This document shows, piece after piece, positions 1 through 46,307 of a stretch of 46,307 bases of DNA (the stretch's first letter is position 1; each line of letters starts with the position of its first letter). The stretch is taken from NCBI GenBank assembly GCA_012841625.1, contig DUUI01000019.1, positions 1 through 46,307 of the forward strand, read 5' to 3'. Origin of the DNA: Erysipelothrix sp. (GTDB lineage: Bacteria > Bacillota_I > Bacilli_A > Erysipelotrichales > Erysipelotrichaceae). The notes under the pieces were generated by a model. That model was not told where the DNA came from. It searched no databases and saw only the letters and a program-made list of their open reading frames with translations. A program made the translations under genes and the position numbers.

Positions 1-5
1 ATCCT

Positions 6-122
6 TCACCTATCTGGTGGCAATAGCAAAGTGGTCACACCTGTTCCCATCTCGAACACAGTCGTTAAGCACTTTTACGGTGAAAATAGCTCGTTGAGTC
101 AAGATAGCAAGTTGCCAGGTGA
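6..122 (+). rRNA. rrf: 5S ribosomal RNA
   Basis: Structural RNA of the large ribosomal subunit. The core reads as a bacterial 5S: CTGGTGGCAATAGC, then AGTGGTCACACCTGTTCCCA, CGAACACAG and TTAAGCACTT. The closing helix pairs TCACCT at 6-11 with AGGTGA at 117-122, which sets the ends and gives 117 nt, the usual length. It is directly followed by an intrinsic terminator, so this is the last gene of an rRNA operon whose 16S and 23S lie upstream of the window. Confidence 0.95.
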
Positions 123-130
123 TAAAAAGA

Positions 131-163
131 GGAAGTAGTTAGAAATAATTACTTCCTTTTTTA
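131..163 (+). terminator. rRNA operon terminator
   Basis: Inverted repeat GGAAGTA (131-137) and TACTTCC (150-156) followed by six T. It lies 8 nt after the 5S closing helix, as expected for the end of an rrn operon. Confidence 0.88.
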
Positions 164-185
164 TTGAATTATTGATAAAATGCTA

Positions 186-210
186 TATATGGACAATATA
201 TGTCCATATA
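186..210. promoter_or_regulatory. Perfect inverted repeat, candidate operator
   Basis: Arms TATATGGACA (186-195) and TGTCCATATA (201-210) are perfect complements with a 5-nt spacer. The repeat sits where the promoter of the unknown gene at 250 should be; TTGATA at 172-177 could be a -35 box. There is no T-run after it, so it is not a terminator. The nearest regulator is the WYL protein of the same gene pair, so autoregulation is the simplest inference. Confidence 0.6.
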
Positions 211-249
211 CCATGTTATCCTTTATTTACAAGATGAAGGAGAAATACC

Positions 250-873
250 ATGTCAAAACAAATAAACTTAAACCAGCTACTAACTAATATGTCAAGAATT
301 GATAATGTTAGATACAAAGACTTAAATGAATTAATTGAAATTCAACATGAAGTTTTTCAAAAGTTCTTCAAATCAATCGGTATTATAAATCATGAAGTTA
401 CGCTTATCTTTGAGAATAAACAAGATGCCATGACATTTAATATGGACTGTAACTACGGCAATAGACTATTAAAAAAAGTTGGTGTCTATTATCATTTAAC
501 AGATGACACGAAATTAATATTAAGACCTATATTTAATGTTATTAGCCTAATTGATTCAAAAGAACCAGGCTTATGTCAAATATCAGAAAAACTGGGACTA
601 AACTTTAAGTTGGAGTATATACAATCATTCTCCAATACCACACTTGAACTATATATTCATGAAGGAAAAATCCTTCAACCTGAATGTGTTATTCGTATTA
701 ATGAAACAATTCCATACCTAGCTCTAGGTCAAATGATAACCTTGATACGAAATGAAGGTGATTATAGAAGATTGAATACCCAATTAATAATTACTGAAAG
801 TGAGAAATTATATGAACCAAGTCACACTAGCCATCAACATGTTATTCATCCTAAAAACGCAAGGCATAGTTAA
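250..873 (+). CDS. Uncharacterised protein paired with WYL regulator
   Basis: I do not recognise this 207-residue protein. It has no signal peptide and no membrane segment, and its composition is that of a soluble cytosolic protein with mixed alpha and beta stretches. The start is supported by GAAGGAG at 235-241, 8 nt before ATG. Its 3' end runs 62 nt into the WYL regulator gene in another frame, so the last 20 or so residues are encoded by the same bases as that protein's N-terminus. This suggests the original stop was lost, or that the two proteins are translationally coupled. It shares the upstream inverted repeat with the regulator and is probably its co-transcribed partner. No function is assigned. 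Confidence 0.75.
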   Translation: MSKQINLNQLLTNMSRIDNVRYKDLNELIEIQHEVFQKFFKSIGIINHEVTLIFENKQDAMTFNMDCNYGNRLLKKVGVYYHLTDDTKLILRPIFNVISLIDSKEPGLCQISEKLGLNFKLEYIQSFSNTTLELYIHEGKILQPECVIRINETIPYLALGQMITLIRNEGDYRRLNTQLIITESEKLYEPSHTSHQHVIHPKNARHS

Positions 874-1708
874 GAAGGAATCAATTGCGGAACAACTGGA
901 AATATCACTTAAGATGGTCCAGCGATTAAGAGTTCAGTTAGAAACTGCAGGCTATGGAATATTAGTCATCAAAGGAAGATATGGTGGTTACAAACTCACC
1001 AACAATTCCTTTCTTCCTGTTAGTGACTTAACATCAGAAGAACTAACTGAACTTGCGATAGCATTTAACTCATTAAAAAAGTTGCAGCTACCATTCATCA
1101 CTCATAAATTCAAAAATGCTTATCAAAAAGTAATAGCAAACATTCCTACCCAATTTCCATCTATTAGTTTAATCCAAACACAAGAGTTATTAATTGATCC
1201 ATATGAACTAGAAGCAACCATAGCGGTGCTACAAAAAGCAATTCAAAGCCAAAGCATTGTTACGATTAGATATTCAAACAATAAAGAATATAATTATGAA
1301 CCATATGAAGTTTTCCAAGTTGATTATGCTTGGTATGTTATAGGTTATCAACGGTATAAAGATGTTCGTGTATTCAGACTTGATAGAATTATAAACATAA
1401 TTATAAATGACAAAACCTTTATCAAAACGAAAGATTTTAATTTAGCTCAGTATTTAAATGATACAGGATTTAAAATTGAGAAACCAATGATACTGAAGGG
1501 ATATTTGAAAGACAGTACATATCTACTTGAATTCAGATTATCAGATCACCAAATTGTTGAAGGTGATTATTTCGAAATCAAATTTTATAGTATCGCCAGA
1601 GCGAAGCGATTCATTCTTGAGCAAGGAAGTAAATTAAAAATATTAGAGCCTCACAGTCTAAAAGAATTCCAAAGAAATGAGGCATTAAAGGTTCTAGAAC
1701 TGTATTAA
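812..1708 (+). CDS. HTH-WYL domain transcriptional regulator
   Basis: Predicted DNA-binding regulator of the YafY/DeoR-like WYL family, 298 residues from ATG 812. An in-frame GTG lies at 800, but AAAGTGAG at 797-804 is a plausible ribosome site for 812. The N-terminal 60 residues form a winged helix (EQLEISLKMVQRLRVQLE as recognition region, GRYGGYKL as wing). The WYL domain covers about residues 135-210: a TIRYS strand, the W174-Y175-V176 signature, and VFRLDRI. WYL domains are known to sense ligands, often nucleic-acid-derived, and the family is common next to defence or stress genes. Here the only partner is the unknown gene at 250, overlapping by 62 nt. Control by the repeat at 186-210 is inferred. 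Confidence 0.9.
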   Translation: MNQVTLAINMLFILKTQGIVKKESIAEQLEISLKMVQRLRVQLETAGYGILVIKGRYGGYKLTNNSFLPVSDLTSEELTELAIAFNSLKKLQLPFITHKFKNAYQKVIANIPTQFPSISLIQTQELLIDPYELEATIAVLQKAIQSQSIVTIRYSNNKEYNYEPYEVFQVDYAWYVIGYQRYKDVRVFRLDRIINIIINDKTFIKTKDFNLAQYLNDTGFKIEKPMILKGYLKDSTYLLEFRLSDHQIVEGDYFEIKFYSIARAKRFILEQGSKLKILEPHSLKEFQRNEALKVLELY

Positions 1709-1714
1709 TATTAA

Positions 1715-1742
1715 TTGTATTTTTATGAATATAGATTATAAT
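1715..1742 (+). promoter_or_regulatory. Sigma-A type promoter for the ZIP operon
   Basis: TTGTAT (1715-1720), 16-nt spacer, TATAAT (1737-1742), about 24 nt upstream of the ZIP start. GAAAGAAGGTG at about 1751-1761 is the ribosome site. Confidence 0.6.
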
Positions 1743-1765
1743 TATTTAATGAAAGAAGGTGTAAT

Positions 1766-2581
1766 ATGTTAGATTGGTTTCTTAACTTACAACCATGGCA
1801 AATGGCTTTGGTTGGTACATTATTTACATACTTCATGACAGCTTTGGGAGCAGGTTTAGTATTCTTCTTTAAAGAGATTAAAGATGAGGTTTTAAATACA
1901 ATGCTGGGCTTTGCGTCAGGAGTAATGATAGCAGCCAGTTTTTGGTCCTTACTAGACCCAGCCATAAACATGGCCGCAGAACAAGCAAAAAACCCAGCAC
2001 TCGTTGCATCAATCGGTTTTATCCTAGGAGGATTATTTTTATATATAGCAGACAAACTCATTCCACATGTTCACTTCGCAAAGGATGCTGAACCTGAAGG
2101 AATAGATACTCAGTTAAGAAGAAGTATTCTGCTTGTTTTATCAATAACCCTACATAACATACCAGAAGGCTTAGCAGTAGGCGTTGCCTTTGGGGCAGCC
2201 GCAACTAATCAAGATCCAGCAATTATCTTTGGAGCCATGTCTGTCGCAATCGGAATCGGTCTTCAGAATTTTCCAGAAGGAGCGGCTGTATCTATTCCAC
2301 TCAGAAGAGAAGGTCTATCCCGCTGGAAATCCTTCCTATACGGACAAGCATCCGGCTTAGTGGAACCAATTTCTGGTGTATTAGGCGCAATATTAGTGAC
2401 TCAAATGACTGAATTACTTCCATATGGTTTAGCATTTGCGGCCGGCGCGATGATTTATGTTGTGGTTGAGGAGCTAATACCAGAAGCACAAAGTTCAAGT
2501 GTTTCAGGAGCGCACTACGCCACACTCGGTGTTATGATAGGATTTGTAGTAATGATGATTTTAGATGTAAGTCTTGGATAG
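1766..2581 (+). CDS. ZIP family divalent metal transporter
   Basis: Inner-membrane transporter for Zn2+ and probably other divalent metals (ZupT/GufA branch of the ZIP family), 271 residues with about eight hydrophobic segments. The diagnostic metal-site motifs are visible: HNIPEG at residues 130-135 in TM4 and NFPEG at about 169-173 in TM5, followed by VVEELIPEA in TM6. The cytoplasmic loop after TM3 holds only two histidines (HVHFAKDAEPEG), fewer than in many ZIPs. It is the first gene of a tight + strand run. The next gene, an Fe-S carrier, starts 7 nt downstream using a ribosome site that overlaps this stop codon. Substrate cannot be set from sequence. Confidence 0.92.
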   Translation: MLDWFLNLQPWQMALVGTLFTYFMTALGAGLVFFFKEIKDEVLNTMLGFASGVMIAASFWSLLDPAINMAAEQAKNPALVASIGFILGGLFLYIADKLIPHVHFAKDAEPEGIDTQLRRSILLVLSITLHNIPEGLAVGVAFGAAATNQDPAIIFGAMSVAIGIGLQNFPEGAAVSIPLRREGLSRWKSFLYGQASGLVEPISGVLGAILVTQMTELLPYGLAFAAGAMIYVVVEELIPEAQSSSVSGAHYATLGVMIGFVVMMILDVSLG

Positions 2582-2588
2582 GAGAAAT

Positions 2589-3386
2589 ATGAGCAAACAA
2601 GAAGAAACACGGTTTAATCCGTTTGGGGCAAGACCTCATAAAAGTACAAAAATTAAGCATATTATTGCTGTCGCATCAGGTAAAGGCGGTGTTGGTAAAT
2701 CAATGGTCACCGGACTCTTAGCCACGGCCGCAATGCAGAGTGGATTCTCAGTCGGTATTTTAGATGCTGATGTCACAGGCCCAAGTATTGGAAAAATGTT
2801 TAATATCCATGAAAAAGCAAGAGGCACTGATGAAGGGATGCTTCCTATTCAATCAAAGGAAGGAATATCCATTATTTCTGCCAATATGCTCTTAGAAACA
2901 GACGACACACCCATTGTATGGCGAGGACCAATGATTGCCAACGCTGTTAAAGAATTCTATACAAAAGTTCTTTGGCAAGAACTAGACATATTATTTTTAG
3001 ATACGCCTCCAGGAACAGGCGATGTACCATTAACAGTCTTCCAATCTCTTCCAATCGACGGAATCATTGTTGTAACCACACCACAAGATTTGGTCTCAAT
3101 GGTTGTCTCAAAAACAGTTAAAATGGCAGAACAGATGAATATCAAAGTTTTAGGCTTAATCGAAAATATGGCATGGATGAAATGCCCACACTGTGATGAG
3201 AAGGTTTATCCATTTGGAGAAGGACGAACAACTAGCTTGATTCAAGATTATGATATTGAATTATTAGCATCCCTAGCAATCGATCCAGAATTAACTAAAG
3301 CCAGCGATGAAGGTCAAGTTGATCAAATTGTTAATAAAGAATTACAAAAAACGATTAAAGATTTGATTTTCAAATTGGAAGATTAA
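2589..3386 (+). CDS. mrp: Mrp/ApbC-family Fe-S cluster carrier ATPase
   Basis: P-loop ATPase that binds and transfers iron-sulfur clusters in the cytoplasm (Mrp/ApbC/Nbp35 family). The deviant Walker A GKGGVGKS is at residues 31-38, followed by DADVTGPS, the Walker B region FLDTPPGTGD, and the cluster-binding pair C199-P-H-C202. At 265 residues it lacks the N-terminal DUF59 domain found on many Mrp proteins, so it is the short form. ATG 2589 is chosen over an in-frame TTG at 2574 because AGGAG at 2580-2584 sits 4 nt upstream of it and the TTG lies inside the ZIP gene. The kinase gene follows after 1 nt. Confidence 0.93.
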   Translation: MSKQEETRFNPFGARPHKSTKIKHIIAVASGKGGVGKSMVTGLLATAAMQSGFSVGILDADVTGPSIGKMFNIHEKARGTDEGMLPIQSKEGISIISANMLLETDDTPIVWRGPMIANAVKEFYTKVLWQELDILFLDTPPGTGDVPLTVFQSLPIDGIIVVTTPQDLVSMVVSKTVKMAEQMNIKVLGLIENMAWMKCPHCDEKVYPFGEGRTTSLIQDYDIELLASLAIDPELTKASDEGQVDQIVNKELQKTIKDLIFKLED

Positions 3387-3387
3387 T

Positions 3388-4047
3388 ATGAAGTCATACG
3401 GAGAATTACTAAGTGTCATTAACGATAAGGAGCATGCAGATATGATAGTTATCGAAGGAGTAGTAGGAGTTGGAAAGAGCTCATTAATGAGGCATATTCA
3501 AAAGCTTGGATATGAAACATTCGAAGAACCCGTTTTCGACAACCCTATTTTAGAGAAGTTTTATTATGATAGAAAAAGATATTCATTCCCATTACAGATC
3601 TTCTTTTTAAATAAGCGATTTAAACATATTAAAGAAGCATCAAAAATTGAAAAAGCAGTACTAGACCGTTCAATATACGGAGACGCAATCTTCGCCAAAC
3701 TACTACACTTAAACGGTGAAATGGAAGATGAAGAGTACAGTACATACGAAGAATTATTGGAAAATATGTTGGAACATGTAGTTCCACCAAAATTAATGAT
3801 TTACTTAGAAGTCAGCGTCGATGAAGCAATCCGCAGAATTCGCAAACGTGGCTTAGACTTTGAACAAATCGTTGAAAGAGAATATTGGCAAAATCTAAAT
3901 GATCAGTATTCATCATTCTTCAATCAATATTCCATATCTCCAATCTTAAAAATCAATGTCGATAATTTGGATTTTGAAAAACGCCCGGAAGATTTGACCT
4001 ATGTTCTAGATCTTATCAGTAAAAAGTTAGAGGAATTAGGTGTTTGA
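3388..4047 (+). CDS. Deoxynucleoside kinase (dAK/dGK family)
   Basis: Phosphorylates deoxynucleosides for dNTP salvage in the cytosol. The P-loop reads EGVVGVGKSS, followed by EEPVFDNP (substrate-site Glu), DRSIYGD (the DRS motif of the family) and a lid RIRKRGLDFEQ. The start is open. ATG 3388 gives 219 residues but adds 18 that most relatives lack. ATG 3442 has a much better ribosome site, AAGGAG at 3427-3432, and yields an MIVIEG start and 201 residues, the typical length. I give the longer frame and consider 3442 at least as likely. The stop overlaps the next gene by 8 nt. Purine versus pyrimidine specificity is not decidable by eye. Confidence 0.88.
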   Translation: MKSYGELLSVINDKEHADMIVIEGVVGVGKSSLMRHIQKLGYETFEEPVFDNPILEKFYYDRKRYSFPLQIFFLNKRFKHIKEASKIEKAVLDRSIYGDAIFAKLLHLNGEMEDEEYSTYEELLENMLEHVVPPKLMIYLEVSVDEAIRRIRKRGLDFEQIVEREYWQNLNDQYSSFFNQYSISPILKINVDNLDFEKRPEDLTYVLDLISKKLEELGV

Positions 4048-4537
4048 GACAGCTAAAAGGATCAAGAAAATTGATCCCGCAGCACGTTCATTATTAGAAG
4101 TCATTCTCCTATACCCTGGGTACCATGCACTAGGATTCTATCGAATAGCACACCAATTTTATAAATGGCGTTTGTTTTTCATAGCACGCCTTATTTGTCA
4201 ACTAGGTCGTTTTTTCACACAAATTGAGATTCACCCTGGTGCTCAAATCGGTCGAAGATTATTTATGGACCACGGCAGTGGGATTGTAATAGGAGAAACC
4301 TCAAAAATAGGGGACGACTGCATCATATATCACGGTGTAACACTGGGAGGAACAGCATCAGAAGGAGTTCGACATCCACAATTAGGAAATAATGTTTTAG
4401 TTGGTGCCCATGCCCAATTAATTGGACCTATTTCAATAGGCGATAATGTAAAAATTGGCGCAGGAGCCGTCATAACAGCCGATGTAAAAGCCGATACAAC
4501 AGCTGTAGGTTTTGTAACAAAAAGCACTCAAAGTTAA
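4040..4537 (+). CDS. cysE: Serine O-acetyltransferase
   Basis: Acetylates L-serine with acetyl-CoA to O-acetylserine, the first step of cysteine synthesis. The left-handed beta-helix is clear: IHPGAQIGRRLFMDHGSG, IVIGETSKIGDDCIIYHG, VTLGGT, GNNVLVGAHAQLIGPI and so on. The catalytic His (MDHGSG) and the second active-site His (IYHGVT) are present. At 165 residues it is the short bacterial form. The C-terminus ends VGFVTKSTQS, where most relatives read VGVPAK followed by a feedback-sensing tail. The start is GTG, with AGAGGA about 6 nt upstream, and the gene overlaps the kinase gene by 8 nt. No cysK lies in the window, so its partner enzyme must be elsewhere. Confidence 0.92.
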   Translation: MFETAKRIKKIDPAARSLLEVILLYPGYHALGFYRIAHQFYKWRLFFIARLICQLGRFFTQIEIHPGAQIGRRLFMDHGSGIVIGETSKIGDDCIIYHGVTLGGTASEGVRHPQLGNNVLVGAHAQLIGPISIGDNVKIGAGAVITADVKADTTAVGFVTKSTQS

Positions 4538-4560
4538 TTTATATAAAAAATTGAGGACAA

Positions 4561-5934
4561 ATGATGAAAAAGGGCTTAAGTATTAATAAGCAAATAGCAC
4601 TTAGTTTCTTTCTGGCAATTTTTATAGGATCTGTCTTACTAAGTTTGCCGATGTCTCAGCTGGCAAGCTCAAAAGCTAACTATATTGACCATCTATTTAT
4701 ATCTGTTTCAGCGGTCTGTGTCACAGGTCTTTTTACTCAGCCAATATTCTCAACCTATACTCTATTTGGTCAAATAGTTTTATTATTCATGATTCAAATA
4801 GGTGGGCTGGGCTTAATGACTATTATTTCATCCATTATGCTACGTGCTGGATTAAAACTAAAATATTCAGACACAATGGCAGTCAGTGAAGCCCTCAATA
4901 AAGAAGGTAAAGCAGGCTTTAAAGGATTCATCTTATCAATCTTAAAATACACATTTATCTTTGAAGCCATCGGGGCACTCATCTTTATGGTGGTATTAAT
5001 ACCTGAATTTGGGCTAGGAAAAGGGATTTTTAATTCTATTTTTCTATCCATATCAGCATTTTGTAATGCAGGATTTGACAATTACAACGCAAGTTCGCTT
5101 CAATCCTTTGCCTTTAACCCAATTATTAACTTCACAGTAACGTCCTTAATTATATTAGGCGGCATAGGCTTTGGGGTATGGTTTGACATTAAACAAAACG
5201 CCACCTCCTTAATTAAAAAAGGATCTTACTCACTTGTAAAGCTGTTCAAAAAATTAAAAGTTCACAGCCGCTTAGTTTTAACTGTTTCATTCTTTGTTAT
5301 TGTAGTTGGAACAGTATTAGGCATAATGATTGAAGGGACTAATCCAGAAACTTGGGGCTCAATGAGTTTTTGGGATAAATTCATGCATTCATACTTCCAA
5401 ACCGTCACAATGAGAACCGCAGGATTTGCGACAGTCGATTATACACAATTAAAGCCTGTCTCTAATTTTATTTATATAGTAACGATGTTAATCGGGGGCT
5501 CACCAGGAGGAACCGCAGGTGGCATAAAAACAACAACAATGACTTTGGTATTCATGCTAGTTTATGTCGAATTTAGAGGTGGCCGAAATGTCAACATATT
5601 CAAACATACAGTCAGCACTGAAGCACTCAGAAAAGCAACCATTGTGTTTGTATCATTTATGGCTGCATTAGTACTAGGTGTTTTAATGTTGTTGATATTT
5701 GATCCGCATGTTCCATTATTATCAAGTTTATTTGAAGTTGTATCAGCACTCAACACAGTCGGCGTTACAATGAATTTAACCCCAACATTATCACTTGGGA
5801 GCTTAATAACACTTATGGTATTAATGTTTACAGGCCGAATCGGGCCAATGACAATGTTATTATCATTCACAAAACAGCATGAGTCACATCATACCGACAA
5901 TCAGTATTCAAGCGCAAGTATACTTATAGGATAG
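4561..5934 (+). CDS. ktrB: KtrB/TrkH-type potassium uptake channel subunit
   Basis: Membrane subunit of a Na+-dependent K+ uptake system, 457 residues. The four pseudo-repeats of the selectivity filter are visible in order: SAVCVTGL, SAFCNAGF, MRTAGF and LNTVGV. The hydrophobic segments match the M1-P-M2 repeat plan of the Trk/Ktr/HKT family. GGSPGGTAGGIKT lies just before the last repeat, where KtrB carries its gating loop. ATG 4561 is preceded by TTGAGGAC; ATG 4564 is an alternative. The RCK subunit gene follows after 9 nt, giving a complete ktrBA pair. Confidence 0.95.
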   Translation: MMKKGLSINKQIALSFFLAIFIGSVLLSLPMSQLASSKANYIDHLFISVSAVCVTGLFTQPIFSTYTLFGQIVLLFMIQIGGLGLMTIISSIMLRAGLKLKYSDTMAVSEALNKEGKAGFKGFILSILKYTFIFEAIGALIFMVVLIPEFGLGKGIFNSIFLSISAFCNAGFDNYNASSLQSFAFNPIINFTVTSLIILGGIGFGVWFDIKQNATSLIKKGSYSLVKLFKKLKVHSRLVLTVSFFVIVVGTVLGIMIEGTNPETWGSMSFWDKFMHSYFQTVTMRTAGFATVDYTQLKPVSNFIYIVTMLIGGSPGGTAGGIKTTTMTLVFMLVYVEFRGGRNVNIFKHTVSTEALRKATIVFVSFMAALVLGVLMLLIFDPHVPLLSSLFEVVSALNTVGVTMNLTPTLSLGSLITLMVLMFTGRIGPMTMLLSFTKQHESHHTDNQYSSASILIG

Positions 5935-5943
5935 GAGTAAACC

Positions 5944-6612
5944 ATGAAACCAAAAGTAATAGCTGTACTAGGTCTAGGAGTCTTTGGATCAAGTATATGT
6001 AAGTCATTAAGTGAATTCGACAACGAGGTAATAGCCGTGGATATAGACATTGAAAATGTTGAACGCATTGATCAATACGTCACCTCAGCAGCTGTTGCAG
6101 ATATAACAAATCTTGAAGCCCTAAGAAGCCTAGGCATCGAAAATGCTGACATTGGCATAGTAGCAACCGGTTCTAATTTAGAAGCGACACTTTTAGCGTG
6201 CTTAAACTTGAAAGCATTAGGCGTCCCAAAAGTAATCGCAAAAGCAAAGAATAAAACATATTTAACCATATTAGAAAAAATTGGTGTTGATAAAGTCGTC
6301 CGGCCTGAAAAAGAAATGGGCGAGAAAATGGCTCGTGAGTTAATGAGAAACAATATAATTGATACTATTTACTTAGACGATCATTACAGTGTTGTCGAAT
6401 TTGTTACACCAAAGCGATGGGAAAATAAAACTCTCTTAGAACTTGATGTAAGAAAAAACTTTGGCATTAACATAATAGGGGTCAAAGAAAGCATCGAATC
6501 AAGCATGAGTGTTCAGCTCGATGGCTCAATAATACTTAGACAAAACAATATAATCGTTGCTATTGCTGAAAGAGAAGAGTTCGAAAACTTAGATTTCTTA
6601 AATAAGTTATAA
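5944..6612 (+). CDS. ktrA: KtrA/TrkA regulatory RCK subunit
   Basis: Cytosolic gating ring subunit of the Ktr potassium system, 222 residues. RCK_N is a Rossmann fold (residues 1-125) with the nucleotide motif GLGVFGSS, the acidic end of strand 2 (AVDIDIENVERI) and VATGSNLEATLLACLNLKALG. RCK_C covers about residues 137-222 and is the domain known to bind c-di-AMP in several Bacillota; binding here is inference. The gene is preceded by AGGAGT and lies 9 nt after ktrB, so the two are co-transcribed. No terminator is evident after it. A new promoter for the next pair starts within 20 nt. Confidence 0.95.
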   Translation: MKPKVIAVLGLGVFGSSICKSLSEFDNEVIAVDIDIENVERIDQYVTSAAVADITNLEALRSLGIENADIGIVATGSNLEATLLACLNLKALGVPKVIAKAKNKTYLTILEKIGVDKVVRPEKEMGEKMARELMRNNIIDTIYLDDHYSVVEFVTPKRWENKTLLELDVRKNFGINIIGVKESIESSMSVQLDGSIILRQNNIIVAIAEREEFENLDFLNKL

Positions 6613-6627
6613 TTTACTTCCATTTTT

Positions 6628-6636
6628 TGATATAAT
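6628..6636 (+). promoter_or_regulatory. Extended -10 promoter for the NusG-II/EetB-like pair
   Basis: TGATATAAT at 6628-6636 is an extended -10 element with a perfect hexamer. No good -35 is seen, which is usual for extended -10 promoters. It is followed by the strong ribosome site TAGGAGGAGGG at 6655-6665. Confidence 0.6.
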
Positions 6637-6670
6637 AAATAAATGACAAAATGTAGGAGGAGGGACTTGA

Positions 6671-7057
6671 ATGAATAAAAGTGACAAAATTTTTGTAGTC
6701 TTTGTATTTATCTTAAGCTTGGCGATTTATGTCTTTTCTGACCACATTTTTGAAGCAATCACATCTGATGAATTACAAGCCGTTATTTATGTCGATGACC
6801 AAGAATACGGTCGCTATTCACTTCATGAAGACAGGCATGTGACGATATCCGGAACACTGGGTGATGTCGTTATAGAAATCGCAGATGACAGAGTTCGAAT
6901 ATTAACTGAAACAAGTCCACTTCATATTTGTTCACTACAAGGATGGGTTGACAGAGCGTATGTTTCATTAATATGTTTACCAAATGGAGTTGTTGTTCAA
7001 ATTGAAAACGCCAGAACAACAATGGAAGAACCAGATGTGGATAGTTTAACGCAATGA
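6671..7057 (+). CDS. NusG domain II membrane-anchored protein, EetA-like
   Basis: A 128-residue protein with one N-terminal membrane anchor (about residues 7-26) and an outer-face domain. That domain matches the NusG-II pattern: a short beta-barrel with VIEIADDRVRI, then SPLHICSLQGW and SLICLPNGVVVQI, keeping the two conserved cysteines and the CLPN motif. Stand-alone NusG-II proteins are known as EetA in the Listeria flavin-based extracellular electron transfer locus and near Rnf or ApbE genes elsewhere. The stop overlaps the next gene by 4 nt (ATGA), and that gene is an EetB-like protein, which supports the identification. A role in quinone- or flavin-linked electron transfer is inference. 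Confidence 0.82.
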   Translation: MNKSDKIFVVFVFILSLAIYVFSDHIFEAITSDELQAVIYVDDQEYGRYSLHEDRHVTISGTLGDVVIEIADDRVRILTETSPLHICSLQGWVDRAYVSLICLPNGVVVQIENARTTMEEPDVDSLTQ

Positions 7058-7575
7058 AACTACGATCAAAAACAAGTCAGTTAACACTATTAACAATGTT
7101 GGTTGCTATGGCAATCTTAATCCATTCCATAGAACCGGCAGTACCAATCGGTATTCCCGGAGTAAAATTTGGTTTAGCTAACGCGATTGCGCTCATCGCA
7201 TATTATATATTTGACACTAAAAAAATGTTACAGCTAAATCTATTGAGGGTTTTAATTTCCTCATTGGTTCGCGGGATATTCCCAGGAATTGGTTTTTGGT
7301 TATCATTTAGTGGTGTTATGTTATCATCCATTGCGATGATACTCTTTAGAAAAACAACCAAAATGTCTCCTGTAGGGATCAGTGTCGCAAGTGCCTTATT
7401 CCATAATGTTGGTCAAATTTTTGCCTTAATGTTTATCAACAGGACCTTAGGAATGATTTATTGGCTGCCATTTATGTTATTTACAGCAATCCCAACAGGA
7501 TTAATTACAGGATATGTAAGTTTATTAGTTTTAAAAAGATTTAGAGTCAGATCATCGATTCTACATGTTGATTAG
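7054..7575 (+). CDS. Gx transporter / HepS1-like membrane protein, EetB-like
   Basis: A 173-residue membrane protein with five to six hydrophobic segments, of the family annotated both as heptaprenyl diphosphate synthase component I and as Gx transporter. The hallmark is the N-terminal stretch IEPAVPIGIPGVKFGLANAI followed by LNLLRVLISSLVRG. The fold resembles ECF transporter S components, and the prenyl synthase name is probably historical for this branch. It overlaps the NusG-II gene by 4 nt. The same two-gene order is EetA-EetB in Listeria-type electron transfer loci. No prenyl transferase (DmkB-like), FmnB or Ndh2 gene is in the window. Confidence 0.82.
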   Translation: MKLRSKTSQLTLLTMLVAMAILIHSIEPAVPIGIPGVKFGLANAIALIAYYIFDTKKMLQLNLLRVLISSLVRGIFPGIGFWLSFSGVMLSSIAMILFRKTTKMSPVGISVASALFHNVGQIFALMFINRTLGMIYWLPFMLFTAIPTGLITGYVSLLVLKRFRVRSSILHVD

Positions 7576-7589
7576 AAAGTCAGAATTGT

Positions 7590-9371
7590 ATGAAAAAATT
7601 AAAAATACTATATAAATTAATGGGGTCTTCAAAAATCTACTTACCCATAATGTTTATTACAACAGCAATTGTTGTCTTCACAGGTTTAATCAATCCAATC
7701 ATTTTAAGTTTTGTTTTAGATAATGTAGTTCAAAATGAGCCAGTCACCAATCCAATTCTTTCTTTTGTTGTTGAAAAATTCGGTGGTATTCAATCCTTTA
7801 GAAGTAATCTTTGGTTAGCTGGGGTATTAGTCCTCATCTTTGCGTCAATTGCAGCAGTTGCTCAATTTATTAGAGGCAAATCAAATGGCATCACCTCTGA
7901 AACGGTTGCTAGAAATTTACGAAATCAATTGTATGATCACCTGCAATATTTACCGTATTCGTATCATCAGAAAACCCAAACAGGGGATATGATTCAACGA
8001 GTCACATCCGATGTAGATACCATCAGACGCTTTTTAGCAAATCAAATTTCAGAATTTAGTTTTGGTATTTTAACGATAATCATCGCTGGCATTATTTTAT
8101 TTTCAATTCATGTTCAACTTGCTTTATTATCATTAATATCAATCCCTTTTTTAATCTTGTATGCTTATTTCTTTTTTAAGTCAATGCAAGTAGCCTTTAA
8201 AGCAAGCGATGAATCAGAAGCTTTTTTAACGACCGTTTTACAAGAAAATGTAGACGGCACACGAGTCGTCAAAGCCTTTAATAGAGAGCGATATGAACTT
8301 GAGAAATTCACAGAAGCAAACATTGATCATCGTGACAAAACCGTCCACATGATTAAATTACTAGGTCAATATTGGGGCATAAGTGATCTTATCGTACTTG
8401 TTCAATCTATGATTACAATGTTGGCTGGTTTATATTTTGCCCATAATAATCTAATCACTGTTGGAGAATTTATTATTTTTGTCTCCTATATTTCATTTAT
8501 TCTGTATCCAATCCGTCAACTCGGTCGCATTCTTTCAGACTTTGGTAAGGTTTCAGTGTCAATGGATCGACTTTTAGAAATTCTAGAGTCACCTATAGAA
8601 GACGTTGAAACGGGCTTAACTCCAGAAATTAAGGGTAATATTGTTTTTGATGAAGTAAGCTTTCACTATGAAGATGGATACAATGATGTACTCATGGATT
8701 TAACCTTTGAAATTAATCAAGGTCAAACCGTCGCTATTATGGGACCAACCGGGTCAGGTAAATCAAGCCTCGTTCATTTGATGACTAAGCTCTATGATTA
8801 CAATGGACATATTTATTTAGACGGGGTTGAGTTAAAGGAAATTCAATCAAGGTATCTAAGAAAACATGTCGGCTTAGTTCTTCAGGAACCATTTTTATTC
8901 TCAAAAACAATCTATGAAAATATTCGACTCGCAAATCCAATGGCTGATATGAGTAAAGTATCATGGGCCGCCCGCATCGCAAGTGTTGATCAAGTTATTA
9001 GTGAATTTGATCAAGGATACGAAACAATGGTTGGTGAGCGCGGAGTGACTTTATCAGGAGGTCAGAAACAAAGAATTGCGATTGCTCGGGTTATTATCAA
9101 TGAATGTCCTATTTTAATCTTTGATGATTCATTAAGTGCGGTTGATGCTCAAACAGATGCCAATATTCGAGCGCAACTTAATGAGATGGCACAGAAAACA
9201 ACTACCATCATCATCACGCATCGGGTCAACTCTGCTATGAATGCAGACAAGATTTTGGTGCTTGATGAAGGACGAATTATTCAAGAAGGATCGCATGATG
9301 AACTAATTGATAAGCCAGGACTGTACCAAGAGATTTATAAAATTCAAGAGGGAGCAGAACAATATGTATGA
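7590..9371 (+). CDS. ABC exporter half-transporter, subunit with degenerate catalytic site
   Basis: Half of a heterodimeric type IV ABC exporter (BmrC/LmrC/TM287-like), 593 residues. Six membrane helices lie in residues 1-320, with the nucleotide domain after that. Walker A GPTGSGKS starts at residue 385 and the signature LSGGQKQR is canonical. The Walker B is IFDDSLSAVD, with Asp513 in place of the catalytic Glu. In this family one subunit normally carries that change, so this is the non-hydrolysing partner of the pair. The gene overlaps the second half-transporter by 8 nt. The ribosome site before 7590 is weak (AGAAAG). Substrate is unknown; drugs, lipids or peptides are all possible. Confidence 0.93.
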   Translation: MKKLKILYKLMGSSKIYLPIMFITTAIVVFTGLINPIILSFVLDNVVQNEPVTNPILSFVVEKFGGIQSFRSNLWLAGVLVLIFASIAAVAQFIRGKSNGITSETVARNLRNQLYDHLQYLPYSYHQKTQTGDMIQRVTSDVDTIRRFLANQISEFSFGILTIIIAGIILFSIHVQLALLSLISIPFLILYAYFFFKSMQVAFKASDESEAFLTTVLQENVDGTRVVKAFNRERYELEKFTEANIDHRDKTVHMIKLLGQYWGISDLIVLVQSMITMLAGLYFAHNNLITVGEFIIFVSYISFILYPIRQLGRILSDFGKVSVSMDRLLEILESPIEDVETGLTPEIKGNIVFDEVSFHYEDGYNDVLMDLTFEINQGQTVAIMGPTGSGKSSLVHLMTKLYDYNGHIYLDGVELKEIQSRYLRKHVGLVLQEPFLFSKTIYENIRLANPMADMSKVSWAARIASVDQVISEFDQGYETMVGERGVTLSGGQKQRIAIARVIINECPILIFDDSLSAVDAQTDANIRAQLNEMAQKTTTIIITHRVNSAMNADKILVLDEGRIIQEGSHDELIDKPGLYQEIYKIQEGAEQYV

Positions 9372-11187
9372 AGAAGATTTTCAGATAGAGAAAGTTAATC
9401 TCTCCTTATGGAAGCGCATGTGGTCATTAATAATGGTGCACCGCAAAAAACTATATAAGTCATTTTTCGTCATGAGCATTGTTGCCTTAATTGACGTCCT
9501 TTTTCCAGTCCTCAATCGTTGGGCTATAGACACATTCATTAGAGAACAAAATTATGATACACTGGGCTATTTTATTGTTGCTAATGTTATTATGATTATT
9601 GTTCAGGCTTATACCGTTTATCTATTTATCTACAATAATGGCCAAATCGAAATGGATCTAAACACAGATTTAAGACAACGAAGCATGGTCAAGCTACAAA
9701 ACCAATCATTTTCTTATTACGATACTACCAATAGCGGTTGGATTGTAACAAGAGTCACTTCAGATATCGGTCGCCTCTCAGAAGTCTTTGCGTGGTGGTT
9801 AGTCGATGTCATCTGGGGACTCACGCTTATGGTTGGAGTCATTATTGTTATGGCGAGTATCAATTTAAAAATGTTACTTTGGACAATAATCATTATTCCT
9901 TTGATTGGAATCGTTTCATGGTATTTCCAAACTAGGATTTTGAAAAATTGGCGAGAAGTAAGAAAGAAAAACTCTCAAATAACAGCAGCATTTTCAGAAG
10001 GAATCATGGGTGCTAAAACAACAAAAATAATGGGCTTAGAAATACTCCACTTTAAACAATTCGATAAGTTCACAAGCTCAATGCATCGAAAATCAATTAA
10101 AGCGAGTGTTCTATCTTCAATCTATGGCCCAATTGTCACCTTCATTACGAGTATTTCAATTGCGTTATTGTTAGCAGATGGTGGAAATCAAGTCTTAGGC
10201 GGAGTGATGAGTGCGGGGACTTTAATGTTGTTTATTTCTTACGCAAATATATTCTTTCAGCCGATTAGACAAATAGCAGCAACTTTATCTGAACTTCAAA
10301 TGGCTCAAGCCAGTGCTGAGAGAGTATTGTCACTCCTAGATAAAGATATACAAGTTGTTGATACCCCAGAAGTTATTGAGAAATATGGGACTATTCTAGA
10401 GCCAAAACCCGAGAATTATGAACCATTAATTGGTAAGATTGAATTTAATAAGGTAGGTTTTTACTACAATCCAGCTGAAATTATTTTGGATGATTTTAAC
10501 CTAGTTGTAGAGCCTGGTCAAACGATTGCTTTAGTTGGAGAAACAGGCAGTGGGAAGTCAACATTAACGAATCTTATTTCACGTTTTTATGAACCAACCA
10601 AAGGACAGATTTTAATTGATGATATTGATTATAAAGAGCGTAGTTTAGGTTGGCTTCATTCAAATCTGGGGGTAGTTTTACAAGCACCGCATTTATTCTC
10701 TGGAACAATTGCTGAGAATATCAGATTTGGTAAACTAGAGGCTACTGAAGATGAAATTATAAAAGTAGCTAAAATGGTCGATGCCCATGAATTCATCATG
10801 CAAATGGATAAAGGCTATGAAAGTGAAGTAGGTGAGGGTGGTTCCCGTTTATCATCAGGACAAAAACAACTTATTAGCTTTGCTAGAGCCTTAATTGCGG
10901 ACCCATCAATCATTATTCTTGATGAAGCTACAGCCTCAATTGATACCCAAACAGAACATCGTATCTTAAAAGCGATCGAAGTATTATTAAAAGATCGAAC
11001 TGCGATCGTGGTGGCTCATCGTTTATCAACAATTGTTAATGCTAATCGAATCTTAGTCATCGATAAAGGTCAAATTGTTGAACAAGGGACCCATCAACAA
11101 TTATTAGAATTAGAAGGAACGTACTTTAATCTTTATAACAATCAATTTACTCGCCAGCAAGAAAATCAACTACTGCGGAGGCTATGA
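9364..11187 (+). CDS. ABC exporter half-transporter, catalytic subunit
   Basis: Partner of the preceding ABC gene, 607 residues (BmrD/LmrD/TM288-like). Membrane domain in residues 1-330; nucleotide domain with GETGSGKST, Walker B ILDEATASID with catalytic Glu521, and a relaxed signature LSSGQ at 496-500 instead of LSGGQ. Crossed with the partner, this gives one consensus ATP site (this Walker B plus the partner LSGGQ) and one degenerate site, the known arrangement of these heterodimers. ATG 9364 follows GAGGGAG at 9349-9355. An in-frame ATG at 9307 lies inside the previous gene and is rejected. The gene ends in a 12-nt gap before lspA. Confidence 0.93.
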   Translation: MYEEDFQIEKVNLSLWKRMWSLIMVHRKKLYKSFFVMSIVALIDVLFPVLNRWAIDTFIREQNYDTLGYFIVANVIMIIVQAYTVYLFIYNNGQIEMDLNTDLRQRSMVKLQNQSFSYYDTTNSGWIVTRVTSDIGRLSEVFAWWLVDVIWGLTLMVGVIIVMASINLKMLLWTIIIIPLIGIVSWYFQTRILKNWREVRKKNSQITAAFSEGIMGAKTTKIMGLEILHFKQFDKFTSSMHRKSIKASVLSSIYGPIVTFITSISIALLLADGGNQVLGGVMSAGTLMLFISYANIFFQPIRQIAATLSELQMAQASAERVLSLLDKDIQVVDTPEVIEKYGTILEPKPENYEPLIGKIEFNKVGFYYNPAEIILDDFNLVVEPGQTIALVGETGSGKSTLTNLISRFYEPTKGQILIDDIDYKERSLGWLHSNLGVVLQAPHLFSGTIAENIRFGKLEATEDEIIKVAKMVDAHEFIMQMDKGYESEVGEGGSRLSSGQKQLISFARALIADPSIIILDEATASIDTQTEHRILKAIEVLLKDRTAIVVAHRLSTIVNANRILVIDKGQIVEQGTHQQLLELEGTYFNLYNNQFTRQQENQLLRRL

Positions 11188-11193
11188 TATAAT
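11185..11193 (+). promoter_or_regulatory. Extended -10 element abutting lspA
   Basis: TGATATAAT at 11185-11193 is an extended -10 promoter whose expected start site, about 7 nt on, is the A of the lspA ATG at 11200. The only Shine-Dalgarno, GGAGG at 11177-11181, is 18 nt from ATG and would not be in this transcript. Confidence 0.5.
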
Positions 11194-11199
11194 ACTCAT

Positions 11200-11670
11200 A
11201 TGAAAAAAGAAAAAATAGTCGGATTAATTGTAATCTTTGGTCTCGTTATAGTTGATTTATTGAGTAAATCCTGGATCGAAGCAAATATAAATTTACACCA
11301 ACAAGTTGAAATAATACCAAATTTCTTTTGGCTCACGAATATTCGAAATACTGGAGCTGCCTGGTCTTTATTTGATGGCCAAGTTGGATTTTTAACACTT
11401 GTAAGCTTAGTTGCCAGTGTTGTCTTACTTTATGTGTATCTTCAAGATAAACAGTCAAAACTAGCAAACTTTGCTTTAGTCTTAATGATTGCTGGCACAA
11501 TTGGAAATTTTGCGGATCGATTAATATTTAATTATGTCCGAGATTTTCTGTCGTTTAATTTATTTGGCTATATGTTTCCCGTCTTTAACATTGCTGACTC
11601 CTTACTTGTTGTTGGGGTATTCCTATTAATTGTGGAGGTGTTAATTGATGAAAAACGTAGTCATAGATGA
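11200..11670 (+). CDS. lspA: Lipoprotein signal peptidase (signal peptidase II)
   Basis: Membrane aspartyl protease that removes signal peptides from diacylglyceryl-prolipoproteins. At 156 residues it is family-typical, with four hydrophobic helices. The two catalytic aspartates lie in the conserved blocks GNFADRLIFNYVRDF and FNIADSLLV. The family motif ITNIRNTGAAWS-like block is seen as LTNIRNTGAAWSLFDG. Its 3' end overlaps rluD by 23 nt, the same lspA-rluD order found throughout Bacillota. Translation from a leaderless or ABC-coupled message is possible, since no ribosome site lies at normal spacing. Confidence 0.96.
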   Translation: MKKEKIVGLIVIFGLVIVDLLSKSWIEANINLHQQVEIIPNFFWLTNIRNTGAAWSLFDGQVGFLTLVSLVASVVLLYVYLQDKQSKLANFALVLMIAGTIGNFADRLIFNYVRDFLSFNLFGYMFPVFNIADSLLVVGVFLLIVEVLIDEKRSHR

Positions 11671-12550
11671 ATCCAATGCAAATCAACGTTTAGATGTTTT
11701 TTGTGTTAGTATCAGTGATCTTTCTCGATCTAAAATTGCTGCTATGATTAAAGCAGGAGATATCTTAGTGAATAACGAAAAAACAAAGCCTTCATATGTC
11801 GTTGATGAAGATGATCTTATCACCATTCATCATCTACAAGCAGAGCCTTTGGATTTAGAACCCATAAAAATGGATTTAGAGATTATTTATGAAGATTCAT
11901 CGCTATTGGTTATAAATAAACCACAGGGTTTAATTGTCCATCCTAGCTCAACCAGCAAAGAACCAACACTTGTCCATGGTTTATTGGAGTATACGTCTTT
12001 ATCCGAAATTGGTAATGAAGCTTATCGTCCAGGCATTGTGCATCGCTTAGATAAGGATACAAGCGGCGCATTAGTTGTCGCAAAGAATGATGAAGCATAT
12101 GTCTTCTTAGCCAAACAATTGAAAGATAAAACAATGAAGCGTGTGTATTGGGTTATTGTCTCAGGTGTATTTCCACATCAAAGCGCTAAAGTTGATGCTC
12201 CTATAGGTCGCGATAAACATAACCGCCAACAAATGACTGTTACCCATATCAATGCGAAAGAAGCAGTGACTCATTTTCGTTTATTAGAGACGTTTAAGAA
12301 TCATTCACTGTTAGAAGCAAAACTTGAAACAGGACGAACCCATCAAATTAGGGTTCATGCCAAGTATATGAATTATCCTGTCTTTGGCGATTATGTCTAC
12401 GGACATCGTAAAGAAAGCGATGAAGCAGGCCAATATTTACATGCCAAACAATTGGAGTTCATCCATCCAAAAACTAAGAAGCTAATGACATTTGAGGCTC
12501 CTTTAAGCCAACGTTTTACTAACAAACTTGAGGAGTTGCGTAATGAATAA
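11648..12550 (+). CDS. rluD: RluD-family 23S rRNA pseudouridine synthase
   Basis: Isomerises uridines in rRNA helix 69 if it acts like E. coli RluD; relatives in Bacillota (YlyB) are less studied, so the exact site is inferred. Residues 1-65 are an S4 RNA-binding domain (RLDVFCVSISDLSRSKIAAMIKAGDILVN region). The catalytic domain has the HRLDKDTSG motif with the nucleophile Asp135, and later the TGRTHQIRVH block. It has 300 residues. ATG 11648 is chosen over TTG 11645 because GGAGGTG at 11634-11640 is well spaced. The stop overlaps the rhomboid gene by 8 nt. Confidence 0.94.
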   Translation: MKNVVIDESNANQRLDVFCVSISDLSRSKIAAMIKAGDILVNNEKTKPSYVVDEDDLITIHHLQAEPLDLEPIKMDLEIIYEDSSLLVINKPQGLIVHPSSTSKEPTLVHGLLEYTSLSEIGNEAYRPGIVHRLDKDTSGALVVAKNDEAYVFLAKQLKDKTMKRVYWVIVSGVFPHQSAKVDAPIGRDKHNRQQMTVTHINAKEAVTHFRLLETFKNHSLLEAKLETGRTHQIRVHAKYMNYPVFGDYVYGHRKESDEAGQYLHAKQLEFIHPKTKKLMTFEAPLSQRFTNKLEELRNE

Positions 12551-13790
12551 AACTCATCAGATTATTGCTATTAGATTAGCAGCCTTATTTAGCGAGAACT
12601 ATAATTTTGATTTAGTTCAAATCGAAGCTCAGACAGGCAATATCTTATTAACCCAACCGAAACATCCACGTTATCCATTTATCAAAATTATTCTTAATTC
12701 AGTCAATGATACCCAAGATAATGCAAGTGAAATGGTGAGGTCTATAAACAATCTTAATCGAATTAAAAGGGATCTAAACTTATTAACGTTTAGTTTTGTT
12801 GATGAAACCCAAGAAAGACCTGATCATCAAATCATAAATCTAACTCAGGAGAATATATTCTCACAGGAAGTATTAAACCATTTTCCAAGCATTAAAAATC
12901 TTTCATGGTTGATTAATGATGTTCAACAAGATTTACAACAGGCTGTAAATCGTATCAATCAAGCTGCCCTAAAAAATAGAAAGACCAGACAAAGACAACG
13001 TCTGTTCACTGGTTCAAAGGGTGCCTTAATAGTAATTGCGATTAACATTCTCATGTATTTACTTGGAATGTTTATAACATCAATTGCTGAAGAACCAACG
13101 ACGTATATGATTGCTTTAGGTGGAATCTATGTCCCATTTATTCAAGGTGCATATGAAATCCTGCGATTTATAATGGCTGGGTTTGTTCATGCCAGTCCGA
13201 CTCATTTACTGTTTAATATGTTGTCACTTTACAATATTTCAGTTTTATTAGAGAAAGTATATGGAACGAAGCGATTCATTATGGTCCTTCTGGTTTCAGT
13301 CATTGGTGGGAATCTATTTGTCTATATTGCGGATACACAGGCTGCTTTATCAGTTGGTTTATCGACTGGAATCTATGGTTTATTAGGATTATTAATTGTC
13401 TATTTATTTGAGAGCCAATTAATTAAAGCACCGATGCTTCGAAATCAATTGATATGGATAATTGGGATTAACTTAATGATTAATTTCTTACCAAACATCT
13501 CATGGCTTGGCCATCTAGGTGGATTTGTGACAGGTGTCTTTGCGGGTATAATTATTTCAAGAAAACCGACTTGGCAAACATTTAAAAAGAATGTTATTAT
13601 AGCGTCAATTATAGCGACATTATTTAGTGGATATCTAGCGATTAATAGACCAAGGCCTCAGAATTATTATGTTTTAAGTGATTTAGATGTTATTTCAGTA
13701 TGGCGTAAATTAGGGGTTAATTTCTATGCCGATTACTTAGAAGAAAGATTGAGTTATTATTATTTAATTGAAGGTGAAGGAGAAATCTAA
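12543..13790 (+). CDS. Rhomboid intramembrane serine protease, GluP/YqgP-like
   Basis: Membrane protease of 415 residues. The N-terminal 150 residues form a soluble cytosolic domain. Six or more membrane helices follow, starting near residue 160. The rhomboid residues are present: HLLFN in TM2, the nucleophile Ser274 in GLSTGIYG, and the base His324 in GHLGG. The large N-terminal domain and length match B. subtilis YqgP (GluP), which cleaves the Mg transporter MgtE; the substrate here is not known. ATG 12543 is used rather than in-frame TTG 12528, with GAGGAG at 12530-12535 as ribosome site. The gene ends in TAATG shared with the next gene. Confidence 0.93.
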
Positions 13791-14263
13791 TGATTATAAG
13801 TTGGGACCAATATTTTATGGGAATTGCTCATTTGTCGAGCTTTCGATCAAAAGACCCAAGCACTCAAGTAGGGGCATGCATCGTTAATCCAAATAACAGA
13901 ATTGTTGGGATTGGTTATAATGGCCTGCCAAAAGGCTGTGAGGATGATGTTTTTCCATGGGAAAGAGAGGGAGAGTTTCTTGATACGAAATATCCATATG
14001 TCGTCCATGCTGAGCTCAATGCGATTTTGAATTCAACTGTTAACTTAGAGAATTGTCGAATTTATGTTTCGTTGTTTCCTTGTAATGAGTGTACAAAAGC
14101 TATTATTCAATCTGGAATAACAGAGATTGTCTTTGAAGATGATAAATATCATCACACCAAGGAAGTCATGGCTTCTCGTAAAATGCTAGAAGCAGCAGGT
14201 GTTCGAACGGTGAGACTTAATGAAAAAGTTAGAATTAATGTTGAAATACTTGAAAACAATTAA
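13790..14263 (+). CDS. comEB: dCMP deaminase (ComEB-like)
   Basis: Zinc enzyme that deaminates dCMP to dUMP, feeding dTMP synthesis. It has 157 residues. The cytidine deaminase motif is intact: H73-A-E75 and PC98-NEC101, giving one His and two Cys ligands and the proton-shuttling Glu. An extra metal-ligand region typical of dCMP deaminases, [12 protein letters not shown], precedes it. The protein is named ComEB in Bacillus because the gene sits in the comE operon, but it is not a competence factor and no com genes are nearby. The start overlaps the rhomboid stop (TAATG). A bidirectional terminator follows. Confidence 0.95.
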
Positions 14264-14286
14264 AAACCACTAAATTAAGTGGTTTT
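14263..14286. terminator. Bidirectional terminator between comEB and rnhC
   Basis: Stem AAAACCACT (14263-14271) with AGTGGTTTT (14278-14286), loop AAATTA. T-runs exist on both strands. The repeat touches the stop codons of both convergent genes. Confidence 0.85.
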
Positions 14287-15139
14287 ATTTTGGGTTTATA
14301 CTCTCTTTAATTCGTTGTGTGTTTTTAAAGTGGACTTTAGCGACTCGATTTAATTCTTTAAGTGAATACTTGTTAACGAATCTAATGCCAAATTGATCAA
14401 CTTGAGCTCCTGCTCCTTTGGGAAAATTAATTTCATAGTGCTCTGATAGTTGTGTGAGTGCTTGTAAAAAAGTATAGCGGGCAATAATGGCTGCACAGGC
14501 CACGGAAATATATTTATCTTCAGCCTTTGTTTCAAAGGTGATGTGATTAATACCATAATCATCATTAAGATATTTGTAATAATTAGAAGCTGGTGTAAAC
14601 TCATCAACAATGACTAAATCAGGTAGTTTTCCACCAAGTTTTTCTCTTAAATGCTGGTATGCTTTTTGATGAAGCTGGGCTTTTATAGCGTTCATGTTTA
14701 GCTTTTTATGAACTTCATTATATTTTTCATTATCTAAAATCAATACAGAATAGGTAAGTAGTTTCATTATTTTAGGAGCAATGACTTTAATTTGAGCATC
14801 ACTGATTTGTTTTGAGTCCATGATGTTTAACTCTTTTAGAGCAGCAAGTTGTTTTTCTTCAACATAGGCAGCACAAACAACAACTGGGCCAAAGTAATCA
14901 CCAGTGCCAACTTCATCTGAGCCTGCTTGAGATATTTCTGCTTTTTCAAATTGTTGTGCGTACAATAAAGCATCGTCACCTGCAAAGACAACTTTACCGC
15001 TTTTATAGGCAGTTATTGTGCCATGATCGAGTTTTGCTTGAAAATGAGCATGGTCGATTTGACGCAGTGGATAGGCTTGCATCTGATGATGTAGAGTGTC
15101 TATTTGTGTTGGTGTTAATGTTAAGGTTTTTAGTTTCAT
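14285..15139 (-). CDS. rnhC: Ribonuclease HIII
   Basis: Degrades RNA in RNA-DNA hybrids. It has 284 residues and is the only convincing minus-strand gene here. The N-terminal TBP-like substrate-binding domain (about residues 1-65) distinguishes RNase HIII from HII. The catalytic DEVGTGD block lies at residues 75-81, with the downstream acids in NIMDSKQIS, LVIVDEF and AEDKYISVACAAIIAR. No ribosome site lies upstream of ATG, and TATGAT (15151-15156 on the minus strand) ends 11 nt before it, so the message may be nearly leaderless. Divergent from cvpA, as one half of the usual rnhC-cvpA-mutS2 cluster, without the zapA and polX genes usually found there. Confidence 0.95.
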   Translation of the reverse strand: MKLKTLTLTPTQIDTLHHQMQAYPLRQIDHAHFQAKLDHGTITAYKSGKVVFAGDDALLYAQQFEKAEISQAGSDEVGTGDYFGPVVVCAAYVEEKQLAALKELNIMDSKQISDAQIKVIAPKIMKLLTYSVLILDNEKYNEVHKKLNMNAIKAQLHQKAYQHLREKLGGKLPDLVIVDEFTPASNYYKYLNDDYGINHITFETKAEDKYISVACAAIIARYTFLQALTQLSEHYEINFPKGAGAQVDQFGIRFVNKYSLKELNRVAKVHFKNTQRIKESINPK

Positions 15140-15158
15140 GTGTAAAGTGTATCATAGA

Positions 15159-15187
15159 TTGAAAATAAGAGTGAAAAAGGTTACAAT
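15159..15187 (+). promoter_or_regulatory. Sigma-A promoter for cvpA-mutS2-uvrC-murI
   Basis: TTGAAA (15159-15164), 17-nt spacer, TACAAT (15182-15187). The first gene starts at 15213 behind AAAGGAGAG (15199-15207). Confidence 0.7.
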
Positions 15188-15212
15188 TATACAAGGTAAA
15201 AGGAGAGACCAT

Positions 15213-15878
15213 ATGATTGCTTTACAAGAATCTTGGGCACTTTATCTCAATATATTGGTAGCCCTCATATTTATTTTTTCTTTAGTATCGGGTTACCAAA
15301 AGGGATTGATTAAAGGAATTATAAGTTTAGTTAGAATGTTAATTGCGCTTATTGCAGCGAGCCTTTTAGCTGGACCTATGTCTAATGTATTTCCATTACA
15401 AAACTACCGAAATGTTACCATTGCTCAGGTGGTGACGGATGCACTTGAATACCATGGCTCTAAATTAATATGGTTTGTTGTGATTTTTATCGTTGCTTAT
15501 TTAGCGACAATGATTATTGAATGGGCGATGAGCTTTGTTGATAGTATTCCAATTATTAAATCGGTCAATCGTATTGCTGGTTTATTCTTTGGATTTATTC
15601 TTGCGTACTTCAAGCTTTATTTATTACTAATTGTTCTAGTGACTCCTATATTTAGAAATGCTCAACCATTAATTGATGCGAGTTACTTAAAATATGTTCA
15701 GAATACAAGTGGCATGATTGACAGTTTCGCAAATCATATTAATGAGAGTATAACGACTCAAAAAGCTGTTCGTAGTGAAGAGTTGGATACAAGTGAAGCA
15801 CAAACTTTAGAATCTATCTTAGAGAGTTATGGATTAAGTGAAGATCAAATTACTGAGTATATTGAAGGATTAAGATGA
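15213..15878 (+). CDS. cvpA: CvpA family membrane protein
   Basis: Membrane protein of 221 residues with about four hydrophobic helices in residues 10-150 and a charged C-terminal tail. The early motif SGYQKGLIKGIISLVRMLIA is typical of CvpA/YshB. Originally linked to colicin V export in E. coli; more recent work ties the family to envelope homeostasis, and its molecular role is unsettled. ATG 15213 is set by AAAGGAGAG at good spacing. The reading frame stays open upstream to 15096, but that stretch overlaps rnhC and has no start signal. The gene overlaps mutS2 by 4 nt (ATGA), as in many Bacillota. Confidence 0.9.
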   Translation: MIALQESWALYLNILVALIFIFSLVSGYQKGLIKGIISLVRMLIALIAASLLAGPMSNVFPLQNYRNVTIAQVVTDALEYHGSKLIWFVVIFIVAYLATMIIEWAMSFVDSIPIIKSVNRIAGLFFGFILAYFKLYLLLIVLVTPIFRNAQPLIDASYLKYVQNTSGMIDSFANHINESITTQKAVRSEELDTSEAQTLESILESYGLSEDQITEYIEGLR

Positions 15879-18178
15879 AACCTAATGCAGTAAAATTAGA
15901 AATTGATCAAATACTGAATCAATTTCTAGCGTATAGTAAAACGTCAATGGGAAGGGATGAGCTCAATCAATTAGACCTCATTTCTTCCGTTTTAGTCTTA
16001 AGAAGACAGTTAAAAAGACAGGCTGAAGCACTTCAGGCGACAATCAAACAGTCGTCTCCTACATTTTATGGCTTAAGTGATATCACTGATGCCAGTGAGT
16101 TAGCATTAAAAGGTGGGATTCTTAGTATTGAAGAACTAGTTGCAGTGAGTCGTTTTCTTCATGGTCAAAATTCACTGGTTGAATATTATAAAAACCGTTT
16201 AGTTGAAATGGATGAAATAGCAGATTTATTTGAATCATTATTTGTTGAAAAACAACTTAACAAAGAAATAGATCGTTGTTTCTCTGTTGACTTTGAAGTA
16301 TATGATGATGCAAGTCCTGAGTTAAAACGGATTAGACGTGCCTTAGCGGGCATGAATTCAAGGATTGATAAAGCAATTAATGACTTTATGAGTAAACATT
16401 CAGATGTATTGAGTGAACAGTATTCAACGATTAAAGCAGATCGTAGAGTCTTACCAATTCAAACGACCCATAAGAATAGATTTAGCGGACTGATTCATGA
16501 TCAGAGCGCTAGTGGTCAGACAACATATATTGAGCCTCAATTTTTGATTGATTTAAACAATGAGAAACAAAATCTTCAGATCGAAGAGCATCAAGAGATT
16601 CATCGCATTTGTAAAGAATTGTCTCAACAAGTTGGCATCATTGGTGACCAACTCATGGCCAGTGTTCATTCTGTTGGATTACTGGATGCACTGTTTTCAA
16701 TGGCTTCATGGGCTAAAGATTTAGAGGGCACAGTCGCAAGTTTAAGTGAGTCTGATTTAGTTCTGACTAAGGCTCGTCACCCATTATTAGATCAAGAAAC
16801 AGTTGTTGCGAATGACTATCGTTGCGTCTCACCGCATCGAATGATATTAATTACAGGTCCTAATACAGGTGGTAAAACAGTTGGTTTAAAGACGATTGGT
16901 GTGTCTGTGTATTTAACTTTATGTGGTGCGCCGATTTTAGCTGATGAAGCAGTTGTGCCATTAATTGATAATCTATTTGTCGATATTGGAGACCAACAGA
17001 GTATTCAAATGTCTCTTTCAACGTTCTCTGGACATTTAACAAACTTAAAGAAGGTGCTTGACTTAGCAACAAAAGATTCACTAATACTGCTTGATGAATT
17101 AGGCTCAGGAACTGATCCGATTGAGGGAGAATCTTTAGCCCAAGCTATTTTAGAGTATTGTCATGAATTAGGATGTATGGGTGTTATTACAACACACTTT
17201 AATCGTTTAAAAGTATTTGCCAAGAATCATGACGAAATATTAAGTTCTTCGGTGGAGTTTGATTTGGATAATCTTCAGCCTACTTATCGATATATTGAAG
17301 GATTGGCGGGTCAGTCTTATGCATTGGACATTGCTCGTAAATTAGAAGTTAAGTCTGATGTCATTGATCGTGCTATTGATATTAAACAACAATCAGTGTC
17401 CCAGCAGGAACAGCTGATTGAAAAGCTAGAACAAGAGATTGCGCAACAACGTTTATTGACTGATGAAATTAAAGCTCAAAAAGAAGAGCTAGAGAAAAAT
17501 CAAGAAACATTAAATAAGAAATTAGAACGTTTAGATAAAGACAAGGAGTCGATTCTAAAGACGTTTGAGAATAAACAAGAACAACAATTGAGAAAGAGTA
17601 TTGCGCAGGCGAAACAAATCCTTTCTCATATGAGAGACAATCCAGTTATCCATGAGAATATTGATGCTTTAGCTCAAATCCAAGACTTAAGCATAAAACC
17701 GATTGAAAAAGAAGAGTTTATTGATCGTGAGCTTAAAGAGGGGGATATGGTTCGTATTCTTTCGTCTCAACAAATTGGTCGTATTACGAAGATTGAAAAA
17801 AAAGAAGCCTTTGTTGATGTGAATGGATTAGCGATGAGAGCTAAATTAAATCAACTTAGATATCATGAGGCTGTTAAAACAAAGAAACCAAAAAGAAAGC
17901 CTAAGGCTTCTGTGTCAGTAACATCGACGACTCCTTTTAAGGTTGAGTGTAATTTAATTGGCATGCGGGTTGATGAAGCTTTGATTGAATTGAGTAGTTA
18001 TATTGATTCGAGTGTCTTAAATAATGTACCATTTGGCCGTGTTATTCATGGTCATGGGACAGGTGCTTTAAGACAGGCTGTGCATGAGGCTTTAAAACAA
18101 CACAAACAAGTTAAGTCCTATCGTTTAGGTGGTGAAAAAGAGGGAGGTCATGGAGCCACTGTCATAGAATTTCGATGA
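15875..18178 (+). CDS. mutS2: MutS2 endonuclease / ribosome-rescue ATPase
   Basis: MutS-like ATPase of 767 residues that lacks the mismatch-recognition domain. The core and clamp lie in residues 1-310. The ATPase has Walker A GPNTGGKT from residue 328 and Walker B LILLDELGSGTDP. A long coiled coil rich in Glu, Lys and Gln covers about 505-600, then a KOW-like segment and a C-terminal Smr nuclease domain (about 690-767, with VIHGHGTGALR). Known roles of the family are suppression of recombination and, in Bacillus, binding collided ribosomes. It is followed by uvrC with an ATGA overlap, so DNA repair genes are co-transcribed. Confidence 0.96.
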   Translation: MKPNAVKLEIDQILNQFLAYSKTSMGRDELNQLDLISSVLVLRRQLKRQAEALQATIKQSSPTFYGLSDITDASELALKGGILSIEELVAVSRFLHGQNSLVEYYKNRLVEMDEIADLFESLFVEKQLNKEIDRCFSVDFEVYDDASPELKRIRRALAGMNSRIDKAINDFMSKHSDVLSEQYSTIKADRRVLPIQTTHKNRFSGLIHDQSASGQTTYIEPQFLIDLNNEKQNLQIEEHQEIHRICKELSQQVGIIGDQLMASVHSVGLLDALFSMASWAKDLEGTVASLSESDLVLTKARHPLLDQETVVANDYRCVSPHRMILITGPNTGGKTVGLKTIGVSVYLTLCGAPILADEAVVPLIDNLFVDIGDQQSIQMSLSTFSGHLTNLKKVLDLATKDSLILLDELGSGTDPIEGESLAQAILEYCHELGCMGVITTHFNRLKVFAKNHDEILSSSVEFDLDNLQPTYRYIEGLAGQSYALDIARKLEVKSDVIDRAIDIKQQSVSQQEQLIEKLEQEIAQQRLLTDEIKAQKEELEKNQETLNKKLERLDKDKESILKTFENKQEQQLRKSIAQAKQILSHMRDNPVIHENIDALAQIQDLSIKPIEKEEFIDRELKEGDMVRILSSQQIGRITKIEKKEAFVDVNGLAMRAKLNQLRYHEAVKTKKPKRKPKASVSVTSTTPFKVECNLIGMRVDEALIELSSYIDSSVLNNVPFGRVIHGHGTGALRQAVHEALKQHKQVKSYRLGGEKEGGHGATVIEFR

Positions 18179-19947
18179 ATAGAGAAAAAATAAATCAAAA
18201 ATTAAGTACACTTCCGCTTCAACCAGGTTGTTATTTGATGAAGAATAAAGCGGGTAAAATTATATATATTGGTAAGGCTAATAAATTAAAGAATCGAGTG
18301 AGTTCATATTTTACAGGGGCACATGATACAAAAACCTCTAAAATGGTGAGCTTGGTTGATGATTTTGATATTATCATAACCTCAACAGAGCGTGAAGCAC
18401 TAATACTAGAAATAAATTTAATTAAAAAACATAAACCTCGTTATAATATTTTGTTTATGGATGATAAATCGTATCCATACATTAAATTAAATAAAACCTC
18501 ATTACCATTTTTACGAGTTGTTCGCGAGAAGAAACATAGCAAAGACTCCTATTACTATGGGCCTTATCCTGATGCTACAGCTGCCCATCAGGCGGTAAAG
18601 ATTTTAAATGAGATTTTTCCGACCCGTAAATGTTTCCCTTTAAAGAAGGAAAAATGCTTGTATTTTCATCTGGGACAATGTTTAGCTCCGTGTGAAGAAG
18701 AGATGGATGAGGAAGTTGTGACAAAGATGAGAAACAATATTCGTGATATTTTATCTGGGAATATTGGTGAAGTGACATCGATGTTGACTGAACAAATGCA
18801 TCAACAAGCGAATAATTTAGAGTTTGAGAAGGCTCAAACAACAAAGACACAAATCGAAGCACTGAAATATATAACATCTAAACAGAGTGTTCAAACATCG
18901 GATAAATCAGACTTCGATGTCTTTAACTATGTTGTTGATAAAGGTTATCTATGTGGTGTTGGGTTGTTCTTTCGAAAAGGTCAAATGCTTCAGAAGAATA
19001 TGATTCTTCAACCTATTATGGTGGATGAGCATGAGGCCATGACGAGTTTTATTGTTGAGTATTATCAAAATAATCCAGTTCCTGGTTTAGTTGTTATTCC
19101 TAAGGATATGGATGCTGATTTGTTGTCAGAAACACTAGATACAACTGCTCGAACTTTTGTTAGAGGACAAAAGCGAAAACTATTAGAGATGGCAAAGAAA
19201 AATGCGTCTCAACAAATACATGCGCGTTTTGAGAAACTGAAAGCTCAGGATGATATTAAGACGATTTCGACCAAAACTCTGTCGGAAATGTTAGATACTG
19301 ATATACAGCGAATTGAGGTTATTGATGTTTCGCATACTTCAGGGTCTGATAGCGTTGGAGCTTGTGTTGTTTTTGAGCATGGTGTGCCTGATAAGAAAAG
19401 TTATCGTAAATATAAACTCCATCAAAATAATAATGATGTTGCGTCATTACAAGAGATGGTTTATCGTCGTTATTTAAGAATTTTAAAACAGGAAGAAAAA
19501 GCGTCTGATGTGTTGATTGTTGATGGTGGAAAAAACCAAGTACATGGTGTTAAACAAACACTTGAGTCACTAGATTTTGAGATACCAGTTATCGGTTTAG
19601 TGAAGGATGAACATCATAATACGAGTGGTATCTACTTACTTAATGGTCAAACAATTGAGTTGGATAAGCGGAGTGAGCTGTATTTAATGTTGGCATTTAT
19701 GCAGGATGAGGTGCATCGATTTGCGATTAGCTATCATCGCCAGCGCCGTTTAAAGTCAATGACTAGGTCAATTTTAGATGATATTAAGGGTGTGGGTCCT
19801 AAGCGAAAACAACAATTGATGAAACATTTTGGATCTCTTAAGAAAATTAAAGAAGCTAGTTTGGATGAATTAATATTAGTTCTTGGAGAAAAAACCGGTG
19901 AACTAGTTTATAATCAATTACATGGAGGGCAGACTGATGAAGACTAA
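18175..19947 (+). CDS. uvrC: UvrABC nuclease subunit C
   Basis: Makes both incisions in nucleotide excision repair. It has 590 residues. The N-terminal GIY-YIG nuclease (residues 10-95) shows GCYLMKNKAGKIIYIGKANKL; a CxxC-like block (KCFPLKKEKCLYFHLGQC) probably corresponds to the Fe-S cysteine cluster. The UVR domain (about 200-235) binds UvrB, the RNase H-like nuclease follows with IEVIDVSHTSG and LIVDGGKNQ, and a helix-hairpin-helix pair ends the protein (IKGVGPKRKQQLMKHFGSL). It overlaps mutS2 by 4 nt and murI by 11 nt. uvrA and uvrB are not in the window. Confidence 0.96.
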   Translation: MNREKINQKLSTLPLQPGCYLMKNKAGKIIYIGKANKLKNRVSSYFTGAHDTKTSKMVSLVDDFDIIITSTEREALILEINLIKKHKPRYNILFMDDKSYPYIKLNKTSLPFLRVVREKKHSKDSYYYGPYPDATAAHQAVKILNEIFPTRKCFPLKKEKCLYFHLGQCLAPCEEEMDEEVVTKMRNNIRDILSGNIGEVTSMLTEQMHQQANNLEFEKAQTTKTQIEALKYITSKQSVQTSDKSDFDVFNYVVDKGYLCGVGLFFRKGQMLQKNMILQPIMVDEHEAMTSFIVEYYQNNPVPGLVVIPKDMDADLLSETLDTTARTFVRGQKRKLLEMAKKNASQQIHARFEKLKAQDDIKTISTKTLSEMLDTDIQRIEVIDVSHTSGSDSVGACVVFEHGVPDKKSYRKYKLHQNNNDVASLQEMVYRRYLRILKQEEKASDVLIVDGGKNQVHGVKQTLESLDFEIPVIGLVKDEHHNTSGIYLLNGQTIELDKRSELYLMLAFMQDEVHRFAISYHRQRRLKSMTRSILDDIKGVGPKRKQQLMKHFGSLKKIKEASLDELILVLGEKTGELVYNQLHGGQTDED

Positions 19948-20689
19948 ATCAATTGGAATAATCGATTCTGGTTTAGGTGGTTACAGTTTTTATCATACAT
20001 TAACTAGAGAATTTCCTGAGGTGAGCTTTGTTTTAATTGCTGATCAGGCGAATGCTCCTTTTGGTGACAAGTCTAAAGAGGAGTTATCTGAAATAGCTAA
20101 TAAATTGATTGATCGGTTTCATAAGATGGGAATTTCATTAATCTTAATTGCTTGTAATACATTAAGTGCGAGTATCCTAAAAGAAATGAGAGATGAATTT
20201 CCTGAGGTAGAACTGATTAGTATTATTGATTTAACGATTAGTCAGATTAAAGATTCTGCTAAGCGGATTTTAGTGATTGCGACAACCGCAACGATTAATC
20301 AGAAAGCTTATTCTAAAGCATTGAGTAAATCACATAAAAATGCATGGATCAATGAAGTTGCGACTCCTAAGTTAGTTGATTTAATTGAAGGGTTGGCTAA
20401 TGATAGTGATATTGATGAGGTTCTTGAAGAGTATTTATCGGATAAGAGCAAGGTTGATACGATTGTTTTAGGCTGTACCCATTATCCTTTAATTAAGAAA
20501 AATATTGAAAAAATAACAAATGCTAATCAAGTCGATGCACTTGAGGGCAGTATTGAGTACTTTAATAAGATTAGTGAATTACCATTAGGAACTTCTAAGG
20601 TGTTTACGACTTTAGATGCAAAACGCTTTGCTCACCAGATTAAAACATTGTTTAATGATGATGTCGCAGTAGAGGAGATTGTTCTATGA
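19937..20689 (+). CDS. murI: Glutamate racemase
   Basis: Interconverts L- and D-glutamate, supplying D-Glu for peptidoglycan, which argues for a walled cell. It has 250 residues. The cofactor-free racemase motifs are intact: Asp10 in DSGLGG, the catalytic Cys73 in ACNT, and Cys180-Thr-His182 in GCTHYP. The usual PYG block reads PFG. ATG 19937 follows GGAGGG at 19924-19929; the in-frame ATG 19922 lacks a ribosome site. Overlaps uvrC, and the stop overlaps the next start (ATGA). In Bacillus the same run, uvrC to racE to ysnB, is spread over a few more genes. Confidence 0.95.
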   Translation: MKTKSIGIIDSGLGGYSFYHTLTREFPEVSFVLIADQANAPFGDKSKEELSEIANKLIDRFHKMGISLILIACNTLSASILKEMRDEFPEVELISIIDLTISQIKDSAKRILVIATTATINQKAYSKALSKSHKNAWINEVATPKLVDLIEGLANDSDIDEVLEEYLSDKSKVDTIVLGCTHYPLIKKNIEKITNANQVDALEGSIEYFNKISELPLGTSKVFTTLDAKRFAHQIKTLFNDDVAVEEIVL

Positions 20690-21153
20690 AGTTTGTTGTG
20701 ACGAGTGACAATCATGGATTAAAGGATAAACTGGAAATGGTTCGAAAAATGCATCGTGATTACGATGCTTATATCCACTGTGGAGATTCTGAAATGACGT
20801 TAAGAGAACTTTCAGGGTGGGCTAGTGTGGCTGGTAATAATGATTATTATGCGGATTTACCAAACTCTCGGATTATCAATCTAAATGGATTTAAGATTTA
20901 TGTGACCCATTCTCATTTAGTTTCATATTTCAAAAGAACTGAACGATTAATTGAAGCTGCTAAAGCAAATGGATGTCAGATGGTTTGTTTTGGTCATACT
21001 CATATTTATACTCATGAAATTATTGATGGAATTCATTTGCTAAATCCAGGTTCATTACGGTATAATCGGGATGCTTCTCAACCTTGTTATGCGGTGGTTG
21101 AGGTTGATGATAATGACTACTCTAAAGTAAGAGTGCGAAGAATAGATTATTAG
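20686..21153 (+). CDS. YfcE/MJ0936-type metallophosphodiesterase (YsnB-like)
   Basis: Calcineurin-fold phosphoesterase of 155 residues with two metal sites. Motifs in order: SDNHG, HCGDSE, GNND, THSH, FGHTH and NPGS. These match the small single-domain YfcE/YsnB group, which hydrolyses artificial phosphodiesters in vitro; the natural substrate is not known. The third motif is GNND, where many relatives have GNCD. It overlaps murI by 4 nt and ends at 21153, with the tRNA promoter starting 2 nt later, so it is the last gene of this operon. Confidence 0.92.
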   Translation: MKFVVTSDNHGLKDKLEMVRKMHRDYDAYIHCGDSEMTLRELSGWASVAGNNDYYADLPNSRIINLNGFKIYVTHSHLVSYFKRTERLIEAAKANGCQMVCFGHTHIYTHEIIDGIHLLNPGSLRYNRDASQPCYAVVEVDDNDYSKVRVRRIDY

Positions 21154-21154
21154 C

Positions 21155-21183
21155 TTGTCATTTCGAGTTTTGTTTGATACAAT
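21155..21183 (+). promoter_or_regulatory. Promoter of tRNA-Arg
   Basis: TTGTCA (21155-21160), 17-nt spacer, TACAAT (21178-21183); the tRNA begins 13 nt after the -10 box. Confidence 0.7.
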
Positions 21184-21195
21184 AATCAAGCAATT

Positions 21196-21272
21196 GTCCC
21201 CTTAGCTCAGCTGGATAGAGCATGAGCCTTCTAAGCCCAGGGTCGGGAGTTCGAATCTCTCAGGGGACGCCA
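21196..21272 (+). tRNA. tRNA-Arg (anticodon UCU)
   Basis: A 77-nt cloverleaf reading AGA codons. Acceptor stem GTCCCCT/AGGGGAC, D arm GCTC/GAGC, anticodon loop CTTCTAA with UCU at 34-36, T arm GGGAG-TTCGAAT-CTCTC, and an encoded CCA. The anticodon stem TGAGC/GCCCA contains one A-C mismatch at pair 29-41; the other pairs are Watson-Crick. It has its own promoter, and its terminator hairpin lies at 21334-21365. Confidence 0.96.
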
Positions 21273-21333
21273 TTGTTTAATTAAAGAACGCTACAGTTCT
21301 GTAATATTATAAGGATGTATGTCCTTAATCCAC

Positions 21334-21368
21334 AAAAGTGGGTATTCAATTGAGTACCCACTTTTATA
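21334..21368 (+). terminator. Terminator of tRNA-Arg
   Basis: Stem AAAAGTGGGTA (21334-21344) with TACCCACTTTT (21355-21365), 10-nt loop, ending in a T-run. Confidence 0.85.
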
Positions 21369-21392
21369 TTTATCTTGGAGGAGCTGGAACTT

Positions 21393-21473
21393 TTGATTTT
21401 AAGACAAGCAGTTCGCGTTATCCTATATCTTAATGAATATGAGATTAGTATTTTTCTCCCCTCATTTGTTTAG
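21393..21473 (+). pseudogene. Short 5' gene fragment
   Basis: A TTG start with GGAGGAG at 21377-21383, 9 nt upstream, opens a 26-codon frame ending in TAG. The start LILRQAVRVILYLNEYE resembles the first strand of many soluble enzymes (Nudix proteins begin in a similar way), but it is too short to assign. The strong ribosome site on such a short frame suggests the 5' stump of a lost gene, or a tiny peptide gene. Confidence 0.3.
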
Positions 21474-21722
21474 AATCATTTACGGTTTTTATTGGACACT
21501 TATATTGAAATTATCATAACAGAAAGTCTCTGTTTTAGTAACTTTTTTTTGCATAAATATTATAGCTACTCCCTTTGTTAATAAATAATAAAAATCAGTA
21601 AGGTTTAGATCTATCAGTTAATTGTTTGTTTTGCGTTCTTCAAATAACAGGTTCTAATCTTTCTTTATTTTTAAAGTGACTATTCACTTTCGGTTCAGGA
21701 TTTATCGTTTAATTCATTTTAT

Positions 21723-22071
21723 ATGATATTTAAGTATCGTACATCCCTTTATTGTATTAAGATCTTCATTGAAAAGAGTAGGATTACTACGATAGCAGCA
21801 TTAGCAAGAGTCTCAACCAGAGAACACTTAAACTGACTCAAAATTGAATCACAGGTAACAAAACTTAAAGAATATTTTAGAATCCAAGAGATTGATTTGT
21901 CGTCAGTCTCTTATTTTTGTGATAAAGACTAACTATTTTCATACATTCGCACAATCAAAATGTGGTTTATTTAGAAACTCTTACGACGAATTTCAATTGA
22001 AAAACGGTCCATATGTTTTTTTGTTCTCCGAAGAATTCATGATGATATCGGAAGTAATGGAGAGTTCATGA
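21723..22071 (+). pseudogene. Decayed helix-turn-helix regulator (Mga/PRD-like)
   Basis: Frame from ATG 21723 reads SLYCIKIFIEKSRITTIAAL, then a helix-turn-helix-like ARVSTREHLN, then TGA at 21834. The same frame resumes after the stop with LKIESQVTKLKEYFRIQEID and SSVSYFCDKD until TAA at 21930. A neighbouring frame continues from about 21928 with TNYFHTFAQSKCGLFRNSYD and further coding-like text to TGA at 22069. The pattern (leading helix, HTH, then a helix with LKEYF.I.EI) resembles the N-terminal domain of Mga or BglG-like activators. One nonsense codon plus one frameshift make it non-functional. There is no ribosome site. The family assignment is tentative. Confidence 0.42.
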
Positions 22072-22278
22072 TAGTGTTAAGCCCAACAGATATGAAATAA
22101 GAATAGTGTAATTTAACTCTGAAAAGGGTTGGTAGAAAGTTGACACCATTTACTAACCTGTCTTAAGTCGAATACTCGTCATTAGACTTTCACACAAGCG
22201 TATCACATTACATGGGATGAGAGGTTTCATTTGAAAGTTTCTTAAGTAATGTCTTGTTCTATCTTATTCGTAGACAAT

Positions 22279-22300
22279 AGCTTTAATTGACATTAAAGCT
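22279..22300. promoter_or_regulatory. Inverted repeat over the MFS promoter -35 box
   Basis: Perfect 9-bp arms AGCTTTAAT (22279-22287) and ATTAAAGCT (22292-22300) with spacer TGAC. The repeat covers the -35 hexamer, so a repressor bound here would block the promoter. No regulator gene is adjacent apart from the broken one. Confidence 0.55.
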
Positions 22301-22314
22301 AGTTGTTTTATAAT
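22287..22314 (+). promoter_or_regulatory. Consensus sigma-A promoter of the MFS gene
   Basis: TTGACA (22287-22292), 16-nt spacer, TATAAT (22309-22314): both hexamers are perfect. The expected start is near 22321. Confidence 0.8.
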
Positions 22315-22325
22315 TTAAGTGTAGT

Positions 22326-22350
22326 AAACCCACATGATTTGTGGGTTTTT
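22326..22350 (+). terminator. Terminator-like hairpin in the MFS leader
   Basis: Stem AAACCCAC (22326-22333) with GTGGGTTT (22341-22348), then more T. It begins about 5 nt after the predicted transcript start and ends 18 nt before the MFS start codon, so it may attenuate this gene, cap its 5' end, or insulate it from upstream transcription. Confidence 0.65.
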
Positions 22351-22367
22351 AGATAGATGAGGGAAGC

Positions 22368-23546
22368 ATGAGATTTCTAAAGAAGAATACTGTGATATTG
22401 TTTATATTATTAGCAGCGATACAATCCGTTTTTAATAATATGGTCCATCCAGTGACACCCGCCTTTATTCATCACCTTGAACTAAACGATTATATGTTTG
22501 GGGTTGCTTATGCGTCAATGAACTTAATGATGTTTATCTCTTCGTTTTATTGGGGCGATGCCAGCAATAAGATGAAAATGAGCCACATTCTTCTTATCTC
22601 ACTCGTTGGTTATGCGCTAGCTCAAATAGTTTTTATGATGGCTACAACTCAGTGGCAAATTATTTTAGGTCGTCTTTTAGCAGGAGCATTTTCAGGAGGT
22701 TTTTTGGTAGGTCAGATGAATTTTATTGTTAACCAAAGCACTCTAGAAACTCGGGGTAAAAATTTGGCCAATTACTCCATCTCCATGATTGTTGCTTCAA
22801 CAGGAGGGTATCTAATAGGTGGATTAATTGGAGATATCAATTTGTATTATCCATTTATTCTTCAAATCATTTCTTTAATTATCTTAGGAGTGGTTAATTA
22901 TGTGTTTCTTAGTATTACTCAAAATGAAATCATCTCTAACGGTGTAAAAAGGATAAACCCATTTAAGTCAATGAAGTATTCGATTAATCATTTAGACTCT
23001 CTAGGAAAACTTGTTTTTGTCAGTATTTTCTTTGCGTGGATGGCCAATATTGTTTTTGATAATAGTTTTAATTACTACATTCGAGACATGCTGAATTATC
23101 CCCCAAGTGCTAATGGTATTTTGAAGGCCATCATCGGAGTCTTTACACTCATTAGTAACTTAACGCTAACTTATTATTTACTCAATAAGACTAAAATAAC
23201 AAAATCAATGATGTCGATAACGCTCTTTGCTAGTATGGTTATTATGGTGATAATCTTTAATTCGCATGAGTTCGTATTCTTAGGTCTATCACTCCTTGTT
23301 TTAGGAGCATTCTCGATTATTCAACCCCTACAACAAACCTCAGTCTCACTACTTTCTGAGGACGCTGCCGCAGTCAACCACTTAATGGGTTTCTATAACG
23401 CGATTAAATCACTCGCAGCCATTATTGGATCACTCTTAGCTGGATTTATTTATGGTGTATACCCAAGTGGACCATTTGTCTTAGCCCTAGTCCTAATAAT
23501 TGTTGCTTTTATCAGCCTAGTTAGCTATGAAAGGAATTCAGTATGA
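22368..23546 (+). CDS. MFS transporter (DHA-like drug/solute exporter)
   Basis: Major facilitator of 392 residues with about twelve hydrophobic helices. The region after TM2 (SSFYWGDASNKMKMSHIL) occupies the loop 2-3 motif position but is poorly conserved (G-D-A-S-N-K instead of G-x-L-a-D-r). TM4 carries LGRLLAGAFSGGF, and TM5 the SMIVASTGGYLIGGLIGD motif C-like block seen in antiporters. This points to an efflux-type carrier, substrate unknown. The ribosome site GAGGGAAG is at 22358-22365. Expressed from a perfect promoter overlapped by a repeat, so probably regulated. The stop overlaps the next gene by 4 nt. Confidence 0.9.
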   Translation: MRFLKKNTVILFILLAAIQSVFNNMVHPVTPAFIHHLELNDYMFGVAYASMNLMMFISSFYWGDASNKMKMSHILLISLVGYALAQIVFMMATTQWQIILGRLLAGAFSGGFLVGQMNFIVNQSTLETRGKNLANYSISMIVASTGGYLIGGLIGDINLYYPFILQIISLIILGVVNYVFLSITQNEIISNGVKRINPFKSMKYSINHLDSLGKLVFVSIFFAWMANIVFDNSFNYYIRDMLNYPPSANGILKAIIGVFTLISNLTLTYYLLNKTKITKSMMSITLFASMVIMVIIFNSHEFVFLGLSLLVLGAFSIIQPLQQTSVSLLSEDAAAVNHLMGFYNAIKSLAAIIGSLLAGFIYGVYPSGPFVLALVLIIVAFISLVSYERNSV

Positions 23547-24256
23547 ATTATTATCAAGAAATAGAACAAAAAATCAAAGAGAATATGGACTCACAAAACT
23601 ATCAAGATGCACTAGAACTCATCGAAAGCGAACTATCAATGCCGTATATTCCACAAGATTTACAAGAAAAACTAGAAGAATGGCATAAAGAATGTTTAAC
23701 ACAACTCGATCAAAATCCAGCATATGCTTTAAGTTTTGAAGTAATTAGTCAATGGCTCTTTGACATTGACCCAATAAAAGTTGAGTCAGCTTTGTTAGGA
23801 CTCAAAGACATTAATTTAAGGAATTATATCGATGATATTCAAAAACTGTTAGAACATCATCCAGACCGTTTGGTTCAATCATTTATTTTACTAGAATGTA
23901 TAAATCAAGAAATCGACACAACCTTCAAGTTTAATAAGTTTGGGCTAGACTATGAAGTCAACCCTATCTACATTGAACATCCAATAGAAACAGATGGCTA
24001 TCAAATAGCTAGTCAAAAGCTATCTGAGATTACATTCAAAGAGCCAAGTCTTAATGAATTAGTCCAACAATTACTGATTGGTGAAGTTATTGAAGCGTTA
24101 CCAAATTCTTATGACGAATTAGAGGGTGAAATGTTGGCTTATAGCATCTTTAAAGAAGGCTTGAGACTATTAAATCGCGACTCAGAATGGTATAATTTTA
24201 CAGTTGAACAAAATATAAAAGAAGAACGCTGTCCGACCTTGTTTAGCACTCTTTAA
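23543..24256 (+). CDS. DUF3196-like acidic helical protein
   Basis: A soluble 237-residue protein, strongly acidic and almost all helical, with TPR-like helix pairs (QNYQDALELIESELSMPYIP at the start). It resembles DUF3196 proteins, which occur mostly in Mollicutes and Erysipelotrichia; I cannot confirm this without a profile search. No function is known to me. It overlaps the MFS gene by 4 nt with AAAGGAA as ribosome site. Its last codons form the left arm of the CIRCE element controlling tig. The closeness to trigger factor and lon hints at, but does not show, a protein-quality role. Confidence 0.72.
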   Translation: MNYYQEIEQKIKENMDSQNYQDALELIESELSMPYIPQDLQEKLEEWHKECLTQLDQNPAYALSFEVISQWLFDIDPIKVESALLGLKDINLRNYIDDIQKLLEHHPDRLVQSFILLECINQEIDTTFKFNKFGLDYEVNPIYIEHPIETDGYQIASQKLSEITFKEPSLNELVQQLLIGEVIEALPNSYDELEGEMLAYSIFKEGLRLLNRDSEWYNFTVEQNIKEERCPTLFSTL

Positions 24257-24269
24257 TTGACAGTGCTAA
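24243..24269. promoter_or_regulatory. CIRCE operator (HrcA-binding site)
   Basis: TTAGCACTC (24243-24251), exactly 9 nt, CAGTGCTAA (24261-24269). The CIRCE consensus is TTAGCACTC-N9-GAGTGCTAA; only one base differs. The element spans the end of the preceding gene and covers the -35 box of the tig promoter, a position that would repress it. HrcA is known to release CIRCE on heat or unfolded-protein stress. Confidence 0.9.
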
Positions 24270-24284
24270 CAGATATGGTATAAT
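24257..24284 (+). promoter_or_regulatory. Sigma-A promoter of tig-lon-ysxC
   Basis: TTGACA (24257-24262), 16-nt spacer, TATAAT (24279-24284), both perfect hexamers; the -35 lies inside the CIRCE element. Confidence 0.85.
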
Positions 24285-24307
24285 GAGGCAGACTTAGGAG
24301 GAAAATC

Positions 24308-25570
24308 ATGAAATCAACATGGCAAAAGGAAGAAAAAACACTAACCGTAACAATTGATGGAGAGGCTTGGCAAGAAGCTCAAGAAAAAGCATTTAAAAAA
24401 CTTGCAAAGGATGAAACTGTCCCAGGATTCAGAAAAGGGAAAGCTCCAGAAGCAATGTTACGCAAACAAATATCACAACAAGCAATTATGATGGACGCAG
24501 TCAATGAAGCCATTCAAGATATGTATACCTATGGATTAGACACTGAACAAGTAGTCTCAGTGGCTCAACCAGAAGTAGACGTCAAATCACTCACAAATGA
24601 TGAAATGACGATTGAATTTGTTTTAGAACCATATCCAGAAGTGACACTAGACGCTCAATATAAAGACCTTAAAGTCGAAATTGAAGAAGTCGAAGTCACA
24701 GACGATGAAGTAGATCATCAAATTGAACATCTTCAAGAAGATATGGCACAATGGGTTCTAAAAGAAGAAGGTGTAATAGAAGAAGGTAATAAAGTGGTTC
24801 TTGATTACACTGGATTTAAAGGTGAAGAACAATTTGAAGGTGGGTCAGCAGAAAATGCTGAGCTTGAAATTGGTTCAAACTCATTTATCCCAGGTTTTGA
24901 AGAACAATTAATCGGAGTTGCTTCAGGAGAGTCAAAAGATTTAAATCTTACATTCCCAGAAGATTATCCGGCTGAAGATTTAAAAGGGCAAGAAGTTGTA
25001 TTTAAGACAACTGTTCATGAGATTCGTGAAAAAGTCCTACCAGAACTTAACGATGAATTCGCAAAAGAAGTAGACGAAGAAGAAGTCGAAACATTAGAAC
25101 AATTAAAAGAAAGTGTCAAAGAAAAACTTTTAGTTGAAAAACAAAATGCTGCTAAAGAAGCTGGTGAAAATAAATTAATAGAAAAAGTAATCGAATTTGC
25201 TGAAGTCGATATTCCACAAGTCATGATTGATAATGAATCTCAAGTCTTATTGTCAGAATTCCAACAACAACTTTCTCAACAAGGTTTAAACTTTGATTTA
25301 TACAAACAAATCTTAGGCCAAACTGATGAAGATGTGATGGCACAAATTACACCAGACGCTCAAAAGCGTGTCCTATATCGTCTTGTCATGGAAGAGGTTG
25401 CTAAGCAAGAAGGCTTAGAAGCAACTGATGAAGATGTCGAAAACGAATATAAGAATATCAGTGAAACATATCAAATTGAACTTGAACAAGTTAAAGCAAT
25501 GGCAGCTAAAGAAGACATTGCCCATGATGTAAAACTTAAGAAAGCAGTCGATTTGTTGTTATCTCGATAG
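24308..25570 (+). CDS. tig: Trigger factor
   Basis: Ribosome-bound chaperone and peptidyl-prolyl isomerase, 420 residues. The N-terminal ribosome-binding domain carries the signature VPGFRKGKAPEAMLRKQ (ribosomal L23 contact). An FKBP-type PPIase domain lies near residues 150-235 (VVLDYTGFKGEEQFEGG, IGSNSFIPGFEEQLIG), and a long helical substrate-binding C-domain completes it. The ribosome site is TTAGGAGG at about 24295-24302. It has a consensus promoter under a CIRCE site, unusual for tig. lon starts 27 nt downstream with no terminator between. Confidence 0.97.
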   Translation: MKSTWQKEEKTLTVTIDGEAWQEAQEKAFKKLAKDETVPGFRKGKAPEAMLRKQISQQAIMMDAVNEAIQDMYTYGLDTEQVVSVAQPEVDVKSLTNDEMTIEFVLEPYPEVTLDAQYKDLKVEIEEVEVTDDEVDHQIEHLQEDMAQWVLKEEGVIEEGNKVVLDYTGFKGEEQFEGGSAENAELEIGSNSFIPGFEEQLIGVASGESKDLNLTFPEDYPAEDLKGQEVVFKTTVHEIREKVLPELNDEFAKEVDEEEVETLEQLKESVKEKLLVEKQNAAKEAGENKLIEKVIEFAEVDIPQVMIDNESQVLLSEFQQQLSQQGLNFDLYKQILGQTDEDVMAQITPDAQKRVLYRLVMEEVAKQEGLEATDEDVENEYKNISETYQIELEQVKAMAAKEDIAHDVKLKKAVDLLLSR

Positions 25571-25597
25571 TATAGTACTCTAACGAAAGGAGCCACT

Positions 25598-27913
25598 ATG
25601 AGTAAAAAAATAGAAATAAATGTACCTGTAATCGCAACTCGAGGGGTCATTGTTTTCCCTAAACAAGACATTATGATCGAAGTCGGTCGTCCTAAGAGCA
25701 TGAATGCGATAGAAGAAGCCCAGTCATTTTACAATGGGCATGTTTGGCTCGTCTCTCAAAGGGATATAATGATAGATGATCCAACAGAATCGGATTTATA
25801 TACAGTAGGAACACTTGCTCAAGTAAAGCGTGTCCGCAAAAAAGATGGCTTTATGCGCGTCACATTCTCTGGTCTTGAGCGTGCTCAATTAATGGAACTA
25901 ACTGAAGATTCACGAATGATGTACGCAAAGGTTCTACCACTCATTGACCGCCAAGGCAATGAAATGGAAGAAATGGCCTTAGTTCGCAGAATTACTCGTG
26001 AACTTGAAAATATAGCCGCTCATAATGCTAACTTCCCATCTGAAGTCATTACACAAATGGCTAAGGGTGTTCAAGCACCACAGCTGGCTGACCAATTTGC
26101 TCAATTTTTTCCACTACCATTCCATAAGAAACAAGCACTTTTAGAGCAGCTTGATGTGAATGAAAGAATGCTCATGATTATTGCTGACTTAAACACAGAA
26201 AAACAACTGTCAAACATTGAAAATGAAATCAATGAAAAAGTCAGAGAACGTGTTGAAGAAAGTCAACGTGAGTATTACTTAAGAGAGAAAATGCGTGCTA
26301 TTAAAGAGGAACTAGGTGATGTTGCATCAACCGGCGACGATGTTGAAGATCTTCGCGAAATGATTGAAAACAATCCTTATCCTGAAAATATTAAAGAAAA
26401 AGCACTTGATGAACTTCATCGTTATGAAATGTTGCCACAAGCAGCAGGAGAATCAGGAGTTATTCGTAACTATTTAGATTGGTTACTAAAAACACCATGG
26501 TATCAAGAATCTCAAGACAATGAAGATCTAACAGCAGTCCGTAAAGTCTTAGACGAAGACCACTTCGGATTAGACAAGGTAAAAGACCGTATTATGGAAT
26601 ACCTCGCGGTCAAACAACAGACTAAATCACTTAAAGCACCAATCCTATGTTTAGTAGGTCCTCCAGGAGTTGGTAAGACGTCACTCGCTAAATCAATCGC
26701 AAGAGCATTAGACCGTAGATTTGTTAAAGCAAGTTTAGGTGGGGTGCGCGATGAAGCAGAGATAAGAGGACATAGACGTACTTATTTAGGTGCATTACCA
26801 GGACGTTTTATTCAAGGAATGAAGAAAGCTGGCGTAATTAACCCAGTCTTCTTAATTGATGAATTAGATAAAATGGCAAGTGACTTTAGAGGTGACCCAG
26901 CTTCAGCAATGCTTGAAGTTTTAGATCCTGAACAAAACTATATGTTCTCAGATCACTATTTAGAAGAACCTTATGATTTAAGTAAAGTTATGTTTATTGC
27001 GACAGCAAACTATCTTGAAGATATTCCTGAAGCTTTACGTGACCGACTAGAAATCATTGAACTGTCTTCATATACTGAACAAGAAAAAGTTGAAATTGCT
27101 AAGCGTCATTTAGTCTCGAAACAATTAGGCCAAAATGGATTAAAAGCATCGCAATTCAGAATTAAAGATGATATTATCCTTTATATTATTAGACATTACA
27201 CTCGTGAAGCAGGGGTTCGTCAATTAGAAAGAATGATTGCCTCATTAGCTCGTAAAGCAGTCCTTGAACTTCTAACATCCGATAAGAAATCTACGACTAT
27301 TAGTAAAAAGCGTGTCCTTGACATGTTAGGTCGTGAGAAATTTGAATATGGTAAGAAGGAAAAAGAAAACCAGGTCGGTTTAGTTACCGGATTAGCTTAT
27401 ACTCAATTTGGTGGCGATGTATTGCCAATTGAAGTCACTACTTTTGAAGGTAAAGGACGCTTAATTCTTACTGGACGCTTAGGTGATGTGATGAAAGAAT
27501 CAGCTGAAATTGCTTTAGGATATGTAAAGAGCCATGCCCTAGACTTCAAGATTGATCCTAAATTCATGGAAACTCATGATATGCACATCCACGTGCCTGA
27601 AGGCGCAATTCCTAAGGATGGACCAAGTGCTGGTGTAACTTTAACAACCGCAATTGTTTCAGCATTAACTGATAAAAAAGTTGAAAGCAACTTAGCGATG
27701 ACAGGTGAAGTGACACTTCGTGGAAATGTTCTACCAATTGGGGGTCTGAAAGAGAAATCTTTAGCAGCCCATAGAGTAGGTATTGAAACTGTGATCATTC
27801 CAAAACAAAACGAGAAAGATTTAGAAGATGTCCCAGCAAGTGTGAAAGAGAAGATTAACTTCATTACAGTTGAGCGCATTGACCAAGTCTTAAAGGCAGC
27901 ACTAGAACAGTAA
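25598..27913 (+). CDS. lon: ATP-dependent protease Lon
   Basis: Soluble AAA+ protease that degrades misfolded and regulatory proteins, 771 residues. The N-domain covers residues 1-200, followed by a coiled helical arm. Walker A GPPGVGKT is at 354-361 and Walker B VFLIDELDK follows. The serine protease domain has Ser677 in KDGPSAGV and the dyad Lys720 in GGLKEK, 43 residues apart as in E. coli Lon. GAAAGGAG precedes ATG at good spacing. Downstream ysxC starts on the lon stop codon (TAATG). Co-transcription from the CIRCE promoter would make Lon heat-inducible. Confidence 0.97.
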   Translation: MSKKIEINVPVIATRGVIVFPKQDIMIEVGRPKSMNAIEEAQSFYNGHVWLVSQRDIMIDDPTESDLYTVGTLAQVKRVRKKDGFMRVTFSGLERAQLMELTEDSRMMYAKVLPLIDRQGNEMEEMALVRRITRELENIAAHNANFPSEVITQMAKGVQAPQLADQFAQFFPLPFHKKQALLEQLDVNERMLMIIADLNTEKQLSNIENEINEKVRERVEESQREYYLREKMRAIKEELGDVASTGDDVEDLREMIENNPYPENIKEKALDELHRYEMLPQAAGESGVIRNYLDWLLKTPWYQESQDNEDLTAVRKVLDEDHFGLDKVKDRIMEYLAVKQQTKSLKAPILCLVGPPGVGKTSLAKSIARALDRRFVKASLGGVRDEAEIRGHRRTYLGALPGRFIQGMKKAGVINPVFLIDELDKMASDFRGDPASAMLEVLDPEQNYMFSDHYLEEPYDLSKVMFIATANYLEDIPEALRDRLEIIELSSYTEQEKVEIAKRHLVSKQLGQNGLKASQFRIKDDIILYIIRHYTREAGVRQLERMIASLARKAVLELLTSDKKSTTISKKRVLDMLGREKFEYGKKEKENQVGLVTGLAYTQFGGDVLPIEVTTFEGKGRLILTGRLGDVMKESAEIALGYVKSHALDFKIDPKFMETHDMHIHVPEGAIPKDGPSAGVTLTTAIVSALTDKKVESNLAMTGEVTLRGNVLPIGGLKEKSLAAHRVGIETVIIPKQNEKDLEDVPASVKEKINFITVERIDQVLKAALEQ

Positions 27914-28482
27914 TGGCACACTTAGTTATTTCAGCGGCAAGTCCTAGTCAATTTCCAGAGACAGACCATCAAGAAGTAGTCTTTGTGGGTAAGTCGAATG
28001 TTGGTAAATCGACCTTAATTAATGGACTCAACAATCGAAAGAATCTAGCATATGTTGGGAAAACACCAGGGAAAACACGATTAGTTAACTTTTATGAAAT
28101 CAATGATCAGTTAATGATGGTGGATGTTCCAGGCTATGGTTACGCAAAACGTTCAACCAAAGAACAAACTATGTATGCAACTTTGATGGAACACTATTTT
28201 TCAAAACGTGACAACCTAAAAGGAATGATTCTAATCATGGACAGCCGTCGTGAGATAAGTGATGATGATTGGATGATGTTAGAGCTCGCCAAAGAGAAGA
28301 AACTAGCCACAGCGATTGCCTTAAGCAAAAGCAAAAAGCTTAGTTATTCTCAATTGAAACAAGCTCAAATGAACGTTCAAAATAAGGCCAAAGTTCCTGT
28401 CTATACCTTTGATTCAGATAGTTTTGAGTCATTTGAAGAAATCCAAAAACAAATACAATTATGGATTAACCCAGCTGAATAA
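27913..28482 (+). CDS. ysxC: Ribosome biogenesis GTPase YsxC/EngB
   Basis: Essential GTPase for late 50S subunit assembly, 189 residues. G1 GKSNVGKST is at 26-34, G2 is the Thr of GKTPGKTR, G3 is DVPGYG, and the G4 position reads LSKSKK, where many relatives have TKxDK: the usual Asp is absent, which is worth noting since G4 selects guanine. G5 is not obvious. The family fold is otherwise clear. It overlaps lon by 1 nt, the lon-ysxC order seen in many Bacillota. A strong terminator overlaps its last codons. Confidence 0.93.
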   Translation: MAHLVISAASPSQFPETDHQEVVFVGKSNVGKSTLINGLNNRKNLAYVGKTPGKTRLVNFYEINDQLMMVDVPGYGYAKRSTKEQTMYATLMEHYFSKRDNLKGMILIMDSRREISDDDWMMLELAKEKKLATAIALSKSKKLSYSQLKQAQMNVQNKAKVPVYTFDSDSFESFEEIQKQIQLWINPAE

Positions 28483-28496
28483 GCTGGGTTTTTTAA
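28468..28496 (+). terminator. Terminator of tig-lon-ysxC
   Basis: Stem AACCCAGCT (28468-28476) with AGCTGGGTT (28482-28490), 5-nt loop, followed by TTTT; it spans the ysxC stop codon. Confidence 0.85.
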
Positions 28497-28521
28497 TATA
28501 AAAACTTCTTTGATTTTAGGC

Positions 28522-28550
28522 TTGTCTTTTTTCTCGAAACTTACTACACT
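28522..28550 (+). promoter_or_regulatory. Promoter of phnW
   Basis: TTGTCT (28522-28527), 17-nt spacer, TACACT (28545-28550), just after the ysxC terminator. Confidence 0.55.
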
Positions 28551-28570
28551 ATTAGTAGGAGAAATTGATA

Positions 28571-29686
28571 ATGAAGAAACAACGAATGGTATTACTAAAC
28601 CCAGGTCCAGTCAATATGACTGAAACTATTCGTCAAGCTCAAATTGGCGAAGACATGTGCGCAAAAGAACAGGAATTTATTGATGTCCTAACTGAATTTA
28701 GACAAAAGTCATTAGAAGTATGTAAAGTGGATTTCAGCACTCATGATTCTGTGTTGTTTTCAGGGTCTGGAACTCTTTGCCAAGAGATTGCGGTGGTGTC
28801 GCTTTTACCAGAAAATAAGAAAGTATTAATGATTGAAAACGGGACATATTCTGCTAAAACAACGAAGATTCTAGAGGTGTTTAAATTACCTTTTATTCTA
28901 TATAAAGTAGACCCAACTCAAAACCCTGATTTAGAAGTTATTGAGCAATATTTAAAAGAAAATGATGATATAGGAGTTGTCTATTTAACACACCAAGAAA
29001 CAGGGACAGGCTTACTAAATCCAATAGAAAAAGTCGGTGAAATTGCCCATAAATATGGAGCCATTGTGATTGCTGATTGCATTTCTAGTTATGGACTAAT
29101 CCCAATTGATTTAAGCACAGGACATGTAGATGTTATCTTCTCAGGAACTCAAAAAGGCCTTTATGCACCAAGTGGTCTGTCATTTGTGATTGCACCAAAA
29201 GATTTAATTGAAGAAAGTGCGAATTATCCGGTACGGAATTATTATTCTAATTTATATGGACAATACGAAGGCTTTAAACGTCGTGGAGAAATGAGATTTA
29301 CAGCACCAGTTCAAACTGTCTATGCCTCGCTACAAGGATTAAATGAATTGCTTGAAGAGGGGATAGAGAATCGATACGAAAGAACCTCTAGTTTGTATCG
29401 ATATATTCAGAGAAAACTTAAACCATATGATTTTAAAGAAGTTATTGATGATGATAAACAAGGACATGTTGTTGTCTCAATTCATTATCCTGATTGGTTT
29501 GATTTTGACTTCATGAAATTACATGATTATTGTTATGAGCGAGGTTTTACACTCTTCCCAGCCGCAACAGGAATTCCTAAAACATTTAGGATTTCAGCGA
29601 TTGGCGCAATTGATGAAAGTGACATTGATGATTTCTTTGAAATTTTTGAAGAATTCTGGACTCAAGAAGGTTATCCGAAAGGATAA
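28571..29686 (+). CDS. phnW: 2-aminoethylphosphonate-pyruvate transaminase-like enzyme
   Basis: Class V PLP aminotransferase of 371 residues. The line NPGPVNMTETIRQAQIGEDM, the substrate-binding FSGSGT, the active-site Lys195 in SGTQKGL, and RNYYSNLY plus MRFTAPVQT all match PhnW, which turns 2-aminoethylphosphonate plus pyruvate into phosphonoacetaldehyde plus alanine. ATG 28571 is chosen because TAGGAG at 28556-28561 is spaced 9 nt from it; TTG 28565 is too close. It is a monocistronic gene with its own promoter and terminator. No phosphonatase (PhnX), phosphonopyruvate decarboxylase or transporter lies nearby, so direction and physiological role are open; a related C-terminal specificity, such as another amino donor, cannot be excluded. 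Confidence 0.82.
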   Translation: MKKQRMVLLNPGPVNMTETIRQAQIGEDMCAKEQEFIDVLTEFRQKSLEVCKVDFSTHDSVLFSGSGTLCQEIAVVSLLPENKKVLMIENGTYSAKTTKILEVFKLPFILYKVDPTQNPDLEVIEQYLKENDDIGVVYLTHQETGTGLLNPIEKVGEIAHKYGAIVIADCISSYGLIPIDLSTGHVDVIFSGTQKGLYAPSGLSFVIAPKDLIEESANYPVRNYYSNLYGQYEGFKRRGEMRFTAPVQTVYASLQGLNELLEEGIENRYERTSSLYRYIQRKLKPYDFKEVIDDDKQGHVVVSIHYPDWFDFDFMKLHDYCYERGFTLFPAATGIPKTFRISAIGAIDESDIDDFFEIFEEFWTQEGYPKG

Positions 29687-29696
29687 TCTTCTTTTA
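29664..29696 (+). terminator. Terminator of phnW
   Basis: Thirteen-base-pair stem (29664-29676 with 29681-29693, one G-T pair), GAAA tetraloop, then T-rich sequence; it spans the phnW stop codon. Confidence 0.8.
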
Positions 29697-29716
29697 TGAA
29701 ATTTCCACTTGCTTTA

Positions 29717-29725
29717 TGCTATAAT
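29717..29725 (+). promoter_or_regulatory. Extended -10 promoter of the valS leader
   Basis: TGCTATAAT at 29717-29725, a perfect extended -10; no clear -35. Confidence 0.6.
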
Positions 29726-29729
29726 AATG

Positions 29730-29935
29730 TCAAGTCAAAATGAATAAGGAGTAAACAAGCATTAGCTTTCAGAGACATAGTGGGTGGTGAAAACTATGAG
29801 TAAACTTGTTGAAAGTCGTATTCTAGGATATTAGTCTGAAATGTTTCAGTAGGATTAATCGTTGGTGGCGTTAACACAATGAGTAACAACTAAGGTGGTA
29901 CCACGTTAATGACGTCCTTATGGAGGTCTTTTTTT
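29730..29935 (+). promoter_or_regulatory. T-box riboswitch, valine
   Basis: Leader that lets valS be read only when uncharged tRNA-Val binds. The conserved T-box AAGGTGGTACCACG is at 29892-29905. Stem I is closed by TTTCAGA and TCTGAAA and carries GGTGGTGAAAAC. The terminator GACGTCC (29911-29917) with GGAGGTC (29922-29928) plus a T-run overlaps the antiterminator side. GTC at 29815-29817 is the best specifier candidate, with GTA right after it as an alternative; both encode Val. Confidence 0.93.
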
Positions 29936-29955
29936 ATTCTCAAGGAGGAGATTTG

Positions 29956-32523
29956 ATGGAACTAAAAACAAAATATAACCCACAAGAAGTCGAAGCAGGG
30001 CTCTATGAAAAGTGGATCGAAGCAGGCTACTTTACAGCCGGAGACATCAGTAAAGAACCCTACAGCATTGTTATCCCTCCACCAAATGTCACAGGTCACT
30101 TACATCTAGGACATGCATGGGATAATACCATACAAGATATTTTAGCTAGATATGCTCGTTTACAAAATAAAGATGTCCTATATTTACCAGGAATGGACCA
30201 TGCTGGAATCGCAACCCAAGCTAAAGTCGTCGAACGCCTAAAAGAAATGGGAATCGATGCCCGTTCCATAGGCCGTGATGCTTTCTTAGAACATGCATGG
30301 GATTGGAAAGAAGAATACTCCAAAACAATTCGCAGCCAATGGGCAAAATTTGGTCTATCTTTAGATTATACTCGAGAACGTTTTACTTTGGATGAAGGGC
30401 TCAATAATGCTGTCAACAAAGTATTTGTTAAGCTCTTTGAAGAAGGTTTAATCTTTAGAGGTAAACGAATAATTAACTGGGATCCACAAGCTCAAACAGC
30501 ATTAAGTAATATTGAAGTTATCCATAAAGAAATTCAAGGTAAGTTCTATACCTTCAAATATCCAATCGAAAAAACAGATGAATCATTAGAAGTTGCCACA
30601 ACACGACCAGAAACAATGTTTGGTGATGTTTGTGTTGTCGTCCACCCTGAAGATAAACGCTATACTCACTTAATTGGTAAAAGAGCACTAAACCCAGCCA
30701 ATCATGAATATATACCAATCATTGCTGATGAGTATGTTGAACTAGGCTTTGGGACAGGTGCCATGAAATGTACACCAGCCCATGATCCAAATGACTTTGA
30801 ATTGGGACAAAAACATAATCTCGACATGCCAATCTGTATGAACCTAGATGGCACTATGAATGAATTAGCTGGTGAATATGATGGAATGGACCGCTTTGAC
30901 TGTCGAAAAGCATTAGTTAAACGAATTGAAACAGAAGGCCATTTAGTTGAAATTAAGGAGCATGTCCATGAAGTTGGACACTCTGAAAGAACCGATGTTA
31001 TTGTTGAACCAACATTATCAGAACAATGGTTTGTCAAAATGGAGCCATTAGCACATGCTGTTTTAGAGCAACAAAATAGTAATGATAAGATTAATTTCTA
31101 TCCAAACCGCTTTGAGAGAGTCTTTACACAATGGTTAGAAAATATAGAAGACTGGACTATTTCTCGTCAATTATGGTGGGGTCACCGTATTCCAGCCTAT
31201 ACCCATAATGAAACAGGTGAATTAGTTGTTAGTGAAGAACCACCAGTCGATCTTGAAAACTACACACAAGACCCAGATGTTTTGGACACATGGTTTAGCA
31301 GTGCTTTATGGCCATTTTCAACCCTAGGTTGGCCAGAAGAAACACTAGACTTAGACCGCTATTACCCAAATAGTGTCCAAGCAACAGGGTATGATATCAT
31401 TTTATTTTGGGTTGTTAGGATGGCATTTCAGGGATTGCATTTCTTAGATGAAAAACCATTTAATGATGTAATCATTCACGGTTTAATTCGTGATGAACTC
31501 GGACGCAAAATCTCAAAATCATTAGGCAATGGACGTGATCCAATTGAGTTGATTGAAGAATATGGAGCAGATGCTCTGCGATATTTCTTAGTCACAAACT
31601 CATCACCTGGTCAAGATTTGAGATATTCCGATGAGAAATTAGGAGCCGCGTGGAATTTTATTAATAAGATTTATAATTCAACTCGATATGTTCAAATGAC
31701 ATTAGGAGCAGACTTTGGATTAGAAGATGTAGACCTAAGTGATTTAACACTCATAGATGAATGGATTCTAGCGAAGTTTAATACGATGAATAAGTATTAT
31801 CAAGAACATATGGAGATCTACGACTTTTTATCAATTGGTGATAAACTCTATAAATTCATTTGGGATGATTTTTGTTCTTGGTATTTAGAATTTACAAAAA
31901 CTCAAACAGGAACTTCAACCAAATCAACTTTATTTATTGTGTTACAAGGAATCATCAAGATGATATCACCATTTATGCCATTTGTTTCTGAACATTTATA
32001 TTTAACTCTTCCACACGAAAAAGAATCGATCAATTTAGAGTTGTGGCCAGAGCTGATTGATAATGTGGAAGAAAAAGATGAAGTCGATGAAGTAATTGAA
32101 ATTATTGAAGCCATTAGAACAACTCGTGTTGATTTTAATATTAAGCATAAAGTTGAATTAATTGGCCATTTGAATCATCCTATTGATGAAAGCTTTAAAG
32201 ATATGATATTGAAGATGGCCAAAACAAGAATGGTCGATGACTTAGAAGCAGACAGTGTTGTGATTCCACTTAAGAATTCAATCTTTAAGATTGATAAGGA
32301 AAATCTAATCGACATTGAAGCTGAAATTGAAAAACTTAAGAATCAAGTTAAATTCTTTAATGCAGAGGTTAAACGAGCCAAAGGGATGCTTTCCAATAAA
32401 AACTTTATCGAAAAGGCTCCAAAAGAAAAAGTGGATGCAGAGAAAAAGAAATTAGCAGAATATCAACAACAATTAGAGGTCTGTCTATCTCAATTAGAAG
32501 ATATGACTACCAATCAGGCCTGA
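29956..32523 (+). CDS. valS: Valyl-tRNA synthetase
   Basis: Class I synthetase charging tRNA-Val, 855 residues. The HIGH motif is HLGH at 50-53, and the KMSKS motif is KISKS at 518-522. The CP1 editing domain lies between (TTRPETMFGD, GTGAMKCTPAHDPNDFELG). The anticodon-binding domain follows, and a C-terminal coiled coil (about 790-850) contacts the tRNA, as in other ValRS. ATG 29956 follows AAGGAGGAG; upstream in-frame codons lie within the T-box terminator. ppdK starts 41 nt downstream without a clear terminator, so it may share this T-box transcript. Confidence 0.97.
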   Translation: MELKTKYNPQEVEAGLYEKWIEAGYFTAGDISKEPYSIVIPPPNVTGHLHLGHAWDNTIQDILARYARLQNKDVLYLPGMDHAGIATQAKVVERLKEMGIDARSIGRDAFLEHAWDWKEEYSKTIRSQWAKFGLSLDYTRERFTLDEGLNNAVNKVFVKLFEEGLIFRGKRIINWDPQAQTALSNIEVIHKEIQGKFYTFKYPIEKTDESLEVATTRPETMFGDVCVVVHPEDKRYTHLIGKRALNPANHEYIPIIADEYVELGFGTGAMKCTPAHDPNDFELGQKHNLDMPICMNLDGTMNELAGEYDGMDRFDCRKALVKRIETEGHLVEIKEHVHEVGHSERTDVIVEPTLSEQWFVKMEPLAHAVLEQQNSNDKINFYPNRFERVFTQWLENIEDWTISRQLWWGHRIPAYTHNETGELVVSEEPPVDLENYTQDPDVLDTWFSSALWPFSTLGWPEETLDLDRYYPNSVQATGYDIILFWVVRMAFQGLHFLDEKPFNDVIIHGLIRDELGRKISKSLGNGRDPIELIEEYGADALRYFLVTNSSPGQDLRYSDEKLGAAWNFINKIYNSTRYVQMTLGADFGLEDVDLSDLTLIDEWILAKFNTMNKYYQEHMEIYDFLSIGDKLYKFIWDDFCSWYLEFTKTQTGTSTKSTLFIVLQGIIKMISPFMPFVSEHLYLTLPHEKESINLELWPELIDNVEEKDEVDEVIEIIEAIRTTRVDFNIKHKVELIGHLNHPIDESFKDMILKMAKTRMVDDLEADSVVIPLKNSIFKIDKENLIDIEAEIEKLKNQVKFFNAEVKRAKGMLSNKNFIEKAPKEKVDAEKKKLAEYQQQLEVCLSQLEDMTTNQA

Positions 32524-32564
32524 AATTGTGTAGAATATAGTGGACAATGTCAACAGGAGGAAAC

Positions 32565-35192
32565 ATGAATAAGAAATATGTCTATTTGTTCTCAGAAGCC
32601 GATGGATCTTACAAGGAGCTTCTGGGGGGGAAGGGCGCTAACTTAGCAGAAATGACTAAGATTGGTCTACCTGTCCCACAAGGTTTTACTGTCTCAACTG
32701 AAGCATGTAATTTATACTACGAAAATAAAGAGCAGCTCAGTGATGCAGTCGCTGACCAAGTACGCGAAAATATCGTAAAACTTGAAGAAATTACAGGGAA
32801 GAAATTTGGGGATTTAGAAAACCCGCTACTTGTTTCTGTACGCTCAGGAGCCCGTGCTTCTATGCCAGGAATGATGGATACCGTATTAAACTTAGGTTTA
32901 AATGATGAAGTCGTTGTGGCTTTAGCAAAGAAAACTAATAATGAGCGCTTCGCTTATGATTCATACCGTCGTTTCATTCAAATGTTTGCGGATGTTGTAA
33001 TGGAAATTCCTAAACAACAATTTGAAGTCATTATTGATGAAATGAAAGAAGAAAGAAACATTTCTGATGATGCTGAGTTTACAGCAGAAGACTATAAAGA
33101 AATGGTTCAACGTTTTAAAGATTACTATTTAAAACATCACCATGAAACATTCCCAAGTGACCCATTTGAGCAATTAATTGCGTCAGTTACATCTGTCTTT
33201 AGATCATGGAACAATGATCGTGCTGTTTACTATCGTCGTATAAACGATATTCCTGCAGCATGGGGAACAGCTGTAAATGTTCAAGAAATGGTCTTTGGTA
33301 ATATGGGTGATGATTGTGCAACTGGTGTTGCCTTTACTCGTAACCCAGCAACAGGTGAAAAAAAGCTATTTGGTGAATTCTTAGTAAATGCCCAAGGTGA
33401 AGATGTTGTTGCTGGAACAAGAACACCACTTCCTATGGAAGAACTGAAGGATATTATGCCTGATGCATATGAAGAATTTGAAAGACACTGTGAAACATTA
33501 GAAAATCACTATAAAGATATGCAAGACATGGAGTTTACTATTGAAAATAATAAACTTTACATGCTTCAAACACGTAGTGGAAAGAGAACAGCTAATGCTG
33601 CATTAAAGATCGCTGTTGATTTAGTTAATGAAGGTTTAATTACTGAAAAAGAAGCAGTTCTTCAAATTAATCCGAAACAATTGGATGCACTACTACACCC
33701 ACACTTCAGCGAAGAAGCACTAAAGGGTGGTAAAGTCATCGGAACAGGACTTGCGGCTTCACCAGGAGCTGCATCTGGTCAAATTGTCTTTACAGCTAAA
33801 GAAGCAAAAGAATATACTGATAAAGGTAAAAAAGCTATTCTTGTTCGTTTAGAGACTTCTCCTGAAGACATCGAAGGAATGGCCTTATCTGAAGGTATCC
33901 TAACTGCACGTGGTGGAATGACTTCACATGCTGCGGTTGTTGCTCGAGGAATGGGAATATGCTGTGTCTCTGGATCAACTGATGTTTCATTCAGAGGAGA
34001 TAAAGTTCGTATCGGTGAAAAAGAATATAGCCGTGGCGATTATATTTCATTAGACGGAACAACTGGTAAAATTTATGAAGGTGAAATTGCATCTGAAGAA
34101 GCAACTATTTCTGGTGATTTCGAGAAATTCATGAACTGGGCTGATGAATACCGTCAAATCGGTGTTCGAACTAATGCTGATACACCAAAAGATGCTCAAC
34201 AAGCAATAGACTTTGGTGCTGAAGGAATTGGACTTGTTCGTACTGAACATATGTTCTTTGAAGCTGATCGAATTAAATTAGTACGTGAAATGATTCTTTC
34301 CAAAGATGAAGCAGGACGTCGTAAAGCTTTAGACCAATTACTTCCAATTCAACAATCAGACTTCGAAGGTATTTATGAAGTTATGAAGGAACTACCTGTA
34401 ACTGTTCGTTACCTAGATCCACCTCTACATGAATTCTTACCGACTAAAGAATCAGAAATGCAAGAACTTGCTGATGATATGGGACTAACTTTAGAAGATA
34501 TTAAAGAAACTGTGGCTGGTCTACATGAATTCAACCCAATGATGGGGCATCGTGGTGTTCGTTTATCAATTTCTTATCCTGAAATTGCTGAAATGCAAAC
34601 TAAAGCCGTTATTCGTGCAGCATTAGCTGTTCAAAAACGTTTAGATGTTAAAGTTCACCCAGAAATTATGATTCCACTTGTTGGACATATCACTGAGTTA
34701 AACTATGTAAAAGAAGTTGTTGATCGTGTTGCGAATGAAGAAATCGAAGCAAGCGGCCAAGAACTTAATTACACAGTTGGTACGATGATTGAGATTCCAA
34801 GAGCATGTGTAACAGCTGATAAGATTGCTGAATCAGCAGACTTCTTCTCATTTGGTACAAATGACTTAACTCAATACGGATTTGGATTCTCTCGTGATGA
34901 TGCGGGCAACTTCTTAAATGATTACTATGAAAAGAGTGTCTTTGAACAAGATCCATTCGTCAGAATTGATGAAGAGGGTGTTGGAGAACTTGTTAAGATA
35001 GCGGTTGAAAAAGGACGTAGTACAAAACCAAATCTAAAATTAGGAATCTGTGGTGAGCATGGTGGAGACCCTGCAACTATTACCTTCCTATATAATGTTG
35101 GACTTGATTATGTTTCTTGTTCGCCATACCGTGTACCTATTGCACGTTTAGCGGCAGCACAAGCAAGCATTCAAAACCCACGCGAAAAGTAA
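32565..35192 (+). CDS. ppdK: Pyruvate, phosphate dikinase
   Basis: Interconverts pyruvate, ATP and Pi with PEP, AMP and PPi; in glycolytic anaerobes it often runs toward pyruvate to use PPi. It has 875 residues. The N-terminal ATP-grasp domain is followed by the phosphohistidine domain with His455 in GMTSHAAVVARG, and a TIM-barrel PEP site with Cys829 in CGEHGGDP. These positions agree closely with the Clostridium symbiosum enzyme. ATG 32565 follows AGGAGGAA. The usual partner, the DUF299 regulatory kinase/phosphorylase, is not adjacent. A UUCG-capped hairpin ends the unit. Confidence 0.97.
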   Translation: MNKKYVYLFSEADGSYKELLGGKGANLAEMTKIGLPVPQGFTVSTEACNLYYENKEQLSDAVADQVRENIVKLEEITGKKFGDLENPLLVSVRSGARASMPGMMDTVLNLGLNDEVVVALAKKTNNERFAYDSYRRFIQMFADVVMEIPKQQFEVIIDEMKEERNISDDAEFTAEDYKEMVQRFKDYYLKHHHETFPSDPFEQLIASVTSVFRSWNNDRAVYYRRINDIPAAWGTAVNVQEMVFGNMGDDCATGVAFTRNPATGEKKLFGEFLVNAQGEDVVAGTRTPLPMEELKDIMPDAYEEFERHCETLENHYKDMQDMEFTIENNKLYMLQTRSGKRTANAALKIAVDLVNEGLITEKEAVLQINPKQLDALLHPHFSEEALKGGKVIGTGLAASPGAASGQIVFTAKEAKEYTDKGKKAILVRLETSPEDIEGMALSEGILTARGGMTSHAAVVARGMGICCVSGSTDVSFRGDKVRIGEKEYSRGDYISLDGTTGKIYEGEIASEEATISGDFEKFMNWADEYRQIGVRTNADTPKDAQQAIDFGAEGIGLVRTEHMFFEADRIKLVREMILSKDEAGRRKALDQLLPIQQSDFEGIYEVMKELPVTVRYLDPPLHEFLPTKESEMQELADDMGLTLEDIKETVAGLHEFNPMMGHRGVRLSISYPEIAEMQTKAVIRAALAVQKRLDVKVHPEIMIPLVGHITELNYVKEVVDRVANEEIEASGQELNYTVGTMIEIPRACVTADKIAESADFFSFGTNDLTQYGFGFSRDDAGNFLNDYYEKSVFEQDPFVRIDEEGVGELVKIAVEKGRSTKPNLKLGICGEHGGDPATITFLYNVGLDYVSCSPYRVPIARLAAAQASIQNPREK

Positions 35193-35202
35193 AAATAACA
35201 AC

Positions 35203-35230
35203 AAAGGTCAACTTCGGTTGACCTTTCTTA
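35203..35230 (+). terminator. Hairpin after ppdK
   Basis: Ten-base-pair perfect stem AAAGGTCAAC (35203-35212) with GTTGACCTTT (35217-35226) capped by TTCG, then CTTA; the T-run is short, so it may also act as an mRNA 3' end stabiliser. Confidence 0.7.
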
Positions 35231-35239
35231 TGTTATAAT
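35231..35239 (+). promoter_or_regulatory. Extended -10 promoter of the dead ABC pair
   Basis: TG-T-TATAAT at 35231-35239; no -35 match at normal spacing. Confidence 0.5.
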
Positions 35240-35258
35240 GTTAACAAAGGAGAGAGAT

Positions 35259-35759
35259 GTGCTACCAGTGATATTTAATAAGCAAAGCTATTCCTTTGAT
35301 AAGGGAAACATCTATGGCTTAAAGCCAGAGCATAGCGACTTTTTAATAACGGTCGCATTAAGTTCACCAGATGTTTTTTTCTTTGGGTCACCAAGCTGGT
35401 TTGATTCAAATCTCTTAGGCTTGGATTATTTAAAGTACATTATGAATATGTGGAAATCTAATAAAGAACTTGATGATATCATTCAGTATTGGGAACTATC
35501 AGCAATTATTGATATGCCAATCAGATCTTATTCATTAGGTGAGAAACAATGTTTGATTGCAGCCTTATATCAAATCTCTGATGCTCAGATTATTGTGATT
35601 GATAATATAACAGTTGGAATGGATGAATATTTTCAAAAAAAACTATTTGATATGATGGTATTACTTAAAGAAGAATCAAAAACGATAATTGTCTCATGTC
35701 AGTATGAAGATAAAATGAGATCGGTATCCGATGTTTTTATTGAGGATGAGGCATTATGA
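35259..35759 (+). CDS. Degenerate ABC ATPase-like protein lacking ATP-site residues
   Basis: A 166-residue relative of ABC-2 type nucleotide-binding domains. The order of landmarks is kept: GNIYGL where others read GEIxGLxGPNGxGKTT, then a LGLDYLKYIMNMW helix like the TGxExLxF segment, a signature-like SLGEKQ at 92-97, IIVIDN as Walker B (Asp115, Asn116) and GMDEYFQKKL as D-loop region. But the Walker A lysine and loop are absent (KPEHSD), the catalytic Glu is Asn116, and the H-loop His is replaced (S-C-Q148). It should not hydrolyse ATP. GTG 35259 follows AAAGGAG at 35246-35252; ATG 35238 overlaps the promoter. It overlaps the membrane gene by 4 nt, so both are expressed together. Confidence 0.75.
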   Translation: MLPVIFNKQSYSFDKGNIYGLKPEHSDFLITVALSSPDVFFFGSPSWFDSNLLGLDYLKYIMNMWKSNKELDDIIQYWELSAIIDMPIRSYSLGEKQCLIAALYQISDAQIIVIDNITVGMDEYFQKKLFDMMVLLKEESKTIIVSCQYEDKMRSVSDVFIEDEAL

Positions 35760-36613
35760 GTCAATTCAGATTTCTATTTAAACAAGTTGTTAAAGCTCGT
35801 AAAAACCTTGTCCTGCTTTTAATAGGTTTTTTAATAATTTCAGGTGTCTATTTCTACAACAAACAACAAATCTTAAATGTTAGACAGTATCATCAAATAA
35901 ATCTTAGAATGCTGGAATACGCAGTAGAAGATTTAAGCGAAGACACAACCATCTGTATTGAAAACCTGAAACAGAAGGTTGATTTAAGCAAACGAATACT
36001 TTCAGAAGAGGATATGAATTTAATTTATGATTGTTCAATACGAAGTATTAATTTAGACTTAGAAGAGGGTATCGGAAACAAACCAAAACTTTTGATGGAA
36101 AAGGAATACTTACGCCATCTAAAAACAAATCAATTAGAGTATGACAGTTACACCCACCCAATTTCAGCCATTTCCTTTACTTATTGGATCATGACAGATC
36201 ATCTTGTTTTTTTAGTTATTCTGTCTTTAATTTTCATTTTATCAAGACAGTTTACTTTTAAGTATAAAAATCAGGTGAATATTTTTAAATTTATCAGTCC
36301 TAAGAAAAATAACTTTCACCTTGAAATCGTTTTAGGTGTTGTGATGGGTCTAATGATTTTGTTTATAATGATGTTATTTTCATTTATACTTAGTTATTAT
36401 TTTGAAGGGTTAGGATCATTTTTATACCCATTCTTAATTGAGGATGAATTTATAATGATCGCACAATTAATTGGTCCAAGCTTTATTGTTATCTTTGTTT
36501 TAATTATGATTGTAGTCATTATCTTATATGTTTTAGCAATGGTATTTAAGGATAGAAACAAGGTTTTAATGGTGGCATTAGGCTTGTTTTTAGTTGCTCT
36601 AAATATTTTATGA
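35756..36613 (+). CDS. ABC-2-like membrane protein, partner of the dead ATPase
   Basis: A 285-residue membrane protein. One helix at about 18-36 is followed by a 110-residue outer or cytosolic loop rich in charge, then four helices clustered in about 145-285. This layout resembles ABC-2 type permeases but ends right after the last helix (ALGLFLVALNIL), one helix short of the usual six. It overlaps the ATPase-like gene by 4 nt. I do not recognise the specific family. The next gene has a separate promoter starting 9 nt after this stop. Confidence 0.7.
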   Translation: MSQFRFLFKQVVKARKNLVLLLIGFLIISGVYFYNKQQILNVRQYHQINLRMLEYAVEDLSEDTTICIENLKQKVDLSKRILSEEDMNLIYDCSIRSINLDLEEGIGNKPKLLMEKEYLRHLKTNQLEYDSYTHPISAISFTYWIMTDHLVFLVILSLIFILSRQFTFKYKNQVNIFKFISPKKNNFHLEIVLGVVMGLMILFIMMLFSFILSYYFEGLGSFLYPFLIEDEFIMIAQLIGPSFIVIFVLIMIVVIILYVLAMVFKDRNKVLMVALGLFLVALNIL

Positions 36614-36621
36614 TAAAATAG

Positions 36622-36650
36622 TTGACATTTTTTTAAAAACTATGTATTAT
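36622..36650 (+). promoter_or_regulatory. Promoter of the gntR-ABC operon
   Basis: TTGACA (36622-36627), 17-nt spacer, TATTAT (36645-36650). The operator repeat covers the -10 box. Confidence 0.8.
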
Positions 36651-36665
36651 GTATGTAATACATAG
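36640..36665. promoter_or_regulatory. Operator for the YtrA-type repressor
   Basis: Perfect 10-bp arms CTATGTATTA (36640-36649) and TAATACATAG (36656-36665), 6-nt spacer. It overlaps the -10 box and lies 14 nt before the GntR gene, as expected for autorepression by a YtrA-like dimer. Confidence 0.8.
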
Positions 36666-36679
36666 GACGGAGGGATGAT

Positions 36680-37039
36680 ATGAAGTTTAAAGATGGAATT
36701 CCTATTTACTTACAACTAACTCAGGAAATAGCGAATCTAATCTTATCGGGTGAATATAAACCAGGTGAGCGGATTCAATCAGTAAGAGAGTTAGCCCTGG
36801 TTTTTGGGGTAAATCCTAACACAGTTCAAAAAGCGTTAGTATTAGCTGAGGAACAAGGTTTAGTGTTTGCTCAAGGGCCAGAAGGTCGATTTGTGAGTGA
36901 GGATGAACGATTAATTACGCGTTTACGAAAAGAAGCTATAAGTAAAGAAGTGAAAGAGTTTCTTGAGCGACTGCGTCAATTAGGGATAAGTAGAAACGAA
37001 GTCATCGATTATTTGAAAGAGGAGGAGAGTGAAGTATGA
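36680..37039 (+). CDS. YtrA-subfamily GntR transcriptional repressor
   Basis: A 119-residue repressor. Winged helix at residues 8-75: the GntR hallmark GEYKPGERIQSVRELALVFG, then VNPNTVQKALVLAEEQGLV as recognition helix, wing QGPEGRFV. The short helical C-terminal part (about 80-119) is the YtrA dimerisation tail, with no effector domain. YtrA proteins are known to repress the ABC operon they head, often released by cell-wall-active antibiotics. The gene lies 14 nt after its probable operator and overlaps the ATPase gene by 4 nt. Confidence 0.93.
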   Translation: MKFKDGIPIYLQLTQEIANLILSGEYKPGERIQSVRELALVFGVNPNTVQKALVLAEEQGLVFAQGPEGRFVSEDERLITRLRKEAISKEVKEFLERLRQLGISRNEVIDYLKEEESEV

Positions 37040-37725
37040 TCATTCAAACAAGAAGTTTAAGTAAACATTACAAAAAGCATATAGCCATCGACAGTGTCGA
37101 TCTTGATTTACATAAAGGTCGCATCATTGGATTGTGTGGACCCAATGGATCTGGCAAGACAACACTCATAAAAGTTTTGATGGGTTTGCTTCGTGATTAC
37201 AAAGGAGAAGTAAAAATAGGGGATTACGAAGTTGGTAAAGAATCTTTAGCTTTGTGTTCCTACTTACCTGATAAAACATATTTCGAAAAGGAAATGACAG
37301 GTCGACAAGCCATAAATGTATTTAAGGATATGTACCAAGATTTTAATGAATCAAAAATGAACCAGTTAATGGCTGATTTTGAAGTATCAGCTGACCAAAC
37401 CTTTAAACAAATGTCTAAAGGGATGCAGGAGAAATTTCAATTAGCGTTAGTCCTGTCTCGTGATGCCCAAATTTATTTACTTGATGAGCCAATAGGCGGA
37501 GTTGATCCAGCGTCTCGAGAAAAAATCATGAATTCAATTCTAAGTAGTTATGCAAAAGATGCATTATTACTAATATCAACACATTTAATTTCTGACATTG
37601 AGTCTATTCTAGATGAAGTCATTTTCTTAAAAAATGGGCGAGTCGTTCTTCATGAAAATTGTGATGATCTTCGCGATCAGCATGGAATGTCAATTGATGC
37701 ATACTTTAGGGAGGTATTTAGATAA
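37036..37725 (+). CDS. ABC-2 type transporter ATPase (YtrB-like)
   Basis: Nucleotide-binding subunit of 229 residues. Walker A GPNGSGKT, Q-loop region CSYLPDKTYF, signature MSKGMQEKFQ in place of LSGGQ (the usual relaxed form in this subfamily), Walker B IYLLDEPIGGVDP with the catalytic Glu, and the switch His in STHLI. All parts needed for ATP hydrolysis are present, unlike the homologue 1.3 kb upstream. It overlaps the repressor gene by 4 nt and the permease gene by 1 nt. Substrate unknown. Confidence 0.94.
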   Translation: MIIQTRSLSKHYKKHIAIDSVDLDLHKGRIIGLCGPNGSGKTTLIKVLMGLLRDYKGEVKIGDYEVGKESLALCSYLPDKTYFEKEMTGRQAINVFKDMYQDFNESKMNQLMADFEVSADQTFKQMSKGMQEKFQLALVLSRDAQIYLLDEPIGGVDPASREKIMNSILSSYAKDALLLISTHLISDIESILDEVIFLKNGRVVLHENCDDLRDQHGMSIDAYFREVFR

Positions 37726-38522
37726 TGTTTTTAAAAACACTAAAGCACGATTTAAAAAATTCGTACAAAGATTATATGATGTTATACCTTACAATGTTAG
37801 TCTTCGCGGTTCTGGCACCATTAGGGGCAAGATCTAATATTGATTTACTAAATGTTGTTGTGGCGATTATGTTTATGTTTATTATCTTTGGTAGTATTGT
37901 TTTAATGATATCAAATACTATCAAGTTTATTAAAAGGCGACTCTTTGATGAGGGGGCATATTTCAATCTAACATTACCTGTTAGTATTGATACGACGATC
38001 TTCTCAAAAATACTGTCGGTTACGATTTGGGTATATGTCACGACTCTGTTTATTATCTTATCCATTGTGATATTAGCATTAACTTTTGTAAATTTTGATT
38101 TAGAACTTTTTAGACAAGTTCAACAAATTGTTTCTGAATTATTAAGAAACATCAACTGGTTACAAGTAGTATTTGCATTGATTTTTCAATTAATTGGATC
38201 ATTTGTTTTTGCGGCCATGTTAATCTTAGTCATGACAGTTGTGAATACAAGTTGGTTTAGTAAAACAAATTACTTTATTTCACTTTTACTATTTATTGTC
38301 TTAATAACTGCTTTTGACTGGCTTGATGGATTATTTAATATCGTCGCAATTGGTCGTAGCGAAATTATACATATAGGGAATTTAACTGGGGAGCTAGTTA
38401 CAGTCTTTACATTGTTTGAAGACCCACTGACAGCGATAGTTTATATCTTGTATGAACTGATTATCTTTGGTGTCTTGTTTATGGGAATTAGAACTCTATT
38501 TAAGAGAAAACTAGAGATTTAA
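37725..38522 (+). CDS. ABC-2 type permease subunit
   Basis: A 265-residue membrane protein with six hydrophobic helices (about 17-35, 42-62, 100-125, 145-170, 180-200, 235-255). It is the membrane partner of the ATPase just before it, with TAATG overlaps on both sides (its own start overlaps the ATPase stop, and its stop overlaps the VTT gene). Sequence is weakly conserved, as usual in ABC-2 permeases; the assignment rests on topology and context. Confidence 0.82.
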   Translation: MFLKTLKHDLKNSYKDYMMLYLTMLVFAVLAPLGARSNIDLLNVVVAIMFMFIIFGSIVLMISNTIKFIKRRLFDEGAYFNLTLPVSIDTTIFSKILSVTIWVYVTTLFIILSIVILALTFVNFDLELFRQVQQIVSELLRNINWLQVVFALIFQLIGSFVFAAMLILVMTVVNTSWFSKTNYFISLLLFIVLITAFDWLDGLFNIVAIGRSEIIHIGNLTGELVTVFTLFEDPLTAIVYILYELIIFGVLFMGIRTLFKRKLEI

Positions 38523-39133
38523 TGAAAAAAATAAATCTAGATACAATTCTATCAATCTTGTCTCTAGTTGTCTTAGGCCTCATCTTTTGGTGGGGCTTTA
38601 AGACTGGTATATTAGTCGATCAGGCTAAGATGAAGGACTTTGTCGAACAATTTGGATCATTATCTGTTTTTGCTTTAATTGTCCTTCAAATCTTACAAGT
38701 CGTTTTCCCAATAGTTCCAGGTGGGATAGGAATGGTTGTTGCTACCTTAATCTTTGGGATATGGTGGGGCTTTATCATAAATTATATTTCCATATCAATA
38801 GGGTCTATCATCGCATTTCAAATTGGTCGAAAATTTGGAAAACCTTTGATTCTTAAGTATTTCAATGAAAAGCTTTTTGCTAGATATGAAAAGTTATTAG
38901 ATAATCAGCATAAATTTGACAAGATTTTTGCGGTATCGATTCTGTTACCAGTAGCTCCGGATGATTTCTTATGCTATTTAGCTGGAACGACTGATATGTC
39001 ACTAAAGAAGTTTGTGACCATCATCTTATTGGGCAAACCCCCGACTACCTTTATTTATAGCTTAGGGTTACATGAATTCTTTGAACTTATCAAGAAATGG
39101 TTTTCTTTAGGTGCAAGATTAATTAGTTTTTGA
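38522..39133 (+). CDS. TVP38/TMEM64 (VTT domain) membrane protein
   Basis: DedA-superfamily membrane protein of 203 residues with five to six helices. The family core is clear: VFPIVPGGIGMVVATLIFGIWWGF with re-entrant loop, then ISIGSIIAFQIGRKFGKPLI and later LPVAPDDFLCYLAGTTDMSLKKF. VTT proteins are proposed lipid scramblases or flippases, including for undecaprenyl phosphate; the specific lipid is unknown here. It shares TAATG with the permease stop and is therefore probably part of the YtrA-controlled operon. Confidence 0.9.
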   Translation: MKKINLDTILSILSLVVLGLIFWWGFKTGILVDQAKMKDFVEQFGSLSVFALIVLQILQVVFPIVPGGIGMVVATLIFGIWWGFIINYISISIGSIIAFQIGRKFGKPLILKYFNEKLFARYEKLLDNQHKFDKIFAVSILLPVAPDDFLCYLAGTTDMSLKKFVTIILLGKPPTTFIYSLGLHEFFELIKKWFSLGARLISF

Positions 39134-39163
39134 TAGAATATAAGTAACAAAGGAGGGACATGG

Positions 39164-40135
39164 ATGCCAAATGTAATCACCCATGGATTAATGGCAAATA
39201 AGGTGGTTCAACTTTTAGAAAAGTCGGATGTGGCTTTGGCGATAGAAACGTATCCTCAATTATTCTTTTTTGGAAGTAATGGACCAGACTATTTATTTTA
39301 TTATCGGTATTTTTCATCAGATGAAGATGCGAAATCGATGAGACAATTAGGTAATTTATTTCATGATGAATATATTAATGAATTTTATACAGCGGCTAAG
39401 AACCATCTAAACCGCTTGGAAAATGATCAAGATAAACAAATGGCTCTGTCCTATATCGCAGGGCATTTATGCCATTGGGCACTTGATTCTTTGGCGCATC
39501 CATATGTTTTTCATAAGACGGGACTGATTGAAGGAGACACACGATACGACCACTATCGGTTCGAAGCTATGATTGATACGTTGGTCGTCAAAAGAGTCCA
39601 GAATAAGAAGTTTATGGATGTACCGTCCTATAAATTTGTTAAGTTAAATGCAAAAGAGAAAGTAAGTGTAGCGAAGGTTTACCAAGCAATCACATTTGAA
39701 GTATTAGGGAAGCGAGTCGAATTAAAGAAATTTGTTGATGCGATGAGCATGACCTATAATTTCAATTTATTATTGTTTGATAAAATCGGCTTACGAAGTC
39801 GTTTGATTCGTCCGATTGAGAAATATATTTTAAAGGATGAATGGGTCTTTACTTCTCATCTAGTGACACCGGATATTGATATTAAGAATGATATTCTTAA
39901 CCTAAGACGAGATGAATGGAGTCATCCATGCGATTCTGAAATGAAATCAACTGCATCATTTATGGATTTGTTTCATCAGTCGACAATTCGTGCTTATCAA
40001 GCGCTTAATGCATTAACAAAGGATCTAGCACATGGAACTAATAGTTTGGAAGAATTTATAGATGGAAGAAATTATTCGACTGGATTGTCTGAGCCATGTG
40101 ATATGATAAATTTTGACATAATCTACAAACACTAA
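39164..40135 (+). CDS. Zinc-dependent phospholipase C-like hydrolase
   Basis: A 323-residue protein of the Zn_dep_PLPC group. The metal-binding pattern of this fold is visible: an N-terminal ITHG, GSNGPDYLFYY, NLFHDEY, then AGHLCHWALDSLAHPYVFHK and YDHYRFEAMID, together supplying several His and Asp ligands. It has no signal peptide, unlike secreted clostridial phospholipase C toxins, so it is probably intracellular. Such proteins are common as housekeeping genes of unknown substrate in low-GC Firmicutes. The ribosome site is AAGGAGGG at 39150-39157. hpf follows after 12 nt with its own strong ribosome site. Confidence 0.86.
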   Translation: MPNVITHGLMANKVVQLLEKSDVALAIETYPQLFFFGSNGPDYLFYYRYFSSDEDAKSMRQLGNLFHDEYINEFYTAAKNHLNRLENDQDKQMALSYIAGHLCHWALDSLAHPYVFHKTGLIEGDTRYDHYRFEAMIDTLVVKRVQNKKFMDVPSYKFVKLNAKEKVSVAKVYQAITFEVLGKRVELKKFVDAMSMTYNFNLLLFDKIGLRSRLIRPIEKYILKDEWVFTSHLVTPDIDIKNDILNLRRDEWSHPCDSEMKSTASFMDLFHQSTIRAYQALNALTKDLAHGTNSLEEFIDGRNYSTGLSEPCDMINFDIIYKH

Positions 40136-40147
40136 GGAGGTTTATTT

Positions 40148-40708
40148 ATGTTAGTGACTATTCAAGGGAAAAATGTACAAATTACAGATGCTATGAGAGA
40201 AAGAGCTGAAAGAAAGTTGTCGGTGATTGACAAATATTTCAAAAATGACGAGAAAGAAACGAGTGCTCGAATTCTCGTAAAAATCTATAATGAGTATCAA
40301 AAAGTGGAAGTCACCGTTGATTCCCCAGTGGGTCTATTAAGAGCAGAAGTGAAAGAAAATGACTTCTACAGTGCTCTAGATCGTACCGTAGATCGTTTAG
40401 AAGACCAAATACGTCGTCAAAAGACACGTTATTCTAAGAAGCATCGTGAGAAATTATCACATGCATTCTTACAAGAAATGCAGGCATTCGAAGAGGAACA
40501 AATTAAAGAGAATCAAAAGAAAGAAGAACCTGTTCGTACCAAAGAAGTATTTGCTGAGAAAATGGATCTTACCACAGCAATTATGAATATGGAAATGCTG
40601 CAACATGACTTCTTTGCGTATACCGATGATGAGACCAATGAAATCGCGGTTGTTTATAAGCGTCAAGATGGCGGTTATGGCTTGTTGGAGCTAGAGAAGG
40701 ATAATTAA
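40148..40708 (+). CDS. hpf: Ribosome hibernation promoting factor, long form
   Basis: Binds idle 70S ribosomes and drives 100S dimers. It has 186 residues: an N-terminal S30AE domain (1-105, MLVTIQGKNVQITDAMRERA) that blocks mRNA and tRNA sites, a charged linker (about 105-130), and a C-terminal dimerisation domain (VRTKEVFAEKMDLTTAIMNM through QHDFFAYTDDETNEI). Presence of both domains marks the long HPF of Firmicutes. Ribosome site AAGGAGG at 40135-40141. A separate promoter for sepF starts at its end. Confidence 0.95.
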   Translation: MLVTIQGKNVQITDAMRERAERKLSVIDKYFKNDEKETSARILVKIYNEYQKVEVTVDSPVGLLRAEVKENDFYSALDRTVDRLEDQIRRQKTRYSKKHREKLSHAFLQEMQAFEEEQIKENQKKEEPVRTKEVFAEKMDLTTAIMNMEMLQHDFFAYTDDETNEIAVVYKRQDGGYGLLELEKDN

Positions 40709-40733
40709 CAAGAAAAGGGGTTTGTGCTATAAT
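40705..40733 (+). promoter_or_regulatory. Promoter of sepF-divIVA
   Basis: TTAACA (40705-40710), 17-nt spacer, TATAAT (40728-40733) preceded by TGC, an extended -10. Confidence 0.75.
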
Positions 40734-40756
40734 AAATCCCGTATGGAGGTTTTATA

Positions 40757-41158
40757 ATGGGTATCAAGGAAAAATTCGCGAATTTTATTGCACCAGCTGA
40801 AGATGAGGATTACGTTGAGTTTGATGAGCATGAAACAGCAATGTTGAGTGATTATGAAACAACGTCAGGTAAAAGTATGTCACAACTAAAAACAGATGCT
40901 AAAATGGTTCTTTTTGAGCCAAGAACTTTTGAAGAAAGTGAAGAAGTAGCTCGTCACTTAAAAGAGAGACGTGCAGCTGTCGTAAACTTACATCGTTTAC
41001 CAGCTAATTTCGCTCAAAGAACGATCGATTTCTTAACAGGGGTTGTCTTTGCGTTAGATGGAACCATTCAGAAGATTGGTCATAATGTAATTTTATGTAC
41101 TCCTAAATCAATAGGCATTTCAGGAGAAATAAGCTTCGACTTAGAAGACGAACAGTAA
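40757..41158 (+). CDS. sepF: Cell division protein SepF
   Basis: Polymerising protein that bundles FtsZ and tethers it to the membrane, 133 residues. The N-terminus GIKEKFANFIAPAEDEDY is the amphipathic membrane helix followed by an acidic linker. The conserved domain covers about 48-125 with LFEPRTFEESEEVARHLKER and VNLHRLPANFAQRTIDFLTG. FtsZ-tethering by SepF fits a walled, dividing cell. ATGGAGG precedes the start. divIVA follows after 3 nt. In Bacillus ylmG and ylmH lie between them; both are missing here. Confidence 0.95.
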   Translation: MGIKEKFANFIAPAEDEDYVEFDEHETAMLSDYETTSGKSMSQLKTDAKMVLFEPRTFEESEEVARHLKERRAAVVNLHRLPANFAQRTIDFLTGVVFALDGTIQKIGHNVILCTPKSIGISGEISFDLEDEQ

Positions 41159-41161
41159 TTC

Positions 41162-41641
41162 ATGACTGCTCGGTTTAGAATTTTAAAGCAAGGGTATGAC
41201 CGATTTGAGGTGGATCGAATTCTTGACCAGTATGAATCTCAACTTAAACACCAAGAAGAAAAGCTAAGCTCCTATCAGAACCAATTAAAATCTTCAGAAA
41301 AACAAATTGAGTTGGTGAAAGAGCGATATGAAAAGCTTCAAGAACAAATACTCGTAAAAGAAAAGGCAGCTCAACAAGTTCATACAATGGCTTTAAAGGA
41401 GTCAAACACAATTATAGAGACAGCCAATAAAAATGCTGATTTAATTGTGAGTGAAGCATTATCAACTGCTCGTATGATGTTGATGGAAGTTGCCAAGATT
41501 TCAGAACAAACAAATCAAGTTAAAATGCATTTAAAGAAACAACTATCTGACTTATCTCTATTATTAGATGATATTGAATTACCAGATATACCCGATTTAC
41601 AATGGTTACAACAAAACAAGAAATTATCCGGCGAAGAATAA
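41162..41641 (+). CDS. divIVA: DivIVA-family protein
   Basis: Coiled-coil protein that marks curved membrane at poles and division sites, 159 residues. The N-terminal membrane-binding module is divergent: FRILKQGYDRFEVDRILDQY keeps the GYD-EVD core of the family. A long coiled coil covers about 28-70 and a second helical part 75-130 (ANKNADLIVSEALSTARMML). No good Shine-Dalgarno lies before ATG, 3 nt after the sepF stop, so its translation is probably coupled. It precedes the ileS T-box, the same neighbour as in Bacillus. Confidence 0.9.
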   Translation: MTARFRILKQGYDRFEVDRILDQYESQLKHQEEKLSSYQNQLKSSEKQIELVKERYEKLQEQILVKEKAAQQVHTMALKESNTIIETANKNADLIVSEALSTARMMLMEVAKISEQTNQVKMHLKKQLSDLSLLLDDIELPDIPDLQWLQQNKKLSGEE

Positions 41642-41654
41642 GACGCACCTAATA

Positions 41655-41826
41655 TTGGATGAGTAGAGAGCTGTGGGTTGGTGAAACACAGTCTGAAGAA
41701 TTAGGGTGAGATCACTTAGGAGCCTCTCAATCTGAACTAGAGTAAGAATGAGCGTATACCTCACGCGTTAGTTGAGACTAATCACAAGACAGGTGGTGAG
41801 CGTCCTTTCTAAGGGCGCTTTTTTAT
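41655..41826 (+). promoter_or_regulatory. T-box riboswitch, isoleucine (variant T-box)
   Basis: Stem I begins TAGAGAGCTGTGGGTTGGTG, then AAACACAG; the specifier ATC at 41711-41713 is followed by A, as usual for Ile. The T-box core reads AGGTGGTGAGCG at 41791-41802 instead of AGGTGGTACCGCG, keeping the TGGT that pairs with the tRNA end. Terminator: AGCGTCCTT (41799-41807) with AAGGGCGCT (41811-41819) and a T-run. Confidence 0.88.
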
Positions 41827-41845
41827 TAGAAAGAAGGAGTTTACA

Positions 41846-44566
41846 ATGGACTACAAAGACACATTACATTTACCTAAGACAGATTTTGAAATGAGAGGAA
41901 ATCTAGTCAAGAAACAGTCTAACTATATTTCTAAATGGGAAGATTTAGACTTATATCACTTAATGAGAGAGGTACATAAAGACAAGGAATCTTTTGTTTT
42001 TCATGATGGTCCTCCATATGCTAATGGTGATATTCATGTTGGACATGCTTTAAATAAATTATTAAAAGACTTTGTTGTAAGAAGTCGCCATAAATTAGGA
42101 TATCGAGTCCATTTTGTGCCTGGATGGGATACTCATGGTTTGCCGATTGAAAATGAGATCACAAAACAAGGAGTGAATCGTAAAGAAATACCACTGTCTG
42201 AGTTTAGAGAATTATGTCGTAATTATGCAGAGAAACAAGTGTATCTTCAAATGAAAGAAATGAAGGACTTGGGAACAATTGCTGATTATGATGATCCGTA
42301 TATTACTTACCAACATGAATATGAAGCAATTCAAGTGGAACTATTTGCTAAGATGGTCGAGAGAGGCATGATTTATAAGGGACTAAAACCTGTCTATTGG
42401 TCACCATCATCTGAAACAGCACTAGCTGAGGCGGAAATTGAATATAAAGAACGACGTGACCCATCGATTTATGTTCGTTTTAAAGTAAAAGATGGAAAAG
42501 GAGTTTTAGAGCAAGAAAATACTTATTTTGTTATTTGGACAACAACACCTTGGACTATTCCTGGAAACCTAGCTATTTCACTTCATCCTCGTTTTACTTA
42601 CGCAAAAGTAAAAGCAGGCGATGAGTACTATATTGTTTTGGATGAGTTTGTTGAAAATTTGATGAATATTTTTGAAATTGAAGAGTATAAAGTTGTAGAA
42701 CGTTATCAAGGCTCACAGCTTGAATATGTCACGACACAACATCCTCTTTATGATCGCGAATCACTTGTTATCTTAGGTGAACATGTTACTAATGATTCAG
42801 GAACAGGTTGTGTTCATACTGCGCCTGGATTTGGTATGGATGACTACATCGTAGGTTTAAAATATGGCTTAGAACCATATTGTAATGTCGATGATAAAGG
42901 CCGCATGATGGAGATGGCTGGTGATTGGTTAGCTGGTCAAACGACTGATGAAGCAAATAAAACTGTTACCAATCGTCTTAGTGAGCAAGGTGATTTGATG
43001 CGCTTAGACTTTATTACGCACTCCTATCCACATGACTGGAGAACTAAGAAACCAATTATCTTTAGAGCGACTGACCAATGGTTTGCGAGTATTGAAGCGA
43101 TTCGTGATGAATTACTACAACAAGTTGAAGAAGTTCAGTGGATTCCATCATGGGGTAAATTAAGAATGCATAATATGATTAAAGATCGTGGTGACTGGAC
43201 GATTTCACGTCAAAGAGCTTGGGGTCTGCCGATTCCTATATTCTATGCTCAAGATAAAACACCAATTATGGATCAAGAAGTTTTCCAACATGTTGCTGAT
43301 TTATTTAGAGAACATGGTTCAAATATCTGGTTTGAAAAAGAAGCGAAAGACTTACTGCCAGAAGGCTATACTCATCCAAACTCACCAGATGGACTTTTTA
43401 CAAAAGAAAGAGATATTTTGGATGTTTGGTTTGACTCAGGTTCTTCTCATACAGCTGCTTTATCAAAACATGGTTTGAAAGTTCCTCATGATTTATATCT
43501 AGAAGGCTCTGATCAATATCGTGGGTGGTTTAACTCAAGTCTAATTATTTCTACAGCTGTTCATAAAACAGCACCCTATAAACAAGTTTTAACGCACGGC
43601 TTTATTGTTGATGAAAAGGGTGAAAAGTTCTCTAAATCAAAGGGTAAAGCGTTACAACCTAAGGCTGTGACTGAGCGTTTAGGAGCTGAGATTCTTCGTC
43701 TTTGGGTTGCGTCTGTTGACTTTACATCAGATGTCACTATTTCTGATGCATTACTAAAACAAGTCAGTGAACAATATCGTAAGATTCGTAATACATTCAG
43801 ATTCATGCATGGTAATATTGCTGAGTTTAAAGAGGAAGATAGAGTTAATTTAGACTCTTTACCTAGTGTTGATCGCCAAGTTTTATATGAACTAGATGCT
43901 TTGTTGAAGACTTCAATTAAAGCTTATGAAAATTATGATTTCTCAGAAGTAACAACTAGTGTGAGTAAGTTCTTAACTAATGAAATGAGTGCTTATTATT
44001 TAGACTTTACGAAGGATATTTTATATATCCATAGTCAGCATGATGAGCGTCGTAAACAAGTACAGACGGTTTTAAGTATTGCGCTAGAATCATTGATGCA
44101 TTTATTGGCTCCAATTCTAAGCTTTACGATGGAAGAACTTTATGAAATTGTTCATCCTAACAAACAATCAGTTCAACTTGATGAATTTGTTACAGGTGTT
44201 GATGTACCGTTTAGTGAGCAGGAACAAGAAGAATATGAAAAACTATTTGATCTTAGAACATCAGTGTATAAAGCACTTGAAGAAGCTCGTGCTCAAAAAA
44301 CTATTGGTAACTCATTAAAAGCGAAAGTTACTTTGAATATTTCTGAAGACTTAAAGGCATTAACAGACAAACATTTTGGTGAGAATTTAAAACAATGGTT
44401 CATTGTTTCTGATGTTGAATTCTCAACAGAAACTTATCCGATCGTATTAAATCATCAAGTCTTAGTGGAACCTGCAGAAGGAGAGACTTGTGAGCGTTGT
44501 TGGAACATCGTCCCAGAAACTCATGATGGTATTTGTGAGCGCTGCGCCCATCACTTAGATGTATGA
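41846..44566 (+). CDS. ileS: Isoleucyl-tRNA synthetase
   Basis: Class I synthetase charging tRNA-Ile, 906 residues, bacterial (mupirocin-sensitive type 1) form. The HIGH motif is HVGH at 64-67, and the KMSKS motif is KFSKS from residue 594. The editing domain is marked by TTPWTIPGNLAI and GTGCVHTAPGFGMDDY. The C-terminal zinc finger has paired Cys (CERCWNIVPETHDGICERC). It is preceded by AAGGAG at good spacing and the Ile T-box. The next gene overlaps by 4 nt. Confidence 0.97.
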   Translation: MDYKDTLHLPKTDFEMRGNLVKKQSNYISKWEDLDLYHLMREVHKDKESFVFHDGPPYANGDIHVGHALNKLLKDFVVRSRHKLGYRVHFVPGWDTHGLPIENEITKQGVNRKEIPLSEFRELCRNYAEKQVYLQMKEMKDLGTIADYDDPYITYQHEYEAIQVELFAKMVERGMIYKGLKPVYWSPSSETALAEAEIEYKERRDPSIYVRFKVKDGKGVLEQENTYFVIWTTTPWTIPGNLAISLHPRFTYAKVKAGDEYYIVLDEFVENLMNIFEIEEYKVVERYQGSQLEYVTTQHPLYDRESLVILGEHVTNDSGTGCVHTAPGFGMDDYIVGLKYGLEPYCNVDDKGRMMEMAGDWLAGQTTDEANKTVTNRLSEQGDLMRLDFITHSYPHDWRTKKPIIFRATDQWFASIEAIRDELLQQVEEVQWIPSWGKLRMHNMIKDRGDWTISRQRAWGLPIPIFYAQDKTPIMDQEVFQHVADLFREHGSNIWFEKEAKDLLPEGYTHPNSPDGLFTKERDILDVWFDSGSSHTAALSKHGLKVPHDLYLEGSDQYRGWFNSSLIISTAVHKTAPYKQVLTHGFIVDEKGEKFSKSKGKALQPKAVTERLGAEILRLWVASVDFTSDVTISDALLKQVSEQYRKIRNTFRFMHGNIAEFKEEDRVNLDSLPSVDRQVLYELDALLKTSIKAYENYDFSEVTTSVSKFLTNEMSAYYLDFTKDILYIHSQHDERRKQVQTVLSIALESLMHLLAPILSFTMEELYEIVHPNKQSVQLDEFVTGVDVPFSEQEQEEYEKLFDLRTSVYKALEEARAQKTIGNSLKAKVTLNISEDLKALTDKHFGENLKQWFIVSDVEFSTETYPIVLNHQVLVEPAEGETCERCWNIVPETHDGICERCAHHLDV

Positions 44567-45276
44567 TTACGTCACGTAATAATCCAAGAGTAAAACAGTG
44601 GGCTAGTTTAGCTCAGAAAAAAGAAAGAAGTAAACAACAACTCTTTCTTGTTGAGGGTGACCATCTTGTGACTGAAGCGATGTCAGCTAATTTACTAGAA
44701 TTATTGATTGTTTCAGAAGATTATACAGGAGAAGTAAGATTCAAAAACACGGAAGTAGTCTCATCGAGTGTTGCTGAAAAACTATCTAATACAAAATCAT
44801 CCTCAGACATCTTTGGTTTAGTTAGAATTGTTAAAAATGAAGTTACAGGAAGTCGTTGGCTATTCTTAGATTCAGTTCAAGATCCTGGTAATGTTGGAAC
44901 ATTAATCCGTTCAGCTGTATCGTTTGGATATGATACAGTTATATCAAATAAAAACACTGCTGATTTTTATTCAGATAAAGTGGTTCGTTCCTCACAGGGT
45001 GCACATTTTCATATCAACTTAGTTGAGATGGAATTTGATGAAGTAAAAGAATTAGCGATTGAAAATAATATTACGTTAGTTAGTACTTATCTAAGAAGTG
45101 ACAATGATGAACTACCTGGAAACAATCTCTGTCTTTGTTTAGGTAATGAGGGCTCAGGTCTAAATCCTGAATATAAAAAAGACATGGACAAAAATGTCTT
45201 AGTTGAAACTTCAACCTTTGAATCATTGAATGTCTCAGTATCAGGAAGTATCTTAATGTATCAGAGTAAGCGATAA
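44563..45276 (+). CDS. SpoU/TrmH-family RNA 2'-O-methyltransferase
   Basis: SAM-dependent RNA ribose methylase of the SPOUT fold, 237 residues. An L30e-like N-terminal substrate domain (1-90, FLVEGDHLVTEA) precedes the knotted catalytic domain: DSVQDPGNVGTLIRSA, LCLGNEGSGL and SLNVSVSGSILMY, the three SpoU motifs. The target (rRNA or tRNA position) cannot be read from sequence; YsgA is the Bacillus relative, near pheS. It overlaps ileS by 4 nt and is followed by a hairpin terminator. Confidence 0.93.
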   Translation: MITSRNNPRVKQWASLAQKKERSKQQLFLVEGDHLVTEAMSANLLELLIVSEDYTGEVRFKNTEVVSSSVAEKLSNTKSSSDIFGLVRIVKNEVTGSRWLFLDSVQDPGNVGTLIRSAVSFGYDTVISNKNTADFYSDKVVRSSQGAHFHINLVEMEFDEVKELAIENNITLVSTYLRSDNDELPGNNLCLCLGNEGSGLNPEYKKDMDKNVLVETSTFESLNVSVSGSILMYQSKR

Positions 45277-45304
45277 AAGCTTTGTAAGTTAAGAAAACAT
45301 TAAA

Positions 45305-45352
45305 GGCGATTGTCAGTATGGTATTAAGCTATGCTGACTTTCGCTATTTTAT
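45305..45352 (+). terminator. Probable terminator of ileS operon
   Basis: Imperfect long stem: GCGA-TT-GTCAG (45306-45316) pairs with CTGAC-TT-TCGC (45334-45344) around a TT/TT internal loop, followed by TATTTTATTG. Confidence 0.6.
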
Positions 45353-45472
45353 TGTTTTTGTTGGCGACCCAAATCAAACACAACTGTAAAAATATATAAT
45401 CTTGATTACTTGTCCCACGATTAAACGGTATAAAACACTTCTGCTTAGCTTGAAGTTGTTCACCTTTAATCA

Positions 45473-45501
45473 TTGTTTTGGGGATCGTTTGGTAGTATAA
45501 T
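45473..45501 (+). promoter_or_regulatory. Promoter of the last membrane gene
   Basis: TTGTTT (45473-45478), 17-nt spacer, TATAAT (45496-45501). The ribosome site AGGTGGTG lies just before ATG 45532. Confidence 0.65.
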
Positions 45502-45531
45502 TAAATAATATTTCATGTTAGGTGGTGTGTT

Positions 45532-46152
45532 ATGAACATCAACTTTAAAATACAAAAGCTTCGACCATATCCTGCAAAGTTATCCATCAAAAAAGAGATT
45601 GCTTTTTCTTTTTGTGTCTTAATACTCGGCATTGTTATGGGGCTTATTGCCAAAATGACCGATAGCATATCTATAATCGGTCAAATTGGTACGGAGATAG
45701 GAATATGGATATTTGTGGCAACGATAATCGCTGCCTATAGTCGTTATCCTTTATCAGCAGCGGTAAATGTCATCTTGTTTTTTCTAGCCATGCTGTTTAC
45801 ATATTACATATATGGTCATATTGTATTAGGTTTTTTCCCAAAAGAATATTTTATTGGTTGGTTAATAATTGCGCTCATTTCACCTATCGCAGGTTTCATT
45901 GCGTGGTTTTCAAAAGCGAGAGGGTTAGTCAGTAGTATCATTACTGCAATTCCAGCGGCATTGTTATTCACCCATGGATACCCTGCTTTTTATACATTAA
46001 AGCTAACTTTGTTTCTTTCTCTGTTGATGGGGTGTATCCTGTGTTTCATACTACCAAGTACAGCGAGAAATAAAGTTATTGCTATTGGTTTAGCAATTAT
46101 TCTAGCTTTTATATTCGAGAAGTTATATATTTTTAGCTTTCTGCCATTTTAG
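45532..46152 (+). CDS. Membrane protein, DUF6518-like
   Basis: A 206-residue integral membrane protein with about six to seven helices (27-46, 54-70, 74-95, 104-122, 135-150, 157-178, 183-203) and a short, positively charged cytosolic N-terminus (QKLRPYPAKLSIKKE). It looks like the DUF6518 group of small membrane proteins, for which I know no function; a profile search is needed. It has its own promoter and is the only gene between the ileS operon and the GC-rich patch. Confidence 0.75.
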   Translation: MNINFKIQKLRPYPAKLSIKKEIAFSFCVLILGIVMGLIAKMTDSISIIGQIGTEIGIWIFVATIIAAYSRYPLSAAVNVILFFLAMLFTYYIYGHIVLGFFPKEYFIGWLIIALISPIAGFIAWFSKARGLVSSIITAIPAALLFTHGYPAFYTLKLTLFLSLLMGCILCFILPSTARNKVIAIGLAIILAFIFEKLYIFSFLPF

Positions 46153-46236
46153 GTACCCATCCCTAGGTGGCCAACAGTACGACAAACAAGGGTCCCGGCC
46201 TAGTGAGACTTTTTCAAAGAGCCTGCTTATGTGGGT
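46153..46236. other. GC-rich, structured non-coding segment
   Basis: The first 60 bases after the membrane gene are a little over half G+C in a genome of about one-third G+C, and they contain no open frame. Inverted pairs include ACCCA (46155-46159) with TGGGT (46232-46236), CTAGG (46164-46168) with CCTAG (46199-46203), and a small CTTT-AAAG hairpin. This is the usual look of a stable RNA gene. I could not match it to tRNA, tmRNA, SRP RNA, RNase P or a riboswitch class I know. The last 70 bases of the window (46237-46307) are plain AT-rich sequence. Confidence 0.45.
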
Positions 46237-46307
46237 TTGACTTAACAAAACTAATCGCTGCTTGTATTTTTGATGCTTTGATCCAAGAACAATATGAACT
46301 CGTTTGA

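Follow-up and report, generated by a model that had tools for sequence, protein, structure and literature searches.

The window analysed here, a stretch of 46,307 nucleotides from Erysipelothrix sp., a small gut-type Firmicute of the order Erysipelotrichales, corresponds to contig 76 in an assembly of 1.37 Mb that is 97% complete and consists of 85 contigs. Its central genes are tig (24308..25570, + strand), which encodes a trigger factor of 420 aa with Trigger_N, FKBP_C and Trigger_C domains (TIGR00115, 378 bits), lon, encoding the ATP-dependent protease La (25598..27913, +; 771 aa; TIGR00763, 937 bits), and ysxC/engB, encoding a ribosome-biogenesis GTPase (27913..28482, +; 189 aa; TIGR03598, 189 bits). 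Judged by curated sequence models, each of which was exceeded at its cut-off, the identities of all three can be taken as certain. Among named organisms, Erysipelotrichaceae have the trigger factors most closely related to this one. There are 27 nt between tig and lon, lon and ysxC overlap by 1 nt, and a terminator-like hairpin of 9 pairs with a T tail (28468..28490, +; a pattern match only) overlaps the ysxC stop, and co-transcription through ysxC is probable. The gene 5′ of tig encodes a DUF3196 protein (PF11428; 23543..24256, +; 237 aa), and its final codons and stop extend into the regulatory element described below.

A CIRCE operator lies in front of tig (24243..24269, +; arms 24243–24251 and 24261–24269), recognised by sequence match and by its conservation in relatives. 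It reads TTAGCACTC-TTTAATTGA-CAGTGCTAA and agrees with the consensus TTAGCACTC-N9-GAGTGCTAA at 17/18 arm bases. The first-pass annotation had scored it as a '26 of 27' match; the CIRCE itself stands, but the count is better given as 17/18, since the 9-nt centre of the element is unspecified. Published CIRCE scans allow up to 2 mismatches (PMC4245973), and this site has 1/18 arm bases off. It is the sole CIRCE match at ≤3 mismatches in the 46 kb window, against a chance expectation of 0.01. The lone arm mismatch, a G to C change at 24261, supplies the fifth base of a −35 box, TTGACA (24257..24262, +), which lies inside CIRCE and is completed by this base. After a spacer of 16 nt follows an extended −10 element (24276..24284, +), made up of TG at 24276–24277 and TATAAT at 24279–24284. 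All 12/12 promoter positions are matched, making this the top promoter-like site in 22300–30100, and the earlier description of CIRCE lying across the −35 box of a perfect sigma-A promoter for tig-lon-ysxC is borne out. Transcription is predicted to start at ~24291, and the ribosome-binding site of tig, AGGAGG (24296..24301, +), can be read directly in the sequence. Because the repeat is upstream of the predicted start, CIRCE would act at the DNA level, and the alternative of a hairpin in the transcript was set aside.

We consider the site to be, with a probability of roughly 0.87 judged from sequence, an HrcA operator fused with the sigma-A promoter of a tig-lon-ysxC operon. In cells at normal temperature, the inverted repeat would be occupied by an HrcA dimer that covers the −35 box and keeps RNA polymerase out. 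Upon heat or other protein-folding stress, HrcA activity would be lost, and the levels of trigger factor, Lon and YsxC would increase in step with those of DnaK/DnaJ/GrpE, ClpB, HtpG and two small heat-shock proteins. From the behaviour of the HrcA family, binding and repression by HrcA and induction by heat would be predicted at tig.

The genome does encode HrcA (TIGR00331, 292.7 bits against a cut-off of 197.2; PF01628, 5.7e-44), and the assembly contains seven CIRCE sites, the tig site and six more, with targets assigned by gene content. One precedes hrcA-grpE-dnaK-dnaJ (C54:13880), with the hrcA start ~51 nt past the site, and hence the hrcA gene is itself preceded by CIRCE, as in autoregulated HrcA regulons. 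Tandem pairs precede clpB (C54:18972 and 19056) and two adjacent hsp20 genes (C59:2465 and 2511), in each case with one site over the −35 box and the other in the 5′ untranslated region. The remaining site, before htpG (Hsp90; C77:15976–16002, locus L012), is immediately 5′ of the ribosome-binding site, a layout that differs from the other CIRCE promoters of the genome. Four promoters, those of hrcA, clpB, hsp20 and tig, have a composite layout in common, TTAGCACTC-N5-TTGACA-GTGCTAA-(9-10 nt)-TATA(A/C)T, and the placing of tig in the HrcA regulon therefore draws on a module shared with the textbook targets as well as on the repeat. The first-pass proposal of HrcA heat-shock control over trigger factor, Lon and YsxC is thus supported by the presence of hrcA, by the conserved repeat and by a layout matching that at hrcA, clpB and hsp20.

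GroEL is the classic modulator of HrcA in the Bacillus subtilis model. No GroEL/Cpn60 (PF00118) was detected in the assembly (97% complete, 85 contigs), despite HrcA and the seven CIRCE sites. The genus has one other genome, in which GroEL does occur, and a DNA search with the groEL region of that sister genome gave short matches only, which were taken as tRNA-like. An assembly gap is just as likely as a true loss of groEL, because the upstream neighbour gene of groEL in the sister genome is also missing from the assembly. GroEL is also absent from four genomes in which HrcA is kept (G004, G012, G017 and G020).

Conservation was assessed in 113 Erysipelotrichales genomes, 75 from family f1 and 38 from family f2, with CIRCE accepted at ≤2 mismatches. 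In nearly all of them lon follows tig, and ysxC comes next in most loci with enough downstream sequence. CIRCE is found ≤400 bp before tig in 42/113 genomes (22/75 in f1 and 20/38 in f2). In 8 more it is located 709–871 bp upstream of tig, before the DUF3196 gene, and in 1 genome it lies between tig and lon (at +1320, before lon). The 44.5 kb before tig contain 43 hits, and the other 513 kb of the loci contain 9. Even these 9 are not random, since they fall either before DUF3196 (−709 to −871) or before lon (+1320); shuffled upstream sequence gave 0 hits. The first-pass annotation called a CIRCE operon headed by tig unusual, yet it is not a one-off, recurring in about a third of the sampled Erysipelotrichales. 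The wiring is nonetheless dispensable, since 62/113 genomes have no CIRCE within reach of the block although nearly all have HrcA (found in 106/108 genomes of the order). When up to ~4 kb upstream was scanned in 20 genomes without a site, one CIRCE was found, ~1 kb before tig in G074. Two genomes of the same family, G062 and G016, have neither trigger factor nor HrcA detected. Mycoplasmas have a single site in the interval from tig to lon; in one Erysipelotrichales locus (L196, genome G091) this interval holds two CIRCE-like sites. Among named records, CIRCE precedes tig in an Erysipelothrix MAG (at −65), in two Solobacterium MAGs, each with two sites, and in Longibaculum muris (at −91), while the other named Bacilli and Clostridia among 80 loci have none ≤400 bp before tig. 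One record labelled Chryseobacterium sp. ISL-80 (L089, JAGGQZ010000003.1) has a Bacillales-like trigger factor and is probably mislabelled.

Three promoter layouts (a, b and c) are seen among the genomes with CIRCE before tig. Layout a, in 17 f1 genomes including that of the window, has the −35 box inside CIRCE and the site ~65 bp before tig, and CIRCE precedes tig in all 17 rows of this group. In layout b, found in genus g42 and in G051, CIRCE occurs once or twice between −117 and −166. In layout c, found in 20 f2 genomes, CIRCE is at about −91 and ends 4–6 bp upstream of a TTGCAW −35 box, so the mode of repression may differ there; it mostly falls in the last codons of the upstream gene. In six f2 loci (L242, L030, L036, L040, L041 and L042) these are the last codons of a DUF3196-like gene (LALKxIE-stop), and the f2 upstream protein falls below PF11428 in the Pfam scan, yet matches the DUF3196 protein of the window by BLASTP (6e-10). 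The arms of layout a (17 genomes, 16 profiled) have a mean top-base frequency of 0.98, against 0.48 over the 60 bases upstream, and those of layout c are 98% conserved against 63% for the 60 bases upstream.

On a tree built from the tig proteins, 1 change accounts for layout a (support 42, so that the clade is not firm), against 2 for layout c and 3 for layout b, while presence or absence of any site requires 11 changes, compared with 37 when labels are shuffled. This pattern is consistent with an operator that was inherited vertically and was gained, lost or shifted several times; the tree does not discriminate among these events. Read from sequence, the DUF3196-tig-lon block appears to have been put under HrcA at three entry points, with at least three promoter layouts. 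We regard as rather improbable a stronger version, in which the block was captured several times independently at these three entry points and HrcA works here without GroEL, its activity being set by a different chaperone loaded with clients, perhaps trigger factor or DnaK as a product of its own regulon.

The alternative that survives best is that HrcA binds with little effect, leaving the operon mostly constitutive, through read-through from MFS-DUF3196 or a promoter escaping repression, with a slight change on heat. The promoter is strong (12/12 with an extended −10), and no terminator was found in the window sequence between DUF3196 and tig, where upstream read-through could add HrcA-independent expression. 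In Mycoplasma pneumoniae, lon has both drivers, the tig promoter and a CIRCE site just upstream of lon (PMC7737663), and in M. gallisepticum the heat response of CIRCE promoters does not exceed that of many other promoters (PMC4245973). On the other hand, the repeat is near-invariant while its flanks have diverged, which suggests that repression matters, and HrcA promoters of Acholeplasma laidlawii rise ~100-fold on heat (PMC5138195); we judge a largely unresponsive operon to be unlikely, at about one chance in five. That the repeat arose incidentally from coding or promoter sequence, with no regulator involved, could be suspected from its overlap with the −35 box and with the DUF3196 gene, which ends at 24256, and from the f2 repeat often being in frame with LAL-x-x-IE. 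However, the DUF3196 gene enters the layout-a CIRCE in different frames among members, and in relatives several reading frames, or none, enter the site while the DNA is unchanged, which argues for selection on the DNA; a coding coincidence was rejected on these grounds. With CIRCE hits gone in shuffles and an identical module before known HrcA targets of the genome, this reading is very hard to sustain. Another repressor such as CtsR, which controls protease genes in B. subtilis (PMC8957991) and acts as main heat regulator of part of the protease genes in Bacilli, is still less credible as the main heat regulator of the operon, as neither CtsR nor a convincing CtsR box before tig was found in the genome.

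The HrcA operator thus appears to be a switch of a known kind, with tig-lon-ysxC as a recurrent, lineage-specific addition to the regulon. The main interest lies in the target, with trigger factor at its head, and in the shifting position of the operator along a fixed block. Trigger factor is usually regarded as a housekeeping chaperone. In this operon its gene comes first, followed by those of the main cytoplasmic protease and of a ribosome-assembly GTPase, all probably under a heat-shock repressor. As the first-pass annotation suggested, such wiring would couple folding at the ribosome, clean-up by proteolysis and ribosome assembly to one repressor and one signal. Comparison of Erysipelotrichales with mycoplasmas offers a rare view of an operator moving along a fixed gene block, and indicates that walled relatives have counterparts to the control of lon by HrcA seen in mycoplasmas. 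Among openly accessible papers, a search for a link between tig and CIRCE turned up only the M. pneumoniae lon case and reviews, and no description of tig-lon-ysxC as a CIRCE target in Erysipelotrichales was found, which is not proof of novelty.

Further families were examined for CIRCE around tig in a class-wide sample, and none had CIRCE before tig, bar one weak case (L295). In family f5, of Mycoplasma/Spiroplasma type, a CIRCE with 2 mismatches lies between tig and lon in 11/11 loci, and most of the f5 trigger factor genes read through TGA, like those of Mycoplasma and Spiroplasma. A degenerate but conserved repeat, TTGGCACTC-N9-GATTGCWAA, lies between tig and lon in families f11 (5/5) and f15 (1/2) (L303, L304, L315, L316, L320 and L344).

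The locus can be set beside three known systems. It shares its gene order with the tig-(clpX)-lon-ysxC cluster of Firmicutes, but no CIRCE was seen before tig in those named Bacilli and Clostridia that were sampled from beyond Erysipelotrichales. With the CIRCE/HrcA class I regulon of B. subtilis (hrcA-grpE-dnaK-dnaJ and groESL) it has in common the operator, the TIGR00331 repressor family and an autoregulated hrcA operon. The HrcA regulon of B. subtilis is limited to the dnaK and groE operons (PMC8957991), whereas here no groESL was found and sites also precede tig-lon-ysxC, clpB, hsp20-hsp20 and htpG. The third parallel is in Mollicutes (M. pneumoniae MPN332, M. gallisepticum and S. melliferum), which likewise have a (DUF3196-)tig-lon block, a CIRCE operator and Lon under HrcA. 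The M. pneumoniae gene directly preceding tig, MPN330, presumably encodes a DUF3196 protein. The first-pass statement that CIRCE precedes lon in Mycoplasma is correct, both for M. pneumoniae (PMC7737663) and for the Mycoplasma/Spiroplasma-type loci sampled here. The two arrangements differ in where the operator enters the block: in Mollicutes CIRCE stands between tig and lon and leaves tig out, whereas here it stands before tig, with tig, lon and ysxC all downstream.
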